From a virus: a stretch of 42,386 nt of DNA. This document shows positions 1 through 42,386 of the stretch, piece after piece; the first letter of the stretch is position 1; the number at the start of each line of letters is the position of its first letter. The notes below the pieces were generated by a model that was not told the origin of the DNA, searched no databases, and was given only the letters and a program-made list of their open reading frames with translations. A program made the position numbers and the translations under genes. The stretch lies in the IMG/VR virus record IMGVR_UViG_3300011126_000059, positions 1-42,386 of that record; one strand, written 5' to 3'.

Positions 1-29
1 TGTCCGACGCCGAGAAGGGCGAAGGTGGG

Positions 30-608
30 GTGTCTCTGTTCGAGAGTTTGAGGGGGTTGATTTCTTATGACCCCGCCACAGGGAAGTTTACCCGTCTCGT
101 TGATGTTGCCAAGTATAAGGCCGGGTCTACTGTTGGGTGCGATAATGGGAACGGCTATCTCACTACAACGCACAAAGGCAAGAAGATATATCTTCATCGC
201 CTCGCATGGTATTTCCATACAGGCAGCACTCCCGAATACCAGATAGACCATATCAATGGGGTTCGCGACGACAATCGGATAGAAAATCTGAGAAGTGCTG
301 GCTATGGGGAGAACCAGCAGTCTAGGTTTAGGCGCAGAGACAATACATCCGGGGTGACGGGCGTAAACTTTGTAAGGGCTAGGGGGAAGTGGGCGGCAAG
401 GCTCACTCATGGGGGCAAGGTTGTCTTTGGGAAATATGACTTTGAAACAAAAGAAGAAGCCGAGGCGGCCTATAGAAAAGCGAAATACGAGCACCATTCG
501 TTCCAGAGGGTCTTGACCAAGAGGCATTACAGGCAATCGACGTATCCTCCTGACCACTCCCCTGTAACGCGCGATGTCATCCGTCCCGGCTGCGCGGGGA
601 AGCCCTAA
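30..608 (+). CDS. HNH homing endonuclease with AP2-type DNA-binding domain
   Basis: Free-standing HNH endonuclease of the phage homing type; it would nick or cut DNA to spread its own gene. Residues about 55-90 hold the HNH core (LHRLAWYFHTG, then IDHINGVRDDNRIENLR). Residues about 108-150 form an AP2-like DNA-binding module (SGVTGVNF...GKWAARL...FGKY). The GTG start at 30 has a weak purine-rich stretch upstream (GAAGGTGG). The frame is open to the window edge, so a longer or different N-terminus is possible. The last 25 residues look unrelated to the family and may be read-through into former neighbouring sequence. It resembles the HNH-AP2 gene at 1428. Confidence 0.88.
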   Translation: MSLFESLRGLISYDPATGKFTRLVDVAKYKAGSTVGCDNGNGYLTTTHKGKKIYLHRLAWYFHTGSTPEYQIDHINGVRDDNRIENLRSAGYGENQQSRFRRRDNTSGVTGVNFVRARGKWAARLTHGGKVVFGKYDFETKEEAEAAYRKAKYEHHSFQRVLTKRHYRQSTYPPDHSPVTRDVIRPGCAGKP

Positions 609-847
609 TGGTTTGCCCTCGAACCCCTGAACAGCGGATTGACGCTTTGCGCTATGGTATCGGCGCTCAGTCTTCGCGCCTCCGGAACCGCACTCGTCAG
701 CAGGCAGACGCGGCTGACCAGCACAAGCTCGCACCCGTGTTTGACCGCGAAGGAAAAGCGGAACACGCCTCCCATATCCTCGACGCTCACCATCTCGGTG
801 GCGAATACATCTGGAACGCAGATCGGATCGATAAATTCGATTTTCAA
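605..847 (-). CDS. Small conserved hypothetical protein, antisense to the early operon
   Basis: Encodes an 80-residue soluble protein of unknown function. The stretch DPICVPDVFATEMVSVED followed by FRFSFAV resembles small proteins I recall from rhizobial genomes and phages; that is memory, not a search. The start is TTG at 847, preceded at good spacing by GGGAGGG, a strong ribosome binding site, which favours this strand over the overlapping plus-strand frames. Its stop overlaps the end of the upstream HNH gene by 4 bases. It is the only leftward gene in the otherwise rightward early block, so it probably has its own promoter. Confidence 0.6.
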   Translation of the reverse strand: MKIEFIDPICVPDVFATEMVSVEDMGGVFRFSFAVKHGCELVLVSRVCLLTSAVPEARRLSADTIAQSVNPLFRGSRANH

Positions 848-1035
848 TGCCAGCCCTCCCGGCTACCCCCAGCCGAATATGCAGGGTGCGGGATGCGGCG
901 ACCAGAGTCCACGGTGAAAAGTGAGGGGTTCGCGGTAAGCCGCTTTGGTTCCCTGGGTTATCCATCAACTTTATCCGGCCTGATTAACAATTCGGCATCC
1001 CTGATTTCGGGCATGGCCCAGATTGGAGCGGCATC

Positions 1036-1140
1036 ATGAGCGACCGCAAGCTTGAGCACCTGATCGTGTACGGCCTCGCATTTGCGATTGTCATTGGCCT
1101 GACGGTTCATTCTCTCCTCGTGCAGATGGAGTGGATCTGA
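1036..1140 (+). CDS. Single-pass membrane micropeptide (34 aa)
   Basis: A 34-residue ORF starting at ATG 1036. A charged N-terminus (MSDRKLEH) is followed by one hydrophobic segment of about 20 residues (LIVYGLAFAIVIGLTVHSLL) that could span the membrane. Its stop codon overlaps the ATG of the next gene in a TGATG arrangement, the coupling seen repeatedly in this phage, which supports it being translated. Function unknown; small membrane proteins in phage early operons can be exclusion or inhibitor proteins, but nothing here proves that. Confidence 0.5.
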   Translation: MSDRKLEHLIVYGLAFAIVIGLTVHSLLVQMEWI

Positions 1141-1427
1141 TGGGGAAATGGAAACCACACTACGGCGGTTCTTGCCCTGTCCCTTACCGGACGCTTGTCG
1201 ATGTCAGAACACGGGATGGGCATTACGGGACCAAGTTGTTCGCCGGGACTGATGAGTTTCTGCCGGATAGCGACGGGAGGGCCACAGCCGAAGACTGGAC
1301 GCACGATGGCACTGGTGGCGACATCATCGAGTATCGGGTCCGGCAAACCAAATCCACAGACACCGGCATGGCTATCCTCAAGCGCATCCTTGAGCGCCCT
1401 CACCAGCGCATAGAGGAGGATGCTTAG
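1140..1427 (+). CDS. Hypothetical protein (95 aa)
   Basis: I do not recognise this protein. ATG 1140 is chosen because it overlaps the preceding stop (TGATG); an in-frame GTG lies 9 bases upstream. The product is small, soluble and rich in Gly, Asp and Arg, with no membrane segment. It sits between a micropeptide gene and an HNH gene in the rightward early block and ends directly before the next ATG. Confidence 0.65.
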   Translation: MGKWKPHYGGSCPVPYRTLVDVRTRDGHYGTKLFAGTDEFLPDSDGRATAEDWTHDGTGGDIIEYRVRQTKSTDTGMAILKRILERPHQRIEEDA

Positions 1428-1943
1428 ATGAGCAGGACCTGCCAGCTCAGGCCGATCATTGTGGATGGTGACACTGCATACGTCACGTTGACGCGTGGGT
1501 ATGTAGCCACGGTTGACGCTTCGGATGTGCATCTTATTGACGGTTACAATTGGGCGGTTATGCCCGGCAAGAGCGCGATTTACGCAGTTCGTTCTATTTG
1601 GACGGACAAGGGCTCCAGAAGTGTTTTTATGCACCGCACGATAATGGGAGAGCCTGACGGCAAATTTGTCGACCACATTGATGGCGACGGTCTGAACAAC
1701 AGGCGCTCCAACCTGCGCGAAGCCACTGGTGCTCAAAACAGCCGAAATTCTCGCCTCAGACGGAACAACGTTAGTGGGTTTAAGGGTGTGTCGTGGATAA
1801 AGCGTCCAGGCAAATGGTCGGCACAGATTATGGTCGATGGAAAGCAGAGTCATCTTGGGTTTTTCTCTGACCCTAAAGAAGCTCACGCAGCGTATGTCCG
1901 TGCAAGTGAGGCCCTGCATGGCGAGTTTGGCAGGACTGAGTGA
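1428..1943 (+). CDS. HNH homing endonuclease with AP2-type domain
   Basis: A second free-standing HNH-AP2 endonuclease (171 aa). An N-terminal beta-rich segment (VTLTRGYVATVDASDV) precedes the HNH core at residues about 68-105 (FMHRTIMGE, then VDHIDGDGLNNRRSNLREAT). The AP2-like module follows at about 120-160 (SGFKGVSW...GKWSAQI...LGFFSD). The start ATG follows the upstream stop directly. The N-terminal layout also resembles the HNH protein at 32922, suggesting related elements entered the genome more than once. The cleavage target cannot be told from sequence. Confidence 0.9.
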   Translation: MSRTCQLRPIIVDGDTAYVTLTRGYVATVDASDVHLIDGYNWAVMPGKSAIYAVRSIWTDKGSRSVFMHRTIMGEPDGKFVDHIDGDGLNNRRSNLREATGAQNSRNSRLRRNNVSGFKGVSWIKRPGKWSAQIMVDGKQSHLGFFSDPKEAHAAYVRASEALHGEFGRTE

Positions 1944-2203
1944 TGGCTTCATTTCAGCCTCTCCACGATACCAGCGACCAATTCGCCGATAGATTTTGGC
2001 AGCTCTGGAAAATCGGTCACGACACCCTTTCCATTGCCCAGATCTGCCGGGTTGGCGAGAGCGCGGTCTACAACGCGCTTGCTCGACACCGGCGGAGTAA
2101 ATTTCAAGACACATACGCTCGACGTTCCAAGGTGGTGCGTAGTGTCTTCCAGTCCAGCGACGGGAGAACCCGAAAGCTGATCCCCTACGCGGGGGCGGAA
2201 TAA
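1943..2203 (+). CDS. Small helix-turn-helix-like protein
   Basis: An 86-residue protein. The segment TLSIAQICRVGESAVYNALARHR has the pattern of a helix-turn-helix of the Trp-repressor/transposase-like type, so DNA binding is likely; the basic stretch RRSKFQDTYARRSK follows it. The ATG overlaps the upstream HNH stop as TGATG. The role, perhaps early regulation, is inference. Confidence 0.65.
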   Translation: MASFQPLHDTSDQFADRFWQLWKIGHDTLSIAQICRVGESAVYNALARHRRSKFQDTYARRSKVVRSVFQSSDGRTRKLIPYAGAE

Positions 2204-2312
2204 ATATAGGGCCTTTCGTGTCGGGTTGTTCATGAGGATCAACCTAGCGAGAGATGAAAACATGAGTTGGCAAAGTTCAGCCCGAAATCGGGCAAAGCTC
2301 AGGGAGAGCGAA

Positions 2313-2666
2313 GTGAGTACGACAACGATTGATCCGGGCAATTACGTCCGTCGAATGGTCGAGCTGGAAAGCCGGGGCAACGGTGACGAGTGCAACGCCC
2401 TTGAGCGTGTGGCCCGCCGCATTGGCATTGGTTCGCGGGTTGCCCGTCGCATCAAGAACGGTGAGCGCAAGACGGTTGATGTCTCGCTGTTTGCCAAGAT
2501 GCGGACGGCCTACCTGGATCTTTGCGAAAGTCAGATCAGAAAGCTCGAACATGAAATTGCGACGGAACGCGCGCTGCACGGAGAAGACAATGATCTGGAC
2601 GATATTGCGAACGTGGTGGCGTCTCTTCGTGAGAAGCTTCAGGCGAAAAAGGAACAGGCGCGATGA
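2313..2666 (+). CDS. Conserved phage hypothetical protein, HTH-like
   Basis: The core (DPGNYVRRMVELESRGNGDE, then ARRIGIGSRVARRIKNGERKTV and a C-terminal helix) resembles a small protein family I recall from rhizobial phages, with a short helix-turn-helix-like centre and a charged coiled-coil end. GTG 2313 is preferred because AGGGAG lies at ideal distance upstream and the family-like part begins there. ATG 2262 and ATG 2232 are in frame and would add 17 or 27 residues. It overlaps the next gene by 4 bases. Confidence 0.65.
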   Translation: MSTTTIDPGNYVRRMVELESRGNGDECNALERVARRIGIGSRVARRIKNGERKTVDVSLFAKMRTAYLDLCESQIRKLEHEIATERALHGEDNDLDDIANVVASLREKLQAKKEQAR

Positions 2667-3022
2667 GTGAGGACGGAGAACGAATTCTGGCTTGCGCGCG
2701 GGAAGCTCTTGCGTTTGCCAAGGGCGATCAACCAGCCGAGGCCATCACCATCAACGGCCATCGGTACATTTCCGAAAAGACACTGGCATCATGGGGAACC
2801 ATCGAAGTCATGGTGAGAAACCCCGCCGTATCTGAGGCAATCTCCGACCTAGAAGCCCGCCTTGAGAAGGCCCGCAAGGTGATCGAGCCGTTTGCTATGG
2901 ATGGGTGGGCAGATGAGCACGGCTGGACGGAGAGGGGATGCCCACGAGACAGAATTTGCGATTGGTTAGGTCCGTCTGATTTCCGAGTCGCCCGCGCATG
3001 GATGGAGCAGAACGATGAGTGA
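2663..3022 (+). CDS. Hypothetical early protein with short coiled coil
   Basis: A 119-residue soluble protein. A short helical stretch (AVSEAISDLEARLEKARKVIEP) can form a coiled coil, followed by a Trp-rich C-terminal part (DGWADEHGWTE, ICDWLGPSDFRVARAWMEQ). This layout is frequent in small phage early proteins of unknown role. ATG overlaps the previous stop by 4 bases and its own end overlaps the next start by 8 bases, so translation is probably coupled. Confidence 0.7.
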   Translation: MSEDGERILACAREALAFAKGDQPAEAITINGHRYISEKTLASWGTIEVMVRNPAVSEAISDLEARLEKARKVIEPFAMDGWADEHGWTERGCPRDRICDWLGPSDFRVARAWMEQNDE

Positions 3023-3341
3023 GCAAGACGATCTTGTCAAGCAACTTCGCGGCAGGTCTCTTTACCTGCGCCACTTTAACGAGGTGAAAAGCCCGGGGCT
3101 TTTGACGCGAGCTGCTGACGAAATCGAAGCCCTCCGCGCCCGCCTTGAGAAGGCAGAGGCGGAACGGGACCAACTTGTCGAGCAGCAGATAGCCGCTGTT
3201 AACGATCTCCAGACCGCCCGCAATGATGCGCTGGAAGAAGCGGCAAATCTTTGCATCCGGCGCGGCGAAAACAACCCTCAGTCTTATGGGCAATACAGCA
3301 ATGCGGCATTTTCCATCCGCGCCCTCAAGGGCAAATCATGA
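3015..3341 (+). CDS. Coiled-coil early protein, Ea22-like layout
   Basis: A 108-residue protein. After an N-terminal stretch comes TRAADEIEALRARLEKAEAERDQL, a clear coiled coil. The C-terminal segment NDALEEAANLCIRRGE...YSNAAFSIRALK resembles the end of lambda Ea22-like proteins and many phage hypotheticals in which ALEEAA..C leads to IRAL. Function unknown. It is translated in overlap with both neighbours. Confidence 0.75.
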   Translation: MSEQDDLVKQLRGRSLYLRHFNEVKSPGLLTRAADEIEALRARLEKAEAERDQLVEQQIAAVNDLQTARNDALEEAANLCIRRGENNPQSYGQYSNAAFSIRALKGKS

Positions 3342-3538
3342 ATACCGCCAAGTCTTCGTCCGCCGCGAACGTCTTGGGACAAGAGAGCATGGCCCACTCG
3401 GTTACGGGTTGCATGTGGCAGGAGATGGATTTCCCCGCAACTGCCTTTCTCTCGCGTGGGACCGGCATCCACACGGAAAGAAGCCGGTGTGCATCAATCG
3501 CAAACACGCTGCACATGAGGACAAGATGGAAAAGCTGA
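3338..3538 (+). CDS. Possible small protein upstream of the methyltransferase (66 aa)
   Basis: ATG 3338 overlaps the previous stop (ATGA) and has AAGGG upstream; the frame shows GC-rich third positions. I do not recognise the product, which has no membrane segment. A second open frame across the same bases gives a more protein-like translation (around WDRHPHGKKP) but lacks a start codon near the previous stop. The true coding frame here is therefore uncertain. The end overlaps the methyltransferase start by 13 bases. Confidence 0.4.
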   Translation: MNTAKSSSAANVLGQESMAHSVTGCMWQEMDFPATAFLSRGTGIHTERSRCASIANTLHMRTRWKS

Positions 3539-4443
3539 AAGTCCTGGATCTGTTTTCTGGAATAGGCGGCTTCAGCCTTGGCCTTGAGCGCACGGGCGGG
3601 TTTGAAACCGTTGCGTTCTGCGAGATTGAACCATTCCCCCGCCGCGTGCTGGCGAAACACTGGCCAGGAGTGCCCTGCTATGAAGACGTTCGGGAACTCA
3701 CAGGCGCAAGGCTTGCTGCCGATGGAATTACCGGAATCGACGTCATCACGGGCGGGTTCCCTTGCCAAGACCTTAGCGTTGCAGGACGGCAAGCTGGGAT
3801 GGGCGAAGGTACGAGATCAGGACTGTGGTCCGAGATTATCCGACTTGTTGGCGAGCTACGACCGCAATTCGTCATCGTGGAGAACGTCGCAAATCTGCTT
3901 AGTGGCCCTGGCGACAAACGAGGCGGATGGTTTGGCCGAGTTCTCGGCGACCTGGCCGAGTGCGGGTATGATGCGGAATGGGAAAACATACCGGCGTCAG
4001 CCTTGGGCGCTCCCCATCGCAGAGAGCGCATCTGGATCGTGGGACGGACCTCAAACGGACGGAACATGGCCAACGCCGACCAAATCGGAGCGGTCGGGGC
4101 GCCAGACTCCAGGGTCGCACCTCTCGCTTATGAAAGCAGTGAAGGGGTGGAAGAAAGACGGTTCGCGAGAAATGTGGCCGACACCAACGCGCCGCGATTG
4201 GAAGGGGGGGCGGAAGCCGGAGACGTTGGCGGCTTCTGGAAGGGGGGCAACGAACTCCTTGAACGATGCGCTTACCTGCCAAGGCGAGCATGGAGCGTTG
4301 AACCCGACGTGGGTAGAGTGGCTAATGGGGTTCCCGACCGGGCACACAGACTTGCAGGACTAGGCAACGCAGTCGTTCCCCAGATTCCTGAACTCATAGG
4401 CCACGCCATCCTCGCCTCCATCCGTGAAAGCGAGGCGGCATGA
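3526..4443 (+). CDS. dcm: C5 cytosine-specific DNA methyltransferase
   Basis: Transfers methyl from S-adenosylmethionine to C5 of cytosine; in a phage it usually shields DNA from host restriction. Residues about 8-16 are motif I (DLFSGIGGF), 77-82 motif IV with the catalytic Cys80 (GGFPCQ), 118-121 motif VI (VENV), motif VIII is around GAPHRRERIWIVG, and motif X is LGNAVVPQI near the end. Length 305 aa is short for the family. Motif IX (the RxLTPxExxRLxGFP type) is not seen in this frame. ATG 3526 has GAGG upstream. A second long open frame overlaps most of the gene (see 3680-4363). Confidence 0.92.
   Translation: MEKLKVLDLFSGIGGFSLGLERTGGFETVAFCEIEPFPRRVLAKHWPGVPCYEDVRELTGARLAADGITGIDVITGGFPCQDLSVAGRQAGMGEGTRSGLWSEIIRLVGELRPQFVIVENVANLLSGPGDKRGGWFGRVLGDLAECGYDAEWENIPASALGAPHRRERIWIVGRTSNGRNMANADQIGAVGAPDSRVAPLAYESSEGVEERRFARNVADTNAPRLEGGAEAGDVGGFWKGGNELLERCAYLPRRAWSVEPDVGRVANGVPDRAHRLAGLGNAVVPQIPELIGHAILASIRESEAA
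3680..4363 (+). CDS. Overlapping ORF in a second frame of the methyltransferase gene
   Basis: An open frame in +1 register to the methyltransferase, uninterrupted from TTG 3578 to TAG near 4363. ATG 3680 with AGGAG upstream is the likeliest start (227 aa). The translation has features I recall from stand-alone phage proteins: SSSWRTSQICL, FSATWPSAGMMRNG, two WPTPT repeats, and LNPTWVEWLMGFP near the end. The last resembles methyltransferase motif IX, which the main frame lacks. It may be a real overlapping gene, a frameshift product or a relic of an ancestral frame. The high GC content makes long open frames common, so expression is unproven. Confidence 0.45.
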   Translation: MKTFGNSQAQGLLPMELPESTSSRAGSLAKTLALQDGKLGWAKVRDQDCGPRLSDLLASYDRNSSSWRTSQICLVALATNEADGLAEFSATWPSAGMMRNGKTYRRQPWALPIAESASGSWDGPQTDGTWPTPTKSERSGRQTPGSHLSLMKAVKGWKKDGSREMWPTPTRRDWKGGRKPETLAASGRGATNSLNDALTCQGEHGALNPTWVEWLMGFPTGHTDLQD

Positions 4444-4715
4444 GCCTGAACCGCTACGCCAAGAAACGCGACACCTCAGAGCGTGAAATCATCACCACGC
4501 TGGAGACGGTCGGCATGCATGTCCACCAACTGGATCGCCCGGTGGATCTCGTGGCCGGCTATCGCGGTTTGAACTACTTGATCGAGGTGAAAACCGGCAA
4601 GGCCAAGCCCAACGCGGAGCAGGCCGAGTTCATCGAGACATGGCGCGGTCAGGTTGTCGTTCTCAGGGATGCACAAGAGGCCATGGATTGGTGCGTTGAG
4701 GTGTGTGCGAAGTGA
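4440..4715 (+). CDS. Small PD-(D/E)XK nuclease (VRR-NUC / Holliday junction resolvase-like)
   Basis: A 91-residue protein with the minimal restriction-endonuclease-like fold: an N-terminal helix (SEREIITTLETVG), then VDLVAGYRGLNYLIEVKTG with the Asp and the ExK motif, then a helix (NAEQAEFIETWRG) and a final strand VVVLRD. This is typical of small phage nucleases acting on branched or damaged DNA. It starts within the methyltransferase stop. The role in replication or recombination intermediates is inference from the fold. Confidence 0.8.
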   Translation: MSLNRYAKKRDTSEREIITTLETVGMHVHQLDRPVDLVAGYRGLNYLIEVKTGKAKPNAEQAEFIETWRGQVVVLRDAQEAMDWCVEVCAK

Positions 4716-4915
4716 CCGACGAAATCACCGGCCCCGCTGTCCTTCAATGGTTCGAAGCCCAACGCATTCAAAAGCTCGATTGGCTGAGCAAGTTCTCCAG
4801 CGGCCCTAAGAAATGGCCGGATAGCGAGATAGCCCAGAAGCAATACGACCTTCGTGTTCTGGAGCGCCTTATCGAGCGCCAGACAGCAGCACTAGAAGCG
4901 AGGAAAAGCGCATGA
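4712..4915 (+). CDS. Hypothetical early protein (67 aa)
   Basis: GTG 4712 overlaps the preceding stop (GTGA). The product is mostly helical and charged (WFEAQRIQKLDWLSKF, then a long helix YDLRVLERLIERQTAALEARK). No family is recognised. It ends in overlap with the next gene, which supports it being part of the translated early operon. Confidence 0.6.
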   Translation: MTDEITGPAVLQWFEAQRIQKLDWLSKFSSGPKKWPDSEIAQKQYDLRVLERLIERQTAALEARKSA

Positions 4916-5127
4916 GTGACTATGATCTTAGCATCCACACGAACCCCGACGCGATGGCGTGGGCCAAGTTTTTCCGTGAGTGCAACCCGGATTGCAACGT
5001 GCCCGACGATTTGATGTTCGGGTGGTTCGCCAACGCAATGATGGCGATGCACGACCATGTGACGGGCCAAGGTGTCACCGTGCTCCCAGATGGGTCGGCG
5101 TTCTTTGTCGCGGGGGTGGGCGAATGA
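4912..5127 (+). CDS. Hypothetical early protein (71 aa)
   Basis: A small acidic protein beginning MSDYDLSIHTNPDAMAWAKFF. The arrangement around NPDA..WA..F and DLMFGWFANAMMAMHD resembles short conserved proteins I recall from rhizobial phages. No catalytic motif is visible. It overlaps both neighbours by 4 bases. Confidence 0.65.
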   Translation: MSDYDLSIHTNPDAMAWAKFFRECNPDCNVPDDLMFGWFANAMMAMHDHVTGQGVTVLPDGSAFFVAGVGE

Positions 5128-5480
5128 CGCCAAAGGAAATCCTGATGCAGGTGCTGCCCGAAGAACTGGCGGGTGATGTCATCCAGCACCGCAATGGCCT
5201 CAAATGCCCTCTGACGGCCACTGGAGCGAAAGCACTGGTCAAGCAGTACCAGCTCGCAGGAAACGCCGTGGAGGCCGCTGAGCATCACCTGAACGTGGGC
5301 TGGCGCGGCTTCAAGGCCGAATGGATGAACCGTGGCAACCGATACCAGGACAGCGGGAACCCGATGCCCAAGCAGGGCGGCGCACCGGTGAGCTTTGACA
5401 GCAGTGTGCCTGACCATATCGCCAGCCGGGTGATCCTGCCGAAGAACCACTTTTCGAAGACATGGAAGGGTAATGCGTGA
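5124..5480 (+). CDS. Hypothetical early protein (118 aa)
   Basis: ATG 5124 overlaps the previous stop by 4 bases. The product is soluble, with an alpha-helical N-terminal half and a polar C-terminal half (WMNRGNRYQDSG, ILPKNHFSKTWKGN). No recognised domain. It lies directly before the DnaA-like gene and its stop overlaps that start as TGATG, so the two are co-translated. Confidence 0.65.
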   Translation: MTPKEILMQVLPEELAGDVIQHRNGLKCPLTATGAKALVKQYQLAGNAVEAAEHHLNVGWRGFKAEWMNRGNRYQDSGNPMPKQGGAPVSFDSSVPDHIASRVILPKNHFSKTWKGNA

Positions 5481-5992
5481 TGGGTCTCATCGAAGTCAAG
5501 ACATATACCAGCGCGGCAGAAATGATGGCCGCACACGCGGCGACCCGCAAGCGGCTTCTGTCTGGACAGTCTGGCAAGCCGGTGGCAGTTCCTCCCCCGC
5601 CAGATCTTGACTTCATTGATATCGAATACCCGGAACCTGAGCTGCCTCGCCTTGAGCTACAGCATGACGCCCATGTCAACACAAGAGCCTGTTACCTGTT
5701 GAAAGAAATGGGAAATCGGGTGATGGCCCTACCAATTATCAGGGCGATGTGCCAAGAATATGGGTACACATATGCGGACATTCGCAGCGACCACAGACGC
5801 AGGCCCATCTGCTTCGCCCGGCAGAAAATGATGTGGGTCATTCGGCAGAGAACACAGTTTTCATACCCTGAGATTGGCCGCAAGTTCGGGGGCAGGGACC
5901 ACACGACAGTCATCCACGCGGTCAACAAGATCGACGCCCTCATTGCTGCAAACGATCCATCTGTAGCTGACCTGAAAGGATGGCTGGAATGA
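5480..5992 (+). CDS. DnaA domain IV-like protein
   Basis: 170 aa. The C-terminal half matches the DNA-binding domain IV of the replication initiator DnaA: YGYTYADIRSDHR, PICFARQKMMWVIRQRT, FSYPEIGRKFGGRDHTTVIHAVNKI. The GRDHTTVIHA box is the DnaA signature that contacts DnaA boxes. The N-terminal half is unrelated, Pro-rich in part, and has no AAA+ ATPase motifs, so it cannot act as a full initiator. It may bind DnaA boxes in the phage origin or compete with host DnaA; that role is inferred. ATG 5480 overlaps the previous stop as TGATG; an in-frame GTG is 3 bases upstream. Confidence 0.85.
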   Translation: MGLIEVKTYTSAAEMMAAHAATRKRLLSGQSGKPVAVPPPPDLDFIDIEYPEPELPRLELQHDAHVNTRACYLLKEMGNRVMALPIIRAMCQEYGYTYADIRSDHRRRPICFARQKMMWVIRQRTQFSYPEIGRKFGGRDHTTVIHAVNKIDALIAANDPSVADLKGWLE

Positions 5993-6255
5993 CGATGCGA
6001 GAACGGATAGCGCGGGGTCAGGCTGAGTTTGACGGTCGGGGGTGGCTCAATATGCACAGTGCGGACAGAAAGCGGTATCTTCAGCGTGCTGATCTGTTCC
6101 TTGCCGCCATGCGTGAGCCTACGCCACAGATGCTGATCGACGCTGGCCTAATGGACGGTTATGGCGGTGAAGATTCATACAATCCAGACGCTGACGTTGA
6201 TCACATAACCTGGTGGCAAGCCATGATCGATGCAGCAAGCGAGGGCAAGACCTAA
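5989..6255 (+). CDS. Hypothetical early protein (88 aa)
   Basis: ATG 5989 overlaps the stop of the DnaA-like gene. The product starts MTMRERIARGQAEFDGRGW and contains REPTPQMLIDAGLMDGYG, a pattern reminiscent of many small phage proteins where TPQML/TPEMI is followed by helices. No catalytic residues are apparent. It ends directly before the NusG-like gene. Confidence 0.65.
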   Translation: MTMRERIARGQAEFDGRGWLNMHSADRKRYLQRADLFLAAMREPTPQMLIDAGLMDGYGGEDSYNPDADVDHITWWQAMIDAASEGKT

Positions 6256-6828
6256 ATGACATGGCACGTAATTCGCTTATTGCCGAATGCCCTCAAGGCT
6301 GACAAGGCCAACCCACGCTGGTCAGTTGTCGAGCGGTCCCTGACCGATGGCGGTTTTGCGTTCTATTTGCCATTCGAGAACAAGACACTCATTCACCACC
6401 GCACGAAAAAGAGGATCGAACGCCGCTTTCCGCTCATGCCAGGATATGGCTTTGTCGAGGGCGTGACCAATTTCGAAGCCCTGCGCCAGTGTGACGGGGT
6501 GATGGACGTGATCAAGTCTGCCGGTGCCCCGGTTCCTATCCCCGCAACAGAGGTCAGGGACATCGCGGCGGCAGAACACGCAGTCAATGCCGAGCATGAG
6601 CGCAAGGAAGCCAACAGGAAGGCCAGAGAGGCGCTTGGAACGCGGGCGGCACTGTCCAACGCATTCCCGGTCAATACGACTGTACGGGTCAAGACTGGCC
6701 ATTTGCTGGCCGGTGAGAGTTTCGTGGTGGATGCGGCAACGGGCCGGGCCACAATCAAGGGCATTATTGGCAGGCTGAACAACATGTCAGTTGAGATCGA
6801 TGCCGTTCATTTGGAAGCGGCGGAATAG
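6256..6828 (+). CDS. NusG/RfaH-like transcription antitermination factor
   Basis: 190 aa. Residues 1 to about 95 fit the NusG N-terminal (NGN) domain that binds RNA polymerase: WHVIRLLPN at the start, then AFYLPFE, RRFPLMPGYGFVEG and MDVIKSAGAPVPIP. After a charged helical linker (HERKEANRKAREAL), residues about 130-185 form a KOW-like end (VNTTVRVKTGHLLAGESFVVD). It is almost the last early gene and stands just before the putative late promoter at 7084. A role as late-gene antiterminator, like a functional replacement of lambda Q, is inferred from position. Confidence 0.85.
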   Translation: MTWHVIRLLPNALKADKANPRWSVVERSLTDGGFAFYLPFENKTLIHHRTKKRIERRFPLMPGYGFVEGVTNFEALRQCDGVMDVIKSAGAPVPIPATEVRDIAAAEHAVNAEHERKEANRKAREALGTRAALSNAFPVNTTVRVKTGHLLAGESFVVDAATGRATIKGIIGRLNNMSVEIDAVHLEAAE

Positions 6829-6846
6829 CTGCGAAGGATTTTGAAA

Positions 6847-7056
6847 ATGCTTGTGACCGAATTTACGAAGGGTGCGCTGGCTGTGCGCAGAGATGTGAGA
6901 GACAGTAAAGCGCAGGGGTGGGAGTTTGTCGGGGAGAACGGTGGGATGCTTTGGGAGCTTTACCGTGGCTTCCGCTACAACCACAGGATAACGGACGTCA
7001 AGATAGCTGCATGCGGGAAGGGGGTCTGGGTCAAGACCGAGAAAGAACAGCGGTGA
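6847..7056 (+). CDS. Small hypothetical protein after nusG-like gene
   Basis: A 69-residue protein (MLVTEFTKGALAVRRDVRD...) with an AAGGA ribosome binding site upstream of ATG 6847; a TTG lies 6 bases earlier. The middle reads WEFVGENGGMLWELYRG and suggests a small beta-rich fold. No family is recognised. It is the last gene before the long leader. Confidence 0.6.
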   Translation: MLVTEFTKGALAVRRDVRDSKAQGWEFVGENGGMLWELYRGFRYNHRITDVKIAACGKGVWVKTEKEQR

Positions 7057-7083
7057 ATTTCATTCCGCCCCCGAAACGAGGTG

Positions 7084-7112
7084 TTGACATCAAGGGCAAA
7101 GCGGTCTATTTT
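7084..7112 (+). promoter_or_regulatory. Putative late promoter (sigma70 type)
   Basis: A perfect -35 box TTGACA at 7084-7089 and TATTTT at 7107-7112 are separated by exactly 17 bases. It is among the best promoter matches in the window. It reads rightward into the gene-free leader and then the terminase and structural genes, right after the NusG-like gene. Confidence 0.65.
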
Positions 7113-7709
7113 GCCTTGCAAAGTTTGCATGTAGCGGCTGTTCCTTTTGGGCCTTCGGGCGACCATCGGGCCGCAACCACGGAACGCAACAGCGGGCCGG
7201 TTTGAAAGTTATGCCGAAAGGCAACGAGAAGGCCCAAGCCCCTTAGACACCGTATGGGCCTAGACCGGGAATGCAGCGGCACTCGGGGCGGAATACCGGC
7301 ATTCATTCGCTATCGCCCTAGAGCGACGGCAAACAGTTGGGCGATGTCTCACAGAGGCTTGCAGCAGCGGTTGGATAGCACATCCCTTCGCCCATTCAAT
7401 CAGGACGGCGGCAAACGCCAGCAATGAACAGGAAGCGCGGGATAGGCTCCGCTGAGATTGCCTCACTGCCCATTAAGCCACTTGGGCGTCCTGACACTCA
7501 AGAGCCATAAGGCTCAAACAGATGAGACTGTGCCAGAACTGAATTTGGTAAATGGTCCCCAGCCGAAGAACCTTTCAGGAGGGCGCTGGGCGAAGCAGCA
7601 TGTAGCGGCCTGCCAGTCTCTAATCTCTTGCCCGCCACCCTGACACACACAGAAGCCCTCGTAGCTCAATAGCAGGTGATGGCGGGCAGACTCATGCACG
7701 AGGTACGCG
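7113..7709 (+). other. About 600-base gene-free leader of the late region
   Basis: No convincing gene is seen; the short frames present lack good ribosome binding sites or family resemblance. The stretch has several perfect hairpins: a 7-bp stem AGGCCCA/TGGGCCT at 7230-7261, a 5-bp stem GAGCC-ATAA-GGCTC at 7502-7515, and the start-site hairpin at 7657-7703. A 12-base direct repeat GCATGTAGCGGC occurs at 7127-7138 and 7598-7609. It is probably an untranslated leader and could hold antitermination sites, a packaging site or a small RNA; none can be assigned. Confidence 0.5.
7657..7703 (+). promoter_or_regulatory. Hairpin that can mask a ribosome binding site
   Basis: CCTCGT at 7657-7662 is fully complementary to ACGAGG at 7698-7703. 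The latter contains GAGG, the ribosome binding site of the gene starting at ATG 7710. Pairing would hide the site, so translation could depend on refolding. The 5' part (TCGTAGCTCAATAGCAG) also looks like a tRNA D-arm, but no tRNA can be completed. Confidence 0.35.
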
Positions 7710-7901
7710 ATGTCCCGTCCTGACCGTGACGAACTAAGCGCCCTCAATGAAGCAGTAGAGCAGGCCACATTTGCTCACTGGCATTCCCGCAATCTCCTCA
7801 TGCTCGAAGCGGTCATCTCCGCAATGCTCGACGTTCACGACCCTGAAGGCGTTGCGGCCATTCTCCGTAACCATGCCGACCAGCTAGAGGCGTATGGATA
7901 A
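7710..7901 (+). CDS. Small hypothetical protein before the terminase genes
   Basis: 63 aa, helical ([30 protein letters not shown], then [16 protein letters not shown]). No family is recognised. GAGG lies 6 bases upstream of ATG 7710. It is the first gene of the late block, 29 bases before the terminase small subunit. Confidence 0.65.
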
Positions 7902-7930
7902 TCCCGCACCAACCGCAAGGAGTGCAAACC

Positions 7931-8404
7931 ATGGCGGCACCGGCTGGCAACAAATTCTGGGAGCTTCGTTCGTCGCATGGCCGCAAGCCAACCTTCGCGA
8001 ACGCTGACGATCTGTGGTCAGCAGCATGCGAGTATTTCGAGTGGGTAGAGTCCAACCCGTTATGGGAAGACAAAGTGACCAGCTACCAGGGCGTCAACGT
8101 CCATGAGCCAGTCGCCAAGATGCGCGCAATGACAATCATGGGCCTTTGCATCTTTCTAGATATCAGCCAGCAGGCTTGGTCCGAGTACAAGAAGCGAGAA
8201 GGTTTTGGTGAAGTCACATCGCGAATTGATGATGTGATCCGCGATCAGAAGTTCGCCGGAGCCGCTGCTGACCTGCTCAACGCCAACATTATCGCCCGCG
8301 ACCTTGGGCTGGTCGACAAGGCCCAGAGCGACTACACCAACAGCGACGGCTCTTTCGCGGCAATGATTATGGCGGCAGTTGATGGCAGAACCCGCACTAA
8401 ATGA
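7931..8404 (+). CDS. terS: Terminase small subunit
   Basis: 157 aa. It resembles P22 gp3-type DNA-packaging proteins: an N-terminal segment ([32 protein letters not shown]) followed by a central helix region ([24 protein letters not shown]) and [20 protein letters not shown], the usual end of the family. The small subunit recognises the packaging start site on phage DNA and delivers it to the large subunit. ATG 7931 has AAGGAG upstream. The end overlaps the large-subunit gene by 23 bases, as often seen. Confidence 0.85.
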
Positions 8405-9881
8405 AGCCGTCGAGCTTTTCAGCGACAGGCGCTGGAGGCTCAATAACCTTTACTACATCGAGGACAAGCACGGGAACGTCGTCAAGTTCAATCTGAACCT
8501 TGCGCAAAGCCGCCTGCTCGATGAACTGCACGACCTGAACATTATACTCAAGGCCCGGCAGATGGGCTTCAGCACATTCATCCTGATCCTGGCGCTCGAT
8601 TGCTGCATCTTCAATAGCCACTTCGACGCCGGTCTGATCGCTGACACGCTGGATAATGCCAAGGGCCTGCTTGCCCGCGTCAAGTTCGCCTATGAGCGGC
8701 TGCCGGAGGATATCAGGCAGGTCGTCACGATCAAGACGGACAACGCGCAGCAGATCGAGTTCTCGAACAACAGTTCCGTTGAGGTCGGCGTTTCGCTCCG
8801 GTCGAGCACCAAGAACTTTCTACATATATCCGAATACGGCAAGATCTGCGCCAAGGCCCCCGACAAGGCCAAGGAGATCAAGTCCGGCGCGCTGAACACG
8901 CTGGCGAAGGGTCAGCTAGGGTTCATCGAGAGCACTGCGGAAGGGCGTGGTGGCGACTTCTACGACAAGACGCAGCAGGCGCAGCAGATTGCCGACATGG
9001 GCCGCGATCCGCACGAGATGGAATGGAAGTTTCATTTCTTCCCGTGGTGGCAGGACCCGAACTACACGATTGAAGACGGTCCGGCGCTCACAAAGGACAA
9101 TATCGACTATTTCGCCGAGCTTGAGGCCGAGCACGGCATTACGCTCACTGTTGGCCAAAAGGCTTGGTACGCGGCCAAGGCCAAAGAGCAGGGCGACGAC
9201 ATGTGGAAGGAATACCCCTCCACTCCCGATGAGGCATTCAAGGCCGCTAAGGACGGGGCTTTCTTCGCCAAGGAAATTCGCAACCTTCGCCAGCTCAAGC
9301 GCGTTGGGCCACACGCACACGACCCGGCGCTCCCGGTCAATACATTCTGGGATTGGGGCTTGAACGACGCGACGACGATCTGGCTTCACCAGCAGGTGGC
9401 GGGGCGCAATCGTTTCGTCGGCTTCTACCAGAACAGCGGCGAAGGCCCTGCACACTACGCGGATTGGCTGGACAAGTGGAGATCGGTTCGCTCTGCAAGG
9501 TACGGCACCCACTACGCCCCGCATGATTTTGACACTCGCCGCCCTGGCACACACGGCGAGATTATCACGCTCAAGAGCATCTTCCGCAGCCTTGGTTACG
9601 ACATGCGCGTTGTGGCCCGTTGCGACGACAAGATGACGAGCATTCAGAACGCAAGAACGAAGCTGCCCAACTGCGAGTTTGACGAGATCGAATGCGCACA
9701 AGGCTTGCTTCACCTCGAAAGCTACGCCCGCGACTGGGATGACAAGTACAGCGTGTGGAAATCCTCCCCGCGCCATGACGAGCACTCCCACCCAGCAGAT
9801 GGATTCATGACGTTCGCCGATGGCTACGCTCCCGAGACGCCAAGCGACAACGTGAAGTTTATCCCCCGAAAGGTCATTTGA
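8382..9881 (+). CDS. terL: Terminase large subunit (ATPase-nuclease)
   Basis: 499 aa. Motor that pumps DNA into the prohead and cuts it. The Walker A-like motif is KARQMGFST at residues about 57-65, the variant seen in P22-like terminases. LHISEYGK fits the Walker B region, and GFIESTAEG the coupling motif. The C-terminal nuclease half shows [24 protein letters not shown] and HSHPADGF with the expected acidic residues. ATG 8382 is chosen; a TTG directly precedes it. The stop overlaps the portal start as TGATG. Confidence 0.93.
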
Positions 9882-12034
9882 TGATTGATCGCGAAAAAAT
9901 ACCGATGATCGCGTCAATGGTCCGCGAGTGCGAGGATTACCGTGAGGCGCTGTCTACGGACCGCACCCGCGCCGTGGAATACTATGACGGCATCATGAAG
10001 GACACGCCCGCCGACCAGGGGCGCTCTTCTGTTGTCTCCCGTGATGTGCGCTCGACCATCAAGGACGTTCTCCCGTCGATCCTGCGCACCATTCTCGGCA
10101 ATGACGAGGTGGTTGAATACCAGCCGGTAGGCGAGGGCGACGAGGAAAAGGCAGAGCAGGCATCGGACTACATCAATTACGTGGTGTTCCCTGAGAGCGG
10201 TGGGCCTGATGCAGTCCACGACGCTGTGCACGACGCGTTGCGTCTGCGCAATGGTATCCTTGAATGGCGCTACGAGGAAAAGGCGGATGTCAAGGTTTCG
10301 TCTCACACCGGCATTCCAGAGATGGCGCTGGCCGAGCTTGTTTCCGACGCTGATGTTGAGGTCCTTGAGCAGGAAATGCGCGAAGAAGTGATCGAGACGC
10401 CGGAAGGGCAAATGCCTGTCCCGGTCTATGACCTCAAGATCCGCCGCAAGATCGTCAATCGTCAGGCAAAGCTTGAGTGCGTCCCGCTTGAGGAGTTCCT
10501 GATCCATCCCGACGCGGTTGACGTGATCAACGCGCCTGTCGTGGGCCGTGCGCGCGAACTGACACGTTCCGACCTCGTTGCCATGGGCTATGACAAGGAT
10601 ATCGTTGACGGCCTGCCGACTGGAGATGCTGACCTCGACGCGGAACATGAGGAAACCACCCGGCGCGGCAAGGACTGGATTGACGAGGACGGGGAAGAAG
10701 ACCCCGCGATGAAGCCGGTCATGTACTACGAGATTTACGCCCGCGTCGATCTGGACGGAGACGGCATTGCCGAGCTTCGCAAGTTCTGCTTTGGCGGCAA
10801 GGTCAGCGCAGACGGCCTGTTGAACGATGAGGAGGCGGACGAGGCCCCTTATGCGATTATCCGCTGCGAGCGCAAGCCGCACCAGTGGGAAGGCGTCTCT
10901 GTCTCGGATGACGTGTTCGACATCCAGCGCATCAAGACGGTGCTTCTGAGGGCCACGCTGGATAACATCTACTGGCAGAACAACCCGCAGCCAGTGATTC
11001 AAGAAGGCACCATCACAGACATGAGTGCGGTGCTTAACCCAGAGTTTGGCAAGCCCATCAAGGTAAAGGCCGGGTTCTCGGCCAAAGACGCCTATTCGAT
11101 CCAGACTGTGCCGTTCGTGGCAGACCAGTCGTTCGGCATGCTCGAATATCTCGATCAGGAAAAGAGCAACCGGACCGGCATTTCCGACGCCTCAAGCGGT
11201 ATGGCGCAGGATGCACTTCAAAACATGACGGCCAAGGCGTCGGCCATGATCGAGGCTTCTGGTATAGGCCAGACGGAGCAGATCGTCCGCACCATTGCCA
11301 ACGACCTCAAGGCAGCGTTTCGCGGGCTTCTAAGGCTTATCATTCGCCACCAGGACGCACCGCGCACGGTTCGCCTGCGTGATGAGTGGGTGGCCTTCGA
11401 TCCGCGTGACTGGAATGCGGGAATGGACTGCACGGTCAACACCGGTCTCGGCGCGGGCACCCGCGAACGCGACATGATGATGATGCAGCAGGTTATCGGG
11501 GTGCAGGAAAAGCTGCTTGCCGGGTTTGGTCCTGACAATCCGTTTGTGAAGCCGGGCAACGTCTACAACGCTATTGCAAAGCTGATGGAATCGGCAGGGC
11601 TGAGAACACCTTCGCTGTATGTGACCGAGCCCGACGAGCAGGAAGTCGAGCAGAAGCTTGAAGCCATGCGCAACCGGCCTAATCCAGAGCAAATGAAGCT
11701 TGAGGGCCAGATGGCGCTTGAAAAAGCCAAGATGGAAGCTTCGACGCAAAAGGAACGCGCACAGATGGAGGCGGACCTTAACGTCAAGCAGGCTGAAATC
11801 GCAGCCACCACGCAAGCACAATCCGAGAAGCTACAGGCCGACGCGCTGCGTGAAGAGCAGAAGGCGGCCCTTGAACGTGAGAAGATGGCCCTTGAGCGCG
11901 ATCTGAAGGTCATGGAGTTCGATTTCAAGCGCGAGATCGAGCGCATGAAGCTTGAGAACGACCTGATGAAGGCTTCGGCGGCTGAGTTCTCGCGGTCGAT
12001 GGCCAAGGAACAGCCGAGTGAGGCTGCACAGTGA
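9881..12034 (+). CDS. Portal protein
   Basis: 717 aa, the usual size of podoviral portals. The portal is the dodecameric ring at one capsid corner through which DNA enters and leaves. The N-terminal part (REKIPMIASMVRECEDYREAL...RAVEYYDG, then SSVVSRDVRSTIKDVLPSILRTI) is typical of P22- and SU10-type portals. The region around residues 410-500 (TGISDASSGM, MTAKASAMIEASG) belongs to the crown and stem. Residues about 590-700 are a long, charged coiled coil rich in Lys, Glu and Ala, a possible barrel. It follows terL directly. Confidence 0.9.
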   Translation: MIDREKIPMIASMVRECEDYREALSTDRTRAVEYYDGIMKDTPADQGRSSVVSRDVRSTIKDVLPSILRTILGNDEVVEYQPVGEGDEEKAEQASDYINYVVFPESGGPDAVHDAVHDALRLRNGILEWRYEEKADVKVSSHTGIPEMALAELVSDADVEVLEQEMREEVIETPEGQMPVPVYDLKIRRKIVNRQAKLECVPLEEFLIHPDAVDVINAPVVGRARELTRSDLVAMGYDKDIVDGLPTGDADLDAEHEETTRRGKDWIDEDGEEDPAMKPVMYYEIYARVDLDGDGIAELRKFCFGGKVSADGLLNDEEADEAPYAIIRCERKPHQWEGVSVSDDVFDIQRIKTVLLRATLDNIYWQNNPQPVIQEGTITDMSAVLNPEFGKPIKVKAGFSAKDAYSIQTVPFVADQSFGMLEYLDQEKSNRTGISDASSGMAQDALQNMTAKASAMIEASGIGQTEQIVRTIANDLKAAFRGLLRLIIRHQDAPRTVRLRDEWVAFDPRDWNAGMDCTVNTGLGAGTRERDMMMMQQVIGVQEKLLAGFGPDNPFVKPGNVYNAIAKLMESAGLRTPSLYVTEPDEQEVEQKLEAMRNRPNPEQMKLEGQMALEKAKMEASTQKERAQMEADLNVKQAEIAATTQAQSEKLQADALREEQKAALEREKMALERDLKVMEFDFKREIERMKLENDLMKASAAEFSRSMAKEQPSEAAQ

Positions 12035-12264
12035 CCCCATCCGAACGCAGGGCGGCAGCGCAGCAGATCACTGCAAGCCCGCTCTACACCGAAATCATGG
12101 CGCAACTGGAAGCCGACGCGATCGATCGCGGGGTTTATGCGCCAATCACAGATAACGATATGCGCCAAGCGGCCATGGCCGAAGTCCGCGCAATTCGAGC
12201 TTTCCGGCAGAACCTTGAGGCATTGCTTCAAGACACTCCAGCCGCGAAAGGCGCTCCTGCATAA
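12031..12264 (+). CDS. Small protein between portal and scaffold
   Basis: 77 aa, mainly helical (TPSERRAAAQQITASPLYTEIMAQLEADAIDRG, then MAEVRAIRAFRQNLEALLQD). GTG 12031 overlaps the portal stop. Proteins of this size and position are common in podoviral packaging cassettes and of unknown role. No catalytic motif is seen. Confidence 0.75.
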   Translation: MTPSERRAAAQQITASPLYTEIMAQLEADAIDRGVYAPITDNDMRQAAMAEVRAIRAFRQNLEALLQDTPAAKGAPA

Positions 12265-12295
12265 GCCGGGCGCTTACCTAGCCTAAGAGGCATTC

Positions 12296-13294
12296 ATGAC
12301 TATCAGCGAAAACGATACCCTGCCGGTTGGCGGGACCGAGAACGCGACCCCCTCAGACAACGACACCTCCAACGACTGGGATTATTACGACCCTGATGAA
12401 GATCAGGACACCGCTGATGCTCCCAAGAGTGAAGAGACCGAACGTGAGGACGACAACGGCCCGGGTGAGGCCGAATCCGCAGAGGATGATGACGAGGAAA
12501 CGGACGATCAGGACACCGAAGAAACCGATGATGAATCGGAAGAAGACGACCCTGACGAGACCGAAGCCAAGACCATCACCGACGACGTAAAGATCACCAT
12601 CGAAGGCCATGGCGAGCTTCCGCTCTCCGAGGTCAAGAAGGGGTATCTCCGTCAGGCGGATTATTCGCGCAAGACACTCGAAACGGCTGAAAAGGCCAAG
12701 ACGGTGACTGCGCAAGCCGAACGTGTCGCACAGACTGTTGACGCCTTCGCATCTTTCCTTGCGGACCAGATCCCGCCCGAACCGCCGCACACGCTGGCCA
12801 TGACTGACCATCAGGCATACGTCACCCAAAAGGCGATGCACGATTCAGCCATGCAGCAGGTCAACGCTTTGCTCCAGATGGGGGCCGAGCCGAAGGCGGT
12901 TACTCAATCCATGTCGGATGAGGACAGGCAGAAAAAGCTGGCCGAAGAGAATGAAAGGCTTGTTTCCGCCTTCCCTGAGACTGCGGTCCCGGAGAAGCGG
13001 CAGAAGTTCTTTCAGCAGGCAATCGATGCAGCCCAAGCAGTTGGGTTTTCTGACGCCGAATCCAAAGGACATACCGATCATCGCATCTATGCGCTTGCGT
13101 ATTGGGCGAAGAAAGGCATGGCGGCGGAAGAGGCCAGAAAGGCAGCTAAGGCCAAGGTTGCGAAAGCACCACCGGCAGCACCATCCAAACGCCAGAAAGG
13201 CCCGGATGGGAACGCCAAGAACAACAGAGAAGCGATGCGGCGGTTGTCAAAGTCCGGATCGATCCAGGACGCGCTCCAGGTCGATTGGGAATAA
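12296..13294 (+). CDS. Capsid scaffolding protein
   Basis: 332 aa. The first 90 residues are extremely acidic (long runs of Glu and Asp, such as ESAEDDDEETDDQDTEETDD). The middle holds a helical stretch (ADYSRKTLETAEKAKTVTAQAERV), and the C-terminus is basic (AKAKVAKAPPAAPSKRQKG). An acidic front, a coiled centre and a basic tail placed just before the major capsid gene are typical of scaffolds that guide capsid assembly and then leave. There is no protease domain. ATG 12296 follows AAGAGG. Confidence 0.8.
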   Translation: MTISENDTLPVGGTENATPSDNDTSNDWDYYDPDEDQDTADAPKSEETEREDDNGPGEAESAEDDDEETDDQDTEETDDESEEDDPDETEAKTITDDVKITIEGHGELPLSEVKKGYLRQADYSRKTLETAEKAKTVTAQAERVAQTVDAFASFLADQIPPEPPHTLAMTDHQAYVTQKAMHDSAMQQVNALLQMGAEPKAVTQSMSDEDRQKKLAEENERLVSAFPETAVPEKRQKFFQQAIDAAQAVGFSDAESKGHTDHRIYALAYWAKKGMAAEEARKAAKAKVAKAPPAAPSKRQKGPDGNAKNNREAMRRLSKSGSIQDALQVDWE

Positions 13295-13317
13295 CCCCCA
13301 CAATCGAGGAATAAACA

Positions 13318-14301
13318 ATGTCTGTTGTAACAAACACACTGACCAGCCCAAATGCGGTTGGCAATCGGGAAGAGCTTTCCGATGTCGTGGATCGGGTCGC
13401 CCGCGAGGACACCCCGATCTACAGCCTGATCGGAACCACGTCTTTCTCCACCACTCACCCCGAGTGGGAAACGGAAGACCTCAACGCCCCTGAGGACAAC
13501 GTCCAGACTGAAGGTGATGACTACACCTTCTCGGCTGCGTCTGCACCTGAGCGCGTGGGCAACTACACCCAGATCATGCGCAAGTCCGGCATCGTGTCGG
13601 GCACTCAGGAAGCCATGAATCAGGCTGGCGACAACCAGAAGGTCAAGCACCAGAAGCTGCTTCGCGGCATCGAGCTTCGCAAGGACGTGGAATTCTCCAT
13701 TGTCACCGCGAACGCATCCGTTGCCGGGGCCACCCGCAAGTCCGGTTCGCTTTCGACCTGGATCACCTCCAACGTCAGCCGCGCCGGTTCCAACGGTGGA
13801 TTCAACTCGTCCACCGGGTTGACCGTCGCTCCGACCAACGGCAGCCAGCGGGCCTTTACCAAGGTCATTATGGATGACGTTGCACAGCAGGGTTCGACTG
13901 CCGGCGCGAAATACACGCATCTCGTTGTCTCGCCCTACGTCAAGAGCGTGTTCGTCACGTTCATGTCGGACAGCAACGTGGCCTCCTTCCGCTACTCGGC
14001 ATCCAACGGCAAGGGCAACTCCATTGTCGCCAATGCGGACATCTATGAAGGCCCGTTCGGCAAGCTTACCGTTATGCCGAACACCGTCATGACCACGTCG
14101 GGCACCGCCCGCAATGCGTTCTTTGTCGATCCGAGCAAGGCCCAGTGGGGCTGGTATCGCAAGATCATGGAAGACAAGGACATCGCCAAGACCGGCGACG
14201 CCAAGAAGTTCGTTCTCATCGGTGAGGGCGCGCTGAAAGTCAAAAACGAAAAGGGCCTCGGCGTTGCCGCTGACCTCTTCGGCCTCACCGCCTCCACATA
14301 A
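13318..14301 (+). CDS. Major capsid protein (SU10-like family)
   Basis: 327 aa. The sequence matches the SU10-type major head protein family: the N-terminus (NREELSDVVDRVAREDTPIYSLIG), the conserved FSTTHPEWETEDL with EGDDYTF, YTQIMRKSGIVSGTQEAMNQAG, LRGIELRKDVEF, and the C-terminal LTVMPNTVM, then the lysine-rich end. It forms the HK97-fold shell. The gene is preceded by the scaffold gene and AGGAA before ATG 13318, and followed by a putative decoration gene and a terminator. Confidence 0.92.
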   Translation: MSVVTNTLTSPNAVGNREELSDVVDRVAREDTPIYSLIGTTSFSTTHPEWETEDLNAPEDNVQTEGDDYTFSAASAPERVGNYTQIMRKSGIVSGTQEAMNQAGDNQKVKHQKLLRGIELRKDVEFSIVTANASVAGATRKSGSLSTWITSNVSRAGSNGGFNSSTGLTVAPTNGSQRAFTKVIMDDVAQQGSTAGAKYTHLVVSPYVKSVFVTFMSDSNVASFRYSASNGKGNSIVANADIYEGPFGKLTVMPNTVMTTSGTARNAFFVDPSKAQWGWYRKIMEDKDIAKTGDAKKFVLIGEGALKVKNEKGLGVAADLFGLTAST

Positions 14302-14312
14302 GGACAACTGAC

Positions 14313-14642
14313 ATGAGCACGATTCACTCACTCGGCTCCGGCACTGCTACGGCAACCGGCGGGGCCGCTACTCTGGCCAATCGCTTCGGCGTCATCACGA
14401 CCGAGGCGCTGACCACGGCGCAGAATGCGCTTTACACGCTGACCGTGACCAACACGGCAGTCAAGGCAACCGACATCGCCATGGCTTCCGTGACAGATGG
14501 CACCAACACGCAGGGAACCCCGATGATTGTTCGGGTCACTCCCGGTGCCGGGGCGCTGGTCATTACGGTGGCCAACAAACACGCCTCGGCGGAGGCGCTG
14601 AACGGCACCCTGAAGATCGCTTACGCAGTCTTCGGAGCCTGA
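14313..14642 (+). CDS. Putative head decoration or minor capsid protein
   Basis: 109 aa, low in charge and rich in Thr, Ala and Gly (GSGTATATGGAATLANRFGVITTEALTTA), which suggests an all-beta fold. AAGGA lies 11 bases before ATG 14313. Its place directly after the major capsid gene and before a terminator suggests a protein made in many copies, such as a decoration protein. The assignment rests on position and composition only. Confidence 0.55.
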   Translation: MSTIHSLGSGTATATGGAATLANRFGVITTEALTTAQNALYTLTVTNTAVKATDIAMASVTDGTNTQGTPMIVRVTPGAGALVITVANKHASAEALNGTLKIAYAVFGA

Positions 14643-14649
14643 CAAGACG

Positions 14650-14673
14650 GGGCGGCTTTCGGGTCGCCCTTTT
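14650..14673 (+). terminator. Rho-independent terminator after the capsid genes
   Basis: GGGCGGC at 14650-14656 pairs with GTCGCCC at 14663-14669 (one G-U pair) around a 6-base loop, followed by four T. The genes downstream belong to the same late operon, so it is likely a partial terminator that raises capsid mRNA over tail mRNA. Confidence 0.6.
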
Positions 14674-14697
14674 CCCCACCCACAAGGAAACATCACC

Positions 14698-14859
14698 ATG
14701 GCTGAAAAACTTATCAAGGTTGAAATCGTTCGCGACACCTGGGACGCAGACGGCGTCCGTCACCGGGCCGGCACGATTACCGAAGTTCCCGTGGATGCTG
14801 CAATCGAAGGCATCGAATCCGGCGCGCTGAAGAGCGTCAAAGAGCCAAAGAAGGCCTGA
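14698..14859 (+). CDS. Small head or connector protein (53 aa)
   Basis: ATG 14698 has AAGGAA upstream and the frame runs 53 codons. The product (MAEKLIKVEIVRDTWDADGVRHRAG, ending in KSVKEPKKA) resembles the short proteins found after capsid genes in many phages, where a beta hairpin with DxxGxRxxxG precedes a basic end. It probably has a structural role; that is inference. It ends 2 bases before the next start. Confidence 0.65.
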   Translation: MAEKLIKVEIVRDTWDADGVRHRAGTITEVPVDAAIEGIESGALKSVKEPKKA

Positions 14860-14861
14860 CC

Positions 14862-15191
14862 ATGACTATTCGGGATGGCGACTGGGTGCTGTTTGACCAC
14901 AACTTCCAGACAGGCCGCACCATCTGGATGCTGGAGCAGGACGGCAAGACCACGTTCCGCACGGATTACCCTGTTGACGCCACACTGGCCGAAAACAAGG
15001 CCATGCGTGACAATGCCGACAAGGCGTGGAAGGGCGATTATCACCTGATCGCTTCTGTTCCGCTCAATGTCATGCATGACGAAAAGCTTGGCCTCCTTGA
15101 GGCGACGAAGCAGGGCGACGACAAGTATTTCGCCCGCTGGCTGAACGATCCAGACAACCGCGCATGGCGCACCAAGGACGGGCGGATCTGA
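14862..15191 (+). CDS. Hypothetical late protein (109 aa)
   Basis: Begins MTIRDGDWVLFDHNFQTGRTIWMLEQDGKTTFRTDYPVD, a segment found in small proteins of podoviral head cassettes of rhizobial phages as I recall them. No enzymatic motif. Function unknown. Its stop overlaps the next ATG as TGATG. Confidence 0.7.
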   Translation: MTIRDGDWVLFDHNFQTGRTIWMLEQDGKTTFRTDYPVDATLAENKAMRDNADKAWKGDYHLIASVPLNVMHDEKLGLLEATKQGDDKYFARWLNDPDNRAWRTKDGRI

Positions 15192-15784
15192 TGGCTGTAT
15201 TTGCTGACCAACTGGACTTGCGCACGGCTGTTATCGAGGCTGTAGGCTCCACGTCGATTGTCGATGTGTGGCCGCGCCTGCTGCAATTCGCCGAAAACGA
15301 GATCAACCGCAAGAGCCGGAACCGTCAGCAGATCACGGCTGTTGATCTGACCTTTACGAGCGGTGTGGCGACGCTGCCAGCCGACTTTCTGGAAATGATC
15401 AATCTTTACTACGATGGTTACGGAACCGAAATGGTTCAGGCCCCGCTGTCGACTGTGAAGCAGACCTATAGCAATTACGGGTTTTACGCGATTGACGGGA
15501 CCAGCGTCCTGATCAACGGCTTCACCGGCACCAAGGCGATTGAGTATTACGCCAAGGTTCCGACCATCAGCGCCAGTCTGACAGATACCAATTGGCTACT
15601 TGCCGCTTATCCCGATGTCTACATGGCGACCTGCGCCTTCGAGGGTGCCAAGCACATCAAGAGCGCCGAGCTTGCCGGGATCTATGAGCGCATGGCCGAC
15701 CGCGCCTTTACCGACATGAAGATCGACAGCGACCGCGCCCGGTATTCGCAGGCTGCGGTCCGCGTTGCGGGGTGCACACCATGA
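15191..15784 (+). CDS. Head-tail adaptor protein
   Basis: 197 aa. It matches the phage adaptor type: LRTAVIEAVGSTSIVDVWPRLLQFAENEINRKSRNR at the N-terminus, LPADFLEMINLYYDG in the middle and a helical C-terminus (DVYMATCAFEGAKHIKS, then ERMADRAFTDMK). Adaptors of this type, as in P22 gp4 or SU10, form the ring under the portal to which the tail attaches. The position between head and nozzle genes agrees. Confidence 0.78.
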   Translation: MAVFADQLDLRTAVIEAVGSTSIVDVWPRLLQFAENEINRKSRNRQQITAVDLTFTSGVATLPADFLEMINLYYDGYGTEMVQAPLSTVKQTYSNYGFYAIDGTSVLINGFTGTKAIEYYAKVPTISASLTDTNWLLAAYPDVYMATCAFEGAKHIKSAELAGIYERMADRAFTDMKIDSDRARYSQAAVRVAGCTP

Positions 15785-16383
15785 CGTTGCTGACCATTGC
15801 CGAAGAGGTCGCACTTGATGTCGGGGTTTCTGTTCCGACCATTGTTGCAGCCTCAACGCTGCGGGAGATCCAGGAGCTTTTTTCCTTCATCAACGACGCA
15901 GGCGAGGAAATTGCGCGCCGTGTTGCATGGGGGGATTTGACCGCAGAGGCGACGATTACCGGTGATGGCACGGCAGATCCACAGACGGTCAACGCCAATC
16001 TCTCACGCATTGCCGAGGGCGCATCTGTCTTCACGTCTGGTGGGGCCATTATCCGCCCGCTGACACGCGCCGAATGGACAATGACGGCAGTCGAGGGAAC
16101 GCCACGCTATTACCTGCTTGAGGGCACTGAAATTCGTTTCTGGCCCTATCTGGCGAACGCGGCGACGGCAACAGTGCGCTACCAGACCAAGGCCTGGACC
16201 TCGGCAGGTGGTGTCGCGTTCGCGGCAGACAGCGAAACGGCACTGTTCCCGGAAGATGTGTTGACCAAGGGATCGATTGTCCGCTGGCGCAGGCAGAAGG
16301 GCATGCCGTACCAGGATCAAGAGGCCGAGTATGAGGCCGCGCTGTCGCAGTATGCCGAGTTTGACGACAGGTCGCGCCTGTGA
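15781..16383 (+). CDS. Second connector / tail adaptor protein
   Basis: 200 aa, ATG 15781 overlapping the previous stop. The N-terminus (LTIAEEVALDVGVSVPTIVAASTLREIQELFSFINDAGEEIARRVAW) and the central YLLEGTEIRFWP with a helical end (VLTKGSIVRWRRQKG, then EAEYEAALSQYAEFD) resemble a second type of podoviral connector of similar size. It probably joins the adaptor to the nozzle; this is inferred from gene order. Confidence 0.72.
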   Translation: MTLLTIAEEVALDVGVSVPTIVAASTLREIQELFSFINDAGEEIARRVAWGDLTAEATITGDGTADPQTVNANLSRIAEGASVFTSGGAIIRPLTRAEWTMTAVEGTPRYYLLEGTEIRFWPYLANAATATVRYQTKAWTSAGGVAFAADSETALFPEDVLTKGSIVRWRRQKGMPYQDQEAEYEAALSQYAEFDDRSRL

Positions 16384-17999
16384 GGGTTCTGCCCAAGGCG
16401 GCTAAGCCCGCCAAGCCATATCAAAGCCCGGCTGCAACGCCTCCAATGCATTACAAGAGCAAGACGTTCCCCGCGCCCATTCGCGGATGGGTCTTGAATG
16501 AAAACCTTGCGACTGTAGGCCCAGCCAGCGCGCGGGTGCTGGACAACTGGTTCCCCACCACTACCGGCGCTCGTATCAGGGCCGGGGCGTTCAAGCATGC
16601 GACCATCGGTGCAACGGTTCAGTCGATCTGGACCTACAAGAGTGGCGGAACGGAAAAGCTGTTTGCCGCGACCGATGGCAGCGTTTTCGACATCACCACC
16701 CCGGCTGACAGGGATGTTGCGCCCACTGCGACCGTAACCGGCCAGACGAGTGGTTATTATGCTACGCAACAGTTCGGCACGGCGGGCGGGGATTATCAAT
16801 ATCTTTGCAATGGAGATGACGCTCCTCTGCTTTATGATGGTTCGACTTTTACGGCGATTACAGGGGTGTCTACCCCGGCCATTACAGGCGTGACGACAAC
16901 CGGGCTGTCACAAGTATGGTCCTATGCAAGCCGCCTGTTTTTTGTCGAAAAGGATACGTTGAATTCTTGGTATCTTGGCGTCGACAGCATCAGCGGTGCG
17001 GCGAGTTCGTTCTCGTTGGCTGGTATCGTCAAGCGCGGCGGTTCTCTTCTGCTTGGCGCGCGCTGGTCGCTTGATGCTGGTGACGGCCTTGATGACAAGT
17101 GCGTCTTTATCACCACAGAGGGCGAGGTTGCGGTTTACTCCGGCACCAATCCCGGCAGTGCGTCAACGTGGTCCCTGGATGGGCTTTACCGCATTGGCAA
17201 GCCGCTCGGTCGCAACTGCACCATGCAGGCCGGTGGCGACCTCCTGATTGCCACGGAAACCGGTCTTGTTCCTCTCAGCGCAGCCATTCGCAAGGATTAC
17301 GCCGCCTTAAACATGTCGGCAGTCTCGGCACCGATCGATCCCGCTTGGGAAGCTTCGGTTAGTTCTCGCCGCGCTCTCCCTTGGGAGGTGCTGAAGATCG
17401 CCGAAAAGAACATGATGATCGTGACGCAACCGCGCTCGACATCGGATCTAGACGCGCAGTGCTTCGCTGCAAATCTTGAGACGGGCGCGTGGTGCAGGTT
17501 CACGAATTGGGATGTCCGTTGCGCTGCGCTGTTCAATGAGCGTGGGTATTTCGGGGCCAATGACGGCTTTGTCTACCTGATGGAAAGCGGCGGCTCTGAC
17601 AACGAAGCGCCCTATACGGCAGCATACGCCGGGAACCCGGATCATCTTGAAAGCCCCGGCACCACAAAGACGTTTCATCAGGCGCGCGCCTTGTTCCTTG
17701 CCTCAAGCCCGTTCACGCCGCAAGTCTCGGCTGGCGTCAATTATCAATACAACTTCCCGGCTGTGCCAAATTCGGTTGCAGACTACACCGCAGACCAGTG
17801 GGATGTCGGATTGTGGGATGTGGCCCTGTGGGATGGCTCAGGGACACTTGAAGTGGTCAACACCCGCATGGTGTCCATCGGGCGGACAGGCGAAACCATT
17901 CTTCCTCAGCTCCAGGTGACTTTGGGCGTGACTCCTACGCCTGAAATCGAACTTGTTTCGTACATTGTGACCTACACGGACGGTGAAGTGGTTACATGA
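16380..17999 (+). CDS. Tail nozzle protein (beta-propeller type)
   Basis: 539 aa. GTG 16380 overlaps the previous stop. It resembles P22 gp10-type tail hub or nozzle proteins: an N-terminal part FPAPIRGWVLNENLATVGPASARVLDNWFPTTTGARIRAG and then repeated beta-blade sequences (SIWTYKSGGTEKLFAATDGSVFDI, SYASRLFFVEKDTLNSWYLGVDS, EGEVAVYSGTNP, LLIATETGLVPLS, FTNWDVRCAALFNERGYFGANDGFVYLME). Such proteins close the DNA channel beneath the adaptor ring. The C-terminal part has a WDVGLWDVALWDGSG motif common in this family. Confidence 0.82.
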   Translation: MRVLPKAAKPAKPYQSPAATPPMHYKSKTFPAPIRGWVLNENLATVGPASARVLDNWFPTTTGARIRAGAFKHATIGATVQSIWTYKSGGTEKLFAATDGSVFDITTPADRDVAPTATVTGQTSGYYATQQFGTAGGDYQYLCNGDDAPLLYDGSTFTAITGVSTPAITGVTTTGLSQVWSYASRLFFVEKDTLNSWYLGVDSISGAASSFSLAGIVKRGGSLLLGARWSLDAGDGLDDKCVFITTEGEVAVYSGTNPGSASTWSLDGLYRIGKPLGRNCTMQAGGDLLIATETGLVPLSAAIRKDYAALNMSAVSAPIDPAWEASVSSRRALPWEVLKIAEKNMMIVTQPRSTSDLDAQCFAANLETGAWCRFTNWDVRCAALFNERGYFGANDGFVYLMESGGSDNEAPYTAAYAGNPDHLESPGTTKTFHQARALFLASSPFTPQVSAGVNYQYNFPAVPNSVADYTADQWDVGLWDVALWDGSGTLEVVNTRMVSIGRTGETILPQLQVTLGVTPTPEIELVSYIVTYTDGEVVT

Positions 18000-18460
18000 A
18001 GACGCACACATTCCAGTGCGAAGAAAACCCGGACATGTACAGGGCGCTCAGCGAATACGCTGGCATGCTCATTTGGGGCGCTGATCGGGGTTTCGGTCCC
18101 GGCACGGCAATGGGCGTTTTTGACGACGAGAACCAACTCGCCGCAGCCGTCATCTACCACAACAACGACGATTGGGCATCGATCATCGAATATTCAGGGG
18201 CCGGTGAAAACCCGCGCTGGCTGACCCGCGATGTGATGTTCGAGATCTTCAATTACCCGTTCAACCGCCTTGGCAAGAATGCGGTGTTTACCCGCATCGG
18301 AAGCGAGAACGCCAAGTTGGGCCGCATCTACAAATGGTACGGATTCACCGAGCATGAAGTGCCACACATGCGCGGCCCCGATCAATCCGAATTCGTTTAC
18401 GTGCTGACCAAGGAAGCTTGGCTGAACAACGGAAAACACAAGGGCAAGCACCATGTCTAA
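17996..18460 (+). CDS. GNAT-family acetyltransferase-like protein
   Basis: 154 aa. The layout of a GNAT fold is visible: GTAMGVFDDENQLAAAVIYHNND for the central strands, WLTRDVMFEIFNYPFNRLGKNAVFTRIGSENAKLGRIYKWYGF for the acetyl-CoA-binding helix region and the typical NxKxxRxYxxxGF end motif, and a final strand FVYVLTKEAWL. Similar proteins occur in tail regions of T7-like and other podoviruses. The substrate is unknown. It overlaps the nozzle gene by 4 bases. Confidence 0.75.
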   Translation: MKTHTFQCEENPDMYRALSEYAGMLIWGADRGFGPGTAMGVFDDENQLAAAVIYHNNDDWASIIEYSGAGENPRWLTRDVMFEIFNYPFNRLGKNAVFTRIGSENAKLGRIYKWYGFTEHEVPHMRGPDQSEFVYVLTKEAWLNNGKHKGKHHV

Positions 18461-19454
18461 GCCAGATCCCACACCCCCGAAAGAAACGTCAGCCGCTCAG
18501 ACCGGTACGTCTGTCTCGACATCGATTGCCAATGCGTTCCTGACCAACCAGAACGAATACACGCCAGACGGTACAAAGACGTTCGACCAGACCGGCTCTT
18601 ACACGTTTACCGACCCGTACACCAACGAGACCTACACCGTCCCGCGGTTCTCGATGACGCAGACGCTTTCCCCGCAGCAGCAGCAGATCAAGGGACAGCA
18701 AGACGCGGCAAGCATGAACCTTGCCACGCTCGGTAACAACCTTTCCGGCACCCTCGGCAAGCAGTTGACGGGCAATTTCAAGATTGGCAACGAGTCGACG
18801 GAATCGCGTCTGATGGATCTTGGCCGCGCCCGGCTTGATCCGCTCCTTGCCAACCAGGACGAGGATCTGCGCACCCGCCTTGCCAATCAGGGCATCAAGG
18901 CCGGTTCACAAGCCTACGACCGCGAAATGAACCTGCAAAACCAGTCCCGCAACGACGCTTACAATCAGCTTCTGCTGACCGGTCGCGGGCAGGCGGCACA
19001 GGAACAGTTGACCGAGGACAACCAGCGCATCAACCAGATTTCCGCGCTGTTGAATGGCGGTCAGGTATCCCAGCCCAACTTCCTGACAGGCAATCAGGTC
19101 AACCCGATTCCGATTACGGACAACGCGAGCATCATCTCGAATTATGACCAGCAGAAGCTTGAGGCCGCGAAGGCGTCGAGCGCAGGCATCGGGTCCGTTC
19201 TTTCCGGGGTTGGGGGGCTGTTCGCACTATCCGACGAGCGCGCGAAAAACAAGATGGAGCCTGTCGGCGAGGCCAACGGGCACACCCTTTATTCGTACTC
19301 CTACAAGGGGGACGGAAAGCGCAAGCGCATCGGCGTTTCGGCGCAGGAGACGGCCAATAAGCGCCCCGACGCAGTCCGTAAGGGCCGCGACGGGATGCTG
19401 CGCGTGAACTATGACAAGCTCGGCCTTGGCGCACTCCACGACATAGGAGCATAA
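18453..19454 (+). CDS. Virion protein with endosialidase-chaperone-like C-terminus
   Basis: 333 aa. The N-terminal 250 residues are Gln/Asn-rich and helical (LSPQQQQIKGQQDAASMN, RLANQGIKAGSQAYDREMNLQNQSR), as in internal virion or tail proteins. Residues about 257-333 resemble the intramolecular chaperone domain (peptidase S74 type) of tail spikes: ALSDERAKNKMEPVGEANGHTLYSYSYKGDGKRKRIGVSAQE. The SDERAK motif holds the Ser260-Asp261 position where that family self-cleaves. It starts inside the GNAT gene. Assignment to internal virion or tail component is uncertain. Confidence 0.72.
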   Translation: MSKPDPTPPKETSAAQTGTSVSTSIANAFLTNQNEYTPDGTKTFDQTGSYTFTDPYTNETYTVPRFSMTQTLSPQQQQIKGQQDAASMNLATLGNNLSGTLGKQLTGNFKIGNESTESRLMDLGRARLDPLLANQDEDLRTRLANQGIKAGSQAYDREMNLQNQSRNDAYNQLLLTGRGQAAQEQLTEDNQRINQISALLNGGQVSQPNFLTGNQVNPIPITDNASIISNYDQQKLEAAKASSAGIGSVLSGVGGLFALSDERAKNKMEPVGEANGHTLYSYSYKGDGKRKRIGVSAQETANKRPDAVRKGRDGMLRVNYDKLGLGALHDIGA

Positions 19455-19456
19455 CC

Positions 19457-21823
19457 ATGTTTGAACAGGGAATGTTCCTGATTGACCCGAATGCCTCGCC
19501 TGACCAGATCAAGGCGCAGCGTGAGGCGTTGGCGCGTCTGCGATACGGCAGGGCCAACAATGTCGGCGAGGGCGTTGGCGACCTCTTGCAGGGCTTTGCA
19601 GCTGGTATCCAGAAGCGAGGCTTGAACAAGGCCGAGACTTCGGGCCGTGAAAACGCGATGGCAAGTTTCAAGGACTTCCTGTCGAGCGGCTTTGGTGGCG
19701 AGAGTGTCGGTGCAAGCCCGACTGTTGACTCGATGGTGACAGGTTCCGTTTCGGAGCCAAGCGCACCGTCTGTCAGCAACAACACTCCAATCGGCAAGGC
19801 TGACCCGGTACAGTCCGTTATGGATGCAGCGCCCTCTGCGCAGCCGGTGGCGACCGCAGCCGATTGGCTCAAGTATGCCAATCAGGGCGCTGTCCGTAAT
19901 AAGCCTATCAATCCGAAGCTTTCCGAGGCGCTAGGGTTCTTGCCTGAGCTTGGCGTTCAGATGGAGGTATTTTCGGGCGGGCAGCCTGCGAAGGGTTCAG
20001 GAAAGCCTCGCGTCGGCTCGACCAGACACGACCACGGCAACTCGGCGGATGTGTTCTTTTACAAGGACGGTCGCAAACTCGATTGGGCCAACCCGCAGGA
20101 TCGTCCCGTTTACGAAGAAATCGTTCGCAGGGGCAAAGCCAATGGCGTCACCGGTTTCGGTGCTGGTGACGGCTATATGCGCCCCGGCAGCATGCACCTC
20201 GGCTTTGGTCAAGAGGCCGTTTGGGGCGCTGGTGGCAAGGGTGCAAATGCGCCTGACTGGCTTCGCTCCGCTTTTGCTGGTGGCAGATCCCCGTCCAGCG
20301 CCGCGCAGGCCGTTAATGCGATGGCCTCGCAGACCTCACAGGTGCCGCAAGCACCACAGCAGTCCACGGGTGGAATTATCGGAACCATGCTTGCCGGTGG
20401 CTTCAAGCAGCAGCCGGGCGGCTCAGGCTCCGCCATGGATGTATGGCGCGGTCAGGCTGGTCAAAGCACGGCGAATGACGGTAGCGCGCTCCAGCGCCTT
20501 CCTGATGGTTCTGTAAAGCGCACATCGGGCCGCTACGGCTATTCCGAAATCATGAGGCCCGAAGGTATGCCGAGCGAACGCGCTCCGATGCCCCGTCAGG
20601 CACAGGCCGGAGGGATTGGTTCGTTCATTGCCAACGCCCTTTCTGGTCGCGGCAATGCACAGATGCAGCAGCCCGCACCGATGGCCGAGCAGGCTATGAC
20701 GGCACCCGTTATGCCTGTTGAAAGCGGGCCGATCCCCGCCGAGGTTCCGCAGAACCAGCCGCCTATTCCGGGCATTCAGCCAAGCGTTATGCAAGCCGCA
20801 CCTCAGCCCGCACCCCAGCCGGTTACACAGGCCCCGGCACAGGTTGCACAGGCGCAGCCGCAGGGCATGGACCAGCAATGGCTCATGCAGGCAATGACGC
20901 TTGCCAACAATCCGTTTCTGCCAGCGGCAGAGCGAGCCACGTTGCAGGCCATCATTGAGCAGCGCATGCAGGCAGCAGATCCGATGCGTCAGCTTGAGAT
21001 GGACTACAAGCGGGCCCAGTTGGAGAAGTTGCGCAATCCGCAGGCTGACACGCCGGCCGGTTTCGCAGAACTCCAACTAAGAGCCGATGCCGCTGGGCTT
21101 CAAAAAGGAACGCCCGAGTACAGCGCATTCATGGAGAACGGCGGCGGTGTCCCGGCAACTTTCCGCGCCCTCGATATGCAAGCTCAGGCCGCAGGTTTCG
21201 AGAAGGGAACGCCCGAATATAACGAATTCATGGCCACGCGAGGCGCTGGCTTGCAGGCAGGGGCAAAGACCACAGCCGAAAACCTTGCAGATATTGCGAC
21301 AGGTGGGGCTGCCGAAGGCGCAAAGGACCTCGGTAAGGCAAGCATTGCAGCCGGGACCGCAGCTTGGGAAGGATACGGAAAGGTCCAGACAAGCCTTGCC
21401 AACATTGACGAGGCTATTTCGGCGATTGACAACGGCGCGAACTCTGGCCTTGTCTACAATATGCTGCCAAGCATCAGTGAATCGTCAGCGGCTCTTGAGA
21501 ATTCAATGAACCGAATGGGCCTTGATGTTGTCGGGTCCGTGACATTTGGTGCTTTGTCTGAGGGTGAACTTAGGCTTGCCATGTCAACGGCAGCACCCCA
21601 GAATCTCCAACCCCCAGAACTTCGCTCGTGGCTCGTGAAGCGCCGGGCCGCCCAAGCCAAAACGGCTGAAATGTTGGCCAACGCTGCGCGGTTCCTTACC
21701 GTCCCCGGCAATACCATTAACGGTTGGATCGCGAAAAATAAGGCCGCGAATGCAGGGCAGGACAATGGATCAGATGGATGGACCGAAGTCACCCCCGGTG
21801 TTCGCTTCAGAAAGGCTGACTGA
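19457..21823 (+). CDS. Internal virion protein with M15-like zinc peptidase domain
   Basis: 788 aa. Residues about 150-260 carry a D-Ala-D-Ala carboxypeptidase (M15-type) domain: STRHDHGNSADV gives His191 and Asp198, and MHLGF gives His247, matching the usual zinc ligands. A domain that cuts peptidoglycan peptides in a virion protein fits local opening of the cell wall at DNA injection. The middle (290-480) is Pro-, Gln- and Ala-rich and disordered. Two similar repeats of about 33 residues follow (FAELQLRADAAGLQKGTPEYSAFME and FRALDMQAQAAGFEKGTPEYNEFMA). The C-terminus is helical. It ends in overlap with the next gene. Confidence 0.8.
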   Translation: MFEQGMFLIDPNASPDQIKAQREALARLRYGRANNVGEGVGDLLQGFAAGIQKRGLNKAETSGRENAMASFKDFLSSGFGGESVGASPTVDSMVTGSVSEPSAPSVSNNTPIGKADPVQSVMDAAPSAQPVATAADWLKYANQGAVRNKPINPKLSEALGFLPELGVQMEVFSGGQPAKGSGKPRVGSTRHDHGNSADVFFYKDGRKLDWANPQDRPVYEEIVRRGKANGVTGFGAGDGYMRPGSMHLGFGQEAVWGAGGKGANAPDWLRSAFAGGRSPSSAAQAVNAMASQTSQVPQAPQQSTGGIIGTMLAGGFKQQPGGSGSAMDVWRGQAGQSTANDGSALQRLPDGSVKRTSGRYGYSEIMRPEGMPSERAPMPRQAQAGGIGSFIANALSGRGNAQMQQPAPMAEQAMTAPVMPVESGPIPAEVPQNQPPIPGIQPSVMQAAPQPAPQPVTQAPAQVAQAQPQGMDQQWLMQAMTLANNPFLPAAERATLQAIIEQRMQAADPMRQLEMDYKRAQLEKLRNPQADTPAGFAELQLRADAAGLQKGTPEYSAFMENGGGVPATFRALDMQAQAAGFEKGTPEYNEFMATRGAGLQAGAKTTAENLADIATGGAAEGAKDLGKASIAAGTAAWEGYGKVQTSLANIDEAISAIDNGANSGLVYNMLPSISESSAALENSMNRMGLDVVGSVTFGALSEGELRLAMSTAAPQNLQPPELRSWLVKRRAAQAKTAEMLANAARFLTVPGNTINGWIAKNKAANAGQDNGSDGWTEVTPGVRFRKAD

Positions 21824-23886
21824 TGCCCCGTTATCAAGTCGAAGTGAACGGCCAGCGATATGAAGTTGACGCTCCAGACGATCAGGCGCTCCAGCTTGCT
21901 ATTCAGAAGATGTCGCCGGGTGCAGGTGCAGACCCTCAAAACCCGGACGGCACTTATGGCCAGCCCCCCGAAGGCATGGTTATGGACCCGGCAACAAATC
22001 GCATGGTCGATACAAAGGCCATTGCGAATGAGCAGTTCGGGTCTGGCGCTGGGAAGGCCGTCATGGCTGGCGCTCGCATGGCCTCCGGCTTCCCCATCAT
22101 TGGCGGCGCTATGGAACGCAATGCGGGGATGGGCGATCCGGTCCGTCAAGGCGTTGCCGATCAGGCCTTCAGGCAGTTCGACGCCGAAAACCCCAAGACC
22201 AGCCTTGGAATGCAGATTGCGGGCGGTGTGGCTGGCATAGCCCCGCTTGTCGCCGCTGCTCCCGGCATGATGGGCGCTAGTCCTGCGGCAAGCCTTGCAA
22301 CCAATTCCGCCTTCTCTGCGGGGTCTGGTGCCGCTATCGGCGCGGCTGACGCAGCTACCCGTTCTGGTTTCGATCCAAAGCAAATGGCTATCGGTGCGGG
22401 CGCTGGTGGCGTGGCAGGTGGCGCGGCTCCAGCTATCGGCAAGATGATCGGCGCGGGGATCAATTCCGTTTCCGGCATGCTTGGCATTGGCAACAAGTCG
22501 CGGGCAAACTCGGCCATTACGGAAGCTTTGCGCAGGGCGGGCCTTAACCCGTCAGACGTTGCTGATGATGTGGCCCGCGCTGCCGGTGACGGCCAAGGCG
22601 TCTACATGGCGGCTGATGCTCTCGGCAACCCTGGGCAACGCATGCTCTCCGGTGTGGCTCGCACTCCCGGCGACATGCGCACACAAATCGTTGACAAGCT
22701 GCTCACGCGCCAGTCCGGGCAGGGCGGGCGCTTGGTCAATGCCATGGCCGAGGGGTTCAATGCTCCAAACCCGGCGCTAAACCCGACCGATGAAGCAATA
22801 GGCATGTTCCGTCCATCTCAGACGGCGGCGGCACTTAAAGAGAACCTTTCCGGCATTCGTAAGATGTCTGCGAACGGGCTTTATGACGCGGCTCGCGACG
22901 GCTCCAAGGCGGTTGACCTCAGCGGCGCAATCCAGTCGATTGACGACATTGTCAAGCCCGGCGTCAACCAGATTGTTACCCCAGAAAGCGGCATTGCCGG
23001 CGATACCATAGAGGGCGCTCTGACCAATCTCCGCCGCAGGATGACGGACGGGAAATCGGTTCTTTCCGACTTCGATTCCATCCTCAACCTCAAGGGCGAC
23101 ATTGACGACATGATCGGCGCGGCGACGCGGGGCGGCAAGAACAAGCTCGCGGCTCGCCTTGGCACGGTCAAGAAACAACTTGATCAGGCTCTTGAAGGTG
23201 CGTCTGATGGATACCGCGCGGCCAATGACACGTTCTCCCGTCAAAGCCGCGTGATCGATGCCATTGACACCGGTTCGACAGCACAAAGCGGGCGGGTGCG
23301 CTTGGCTGACAGCATCCCGGCATTTCAGGGTATGAACCCTGACGAACAGGCCGCATTCCGCTCCGGCTATGCTGACCCGCTCATGGCCCGCATCGAGGCC
23401 GCGTCATCTTCGCCGACCACGAACAAGGCCCGCATGCTGCTCTCTGAGAAGACGGCGGCTGAGTTCCCTGCGTTTGCGGAGCCGGGCAAGGGAGGCCAGC
23501 TTATGGACCGCCTTAGCCGTGAACAGCGCATGTTCGAAACATCGTCGCAGGCCCTTGGCGGGTCTCGCACGGCTGACAACCTTGCCGATACGGCAGAGAT
23601 CGCCAGCTTTGACCCAACCATTCTTGGCAACCTCTTGCAGGGCCGGTTTGGTGCAGCATCAATGAATGCTCTGAAGGGTGTTGGCGACTTCGCACGAGGC
23701 CGCAACGACACCACGAAGGACATGATCGCCAAGATGCTGCTTGAGAGCGATCCTGCCGTTATTAGGCAAATGTTCGGCGGGGCTATTCAGAGCGCAGATG
23801 GCAAGGAAATCGCCCGTCAAGCTATCACGCGGGCGCTGATGCAGTCTGGTGGGATGCAGGCTTCCGCCGGTGGTGGCGGTTACTGA
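21823..23886 (+). CDS. Internal virion (ejection) protein
   Basis: 687 aa. The N-terminal 25 residues (YQVEVNGQRYEVDAPDDQALQLAIQKM) are a small domain often found at the front of phage ejection proteins. Residues about 70-230 are extremely rich in Gly and Ala with long hydrophobic stretches (GGVAGIAPLVAAAPGMMGASPAASLATNSAFSAG), able to insert into membranes. The rest is helical and polar. Large, Gly/Ala-rich proteins after the nozzle gene usually enter the host envelope to form a DNA conduit. The exact counterpart in P22 or T7 cannot be named. Confidence 0.75.
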   Translation: MPRYQVEVNGQRYEVDAPDDQALQLAIQKMSPGAGADPQNPDGTYGQPPEGMVMDPATNRMVDTKAIANEQFGSGAGKAVMAGARMASGFPIIGGAMERNAGMGDPVRQGVADQAFRQFDAENPKTSLGMQIAGGVAGIAPLVAAAPGMMGASPAASLATNSAFSAGSGAAIGAADAATRSGFDPKQMAIGAGAGGVAGGAAPAIGKMIGAGINSVSGMLGIGNKSRANSAITEALRRAGLNPSDVADDVARAAGDGQGVYMAADALGNPGQRMLSGVARTPGDMRTQIVDKLLTRQSGQGGRLVNAMAEGFNAPNPALNPTDEAIGMFRPSQTAAALKENLSGIRKMSANGLYDAARDGSKAVDLSGAIQSIDDIVKPGVNQIVTPESGIAGDTIEGALTNLRRRMTDGKSVLSDFDSILNLKGDIDDMIGAATRGGKNKLAARLGTVKKQLDQALEGASDGYRAANDTFSRQSRVIDAIDTGSTAQSGRVRLADSIPAFQGMNPDEQAAFRSGYADPLMARIEAASSSPTTNKARMLLSEKTAAEFPAFAEPGKGGQLMDRLSREQRMFETSSQALGGSRTADNLADTAEIASFDPTILGNLLQGRFGAASMNALKGVGDFARGRNDTTKDMIAKMLLESDPAVIRQMFGGAIQSADGKEIARQAITRALMQSGGMQASAGGGGY

Positions 23887-24086
23887 CCTAGCCGCGTCTC
23901 CAGCCATTTGATGGCGATATAGCCAAGCCAGATGACACCCGCCGCAGTTACGGCACCCGCAAGATACTCAAGGCTTGCGAATTCAAGCGCCCATCTTACC
24001 GACATGTTGAGATAGGCGATTGTGGCTACCAGGATCGCGATTGCGAAGGCCAAAACGATCTTATCGCCAAGTCTAAAGTGCTTCAA
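23880..24086 (-). CDS. Two-helix membrane protein encoded on the opposite strand
   Basis: 68 aa. Two hydrophobic segments (IVLAFAIAILVATIAYLNM and YLAGAVTAAGVIWLGYIAIKW) make it a likely inner-membrane protein. The start is TTG 24086 with GGGTGA upstream. A promoter-like sequence lies just upstream on the same strand (24131-24159). It is the only leftward gene in the late block, which is typical of a moron, a gene expressed in the prophage. A role as holin or superinfection-exclusion protein is possible but not shown. The end overlaps the ejection gene by 7 bases. Confidence 0.5.
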   Translation of the reverse strand: MKHFRLGDKIVLAFAIAILVATIAYLNMSVRWALEFASLEYLAGAVTAAGVIWLGYIAIKWLETRLGQ

Positions 24087-24130
24087 ATCTTCACCCGGTC
24101 CTTAGCCCGCTAAACCGGGCGATCCCCGAC

Positions 24131-24159
24131 ATTATGAACAATTCCAAGCCCTGCCGCAA
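24131..24159 (-). promoter_or_regulatory. Putative leftward promoter of the membrane gene
   Basis: On the minus strand TTGCGG (24159-24154) and CATAAT (24136-24131) are separated by 17 bases. The -10 box matches 5 of 6 consensus bases; the -35 box is weaker. It lies about 45 bases upstream of the TTG start at 24086. Confidence 0.4.
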
Positions 24160-24186
24160 GCGGGGCGCTTATGCATGGAGAAGCTA

Positions 24187-25020
24187 ATGGCCCGAAATGG
24201 ATCAGGCGTGTACTCGGCCCCGGCTGGCACGGACGGTGTAGCCAACACCACGATTGAAAGCGCCAAGTACAATGCTTTCGTTGCCGACCTCGTGGCGGAC
24301 GCCAACACCGCCCGACCCATCGTCGCAGGCGGTACTGGGGCGACGACGGCAGTGGCTGCATTCGCCAATTTGAGCATTGCCCCGACACGACAGGTCCTCA
24401 CCGTCGGATCCGGTACATATACAACCCCGTCTGGCGTCAAGACGATCGTTATCGAAGCCGTGGCCGCTGGCGGCGGTGGTGGCTACAGCAAGCCGAACGC
24501 ATCGCAAGCAGCTTGCGGGGGTGGCGGTGGAGCGGGGCAATCCGTCAGGCATCGCGTTGCCGGTCCTGCGGCCTCGTATTCCTACACGGTCGGGGCGGGG
24601 GGGGCCGGTGGTGTGGCAGGCACTTCCACCGCAGCGACGAGTGGGGCCAACACCACATTCGGCAGTATCGTTACGGCAGTTGGCGGGGTCAATGGGGACA
24701 GCACTTCTTCAACAACCGTCCTCGGCGGGTCTGCGGCGGGTGGCAACGGCGGCGGTCGCGCAGGCGGTGGTGTGGGAGACCATGTGTTCGCAGGCGAAGC
24801 AGGGTTCCCAGGAATTATTTTTTCCGGCTCTATTTGCGTTGGTGGCGCGGGCGGGTCTTCCGTTCTCGGCGGTGGGGGGAAGTCGCAATTTGCCCCGGCT
24901 GGCGGGCAGGCCGGGCTTGGATACGGCGCGGGCGGCTCGGGCGGTGCTAACGCGAACGCGGCAAATGCCGATGGGGGTGCCGGAGCAGACGGCATTATCT
25001 ACGTCTGGGAGTTCTACTAA
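24187..25020 (+). CDS. Tail fibre protein with glycine-rich adhesin domain
   Basis: 277 aa. ATG 24187 is chosen because GGAGAAG lies just upstream; an ATG at 24175 is in frame. The N-terminus carries GGTGATTA, a phrase common in tail fibres. From residue about 75 it has the pattern of glycine-rich phage fibres: VLTVGSGTYTTPSGVKTIVIEAVAAGGGGG, then many GGGG, GGAGG and GGNGGG runs and an end with WEFY. Such glycine-rich tips bind host surface receptors and vary between related phages. Confidence 0.78.
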   Translation: MARNGSGVYSAPAGTDGVANTTIESAKYNAFVADLVADANTARPIVAGGTGATTAVAAFANLSIAPTRQVLTVGSGTYTTPSGVKTIVIEAVAAGGGGGYSKPNASQAACGGGGGAGQSVRHRVAGPAASYSYTVGAGGAGGVAGTSTAATSGANTTFGSIVTAVGGVNGDSTSSTTVLGGSAAGGNGGGRAGGGVGDHVFAGEAGFPGIIFSGSICVGGAGGSSVLGGGGKSQFAPAGGQAGLGYGAGGSGGANANAANADGGAGADGIIYVWEFY

Positions 25021-25769
25021 TGAATGTTTTGAGCCTCAAGCGTTTCATCGGCGGGATGGACCCGGAAAAGATGTCCACGAACATACTGCGGTTTTACAAC
25101 GGCTGCTGCGCTAACGTGGACGGCAACAAGATTTATTCCATTACCGGCAATCATCTTGATGTCGATCTTACGACGACTGGCGTGAATGGCAGGGACCCAG
25201 CCTATGCCTTGACCAGCGGCTCTTACTGGGCACCCATCGTCATCGCTCGAAACGATAACGATGAACTGGCGATCACGATGTCGGGTGGCGGTGGATGGAG
25301 CGAAATCACCCTTCCCGCTGGATACCATTTCGTTCGCAAGCTGCCGTTCGGCTTTGTCTACAATCCCAATTGGGACGGGATACCAAACTTTCATCTGTCC
25401 TACTGGCCGAAGCCGCACATACGGTTCACTGATGCGCAGGACGCTTCGCCATGGATTGCGCTTTATAACGGCCAATCCACCTCCTGGACAGACGTTCCAA
25501 TGGCCCCGTGGCTGCCTGATGCTGCCCGCATGGTGCATCTCATTGCCTCAGCCCGGTATATCGACGGCTCGGCGGGCAGTTGCTATCTGCGAAGCTACGA
25601 TGGCCAAACCACCGGTATCAATGTGGGAAGCGTATCGCCGAGCGGGCCTTACAGTTTCTGTTCAACCCACATCAGGGTCGATAGCCTCAGGAAGCTCCAG
25701 TACAAATGCATCGGGAACGCCCGGCTTACGCTGCAAGTGGTCGGTTACGATATGACTGAGCCTTCCTGA
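25020..25769 (+). CDS. Hypothetical protein, likely tail fibre companion
   Basis: 249 aa, ATG 25020 overlapping the fibre stop. Composition is beta-rich with many aromatic residues (RFYNGCCANVDGNKIYSITGNHL, HFVRKLPFGFVYNPNWDGIPNF, GSCYLRSYDGQTTGINVGSVSPSG). I do not recognise a family. Position directly after the fibre and before the lysis genes suggests a second receptor-binding or fibre-associated protein. Confidence 0.6.
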   Translation: MNVLSLKRFIGGMDPEKMSTNILRFYNGCCANVDGNKIYSITGNHLDVDLTTTGVNGRDPAYALTSGSYWAPIVIARNDNDELAITMSGGGGWSEITLPAGYHFVRKLPFGFVYNPNWDGIPNFHLSYWPKPHIRFTDAQDASPWIALYNGQSTSWTDVPMAPWLPDAARMVHLIASARYIDGSAGSCYLRSYDGQTTGINVGSVSPSGPYSFCSTHIRVDSLRKLQYKCIGNARLTLQVVGYDMTEPS

Positions 25770-25908
25770 CCTCTGCAAGAGCCGGTTTTTCGTTGCCTCG
25801 AACACGTCGAGCAGGTCGTCGGGAGGCGTGGTTTCTTTACTCATTGCGAGAATCTAGGCGCTCGATTCAACTGGTGCAAGAGTCTCGGTCTCAATCAACT
25901 GACATTTC

Positions 25909-25940
25909 GCGCTCTGGCCTTCACGGTTTCAGAGCGCTTT
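25909..25940 (+). terminator. Hairpin upstream of the lysis genes
   Basis: GCGCTCTG at 25909-25916 is fully complementary to CAGAGCGC at 25930-25937, with a 13-base loop and only three T after the stem. It ends 25 bases before the endolysin start. It may be a weak terminator or an mRNA processing or translation control element for the lysis genes. Confidence 0.4.
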
Positions 25941-25962
25941 GCCGTGCCTGAAAGGATATGTG

Positions 25963-26721
25963 ATGGCCAACCAAACCCTCGCAAAAGCAATGCCTCACGT
26001 CTTCAAGGTTGAGGGCGGGTATGTCGATCACCCACGCGATCCGGGCGGCGCTACCAATCTCGGCGTAACCCTTGCCACTCTCAGGGCATGGCGCAAGCGT
26101 CCTGTCAGCAAGGCCGATGTGAAGGCGCTGGGAAAGACCGAAGCCACCGCGATCTACAAGGCTCAGTACTGGGATAAGGTTGCCGGTGACGATCTCCCCG
26201 CTGGCCTCGACTATGCCATGTTTGATTTCGGCATCAACTCCGGGCCATCACGCGCGGTCAAGTTTCTCCAGCGCATCCTCGGTGTGAAGGTTGACGGTGT
26301 TATCGGCGCAATGACGCTTGAAGCTGTCACCAAGCACCCGACCGTTCACCTCATCAAGAAGCTGTGCGACGAGCGCATTGCGTGGCTTCGCCGTCTGAAT
26401 ACCTGGGACACGTTCGGCAAGGGCTGGACCCGCCGCATCGAACACGTCCGCGCCACGGCTCTTTCGTTCGTCATGGATCAGGAACCGCCCGAGCCGAAGG
26501 CAAGCCAGCCCTCGCGCCCGGCTGATGTGCCCGAAAAGAAGATCACCGAAACGCTCAAAGATCCGGCGACATGGGGACCGCTTACCGGCGTTGTCTCAGG
26601 TATCGGCTCGGTTCTCTCCGGCACCGGCCCGGCTCAATACGCCCTCGCTGCAATCATGGTGATCGGCTTTGCGGTCGGCATGTACCTGCTGGTGAAGAAG
26701 CTCCAGAAGGATGACACCTGA
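25963..26721 (+). CDS. Endolysin, GH108-type muramidase with C-terminal membrane segment
   Basis: 252 aa. Cuts the glycan chains of peptidoglycan at host lysis. KVEGGYVDHPRDPGGATNLGVTLATLRAW is the glycosyl hydrolase 108 signature, with the catalytic Glu in EGGY (Glu17). VKFLQRILGVKVDGVIGAMTLEAV matches the peptidoglycan-binding part that follows in this family. The tail after residue about 185 is unusual: a Pro-rich linker, then a hydrophobic segment near residues 227-248 (YALAAIMVIGFAVGMYLLV) and a basic end. It may anchor the enzyme in the inner membrane. ATG 25963 has AAAGGA upstream. Confidence 0.88.
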   Translation: MANQTLAKAMPHVFKVEGGYVDHPRDPGGATNLGVTLATLRAWRKRPVSKADVKALGKTEATAIYKAQYWDKVAGDDLPAGLDYAMFDFGINSGPSRAVKFLQRILGVKVDGVIGAMTLEAVTKHPTVHLIKKLCDERIAWLRRLNTWDTFGKGWTRRIEHVRATALSFVMDQEPPEPKASQPSRPADVPEKKITETLKDPATWGPLTGVVSGIGSVLSGTGPAQYALAAIMVIGFAVGMYLLVKKLQKDDT

Positions 26722-26990
26722 TGGAATTCTTCATCCCATGGTGGGGCAAGGCAAAGCTCATTGGAGCCGCCCTGGCCGGTGGGCTGATACTCGCCGCCCC
26801 GGCGTACCTCTACGGCTCTCACAAGGGCGCTGTGGCGGAAAGAACAGCCATTGAAGGCGAGATTGCCAAGCGCACCGCCGAACTACTCAAGAAAAGGGCA
26901 AAGGACGATGCTGAAATTCGCAACCTTGATGACCGGGCTTTGTGCCTTGAGCTTCTCCCTGACGGGGTGCCAGACAGCGCCTGCGACTGA
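26721..26990 (+). CDS. Rz-like inner-membrane spanin
   Basis: 89 aa. One N-terminal membrane segment (LIGAALAGGLILAAPAYLYG) is followed by a charged helix (AVAERTAIEGEIAKRTAELLKKRAKDDAEIRNLDD) in the periplasm, the layout of Rz-type i-spanins that disrupt the outer membrane in the last step of lysis. ATG 26721 overlaps the endolysin stop. A lipoprotein frame begins inside it at 26908, as expected for an Rz/Rz1 pair. Confidence 0.82.
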   Translation: MEFFIPWWGKAKLIGAALAGGLILAAPAYLYGSHKGAVAERTAIEGEIAKRTAELLKKRAKDDAEIRNLDDRALCLELLPDGVPDSACD

Positions 26991-27123
26991 GGGGGCTGGC
27001 TTTGTGCTGACCACGCCGAAGGCCGAGACGGTCCGTTACATCACCGGCAATGACAGGAAATTCGCAGAGCAGACGGCGGGCAACAACCGCGCCTGCCGCA
27101 GGTCCAAAGCCTGCGTCAAATAA
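26908..27123 (+). CDS. Rz1-like outer-membrane lipoprotein spanin
   Basis: 71 aa in +1 frame, starting inside the Rz-like gene and ending beyond it. The N-terminus is a lipoprotein signal: MLKFATLMTGLCALSFSLTGC with the lipobox LTGC and lipid-carrying Cys21. The mature part is short and polar. AAAGGA lies just before ATG 26908. Together with the inner spanin it would link the two membranes; the partly embedded layout is one of the known spanin gene arrangements. Confidence 0.82.
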   Translation: MLKFATLMTGLCALSFSLTGCQTAPATEGAGFVLTTPKAETVRYITGNDRKFAEQTAGNNRACRRSKACVK

Positions 27124-27189
27124 GACGGGCCGGAAGGAGATGCGACCTCCAACCGACCCTGACCACGCCAGCCTAACAAGGAGGCCGAT

Positions 27190-27234
27190 ATGGCTAACTC
27201 ACCAACTATCACGCCGGGAGTAAAGCAATGCTGA
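27190..27234 (+). CDS. Possible 14-residue leader peptide
   Basis: AAGGAGG at 27178-27184, an unusually strong ribosome binding site, stands 5 bases before ATG 27190. The frame codes only MANSPTITPGVKQC. Its stop overlaps the ATG of the next tiny gene (ATGCTGA). It may serve to load ribosomes for translation of the following micropeptide. Confidence 0.35.
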   Translation: MANSPTITPGVKQC

Positions 27235-27305
27235 ATCCGGGTTCATGGATGCTCTACACGGTCGGAGTGCTGCTGGTCGTCCTCTTGGGAGTGACGCTAG
27301 CATGA
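27228..27305 (+). CDS. Membrane micropeptide (25 aa)
   Basis: The frame encodes a 25-residue peptide, almost all one hydrophobic segment (WMLYTVGVLLVVLLGVTLA). It overlaps the preceding leader ORF and the following gene (ATGA), the pattern of coupled translation. A hydrophobic single span between spanins and a membrane coiled-coil gene suggests a part of the lysis machinery, such as a pinholin or antiholin. That remains inference. Confidence 0.4.
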   Translation: MLNPGSWMLYTVGVLLVVLLGVTLA

Positions 27306-27562
27306 ACGATATCGGGACCATCCTCAAGGAATACTGGACTGTCGTTGCCGGGGCAATCGGCGCGCTTATCGGTCTTGTCGCATGGCTGATCAGGCTCGAA
27401 AGCCGATCCCTCTCCAATGAAAAAGAAATCAGACGTCTATGGACGCAGAGAAAGGAGGATCTCGCCAACGCTCAGCATAGCCGGGATGCTCAAACGCGGG
27501 TGCTCGATGAGATCCGCCAGGACATCAAGAAGCTGCTGGGCCGACAGTCGAAAGGAGACTGA
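27302..27562 (+). CDS. Membrane-anchored coiled-coil protein, holin-like or XhlA-like
   Basis: 86 aa. ATG 27302 overlaps the micropeptide stop. One N-terminal membrane segment (VVAGAIGALIGLVAWLIRL) is followed by a charged coiled coil (SNEKEIRRLWTQRKEDLANAQHSRDAQTRVLDEIRQDIKKLLG). XhlA-type lysis proteins have one span plus coiled coil, though in reverse order. It is the best holin candidate in the lysis block, but the class is uncertain. Confidence 0.6.
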   Translation: MNDIGTILKEYWTVVAGAIGALIGLVAWLIRLESRSLSNEKEIRRLWTQRKEDLANAQHSRDAQTRVLDEIRQDIKKLLGRQSKGD

Positions 27563-27564
27563 TC

Positions 27565-28200
27565 ATGAAAACCGTTCTTGGAATTATCGGGCTTTGCATG
27601 TTGGCCATCGTTGCTTTCTTCCTGCAATCCCGCGCCGTCGCCACTCCCGTCATGGATGGGCATCCAACCGTCAAGATCCTCGTCGACAAGGGCCACGGCT
27701 CCGGCGTCTATATCGGTGACAACCTCATTCTCACCGCTGCCCATGTCGTTGACAACGCCAAAGACAGCAAGGTCAGGGTCAAGACCGAGGGCGGCAACAT
27801 CCTCAAGGGCGAAGTGCTCTGGATGAGCAAGGCCCGCGACGTGGCCCTGATCCGCGTATCCGGCACATTCGGGCTTCGACCGGCTGTCCTGTCTTGTGTT
27901 GCTCCCAAGGTGGGCGATGCGATCCAGGCGCGCGGCAATCCTCTCAGCGTCGAGTTCTTCAGTGCATGGGGCCACGTTGCCGGGTCACCCCGCGAAATGG
28001 GTCCATGGCTGGTTGGCGTTCCAACCGACATGACCATTCTTCCCGGCATGAGCGGCGGCCCGGTGTTCGGTGCAGACGGGCGCGTGGTTGGCCTTTCTGT
28101 CGGCGTCCTGATGGCACCCGCCGGATTCGGCTCCATGTCGTTCACTGGCGCAACGCTCATCGTTCCCGGCTCGACCATCTGCCCGCTGCTGGGCCGATGA
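27565..28200 (+). CDS. Exported trypsin-like serine protease
   Basis: 211 aa. The first 25 residues form a signal peptide or membrane anchor (VLGIIGLCMLAIVAFFLQSRAVA). The rest has the chymotrypsin/HtrA-type catalytic triad: ILTAAHVV with His60, ARDVALIRV with Asp92, and LPGMSGGPVFG with Ser163. There is no PDZ domain, so it is the minimal fold. It would act in the periplasm or on a membrane face. It follows the lysis genes at 2 bases distance. Its target is unknown; protein processing at lysis and a prophage-stage role are both possible. Confidence 0.82.
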   Translation: MKTVLGIIGLCMLAIVAFFLQSRAVATPVMDGHPTVKILVDKGHGSGVYIGDNLILTAAHVVDNAKDSKVRVKTEGGNILKGEVLWMSKARDVALIRVSGTFGLRPAVLSCVAPKVGDAIQARGNPLSVEFFSAWGHVAGSPREMGPWLVGVPTDMTILPGMSGGPVFGADGRVVGLSVGVLMAPAGFGSMSFTGATLIVPGSTICPLLGR

Positions 28201-28201
28201 T

Positions 28202-29335
28202 ATGGTCACCCCAACAGTACCGAGTGCGGATAGGATCAAGGCCGTCCGCGCCGTGGAAGAACACGGCAATATCTCGGCTGCGGCCCGTGCCCTTGATATG
28301 GACCGCAGCACACTCAGGCGGCACTACCGGCTAGGGCTAGAGGATGGCTTGCAGCTTTCCGAAGGCGCTCGCAACTCCATGGTGCTGTCTGGCCTTGAAG
28401 GCATCGAGGTCAAGGGTGGGCATCGCCGCGTCTATGACGATGCCGGAAAGCAGATCGACACGGTTCGATGGTCTGCGCCGGAGCTTCAGGTGGAAGACAT
28501 CACAGACCGCATCAGGAGCGCCATGGACGGGCTTCTGGCCGCTCCGGTGGTTCCTGCCCCCATGCACATCGAAAGCGATCTCCTGACGCTCTATCCGCTG
28601 GCTGACGTGCACCTCGGAATGATGGCGTGGGGCAAGGAGACAGGCGAGGACTACGACACTGACATTGCCGCCGAACGGGTCCGCTCGTGGGTGGCTCAAT
28701 GCGTGGCATCCTCACCAGCCTCCGAGACTGCCATCATCCTCGGCGTTGGCGACCTGACCCACGCCGACGACCAAACCAACATGACGCCACGCTCCAAGCA
28801 CGTCCTTGATGTCGATACCCGGCATTTCAAGACGCTTGAGGTCAGCATATCGGCCCTTGCCACCTGCATTGAAACGGCAGCGGCCAAGCACAAGCGCGTC
28901 ATCGTCCGCATTCTGCCGGGCAACCACGACACCCACACCTACATGGCGATCATGTTTGCACTCTCGGAACGCTACCGGGATGACAAGCGAATTGCCGTCC
29001 AGAAGGTGCCGGGCGAGTTCTTCGCGCATGAGTTCGGCAAGGTGATGATTGCCAGCCACCACGGCGACAAGGCCAAGGCGGACAAGCTGGTGATGTTCCT
29101 CGCGGATACCTATCCCGAGCTATGGGGCAGGACCAAACACCGGTTCCTGTTCACCGGCCATCTGCATCATCACAAGAGCCAGGACATCGGCGGGGTGCAG
29201 TGGGAACAGTTGCGCGCCGTCACGGCCAAGGACGCCTATGCAACCGCTCACGGCTATTCGGCACGGGCGCAGCTACAGGCGGTCACATTCCATAGAGAGC
29301 GCGGGGAAGTCTCGCGGGTAAAGGTATCAGCATGA
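28202..29335 (+). CDS. HTH - calcineurin-like metallophosphoesterase fusion
   Basis: 377 aa. Residues about 13-45 are a Fis/HTH_8-type helix-turn-helix (VRAVEEHGNISAAARALDMDRSTLRRHYRLGL). Residues about 128-350 form a metallophosphoesterase with ordered metal-binding motifs: DVHLG (Asp135, His137), GVGDLTHADD (Asp184), GNHD (Asn241, His242), SHHGDK (His286, His287) and GHLHHH (His320, His322). Such enzymes cut phosphodiesters in DNA or nucleotides. Joining it to a DNA-binding head suggests an enzyme that works on DNA, possibly phage DNA ends or a host regulator; the substrate is not known. Confidence 0.85.
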   Translation: MVTPTVPSADRIKAVRAVEEHGNISAAARALDMDRSTLRRHYRLGLEDGLQLSEGARNSMVLSGLEGIEVKGGHRRVYDDAGKQIDTVRWSAPELQVEDITDRIRSAMDGLLAAPVVPAPMHIESDLLTLYPLADVHLGMMAWGKETGEDYDTDIAAERVRSWVAQCVASSPASETAIILGVGDLTHADDQTNMTPRSKHVLDVDTRHFKTLEVSISALATCIETAAAKHKRVIVRILPGNHDTHTYMAIMFALSERYRDDKRIAVQKVPGEFFAHEFGKVMIASHHGDKAKADKLVMFLADTYPELWGRTKHRFLFTGHLHHHKSQDIGGVQWEQLRAVTAKDAYATAHGYSARAQLQAVTFHRERGEVSRVKVSA

Positions 29336-29553
29336 CGGAAATGATCGATAGCCCCCCGCACTATAAATCACACCCATCCGGAATCGAGTGCATCCAAGTC
29401 ACGGAACACATGGGGTTCAACCTCGGAAATGCCGTGAAGTACATCTGGCGCTGTGACCAGAAGGGGGACGCCATAGAGGATCTTCGCAAGGCCGCTTGGT
29501 ACATCAACCGCGAAATTGAAAGGCGGCAGCATGCAGCGAGTTTACGTCCGTAG
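29332..29553 (+). CDS. DUF3310-type protein
   Basis: 73 aa. The sequence fits the DUF3310 family throughout: SPPHYKSHPSGIECIQVTEHMGFNLGNAVKYIWRC and GDAIEDLRKAAWYINREIER. Family members occur in many phages and are of unconfirmed function; some annotations call them nucleotide kinases. It overlaps the metallophosphoesterase gene by 4 bases, so they are likely translated together. Confidence 0.85.
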   Translation: MTEMIDSPPHYKSHPSGIECIQVTEHMGFNLGNAVKYIWRCDQKGDAIEDLRKAAWYINREIERRQHAASLRP

Positions 29554-29764
29554 TGGTGACGGCCTGTTCGATGTCATGGTTGATAAGCAGATCGCGGCGC
29601 AAGTCGGCTGGGTTGATCTGTGCAACGCCATCATCGAAGTGACCAGCATTCTAAGGCATGGCCGGGGCGAGGTATCCTTGCGAGTGGCTGACAAGGTGAT
29701 TGACATGAGCTTTGTGGAAGCCTTGGATTTCGTCATGCAGGCTACTTCAAGCCTTCGGTGGTGA
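29531..29764 (+). CDS. Hypothetical protein at the end of the late operon
   Basis: 77 aa from ATG 29531 (MQRVYVRSGDGLFDVMVDKQIAAQVGW...). An AAAGGCGG stretch lies upstream. The fold looks alpha/beta without recognised motifs. It overlaps the DUF3310 gene at its start and the convergent gene at its end by 23 bases. Confidence 0.6.
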   Translation: MQRVYVRSGDGLFDVMVDKQIAAQVGWVDLCNAIIEVTSILRHGRGEVSLRVADKVIDMSFVEALDFVMQATSSLRW

Positions 29765-30098
29765 GGGACTTCTCCAGCTTGGCAATTAGCGCGCGCACCT
29801 CGTCAGGCTCCATGACCGCAAACAGCGCTTCATCGTCAAACATCCCATCCCGACTGGTGCTGTTGTAGAAATCCAGCGCGACAGAAACGCCCTCCTCAGC
29901 GATGGAGCACTTTGTCGAGAAGTCTCCAGAGTCGTCCGCATCAATCGGGATGATCAAATCATCATAGCACCAATCACGATCCATATCGCCGGGCGCGGAC
30001 GCCTTCACTTCTAGGCCAGTGAATATGCACGGCTGGTACCGGGAGTAGACTGTTCCTTCTGGCATCGAAAGAAATGTTTGCAGGTCTACGATCTTCAT
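29742..30098 (-). CDS. Acidic hypothetical protein (118 aa)
   Basis: ATG 30098 with AAAGGA upstream. A soluble, acidic protein (MKIVDLQTFLSMPEGTVYSRYQPCIFTGLEVK..., DADDSGDFSTKCSIAEEGVSVALDFYNST). The first segment recalls small phage proteins with LPxGTVF-type openings. No enzymatic motif. Its 3' end overlaps the convergent late gene. Confidence 0.7.
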   Translation of the reverse strand: MKIVDLQTFLSMPEGTVYSRYQPCIFTGLEVKASAPGDMDRDWCYDDLIIPIDADDSGDFSTKCSIAEEGVSVALDFYNSTSRDGMFDDEALFAVMEPDEVRALIAKLEKSLTTEGLK

Positions 30099-30116
30099 CT
30101 TCCATCCTTTCCTATC

Positions 30117-30338
30117 TCACTTAGGTGGTGAGGGGAGGGGGTCATAAAGCTCAACGATGAGGCTTAGAGCGGCAAGCGCGCTGTCTTTCATTTTGTGCTG
30201 GCTCATCGGCGCTGACCCGTGTGTTTGCCAAACTATCTTGCAGCCAGTCGGCTCGTGGGTGGCGGTCCACTCAACATCCCAACCGCCGACCCCCATGCCA
30301 ACGCGCAAATCGCGCCCATCGATTCTTACACCTTCCAT
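30117..30338 (-). CDS. Hypothetical protein (73 aa)
   Basis: ATG 30338 with GGAGAGAG upstream (a TTG lies 12 bases earlier). The sequence is MEGVRIDGRDLRVGMGVGGWDVEWTATHEPTGCKIVWQTHG..., with a Trp-rich beta-type centre and a helical end. The TATHEPTG pattern, with conserved Cys, occurs in several phage hypotheticals I recall. No function known. Confidence 0.65.
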   Translation of the reverse strand: MEGVRIDGRDLRVGMGVGGWDVEWTATHEPTGCKIVWQTHGSAPMSQHKMKDSALAALSLIVELYDPLPSPPK

Positions 30339-30405
30339 CTCTCTCTCCAATCATGGCCTCGCATCATAACGGTGCGGGGCCTTCGTGTTTCTGGGGCTCC
30401 TTCGA

Positions 30406-30585
30406 TTACATGCCCCGCCGGGCGCCAGGCGCACGACTGAGCCGCTTCATGGTTTCGACTTCTGATTTGAGCCGGGCAACCTCACCCCGAGTTGCCGCCA
30501 GCTCGTCGCGGGTAGCATCGAGCATCTCGACAAGCTGGCGAGCCACTTCATCCACATAGGACTGCTGCGCGATAACTATAGGCAT
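30406..30585 (-). CDS. Short coiled-coil protein (59 aa)
   Basis: ATG 30585 has AGGAG at good distance upstream. The product (MPIVIAQQSYVDEVARQLVEMLDATRDELAATRGEVARLKSE in outline) is nearly all one coiled coil with heptad spacing of Leu, Val and Ala, followed by a basic tail. It lies between two leftward genes. Function unknown. Confidence 0.6.
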   Translation of the reverse strand: MPIVIAQQSYVDEVARQLVEMLDATRDELAATRGEVARLKSEVETMKRLSRAPGARRGM

Positions 30586-30594
30586 GGCCCGCTC

Positions 30595-31050
30595 CTACGA
30601 TTTCTTGCGTTTTGCGCGACCGATGAACCGATAATTCAACTGGTCGCGGGTGAATTGCTGCCCGGTGCGCTCATTGATCCGCTCCAAGACAACCGTTTTC
30701 GTGCGGGATTTGTCGAGCCATAGGGCCTTCGCCCATTTCTCATCCGCCTCGGACATTTCGCCTTTCAATGGCGCGCCCCGCTTGGCGACAGGCTTTTCAG
30801 CCACCTCGACAGTTGCGCCAGTGGCTTCAATTTCCTTGACAATCTGCTTGGCCTTCGCGCCTGGACCGAAGTCGCTGACCTGCAAGACAACCACGGTCAC
30901 GCCCTCCCGGCAAGCGACCAGCACAGAGCGCAATTCCTCGCGGTCGGTCTTGTCGTTGTCGATGAAGTATTTGGCCCCGGTGATATCGAGGGTGCGAAAA
31001 TCCCGGTCACTTCGATTGAAGCCGTAGGCGATGCGAACATTTAAGGTCAT
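30595..31050 (-). CDS. Resolvase-fold-like protein
   Basis: 151 aa. ATG 31050 with AAAAGGG upstream; longer in-frame starts run into the repeat region and are unlikely. Residues about 4-90 have the order of the serine-recombinase catalytic fold: VRIAYGFNRSD, then a strand YFIDND, TDREELRSVLVACREGVTVVVLQVSDFG and IEATGATVEV. The usual YxRVSTxxQ motif is degraded, so recombinase activity is doubtful. The C-terminal part (KWAKALWLDKSRTKTVVLERINERTGQQFTRDQLNYRFIGRAKRKK) is a basic HTH-like DNA-binding end. It may regulate the divergent promoter next to it. Confidence 0.55.
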   Translation of the reverse strand: MTLNVRIAYGFNRSDRDFRTLDITGAKYFIDNDKTDREELRSVLVACREGVTVVVLQVSDFGPGAKAKQIVKEIEATGATVEVAEKPVAKRGAPLKGEMSEADEKWAKALWLDKSRTKTVVLERINERTGQQFTRDQLNYRFIGRAKRKKS

Positions 31051-31071
31051 GCCCTTTTCTATGGATTTGCA

Positions 31072-31155
31072 CACACTTACGCAATACGCGTTATTTTTCC
31101 AAATTGCAAACGCTTTATCACACATATTGTGTGCAATGCGTATTGCGTTTGTGTG
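31072..31155. promoter_or_regulatory. Divergent promoter region with nested inverted repeats
   Basis: Two 21-base arms face each other: 31072-31092 (CACACTTACGCAATACGCGTT) and 31135-31155, its near-perfect reverse complement (3 mismatches). Between them 31119-31133 is a perfect palindrome, CACACA-TAT-TGTGTG. The region separates the leftward resolvase-fold gene (start 31050) from the rightward MazG-like gene (start 31209). Possible rightward boxes are TTGCGT (31143-31148) and TGTATT (31166-31171) at 17-base spacing. The repeats look like operator sites for a dimeric or tetrameric regulator. Confidence 0.55.
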
Positions 31156-31208
31156 AATTAAATGCTGTATTGTGGAAGAATTGAAAATCACGCAAGGGAC
31201 CAAAACAG

Positions 31209-31595
31209 ATGGAATTATCAGCACTTGAAGCCCGCGTTCTCGACGGCATACAGGCCGCGCAGGAGCTTGCGCACAAGACGGCCACGGATGCGGGGTGGTA
31301 CGCAAACCCGGCGACAGGCGAGCCTGTTGAACGCAATTTCGGTGAGGTTGTCGCCTTGATGCACTCCGAGCTTTCGGAAGCACTGGAGGCCGACCGCAAG
31401 AACCTAATGGATGATAAACTGCCGCACCGTGATGGGCGCGAAGTCGAGTTCGCTGATTGCATCATTCGCATTCTCGACACGGCGGCTGCGCACGGCATGG
31501 ATTTGGCCGGGGCCATCATCGAGAAAAACCGCTTCAATCAGCAACGCGCTGACCACAAGCTAGAGGCCCGAAATGCGGGCGGCAAGAAATACTAA
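31209..31595 (+). CDS. MazG-like nucleotide pyrophosphohydrolase
   Basis: 128 aa. All-alpha NTP-pyrophosphatase type: EVVALMHSELSEALEADRKN holds the ExxE helix and REVEFADCIIRILDTAAAHGMDL the ExxxD helix that together bind magnesium. GKKY ends the protein. The enzymes hydrolyse NTPs or dNTPs to monophosphates, and in phages they can lower alarmone or abnormal nucleotide levels. AAGGGA precedes ATG 31209. It is followed 14 bases later by the DHH gene. Confidence 0.82.
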   Translation: MELSALEARVLDGIQAAQELAHKTATDAGWYANPATGEPVERNFGEVVALMHSELSEALEADRKNLMDDKLPHRDGREVEFADCIIRILDTAAAHGMDLAGAIIEKNRFNQQRADHKLEARNAGGKKY

Positions 31596-31609
31596 TTCAA
31601 GGGACGATC

Positions 31610-32470
31610 ATGGCACCGGATATCTGCATTTATCACGACAACTGCGACGACGGATTTGCTGCGGCTTACGCGGTCTGGAAACGCTTTGGCGATGGCGTCG
31701 AATATGTGCCTTGCCAGTACGGGCGCAAGGCTCCAGACGTGGCCGGGAAAGACGTGCTGATTGTCGATTTTTCGTTCAAGAAAGACGACATGCTGGCGCT
31801 GGCAGCGCAGGCCAAGCGCGTGATTGTCCTTGACCACCACAAGACGGCAGAGGCCGAATTGAAGGATTTCATGCGGCTTGAATGTGTCGGCGGTCCATTC
31901 GAAAAGAAGTATGCGGACCGGCTGCAGGGCGGGGTGGGCGTTTGCTTTGATATGGATAAGTCGGGGTGCCGTCTTGCATGGGAATACTGTTTCGGCAATG
32001 AGCCCATGCCTGAGTGGTTTGCTGCCGTCGAGGACCGCGACCTGTGGCGCTTTGCGCTGCCGGCAACCAAGGAAATCTGCATCGCGATCCGCTCATATCC
32101 TCGCGAATTTGCCTTGTGGGATCACTTCGATGTCGCGGCGCTCAAGCATGAAGGCGAGGCCATCAAGCGCTATGTCGACATGATCGTGAGCAACATCTGC
32201 GACACCGCGTTCGTCGAGGAAATCGCCGGCCACAAAGTACCGGTTGCCGCATGCTCCTATGACTTCGTTTCGGAGACAGCCAACCAGCTTCTGCATCGCA
32301 ATCCGGATGCGCCTTTTGCGGCCTGCCTGGTGCGCTCGCACGATGGCCTGACCTACTCGCTTCGATCGATGGATGACCGCATGGACGTGTCGGAAATTGC
32401 GAAGGCAAATGGCGGTGGCGGGCACCGGAATGCTGCCGGGTTCCGCATCGAAAATATCAACGCACAATAG
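31610..32470 (+). CDS. DHH-family phosphoesterase
   Basis: 286 aa. Motifs in order: IYHDNCDDGFAAAYAVWKRF (Asp pair, metal site), VLIVDFSFKK, VIVLDHHKTAEAEL (the DHH motif), a central region with EDRDLWRF, and the C-terminal GGGGHRNAAGF of the DHHA1 substrate-binding domain. The family cuts short RNAs (nanoRNase), pAp or cyclic dinucleotides. Paired with a MazG-like gene it suggests a nucleotide-clearing module, but the substrate cannot be told from sequence. AAGGGA lies before ATG 31610. Confidence 0.85.
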   Translation: MAPDICIYHDNCDDGFAAAYAVWKRFGDGVEYVPCQYGRKAPDVAGKDVLIVDFSFKKDDMLALAAQAKRVIVLDHHKTAEAELKDFMRLECVGGPFEKKYADRLQGGVGVCFDMDKSGCRLAWEYCFGNEPMPEWFAAVEDRDLWRFALPATKEICIAIRSYPREFALWDHFDVAALKHEGEAIKRYVDMIVSNICDTAFVEEIAGHKVPVAACSYDFVSETANQLLHRNPDAPFAACLVRSHDGLTYSLRSMDDRMDVSEIAKANGGGGHRNAAGFRIENINAQ

Positions 32471-32483
32471 GGACGATTGAGCC

Positions 32484-32723
32484 ATGAGTTACAGCATCGA
32501 AGTGATAGCGGCTGCGGCCCGAGTTGGTAGAATATTCGAGAGTGGCTGCGACCGTTGCGATGCAGGCGACTTGAGGCTGCTCAAGGATAATAAATTGATG
32601 ACGACGCGGCGTTGCACAAAGGCGGATGCTGAGGCGCAAGATAGCCTTGAAGCGGGTGAAACAATGTTCGAATTCACCGAAGATGGTGACGCATTGGTAG
32701 CCGCAATTCTAAACACACAATAG
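32484..32723 (+). CDS. Hypothetical protein (79 aa)
   Basis: ATG 32484 with AGGGA upstream. A small protein with a CDRCDAGDLR pair of cysteines in its centre and an acidic end (GETMFEFTEDGDALVAAILNTQ). The N-terminal helix ends in VGRIFESG. No family recognised. It is the last gene before the terminator and attP. Confidence 0.6.
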   Translation: MSYSIEVIAAAARVGRIFESGCDRCDAGDLRLLKDNKLMTTRRCTKADAEAQDSLEAGETMFEFTEDGDALVAAILNTQ

Positions 32724-32777
32724 GGACCAGATTTTTTACAATCCTGGCCTGCCGTCGCTGATATTATTGCGCAATTT

Positions 32778-32803
32778 AGGGTCTGTTTTTACAGGCCCTT
32801 TTT
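32778..32803 (+). terminator. Rho-independent terminator before attP
   Basis: AGGGTCTG at 32778-32785 pairs with CAGGCCCT at 32792-32799 (one G-U pair) around a 6-base loop, and a run of T ends at 32803. It closes the rightward MazG-DHH operon and shields attP and the leftward genes. Confidence 0.8.
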
Positions 32804-32837
32804 GCATATGTGGCTGATAAATATGAGGGTGCGACCG

Positions 32838-32884
32838 GACTCTTAATCAGCGGGTCCACGGTTCGAGCCCGTGCGCGCCCACCA
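32838..32884 (+). other. attP core: 3' half of a tRNA-Lys(CTT) gene
   Basis: The bases read as the second half of a tRNA: the anticodon loop CTCTTAA with anticodon CTT, the T-arm CACGG-TTCGAGC-CCGTG, the acceptor strand CGCGCCC, then A and CCA at 32882-32884. The 5' half of a tRNA is absent: bases upstream of 32838 do not pair as an anticodon stem. Phages that integrate in tRNA genes carry this kind of 3' copy, which restores the gene on insertion. The integrase gene lies close by. Confidence 0.85.
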
Positions 32885-32921
32885 AAATCAATCACTTAGC
32901 GGCTTGCTGATTTGCCGCTTT

Positions 32922-33413
32922 TTACAGCATGGGTCTCTTTTTACGCACAATGACATTTTTCGTTCTGGTTCTGGCCCTTGCGGGGTAGAAATATTCCTTG
33001 ATCTCACCAGCTTTGTTCCGGACTTTGACAACGTGGGGCAGCGTAGGAACGACGACCTTTTCTATGTCGACACCGTATCCCCGGCGCTTATCGTGCCACG
33101 CCTTCATGTTCACTGTTTGGGTGCATTCTCGAAGGTTAGATCTAGAGTTGTTTAGCGGGTCTCCGTCAATATGGTCTACCGTCATCTCTGGCCTGGGCGA
33201 GATAAGGTATCGATGCAAAAGACCCAAAGTCCCATTTCTCACATAGAAGCCATTCGCTCGTTTGGTGGCTGACCACCGCCTAGATTTTATCTTATGCCAA
33301 TCGGCTAGATCGACCACCGCCCAGACATTGGGGTGAGCGGCGGTGCTCACATCGAATGTGACTATATTCCCAGTCACTCGCTCTTTCTGCCGTTGTACTC
33401 TTGTCCTCTTCAT
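32922..33413 (-). CDS. HNH homing endonuclease between attP and integrase
   Basis: 163 aa. ATG 33413 is preferred, with GAAGGA upstream; the frame is open further into the integrase gene. The HNH core is in residues about 68-105 (LLHRYLISPRPEMTVDHIDGDPLNNSRSNLRECTQ). The N-terminus resembles the HNH protein at 1428 (VVDLADWHKIKSRRWSATKRANGFYVRNG), but the AP2 module is missing and the end is basic instead. It sits between the integrase and the attachment site, which are adjacent in most phages, and so was probably inserted there. Confidence 0.85.
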   Translation of the reverse strand: MKRTRVQRQKERVTGNIVTFDVSTAAHPNVWAVVDLADWHKIKSRRWSATKRANGFYVRNGTLGLLHRYLISPRPEMTVDHIDGDPLNNSRSNLRECTQTVNMKAWHDKRRGYGVDIEKVVVPTLPHVVKVRNKAGEIKEYFYPARARTRTKNVIVRKKRPML

Positions 33414-33423
33414 GTCTGTTCCT

Positions 33424-34431
33424 TCATGATTCGAGCTTGTTCCAAGCACTGGCAACGGCTTCGGACGCGAGATAATGGCGGCGAATAATCGCCTCAGCCT
33501 CGGCTGCGGAATGGCCCGATATGGCCGCAATATCTGCAATTGATAACTTCCCCTCATGATGTAGCCAGCTTATCCCGGTGCCGCGCAGATCGTGGAACGT
33601 GACGCCCTTGATCCCCAGCCGAGACATTTCCTTGCGCCAGCTTGCCCGGAAGCCTGTTGATGTCCATCTGTCTCCGTAGCTGTTGACCAGCACCGTTGCC
33701 CGTCCCGCCTCTTGTGCGTCGGCCAGGATAGGGCGCAACAGGTTCGCCGGGGTGATCCGTACTCGTGCGCCGGTTTTCCCCTGCTTGATCCATGCTTGCT
33801 TTCCGTCGAATGCCAGCGTGGGCATGGTGAGGCAATCACCTTGGCGCTGGAGCGTGGTCAAGGCCATTACAAACACGGCCCGGATATGCGGGCGGGCTTC
33901 GGACAATACTTTTTCGATAGCTGATCTAGGCCAGATGACATCGGCCCGCGTGGCGCTGTGCAGCCTGCCGACTCGTTCCAAAGGATTGCGGACGATCAAT
34001 TCCCGGTCTGCGGCAAAGGCCATGATGCTTGCCAGAACTGCCATATGGTAGTCAGCAGAGCGAGGCGTTGACCGCATGGTGTCTCGCCAGTCGATGAACA
34101 GCGTTCGCGCTCCACGGGCTTCTATGGCCCTTGCGGGCATATCGCCAAACTCAGCACGAATGACGCCTTCAATGCGCTCATAGTCGGCTCGGGTCTTGGG
34201 CTTCAATTTGGTAAATGCGGCGCTGGCCCGCCATGCATCAATGATAGCTGCCAGTGTGCCGGGCTTGCCCTCTTGCGGGCGGGTGGCCATGTGCTTCGCG
34301 TATTCGCGGACATAGGCGGGTGTTCCCGGCTTGGACTTGAGGCGCGGGCCTGACCTCCATGCGTAGTGGTATTCTACGGGCTTCCCTGATCGGTCTTTCG
34401 TCTTAACGATGTGGACGCCCGGAAGCTTCAC
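33424..34431 (-). CDS. int: Tyrosine recombinase integrase
   Basis: 335 aa. GTG 34431 is chosen because GGAGG lies just upstream; a TTG at 34488 would add 19 residues. Catalytic residues fit the family: Arg196 (LQRQGDCL), Lys217 or Lys219 (IKQGKTG), His280 and Arg283 (FHDLRGTG), His307 (SGHS) and the nucleophile Tyr320 (RRHYL). The N-terminal part (LAAIIDAWRASAAFTKLKPKTRADYERIEGVIRAEFGD) is the SAM-like core-binding domain. It integrates the phage at the tRNA-Lys copy. It overlaps the upstream small gene by 29 bases. Confidence 0.93.
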   Translation of the reverse strand: MKLPGVHIVKTKDRSGKPVEYHYAWRSGPRLKSKPGTPAYVREYAKHMATRPQEGKPGTLAAIIDAWRASAAFTKLKPKTRADYERIEGVIRAEFGDMPARAIEARGARTLFIDWRDTMRSTPRSADYHMAVLASIMAFAADRELIVRNPLERVGRLHSATRADVIWPRSAIEKVLSEARPHIRAVFVMALTTLQRQGDCLTMPTLAFDGKQAWIKQGKTGARVRITPANLLRPILADAQEAGRATVLVNSYGDRWTSTGFRASWRKEMSRLGIKGVTFHDLRGTGISWLHHEGKLSIADIAAISGHSAAEAEAIIRRHYLASEAVASAWNKLES

Positions 34432-34612
34432 GTTTTGCCCTCCACTTTGCCAGCTCTGATTCCGCGCTATCTTCGTCGGCTTTGTCAAGCGCGTGGCTTG
34501 GATGCATCACCATCGTACCGGATGGCTCGAACCGCACGGTAAGGCCATGCAGTTCTGCCAGTCTCGCAGCGTCCTTCATTTCGGCACTGGTGAATGTGCG
34601 AGCGCGGCTCAT
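34403..34612 (-). CDS. Small protein upstream of integrase, possible directionality factor
   Basis: 69 aa. Sequence MSRARTFTSAEMKDAARLAELHGLTVRFEPSGTMVMHPSH resembles short proteins that I recall next to integrases in rhizobial prophages. There is a predicted helix followed by a strand pair. Excisionases are often this small and placed here, but no clear winged-helix Xis signature is visible. Its end overlaps the integrase. Confidence 0.55.
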   Translation of the reverse strand: MSRARTFTSAEMKDAARLAELHGLTVRFEPSGTMVMHPSHALDKADEDSAESELAKWRAKREASGRPHR

Positions 34613-34662
34613 GGGCTTGCCTTTTCAGGGGATATGACGGGGAGGGTCATGGGCGGGTAGCC

Positions 34663-34899
34663 TTAGTAAGCATCGAAACCCCAATCTCCGGCATCTCCGA
34701 ATGCGTTGGCTCTTTCTTCGCTTTGAATCATGCCGACGTTCACAGCCAAGCGGCGAACTGCTGGGTCAATTTCGACGCGGACCAAGTTCCGTTCCATCCA
34801 AGTGATGTAACCTGGGTCGCGGCGGGCAATGTCGTCTCCGGTCTGCCCTTTGTACTTTCCGAACGGGATGGGGGACGCGAGGGTAAGTGTGAAGGCCAT
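34663..34899 (-). CDS. ExoX C-terminal-like small protein
   Basis: 78 aa. The segment IPFGKYKGQTGDDIARRDPGYITWMERN fits the small domain known from the C-terminus of exonuclease X and from stand-alone phage proteins (MPFGKYKG...DPxYIxW). It may be a DNA- or protein-contact module used in recombination. No nuclease domain is present. It follows its upstream neighbour without a gap. Confidence 0.75.
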   Translation of the reverse strand: MAFTLTLASPIPFGKYKGQTGDDIARRDPGYITWMERNLVRVEIDPAVRRLAVNVGMIQSEERANAFGDAGDWGFDAY

Positions 34900-35295
34900 T
34901 CACTCACCCTCCGTAGTAAGGGCGGAGAGGGCGGGTCCTTCGAGCCAGTAGACGTATCTGTCGTGCAAGATTGATGTGATCAGCGGGTTCTCGGGGTCCA
35001 GCAGCGAAGGGTCTGCCGGGAGGTATGGTTCGATCTGCTCCGAAAACTGGAGGCTCGACCCGTCATGGTAGCACGGGCCTTTCAGCAGCCAGCAGTCGTC
35101 ATGCGAGCCTTGGCCCTCGTACATCGGCACTCTGCTGTGGCACTCAATGCCTCCAAAGTACCTGTCGCCGAACTGCTTGATTATATCATCTGTGTGGCGC
35201 TGTGCCCATACATGAACTGCGCCATACTCACCTTTCACAAACCAGATATGCCGCCCGTAATGGGCTTCGTAGCCGTATGTGAGTTCATCAGTCAT
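34900..35295 (-). CDS. Hypothetical protein (131 aa)
   Basis: ATG 35295. Opens MTDELTYGYEAHYGRHIWFVKGEYGAVHVWAQRHTDD and contains GGIECHSRVPMYEGQGSHDDCWLLKGPCYHDGSSLQFSE, with several Cys and His residues that could bind metal, though no standard motif is seen. The pattern of a compact phage protein of unknown role. It overlaps both neighbours slightly or abuts them. Confidence 0.7.
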   Translation of the reverse strand: MTDELTYGYEAHYGRHIWFVKGEYGAVHVWAQRHTDDIIKQFGDRYFGGIECHSRVPMYEGQGSHDDCWLLKGPCYHDGSSLQFSEQIEPYLPADPSLLDPENPLITSILHDRYVYWLEGPALSALTTEGE

Positions 35296-35686
35296 TGGTC
35301 ATCTCCGTGTAAATCTTGCGGGGCGGCAAGGAAGGCTTTGGAACCCGTTCTTTCCGGTCAAAGCCTCGGCTCTGGATGGAGCCAGACGGGCGCGTAATCC
35401 CCACATGCTTCTTGCGGGTGCGGGCAACCTTCGCCTTGGTCTTCATCTCCGCCTTGGTCTTTTCCTTGTGAGGCTCGATCAGCGCGGGGGCCAGGTTTGT
35501 CTCACGATGTTCACCGCCAAGGATCAGCGCAATCTTGTGCTCCAACTCCCACTTCTCGCCTGTCTGGATCTTGCGGCCTGAGATATGGCAGATGCCGTTA
35601 GCGGCCTCGAATACGCGCAGGCGAACGCGGGGCGGCACCTTGGCGTCGTCGGACTTGCCGATCCATTCCTTGACGCTCCGGCTCAT
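35288..35686 (-). CDS. HNH nuclease
   Basis: 132 aa. ATG 35686 with GGAAG upstream. An HNH motif of the McrA/restriction type: NGICHISGRKIQTGEKWELEHKIALILGGEHRETNLAPALIEPHKEKT. The C-terminus is long and basic (KAEMKTKAKVARTRKK). It differs from the homing-type HNH proteins of this phage by lack of an AP2 module and by a different spacing. It may serve DNA processing within the early recombination operon rather than homing. Confidence 0.82.
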   Translation of the reverse strand: MSRSVKEWIGKSDDAKVPPRVRLRVFEAANGICHISGRKIQTGEKWELEHKIALILGGEHRETNLAPALIEPHKEKTKAEMKTKAKVARTRKKHVGITRPSGSIQSRGFDRKERVPKPSLPPRKIYTEMTND

Positions 35687-35814
35687 GGGTTCTTCCACGG
35701 CTCGTTGCGACCATCTTCGGCAACACGGTCTAGGAATGACTTAGAGCCAGACAAGCCCCATCCAGCCAGCCCGAATGCCAAAAGCAAGAACAGGGAAAAC
35801 GCGGAGAGAGCCAT
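35683..35814 (-). CDS. Membrane micropeptide (43 aa)
   Basis: ATG 35814 overlaps the stop of the previous gene (TGATG) and its own stop overlaps the HNH start (ATGA). A hydrophobic segment FSLFLLLAFGLAGWGL near the N-terminus is followed by a polar tail. Function unknown. Confidence 0.5.
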   Translation of the reverse strand: MALSAFSLFLLLAFGLAGWGLSGSKSFLDRVAEDGRNEPWKNP

Positions 35815-36008
35815 CACAGCCACCTCTCTGCATTGAGCAGGCCCGTCTTGAACTCGACGTATTGCTTGTCGACGGTTGACACTCGCCCGTGACGCTTCAC
35901 GGTGTGCTTGCGGACGGTGTACAGCGCGAAGTCTTCCGGGCACCTCTTGGCCAGCTTGCGGCGGGTCATCCAGTCCTGATAGGCCCATATGATGCGGCGG
36001 ACTCTCAT
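35814..36008 (-). CDS. Small basic protein (64 aa)
   Basis: ATG 36008 overlaps the previous gene (ATGA). Basic throughout: MRVRRIIWAYQDWMTRRKLAKRCPEDFALYTVRKHTVKRHGRV. It could bind nucleic acid. No family recognised. Coupled on both sides. Confidence 0.6.
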   Translation of the reverse strand: MRVRRIIWAYQDWMTRRKLAKRCPEDFALYTVRKHTVKRHGRVSTVDKQYVEFKTGLLNAERWL

Positions 36009-36223
36009 GGCTTGGCCTCCTCGTGCCCGGTCGTGACCGTGGCCGTCATCCCGCCGCTGGCTACAACGAAAACATCGCCATGGTGCGGGATGTGGAGACT
36101 GACAGTTGCGGTGGACATTTTGGGCATATCACCGGCCCGCATCCGCTCAACGTATTCGCATATCGCATCACATACTTCGCGGTTCGTTAATCTGACAATC
36201 ATGCGTTCTTCGATGTCTGCCAT
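36005..36223 (-). CDS. Hypothetical protein downstream of the hairpin array (72 aa)
   Basis: ATG 36223 with AAAGGATAGGA upstream, 21 bases after the last of three hairpins. The sequence MADIEERMIVRLTNREVCDAICEYVERMRAGDMPKMSTATVSLHIPHHGDVFVVA has a helix and a beta sheet; function unknown. The hairpin array directly upstream may affect its expression. Confidence 0.65.
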   Translation of the reverse strand: MADIEERMIVRLTNREVCDAICEYVERMRAGDMPKMSTATVSLHIPHHGDVFVVASGGMTATVTTGHEEAKP

Positions 36224-36244
36224 GTCCTATCCTTTCAAAGGTTA

Positions 36245-36360
36245 GCCGGAGAGGCGGGGAGGGAGGAGGACGCCTCTCCGGCGTTAGATGCGCTGCTTGG
36301 GAGGAGTGAGCGCATCATCTGGATTAGTGGCCGGGCGATGGAGGCGCTAACCGCCCGGCC
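36245..36360 (-). ncRNA. Three-hairpin array with anti-Shine-Dalgarno loops, cuckoo/CcsR-like
   Basis: Three perfect hairpins in a row, each with a loop of exactly 14 bases: stem 12 bp with arms 36245-36256 and 36271-36282, stem 8 bp with arms 36287-36294 and 36309-36316, stem 9 bp with arms 36329-36337 and 36352-36360. On the leftward transcript the loops read UCCUCCUCCCUCCC, CACUCCUCCCAAGC and GUUAGCGCCUCCAU, so CUCCUCCC or CCUCC is exposed. This is the mark of cuckoo/CcsR-type small RNAs of Alphaproteobacteria as I recall them. The third hairpin lies in the end of the upstream gene, so it may be a 3'-UTR RNA. On the plus strand the loops would show GGA motifs as in CsrA-binding RNAs. Confidence 0.5.
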
Positions 36361-36821
36361 TTCCGGTGTACCGCTTGGGGATTGGCGTCACCGGATTGGG
36401 GAATTGTCAAAATCACGCCCTGCTCTGAGAAGTGCTGAAACACCTCATTGAGGTATTCCGTCTTCTGCTTTGTGTTCATGTCCCGCGTGACCGGGAAATC
36501 GATAGGCTCAGCCATCAAGGCTATCTTGGAATCGTAGGGCAGTGGCCGAATGATGCGGTCGTACTTCTCGCAATAGTCGGCATCGTCACGCCTGCGGATC
36601 GGGACGCCAATGGTCAGCTTGCAATAGGCCCGCACATCCTCGGCTGTCCTGTCGCCAAGCTGCTCGGCGATCTCCTGCATCCATTTCCGTTGCAGCTTGT
36701 TCTGTATCCAGGTGCGGGACTTCCCGTGCACTGTTGAGGCCGTGAAGGGCAAAGACTGCCCCTCCACAAGCTTGATGAACATGCGGCGTTCGTGTTCAGA
36801 CGTGACGATGCGGGAGGTCAT
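36324..36821 (-). CDS. NinB-like recombination protein
   Basis: 165 aa. Resembles the phage NinB/Orf family of recombination mediators in the stretch RKWMQEIAEQLGDRTAEDVRAYCKLTIGVPI..., LMAEPIDFPVTRDMNTKQKTEYLNEVFQHFSEQGVIL. The match is partial: the N-terminus (MTSRIVTSEHERRMFIKLVEGQSLPFT) agrees, the C-terminus is Pro-rich. In lambda such proteins help load recombinases on single strands. It sits beside SSB in the leftward operon. Its last codons also form a perfect hairpin. Confidence 0.6.
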   Translation of the reverse strand: MTSRIVTSEHERRMFIKLVEGQSLPFTASTVHGKSRTWIQNKLQRKWMQEIAEQLGDRTAEDVRAYCKLTIGVPIRRRDDADYCEKYDRIIRPLPYDSKIALMAEPIDFPVTRDMNTKQKTEYLNEVFQHFSEQGVILTIPQSGDANPQAVHRKAGRLAPPSPGH

Positions 36822-36831
36822 TGTTCAGCCC

Positions 36832-37221
36832 CTAAAACGGCACGTCGTCGTTGAGATCATCGTTATATGATGCCCCGCCGCTCGACTGCTGGTTGGCTTG
36901 GCCGCTTTCCCGCTCTGGATACCCGCCTTCAGGCTTGCCGCCCTGCAACGTGATGTCGTTCGCGCGGCACTGCATGTAGCTCTTGCCCTCATGTTCACGC
37001 TTGGAGAACTCGCCCGTTACCGTGACGCTTGAACCCTTGCGCAGGTGAGGTGCGAGAGCCGTCCCGCGCTTGCCCCACATGGAGACGGACCACCAGTAGG
37101 TTTCCTTCTTGTCTCCGTAGCCGTGATCCACAGCCATGTTGAAGCTGGTCACGTCGTTGCCCTCGTGCTGCCGGGTGGTGGCGTCTCCGCCAAGCCGTCC
37201 CGCGAGTGTGATGTTCATCAT
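36832..37221 (-). CDS. ssb: Single-stranded DNA-binding protein
   Basis: 129 aa. OB-fold of the SSB type: MNITLAGRLGGDATTRQHEGNDVTSFNMAVDHGYGDKKETYWWSVSMWGKRGTALAPHLRKGSSVTVTGEF. A disordered Gly/Gln/Ser-rich linker leads to the acidic tip NDDVPF, which recruits partner proteins. ATG 37221 is preferred over the TTG at 37227. It binds unwound DNA in replication and recombination. Confidence 0.92.
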   Translation of the reverse strand: MMNITLAGRLGGDATTRQHEGNDVTSFNMAVDHGYGDKKETYWWSVSMWGKRGTALAPHLRKGSSVTVTGEFSKREHEGKSYMQCRANDITLQGGKPEGGYPERESGQANQQSSGGASYNDDLNDDVPF

Positions 37222-37223
37222 GT

Positions 37224-37964
37224 TCAAAGTTCCTTGTGTTCGGTGATTTCAAAGCCGGGAAGCGAACGCTTGCCAGACCGCACAGCCTTGTCGGCCTGCT
37301 CTTGAACGAAGGCCATCAGTTCGGGCCGATGGTCGGTCCATAGCCAACCGGCTGCGGCTTTCTCGTCGGTGATTGTTGCGCGCCATACAGACCGCAAACC
37401 GGATGCGCGGCCATCGCCCTTTGCGTGGGCTTTTGCCTTCTCTGCGCGGGCTGCCTCAGCTTCCGCCTGCTTGGCTTCCCGCACCAGCCGTTCGGCCTCT
37501 GCGGCCTGTTCGAGGTTGGATGCGTCACGCGACCGCATGGCTTCCATAGCAGCGGCTTGTTTGGCTTCGGCTTCCTCGCGGGCTGCTTCGGCGGCTTCGC
37601 GCTGCTGACGGTCCAGTTCGAGCAAGTACGGCTTCAGCGCGGCCTTGACGGCATCGATTGCCGCAACGGTCTTGCCTGTGACTTTAGTGGTCTTCCCGAT
37701 GAGCGGATTGTAGCGCTCCTGGATCTCGGCCTTCGCGTCATCGAGCGGCTTGACCTCATCCTTGCGCATTGCCTCGCAGTCTTTGGCGGCTTCGCGAATG
37801 CGGTTCTCAAGCGTGTTGAGGGCGTCGGCCTGCTCTTGCCTTGTGACGGGTTCGCCGTCGAGCCATTGCGCAGCCTCGTCGTAAAGGTCGTTGATGTATT
37901 CTGCCATCAACTCAAATGGTGATAGCGGCGGCTTGTTGTGGCCGATGGTCGCTGTCTGGGTCAT
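37224..37964 (-). CDS. Coiled-coil protein of the recombination operon
   Basis: 246 aa. Residues about 110-190 form a long, Ala/Glu/Arg-rich coiled coil (LDRQQREAAEAAREEAEAKQAAAMEAMRSR, RLVREAKQAEAEAARAEKAKAHA). The ends are globular (TRQEQADALNTLENRIREAAKDCEAMRKDEVKPLDDAKAEIQERYNPL). Similar proteins stand beside ERF or SSB genes in many alphaproteobacterial phages; function unknown. The gene overlaps its upstream and downstream neighbours by a few bases. Confidence 0.75.
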   Translation of the reverse strand: MTQTATIGHNKPPLSPFELMAEYINDLYDEAAQWLDGEPVTRQEQADALNTLENRIREAAKDCEAMRKDEVKPLDDAKAEIQERYNPLIGKTTKVTGKTVAAIDAVKAALKPYLLELDRQQREAAEAAREEAEAKQAAAMEAMRSRDASNLEQAAEAERLVREAKQAEAEAARAEKAKAHAKGDGRASGLRSVWRATITDEKAAAGWLWTDHRPELMAFVQEQADKAVRSGKRSLPGFEITEHKEL

Positions 37965-38620
37965 TCTGCTGCCTCCGAGAACGGGCTGTCGTTGTTCTTG
38001 AACCCATTGGCGAGCGCCGTTACCTCATCCTTCAGGTTCTTCTGCCAATCCTCTGGCAGCTTCATCTTGTGCTGCTTGAGTTCGGGGTCTTTCCACCACG
38101 ATTCCAAGTCCGCGAGCGTCTTGTTCTCACGCGCCTGCGCTTGCAGCCTGTCGTAGACTTTGCGGGTCTCATCATTCTTGGACGGGGCCTTCCTGTCCTG
38201 ATTTGTGGGCGCGGCTGCTGCTGCGGCGTTCCCGTCGTCGTCATCAGGAGCAAGTCCGGTCACGCTTTCCGCACCAATGCGCTTGGCGTAGGTGGTCGCG
38301 CTCTTGAAGCCCTGCATGTCGTTCTTGGCGACGATCAGCGGCACATCGCATTCAATGGCCGTCTCGCTTTCGCCATGCATCAGGACGGTGCGCATGGTGT
38401 GGCCCTCGTTGGTGATCTGGTGATAGATCGTGAGGCCGTTGGAATTGAGCGCGGGAAGGGCGGTCGCCATCAGGGCCGCGAGATCCGCATACTTGCTCTT
38501 GAAGTGCGGGTTCAGCGAGTCCTTGACCAGCTTTCCCATCTGGGCCTGCGCGGCTGCGAGTGCGGTCCACACGTTCTTGTGGATGATAACCGCGTCCTTG
38601 ATTTCTGCTTTGGCGTTCAT
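37961..38620 (-). CDS. erf: ERF-type single-strand annealing protein
   Basis: 219 aa. Family ERF: LAAAQAQMGKLVKDSLNPHFKSKYADLAALMATALPALNSNGLTIYHQ at the N-terminus is the signature; FKSATTYAKRIGAESVTGLAPDDDDGN continues it. ERF proteins anneal single strands and help circularise or recombine phage DNA, as in P22. The C-terminal half is polar and helical. It lies in a block with SSB and a NinB-like gene. Confidence 0.9.
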   Translation of the reverse strand: MNAKAEIKDAVIIHKNVWTALAAAQAQMGKLVKDSLNPHFKSKYADLAALMATALPALNSNGLTIYHQITNEGHTMRTVLMHGESETAIECDVPLIVAKNDMQGFKSATTYAKRIGAESVTGLAPDDDDGNAAAAAAPTNQDRKAPSKNDETRKVYDRLQAQARENKTLADLESWWKDPELKQHKMKLPEDWQKNLKDEVTALANGFKNNDSPFSEAAE

Positions 38621-38817
38621 GCTTCTGCCCTCTCGGTAAGATTGCTGTCTGAAACGGGCATTCCGTCCCGGTCGGTAAGATTCAGATATTCGCGGGCAAG
38701 GACGGGCCGAACACCTTCTTCAAGCGGGCCAGCAAGGCACTTCGCGAGGTATTCAACACGCTCTTCGATGTCCAAGCGCTCAAGAGCCTGGAGATAGCCG
38801 ATTGCGGGGATGTTCAT
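38617..38817 (-). CDS. Small hypothetical protein (66 aa)
   Basis: ATG 38817 with GGAGG upstream. MNIPAIGYLQALERLDIEERVEYLAKCLAGPLEEGVRPVLAREYLNLTDRDG suggests an alpha-helical protein with no known motif. It overlaps the ERF start by 4 bases, so the two are coupled. Confidence 0.65.
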   Translation of the reverse strand: MNIPAIGYLQALERLDIEERVEYLAKCLAGPLEEGVRPVLAREYLNLTDRDGMPVSDSNLTERAEA

Positions 38818-39278
38818 GGCTTGGCCTCCGCTTCGAGGGCGCGGAACATGGCGATGAGGAGGGCGATTGACGGGGTCTTGCCCTCTGCAATGATATTGTC
38901 TGGTGGGGCACACTCGCCACGATCCGCCCACCTATTCGGGCCAATTTCCGCGACCTCTACGACGCCGTCATGGCTTCTGTAGTTGACTAACGCACGATGC
39001 CAATCCGGCAGCATTATCTCGAAAAGAGAGATTGCTGCGTCTAGGGAGGAGGTGTATCGGTTATATGGCTCCCAATAGTGCAGCTTCCCCTTGTCCGCGA
39101 CGATGACTTCGACACCCTCATCGTTGCGGCTGTTCCCGCGCTCGATGTGGCAGTTCTCAAAGCCATGAGAGAGCTTGAAATCGTAAGCGTTCGTCGCAAA
39201 TGCAATGTCGCAGTCAAGCTCGCGATCCGGCCCTGTTGCCTTCTCCAGCCTTTCAATGATGCCTGTGTACTGGCTCAT
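38814..39278 (-). CDS. Phage ABA sandwich domain protein
   Basis: 154 aa. ATG 39278. The front (YTGIIERLEKATGPDRELDCDIAFA) and the later YNRYTSSLDAAISLFEIMLPDWHRALVNY fit the phage ABA sandwich family, which is widespread in phages and of unknown function. The end EGKTPSIALLIAMFRALEAEA is the usual helical finish. The gene overlaps its downstream neighbour by 4 bases. Confidence 0.82.
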   Translation of the reverse strand: MSQYTGIIERLEKATGPDRELDCDIAFATNAYDFKLSHGFENCHIERGNSRNDEGVEVIVADKGKLHYWEPYNRYTSSLDAAISLFEIMLPDWHRALVNYRSHDGVVEVAEIGPNRWADRGECAPPDNIIAEGKTPSIALLIAMFRALEAEAKP

Positions 39279-39535
39279 GTCTCCATCTCCACCGGCATTT
39301 CTCCAGCAGGGTCTGGCATGGGGGAGAGAGCGGCGCGTAGGCGAGCCATTGCTGGACCTACGTGGCCATTCCATTCGCGGAACAGTTCGTCGCCAGCGTC
39401 ATCGAAGCTAAGCTCCGAAAGCCGATCAAGCAGGAATTGTGCGCTGTCTTGCAGTCGCGCTATCTCAGCGTCCTTGGTGGCGATTTCAGCGCGGGCCTGC
39501 CCAAGGAGATTGGCTTGATGTATTGCGAAGCTCAT
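39275..39535 (-). CDS. Hypothetical coiled-coil protein (86 aa)
   Basis: ATG 39535 overlaps the previous stop (TGATG). ANLLGQARAEIATKDAEIARLQDSAQFLLDRLSEL is a coiled coil; the rest is polar. No further motif. Function unknown. Confidence 0.65.
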   Translation of the reverse strand: MSFAIHQANLLGQARAEIATKDAEIARLQDSAQFLLDRLSELSFDDAGDELFREWNGHVGPAMARLRAALSPMPDPAGEMPVEMET

Positions 39536-39696
39536 CACATACCCCACAGAACTGCGGCAATTGCTGCCAGCGTAACAAGGACAATCAGAAGGCTTTCGAC
39601 CGGTGAGAATGGAAACGGACGGTCTGCCGCGAACCTCTCGCGACGGGCGTTCTCGCCTTCAATGACGGTGTGTGAACGGGGGTCTATGAGATCCAT
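39535..39696 (-). CDS. Membrane micropeptide (53 aa)
   Basis: A 53-residue frame whose start overlaps the previous stop and whose stop overlaps the next start, both as TGATG. The C-terminal 19 residues (VESLLIVLVTLAAIAAVLW) can span the membrane, with a polar charged N-terminus. Third small membrane protein of this kind in the genome; function unknown. Confidence 0.55.
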   Translation of the reverse strand: MDLIDPRSHTVIEGENARRERFAADRPFPFSPVESLLIVLVTLAAIAAVLWGM

Positions 39697-40019
39697 CAGG
39701 ATTCTCCCCGTGCTTTGCGCAGCGCTTCCATCGCGATGTCGACCCTAGCCCCGTACATTTCACCTTCGTGAGAAATGCCGAGAAGGCAGGTAAGCGCCTC
39801 GTACATATCCGGGGCGGCGCTGATCAGGTGGGCGTTGGCAATCCATTCATCCGTGCCGCTCCAGTTCAGTGTGCAGACGGTTTCGGTGTAGGACATCGCG
39901 CCACCAGATCCGGGGCACTTGATGCGCTCGTCACCCGATACCTCGACAGTGAGTTCGCGCCGCCAAGTCTGGTCTGGCACAAGCCAAGGTCCCGGCGTGA
40001 ATTTCGTTTCGCTCGACAT
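39696..40019 (-). CDS. Conserved phage protein with TPGPW motif
   Basis: 107 aa. ATG 40019 with AAGGAG upstream. Family features I recall from many phage genomes: KFTPGPWLV at the front and ANAHLISAAPDMYEALTCLLG near the end. These proteins are common in early operons of Proteobacteria phages and of unknown role. Confidence 0.82.
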   Translation of the reverse strand: MSSETKFTPGPWLVPDQTWRRELTVEVSGDERIKCPGSGGAMSYTETVCTLNWSGTDEWIANAHLISAAPDMYEALTCLLGISHEGEMYGARVDIAMEALRKARGES

Positions 40020-40348
40020 CAAGCCGGCTCCTTCTCTGCTGCGACAGCATCCGCAAAATCCCATGCGGCCATGCGTCCATGCTCGGTCTTGTCGTTCTCG
40101 ATCTCGCTGGCGACAGCCTTGAACACAGCAGCGTTGAAGCTGTTGGGTTGTGCCTTTGCCTGCTTGAGGGTGATGACCAGCCCGCCAAGGATCTCGACGG
40201 CATCGACGTAGAAAACGTGGTCGTCTCCGAAGCCATCATCCCATGCGCTTTCCAGATACGCGGTACCGTCAATCAGGATGCCGTAGATCTCACGGCCTCG
40301 ACTGTCGCGGGGGCTGATCTGGTTGAAGTCGAAAGCTAGCTCTGCCAT
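40019..40348 (-). CDS. Hypothetical protein (109 aa)
   Basis: ATG 40348 with GGAGG upstream (a GTG 6 bases earlier is too near the site). Composition is alpha/beta: DSRGREIYGILIDGTAYLESAWDDGFGDDHVFYVDAVEILGGLVITLKQAKAQ. No motif recognised. It overlaps the downstream gene by one base. Confidence 0.65.
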   Translation of the reverse strand: MAELAFDFNQISPRDSRGREIYGILIDGTAYLESAWDDGFGDDHVFYVDAVEILGGLVITLKQAKAQPNSFNAAVFKAVASEIENDKTEHGRMAAWDFADAVAAEKEPA

Positions 40349-40350
40349 GT

Positions 40351-40662
40351 TCACGCCTCCTCTTCTTCGAGCATCTCTTCGGCAACGCAGAGAAGATCGC
40401 TGGCGGTCATCCCGTGCCTTTCCATGATTGCGGTTAGGTCTCTGGAGATCTGTTCCGCGCGGCGGTTTCGTCTAGCCGCTTCTCTGTCCAAACGAGCCCA
40501 CTGTGGGTCATCGGAGCAGCAAGCTTCGTGCTGCGGCAGGAAGGCGTCCTCTGTCTCACGAAAGCGAAAGCGGCCCGTTTCGATAGGTTTGTGACAAGCA
40601 GTGCAAACCATACGGCCAACACGTGTTGTTTCGGCGTTTGCGTATTTCCAGTGCCTTGCCAT
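40351..40662 (-). CDS. Putative zinc-binding protein
   Basis: 103 aa. ATG 40662 with AAGGAGAG upstream. MVCTACHKPIETGRFRFRETEDAFLPQHEACC has CxxC, His and CC residues fit for a small zinc site. A helical part (RLDREAARRNRRAEQISRDLTAIMERHGMTASDLLCVAEEMLEEEE) follows. Role not known. Confidence 0.68.
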   Translation of the reverse strand: MARHWKYANAETTRVGRMVCTACHKPIETGRFRFRETEDAFLPQHEACCSDDPQWARLDREAARRNRRAEQISRDLTAIMERHGMTASDLLCVAEEMLEEEEA

Positions 40663-40691
40663 GTCTCTCTCCTTGGAATTGATTGAGGTGG

Positions 40692-40937
40692 TCAGCGGAG
40701 ACCTTTTGCCCCGACCATTTGCGTGTACTTCCCACCCGGCCATTCTGGCGTTGCGTTCCATCTGTCGCGGATCGTCCAAGAGGCGCAGCTAGGAGCCAGA
40801 GCGATGGCTTTTGCCATGCGTTCGGCATCGTCAATGTGCTCGACCCATCCAACCACGCACGTCTCTCCCTCCATCGGGTAGTTGAACGCGCTGACCTCGT
40901 ATCGTTGGCCTTTGTCACCGACCGGCGTCATGGTCAT
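40692..40937 (-). CDS. Hypothetical protein (81 aa)
   Basis: ATG 40937 with AAGGG upstream. GQRYEVSAFNYPMEGETCVVGWVEHIDDAERMAKAIALAPSCASWTIRDR reads as a small alpha/beta protein whose pattern of VGW followed by a helix is shared with several phage hypotheticals. No function assigned. It overlaps the gene upstream by 4 bases. Confidence 0.65.
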   Translation of the reverse strand: MTMTPVGDKGQRYEVSAFNYPMEGETCVVGWVEHIDDAERMAKAIALAPSCASWTIRDRWNATPEWPGGKYTQMVGAKGLR

Positions 40938-41146
40938 TTCGGCAACCCTTCGAGCATGTACCGCACCATTTCTGTGGCCTGCCCGTAATCAAACAGGTTG
41001 GTTCCTGTTGGCTCGTGCACCGCTGGCCAAGGCATGGTTTCGTTGTAGTTCTTCTGGAAACTAATCCCGCCATCGGGGCTGAATTCGGCGGGCAACTTCC
41101 ATCGAAGGAATTGTTCGGCCATGTGCTTGATCTGGTCTTCCGTCAT
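40934..41146 (-). CDS. First gene of the leftward operon (70 aa)
   Basis: MTEDQIKHMAEQFLRWKLPAEFSPDGGISFQKNYNETMPWPAVHEPTGTNLFDYGQATEMVRYMLEGL matches a small phage family I recall with FLRWKLPxxFxPDGGI; unknown function. ATG 41146 lies about 35 bases after the predicted transcription start of the leftward promoter. CGGAGAA serves as ribosome binding site. Confidence 0.78.
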   Translation of the reverse strand: MTEDQIKHMAEQFLRWKLPAEFSPDGGISFQKNYNETMPWPAVHEPTGTNLFDYGQATEMVRYMLEGLPK

Positions 41147-41189
41147 TTCCGTTCTCCGTTTGCGCCGCCGTTGGGTGGCTGATGAGTCT

Positions 41190-41219
41190 TTTGTAACGCG
41201 AAACGTGACGACATGTCAA
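41190..41219 (-). promoter_or_regulatory. Leftward early promoter (pL-like)
   Basis: On the minus strand a perfect -35 box TTGACA (41219-41214) and -10 TACAAA (41195-41190) stand 18 bases apart; TTACAA gives 17. A 19-bp operator dyad (41192-41210) lies within the spacer and -10. It drives the leftward recombination and integration genes. Confidence 0.72.
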
Positions 41220-41276
41220 CAAGGAAAAAACAAATACGTCACTTAAAACGTGACAGCGGTTACGCGGGGTGTTACA
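41192..41276. promoter_or_regulatory. Left operator cluster: three 19-bp dyads
   Basis: Three sites share the consensus nGTnACGnnnnnCGTnACA: 41192-41210 (TGTAACGCGAAACGTGACG), 41237-41255 (CGTCACTTAAAACGTGACA) and 41258-41276 (GGTTACGCGGGGTGTTACA). The first overlaps the leftward promoter. Two further dyads of the same type lie at 42046-42109. They are the likely binding sites of the CI-like repressor and the Cro-like protein. Confidence 0.65.
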
Positions 41277-41283
41277 ACGCGGC

Positions 41284-41595
41284 ATGGATTACGCCGAGCA
41301 GTACAACAGGAATCGCGTTTCATATCTCTATGAGATCGCCCGCAGCCCGCACCTGGACGCTAACGCCGTCCGCGTCGGGCTTCTCTTTGCGACCTTCGTC
41401 CAGGCCGAGGATCGGGAAGAGGTCAGGCCGTCTTATGAATGGCTGATGGAACATGCGAGGATCGGCAGCAAGTCCACGCTTTCAAAAGCATTGAAGAGGC
41501 TTGAGGACCACGGCTTTCTGCACATGGTCAAATATCACCGGATGCGGACGTTCTATGCCATGCCGTTCGATGGAGACGGACCGTGGAAACGTTGA
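41284..41595 (+). CDS. Winged-helix/HTH protein between operators and repressor gene
   Basis: 103 aa. ATG 41284 is preferred; a GTG at 41269 is in frame but lies inside an operator dyad. Residues about 10-100 (YLYEIARSPHLDANAVRVGLLFATFVQAEDRE, then PSYEWLMEHARIGSKSTLSKALKRLEDHGFLHMVKYHRMRTFYAMPF) are a helix-turn-helix of the DnaD/replication type. It resembles replication-initiator N-domains but is too short for a full one. It may be a regulator or a replication factor. There is no good ribosome binding site. Confidence 0.7.
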   Translation: MDYAEQYNRNRVSYLYEIARSPHLDANAVRVGLLFATFVQAEDREEVRPSYEWLMEHARIGSKSTLSKALKRLEDHGFLHMVKYHRMRTFYAMPFDGDGPWKR

Positions 41596-41690
41596 GTACA
41601 GAAAATGGACTCAAGATATATGGTCCTTATCTATCTCTATTAAGAATATATAAAAAGACCGTATATCTTGCGTACAGAAACTGTACTCAA
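41596..41690. repeat. Direct and inverted repeat element between convergent genes
   Basis: Two 19-base direct repeats with 17 matches (41596-41614, GTACAGAAAATGGACTCAA; 41672-41690, GTACAGAAACTGTACTCAA) enclose a 14-bp inverted repeat (41612-41625 and 41657-41670, one G-U pair) around an AT-rich 31-base centre. The second direct repeat contains the perfect palindrome GTACAG-AAA-CTGTAC (41672-41686). The element starts right after one stop codon and runs over the repressor stop. It has no T tract, so it is not a classic terminator; an operator or replication element is possible. Confidence 0.6.
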
Positions 41691-42013
41691 CCGTTTGCGA
41701 GGGCCTTGAGGACAGCGATTGCGTCCTTGCGCTTTGCTTCCGGCAAGTGGCGCATGAGGTCGATGACCTCGCCATCCTTGCTAGGATCGACGCCGATCAG
41801 ATCCGCAACGTCGCAATCCAGAGCCTCTGCCAGTGCCCACAGGGTTTCCTCGGTGTACTGGTTTTCGCCCTTCTCGATGCGGCTGATCTGGGCATGGGAA
41901 ATCAGCGGCTCGCCGGGTTCCTTCTCCATGCGCTCAGCCAGCTGGCGCAAGGACAGCTTTCGATGTTTGCGCCATTGCTGGATGAAGTGAGGGCGTCGGT
42001 ACTTGTTCGTCAT
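41687..42013 (-). CDS. CI-like repressor, short form
   Basis: 108 aa. An XRE-type helix-turn-helix at residues about 18-65 (KLSLRQLAERMEKEPGEPLISHAQISRIEKGENQYTEETLWALAEAL) is followed by a short C-terminal part (CDVADLIGVDPSKDGEVIDLMRHLPEAKRKDAIAVLKALANG). The LexA-like self-cleaving domain of lambda CI is missing, so induction must work otherwise. ATG 42013 has GGTGG upstream. It stands between two operator clusters, as CI does in lambda. Confidence 0.8.
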   Translation of the reverse strand: MTNKYRRPHFIQQWRKHRKLSLRQLAERMEKEPGEPLISHAQISRIEKGENQYTEETLWALAEALDCDVADLIGVDPSKDGEVIDLMRHLPEAKRKDAIAVLKALANG

Positions 42014-42045
42014 GGCCGCATATTACCACCACGGTAAGAATCAGT

Positions 42046-42109
42046 GGGAACGCCAAACGTGACACGATAAATATTTTTGTGCTTGACCCATGTTACGTTA
42101 AGCGTTACA
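42046..42109. promoter_or_regulatory. Right operator cluster: two 19-bp dyads
   Basis: Sites 42046-42064 (GGGAACGCCAAACGTGACA) and 42091-42109 (TGTTACGTTAAGCGTTACA) share the dyad consensus of the left cluster. The second sits in the spacer and -10 of the rightward promoter, 3 bases from the -35 box, mirroring the left cluster. A further short palindrome TTACC-ACCAC-GGTAA lies at 42023-42037, just upstream of the repressor start. Confidence 0.65.
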
Positions 42110-42111
42110 AA
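42083..42111 (+). promoter_or_regulatory. Rightward early promoter (pR-like)
   Basis: TTGACC at 42083-42088 and TACAAA at 42106-42111 are separated by 17 bases. The expected transcription start falls at about 42118, which is the first base of the cro-like start codon, so the transcript may be leaderless. Confidence 0.68.
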
Positions 42112-42117
42112 GATTGC

Positions 42118-42330
42118 ATGAGCTACGAACACCACCCACTGATGCGGCACCTGGACACGAGCGGCGAAACGCTCACCTCCTTTGCCAAACGTTGCAAGAT
42201 CAGCCGCCAGCATCTCTATCGGATCATGCGCGGTGACAACACGTCGATTGAGCGGTTGAAAACGCTCTCCGAGGCGACGGGCGGGAAGGTGTCGTTCAAC
42301 GATTTCCTCGTCACGGAGGCAGCGCAATGA
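42118..42330 (+). CDS. Cro-like HTH regulator
   Basis: 70 aa. ATG 42118 is preferred; the frame is open upstream. A helix-turn-helix is clear: LTSFAKRCKISRQHLYRIMRGDNTSIERLKTLSEATGGKVSFNDFL. It is divergent from the repressor and follows the rightward promoter, the place of cro in lambda. It may bind the same dyads. There is no ribosome binding site before the ATG. Confidence 0.78.
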   Translation: MSYEHHPLMRHLDTSGETLTSFAKRCKISRQHLYRIMRGDNTSIERLKTLSEATGGKVSFNDFLVTEAAQ

Positions 42331-42386
42331 CCAAGCCCACTTTGCATGAACCATGGCGTGAACTGTCGGGTAGCTCGCCCATCCCT
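42327..42386 (+). CDS. Partial early gene at the window end
   Basis: ATG 42327 overlaps the cro stop (ATGA). Only 20 codons are visible, starting MTKPTLHEPWRELSGSS, then the window stops. If the sequence is circular and joined directly to base 1, this frame ends after about 16 more codons, before the HNH gene. Product unknown. Confidence 0.4.
   Translation, partial: MTKPTLHEPWRELSGSSPIP

Follow-up and report, generated by a model that had tools for sequence, protein, structure and literature searches.

Three hairpins with anti-Shine-Dalgarno (anti-SD) loops stand at the end of a ninB-like gene in the DNA analysed here, a stretch of 42,386 nucleotides referred to below as the window. Their presence raises the question of whether a temperate phage carries its own version of the Shine-Dalgarno (SD)-masking regulatory RNAs of bacteria, or whether the hairpins act only on the mRNA that contains them. 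Terminase, portal, and methyltransferase genes elsewhere in the window confirm that it is a phage genome.

Three adjacent hairpins display anti-SD loops on the leftward RNA

The initial annotation described three consecutive perfect stems of 12, 8, and 9 bp, all with loops of exactly 14 bases, and their exact coordinates were confirmed:

36245..36282, minus strand: HP3, arms 36245-36256/36271-36282, perfect 12 bp, 14 nt between the arms, loop UCCUCCUCCCUCCC
36287..36316, minus strand: HP2, arms 36287-36294/36309-36316, perfect 8 bp, 14 nt between the arms, loop CACUCCUCCCAAGC
36329..36360, minus strand: HP1, arms 36329-36337/36352-36360, perfect 9 bp, 14 nt between the arms, loop GUUAGCGCCUCCAU

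All pairs in the three stems are Watson-Crick, and all three loops show CCUCC-type sequence on the leftward RNA, as annotated, but the complete 9-nt motif CCUCCUCCC is found in the HP3 loop alone. The HP2 loop has 8 of the 9 motif bases (CUCCUCCC), and the HP1 loop has CCUCC only, 5 nt of the motif. HP2 and HP3 are the two canonical hairpins, with HP1 an additional upstream one, and HP3 is both the strongest hairpin of the cluster and the last on the leftward RNA. There is no U-tract after HP3, where the sequence is UAACCUUUG. The equal spacing of 14 nt between the arms seems incidental, because extra pairs close the HP1 loop down to 10 nt in the MFE fold and loops in other copies of the element are roughly 8-18 nt long.

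The three adjacent anti-SD-loop hairpins are real and far above chance. Perfect stems of at least 8 bp with CCTCC or GGAGG in a loop of 4-18 nt occur nowhere in the window except at HP1-HP3, with 0.17 such stems per window expected from first-order simulations and no adjacent pair of anti-SD-loop stems in 60 windows simulated in this way. The hairpin scores of HP2 and HP3 together were matched by 0 of 5000 flank shuffles. The leftward (minus-strand) RNA folds with an energy of -63.4 kcal/mol (z = -4.6), while the plus-strand RNA has z = -2.6.

The element was probably inserted into a leftward early operon

The hairpins belong to a leftward early gene run with the order ERF, exonuclease, SSB, NinB-like gene, element, two orphan small genes, and HNH endonuclease; an integrase gene lies further left. 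The features surrounding the element are:

36832..38620, minus strand: recombination module (SSB, exonuclease, ERF), upstream in the same leftward gene run
36324..36821, minus strand: NinB/Orf-like recombination mediator gene, upstream of the element, with a tail that encodes HP1
36225..36235, minus strand: weak SD sequence AAAGGAUAGGA of the 72-aa gene
36005..36223, minus strand: 72-aa gene, an orphan, downstream of the element
35814..36008, minus strand: 64-aa gene, second downstream of the element

The stop codon (TAA) of the ninB-like ORF is at 36324-36326, HP2 starts 7 nt past it, and the end of HP3 is 21 nt from the ATG of the 72-aa gene. The initial annotation's view of the element, read leftward and joined to the NinB-like gene at its 3' end, is supported, with the refinement that HP1 is inside the 3' end of the ORF, so that only HP2 and HP3 are intergenic. 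The part of the NinB-like protein that codes HP1 is a C-terminal tail beyond residue ~143, which is missing from aligned relatives.

NinB-like relatives were compared at 11 loci from Rhizobiales genomes and 80 from viral contigs, and the insert with its hairpin cluster was absent from 91 of 91. In ninB loci (n = 95) the next start codon usually overlaps the stop codon by 4 nt, compared with a gap of 100 nt in the window. Because these relatives lack both the insert and the NinB tail, and because of the gap in the window, the element would most simply have been gained by this phage. No relatives of the 72-aa gene were found in Pfam, PHROG, named phages, or viral contigs, and neither this gene nor the 64-aa gene has a relative among the loci compared. 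These two small genes (35814-36223) are co-directional with the element and were possibly gained together with it. Joint spread of the element and the 72-aa gene was considered and rejected, as none of these searches found a relative of that gene.

Similar elements recur in viral contigs

Viral contigs were scanned with a sequence-only pattern that required a pair of loop motifs a given distance apart and no stems, which produced hits in at least 120 contigs. Among the matches listed, both motifs fell in hairpin loops in 49 of 117 usable hits, where flank shuffles give an expectation of 0.62 and a maximum of 2. Among these listed matches, about one third of the hits with both motifs in hairpin loops are host NfeR1 loci, which have three hairpins followed by a U-rich tail and lie close to a helicase gene. 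Most of the remaining listed hits have two hairpins, with stems that differ between elements, and many lie close to phage genes:

L025, L078: near exonuclease VIII
L052: near RecE and RecT
L021: near a single-strand annealing protein (SSAP)
L010, L013, L024, L030, L031, L043, L061: near DNA methyltransferases
L033, L043: near S24 repressors
L040: near a CII-like gene
L099: near a primosomal gene
L058: near a DNA repair gene

Placement directly after a gene is common among these elements. In 15 of 26 distinct elements the first hairpin lies no more than 15 nt from the end of an ORF of 40 or more codons on the same strand, compared with 14% of random positions (p = 4e-7), and the window element shares this proximity through HP2, its first canonical hairpin. 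In other copies the stop codon often lies within the base of the stem, and the next start codon often follows 5-33 nt past the element. With a simple ORF caller, the nearest flanking ORFs were co-directional in only 27 of 40 cases. A refined pattern gave no match when run on the window, and a search of plasmids for DNA relatives of the element returned a single meaningless hit.

Two contigs deserve separate mention. One (L118:3533-3648) has a three-hairpin ar14 copy that scores 72.0 bits, above the Rfam gathering score, and adjoins a viral-contig gene that matches an endolysin PHROG; this copy may be either a true ar14 carried by a phage or host flank. The other (L097:754-1153) has two tandem anti-SD multi-hairpin elements within ~400 bases.

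Stems covary and the loop motif is conserved in a syntenic set that includes named phages

The element was also located in three named phages, where it is unannotated:

NC_029046.1:13491-13561: Sinorhizobium phage phiLM21, found by DNA similarity to one pattern-scan locus
MN988468.1:45732-45801: Rhizobium phage RHph_TM3_3_3, found by similarity to the window
L241:472-547: Rhizobium phage RHph_N28_2

The words sRNA, small RNA, and hairpin are absent from two publications on phiLM21 and phiLM21-like prophages. In all three phages the upstream gene is encoded on the strand that reads CCUCC. The element follows a GapR/DUF2312 gene in phiLM21 and RHph_TM3_3_3, as it also does in a group of contigs. 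As in the window, a weaker first hairpin and a stronger second one display CCUCC loops, and the element stands directly past a stop codon in an early region without a terminator. The named-phage copies are in a rightward early region after GapR/DUF2312, whereas the window copy, with its extra hairpin, is part of a recombination operon that runs leftward. A conserved stretch, CGGATCCGCTTnTTCGCCAGTCGCATGACG, is found directly after the element in both NC_029046.1:13542-13610 and MN988468.1:45782-45850. In the first hairpin of RHph_N28_2 the stem is kept and the loop is CTCACCCCCAC, with the anti-SD motif lost, suggesting that not every loop is needed; this hairpin is a natural loop variant that can be used in experiments.

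Counting pairs on elements picked for their hairpins would be circular, and an alignment (A2) made with MAFFT from 21 unrelated two-hairpin elements was set aside because its stems were misaligned. We therefore relied on a syntenic set (A4) of ten sequences that includes phiLM21 and RHph_TM3_3_3, from which L024, L061, L085, and L025 were excluded before counting because MAFFT had put their stems out of register. A4 is only partly independent of the search, in that 8 of its 10 rows came from the loop-motif pattern scan, though that pattern asks for no stems. In this alignment 99.0% of cells are paired, compared with 26-46% in slid controls, with changes on both sides in 10 of 21 pairs and a covariation score of 0.406 against 0.151 after shuffling. 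Alignment with related phages, which the initial annotation had proposed as a check, thus had two outcomes: the insert is absent from the ninB relatives, and in the syntenic set the stems covary around a conserved loop motif. As the window copy has no orthologue among the ninB relatives, this covariation pertains to the class of elements in phage early operons rather than to this copy.

A covariance model (R1) built from A4 gave one hit on the window, to HP2 and HP3 at 36241..36320 on the minus strand (28.3 bits, E 1.7e-4). In 730 kb of other loci, all hits with E<0.5 were pattern-fetched loci or named carriers, and the best hit in a ninB relative had E 0.91. R1 also hits 3 of 15 named phages, a proportion that is no estimate of frequency because these phages were chosen partly for their similarity to carriers.

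The window element resembles host cuckoo RNAs below the Rfam gathering scores

The 'cuckoo' RNA family was reportedly described by Reinkensmeier and Giegerich in 2015. Broadly defined, it comprises RNAs with two to four adjacent hairpins, an anti-SD motif in the loops, and variable stems. In bacteria, RNAs of this type regulate metabolism, stress, and symbiosis. The Rfam search that the initial annotation had suggested gave no match in the window at the curated gathering cut-offs. Below them, ar14 (RF02344) matches 36240..36367 on the minus strand with 23.4 bits against a gathering score of 58.8. This match spans the whole model (positions 1-123), aligns all three adjacent hairpins, and has an E-value of 0.019 when 401 nt are searched with the whole of Rfam and of 4.7e-4 when ar14 alone is run on the 42-kb record; at the same loose limit ar14 also has matches in 3 of 14 control genomes. 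CcsR1 (RF02791) matches HP2 and HP3 with 17.9 bits, short of its gathering score of 65.3, and carries little weight because a loose CcsR search matches 8 of 14 control genomes as well. In Rhizobiales genomes with related prophages, ar14 is found above the cut-off in 8 of 8. The annotated class of cuckoo, CcsR, and ar14-type RNAs is supported by the weak full-length ar14 match, the R1 match, and many similar phage loci. By this likeness we consider the assignment to cuckoo RNAs sound, with scores that leave the element outside formal membership in ar14 or CcsR.

The loops are suited to compete with 16S rRNA for strong SD sites

The probability of being unpaired is 0.79 for the HP1 loop, 0.92 for HP2, and 1.00 for HP3. 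With an ideal SD sequence, pairing energies are -23.1 kcal/mol for the HP3 loop and -17.9 kcal/mol for the HP2 loop, compared with -15.4 kcal/mol for the 3' end of 16S rRNA. Since the loops have the same sense as that 3' end, they would compete with 16S rRNA for SD sites and cannot pair with 16S rRNA itself, contrary to the earlier proposal that 16S rRNA is what they compete for. The proposal that they control the gene at 36005-36223 also finds no support: the SD sequence of this gene is weak, and the loops pair poorly with it (-6.4 to -7.0 kcal/mol).

Strong SD sequences in phage genes showed no avoidance and no difference when compared with those of host genes. The proposal that weak SDs protect the phage's own mRNAs was accordingly rejected, and there is no sign of targeting that spares the phage and is directed at the host. 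The ribosome binding region of the ORF at 27302-27562 (window positions 27280-27302) includes CTTGGGAG, 8 nt complementary to the HP2 loop; a match of this length is about what chance gives over 67 ORFs, and we do not claim this ORF as a target.

A trans-acting RNA is weighed against cis and protein-binding roles

We consider it somewhat probable that the window element is a phage form of the cuckoo RNAs known from alphaproteobacteria (ar14/NfeR1, CcsR), embedded in an mRNA and lacking its own terminator, and that it masks SD sites. The element would be transcribed within the leftward early mRNA, between two genes, and host RNases could then trim a stable RNA from this mRNA, as CcsR RNAs are released from the ccaF1 3' UTR. 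The loops would pair with strong SDs (GGGAGGAGG-like) of host, and possibly also phage, mRNAs, and this pairing may block translation in trans, as NfeR1 does with ntrB. Both the release of an RNA from the early mRNA and the masking of SDs in trans are proposed by analogy with NfeR1 and CcsR.

The main rival, which we judge rather unlikely, is that the element works only in cis, on the stability of the mRNA or on gene ratio. The hairpins would be an intercistronic element that shields the upstream mRNA from 3'-5' exonucleases or sets the ratio of upstream to downstream gene expression, with no trans RNA, and the C-rich sequence would mainly keep the loops open or stop ribosome read-in. Elements that sit directly past stop codons, often 5-33 nt before the next start, with a last hairpin that has no terminator, are what such a role would produce, and the SD of the next gene, about half paired in the fold, fits it as well. 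Yet a cis stabiliser would not require the same 9-nt loop motif across dissimilar stems, the SDs downstream are unremarkable and have weak complementarity to the loops, and host relatives with such loops act in trans (PMC10746234). Another rival is a decoy whose C-rich loops attract an RNA-binding protein of the host, such as a small protein like CcaF1 or some other stress regulator, so that the phage titrates it. Repeated identical loops would suit this role, and CcaF1 takes part in CcsR maturation in Rhodobacter (PMC8625941); we regard this as improbable, because an exact complement of a strong SD is better explained by base pairing.

Far less probable still is a functional plus-strand transcript, which the initial annotation raised as a source of GGA loops for CsrA/RsmE. 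The loops do read GGAGG on that strand, which also folds well, but the neighbouring genes run leftward, both ar14 and R1 match the minus strand, and in the three named phages the CCUCC strand is that of the upstream gene. That the hairpins are inverted repeats arisen by chance in GC-rich DNA, or a plain cluster of terminators, is hardly credible: the region is GC-rich and HP3 very stable, but the stem counts set against expectation already refute this explanation, the U-tract of a terminator is missing after HP3, and the element recurs with covariation at other loci.

Phages thus appear, by analogy with the host RNAs, to carry their own version of an SD-masking bacterial regulatory RNA. No report of a phage-borne cuckoo member was found in the open-access literature searched, a scope outside which the key cuckoo publication lies, and as far as this literature shows, anti-SD hairpin elements that lack a terminator and recur in temperate phages appear to be undescribed. 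More tentatively, temperate phages of alphaproteobacteria may have widespread, undescribed intercistronic anti-SD RNAs that imitate NfeR1 and CcsR. Once cut from the early mRNA, such RNAs would remodel translation in the host upon infection or induction. If phages do carry cuckoo-type RNAs without terminators in their early operons, this would point to phage control over translation in the host through pairing with ribosome binding sites. The element is a recurrent RNA feature overlooked by present phage annotation, and the named temperate rhizobial phages allow a direct test of phage cuckoo-type RNAs.

Comparison with host anti-SD RNAs

Among the host RNAs closest to the window element is ar14, or NfeR1 of S. 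meliloti, which likewise has three adjacent anti-SD-loop hairpins on one strand in an alphaproteobacterial setting. Membership of ar14/NfeR1 would call for CCUCCUCCC in every loop; in the window only HP3 has it complete, and the first loop has CCUCC alone. Host ar14 copies have a U-rich tail, TTCTTGTTTT or similar, after the last hairpin, which the window element lacks, and the window element differs from ar14/NfeR1 in sitting inside a phage operon. NfeR1 silences ntrB in trans through such anti-SD loops (PMC10746234). The CcsR1-4 RNAs of Rhodobacter sphaeroides resemble the window element in having two hairpins whose anti-SD loops are C-rich and in lying past the end of a protein gene, and are processed out of the 3' UTR of the ccaF1 mRNA, in which RNase E has a role (PMC8625941). 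They belong to a host stress regulon, in contrast to the phage early operon of the window element. The wider cuckoo family, which includes SmelA075/SmelA099, combines adjacent hairpins and CCUCCUCCC loops with highly variable stems (PMC3927594). Measured against its motif, HP3 fits with 9 of 9 bases, HP2 with 8 of 9, and HP1 in part (5 nt).
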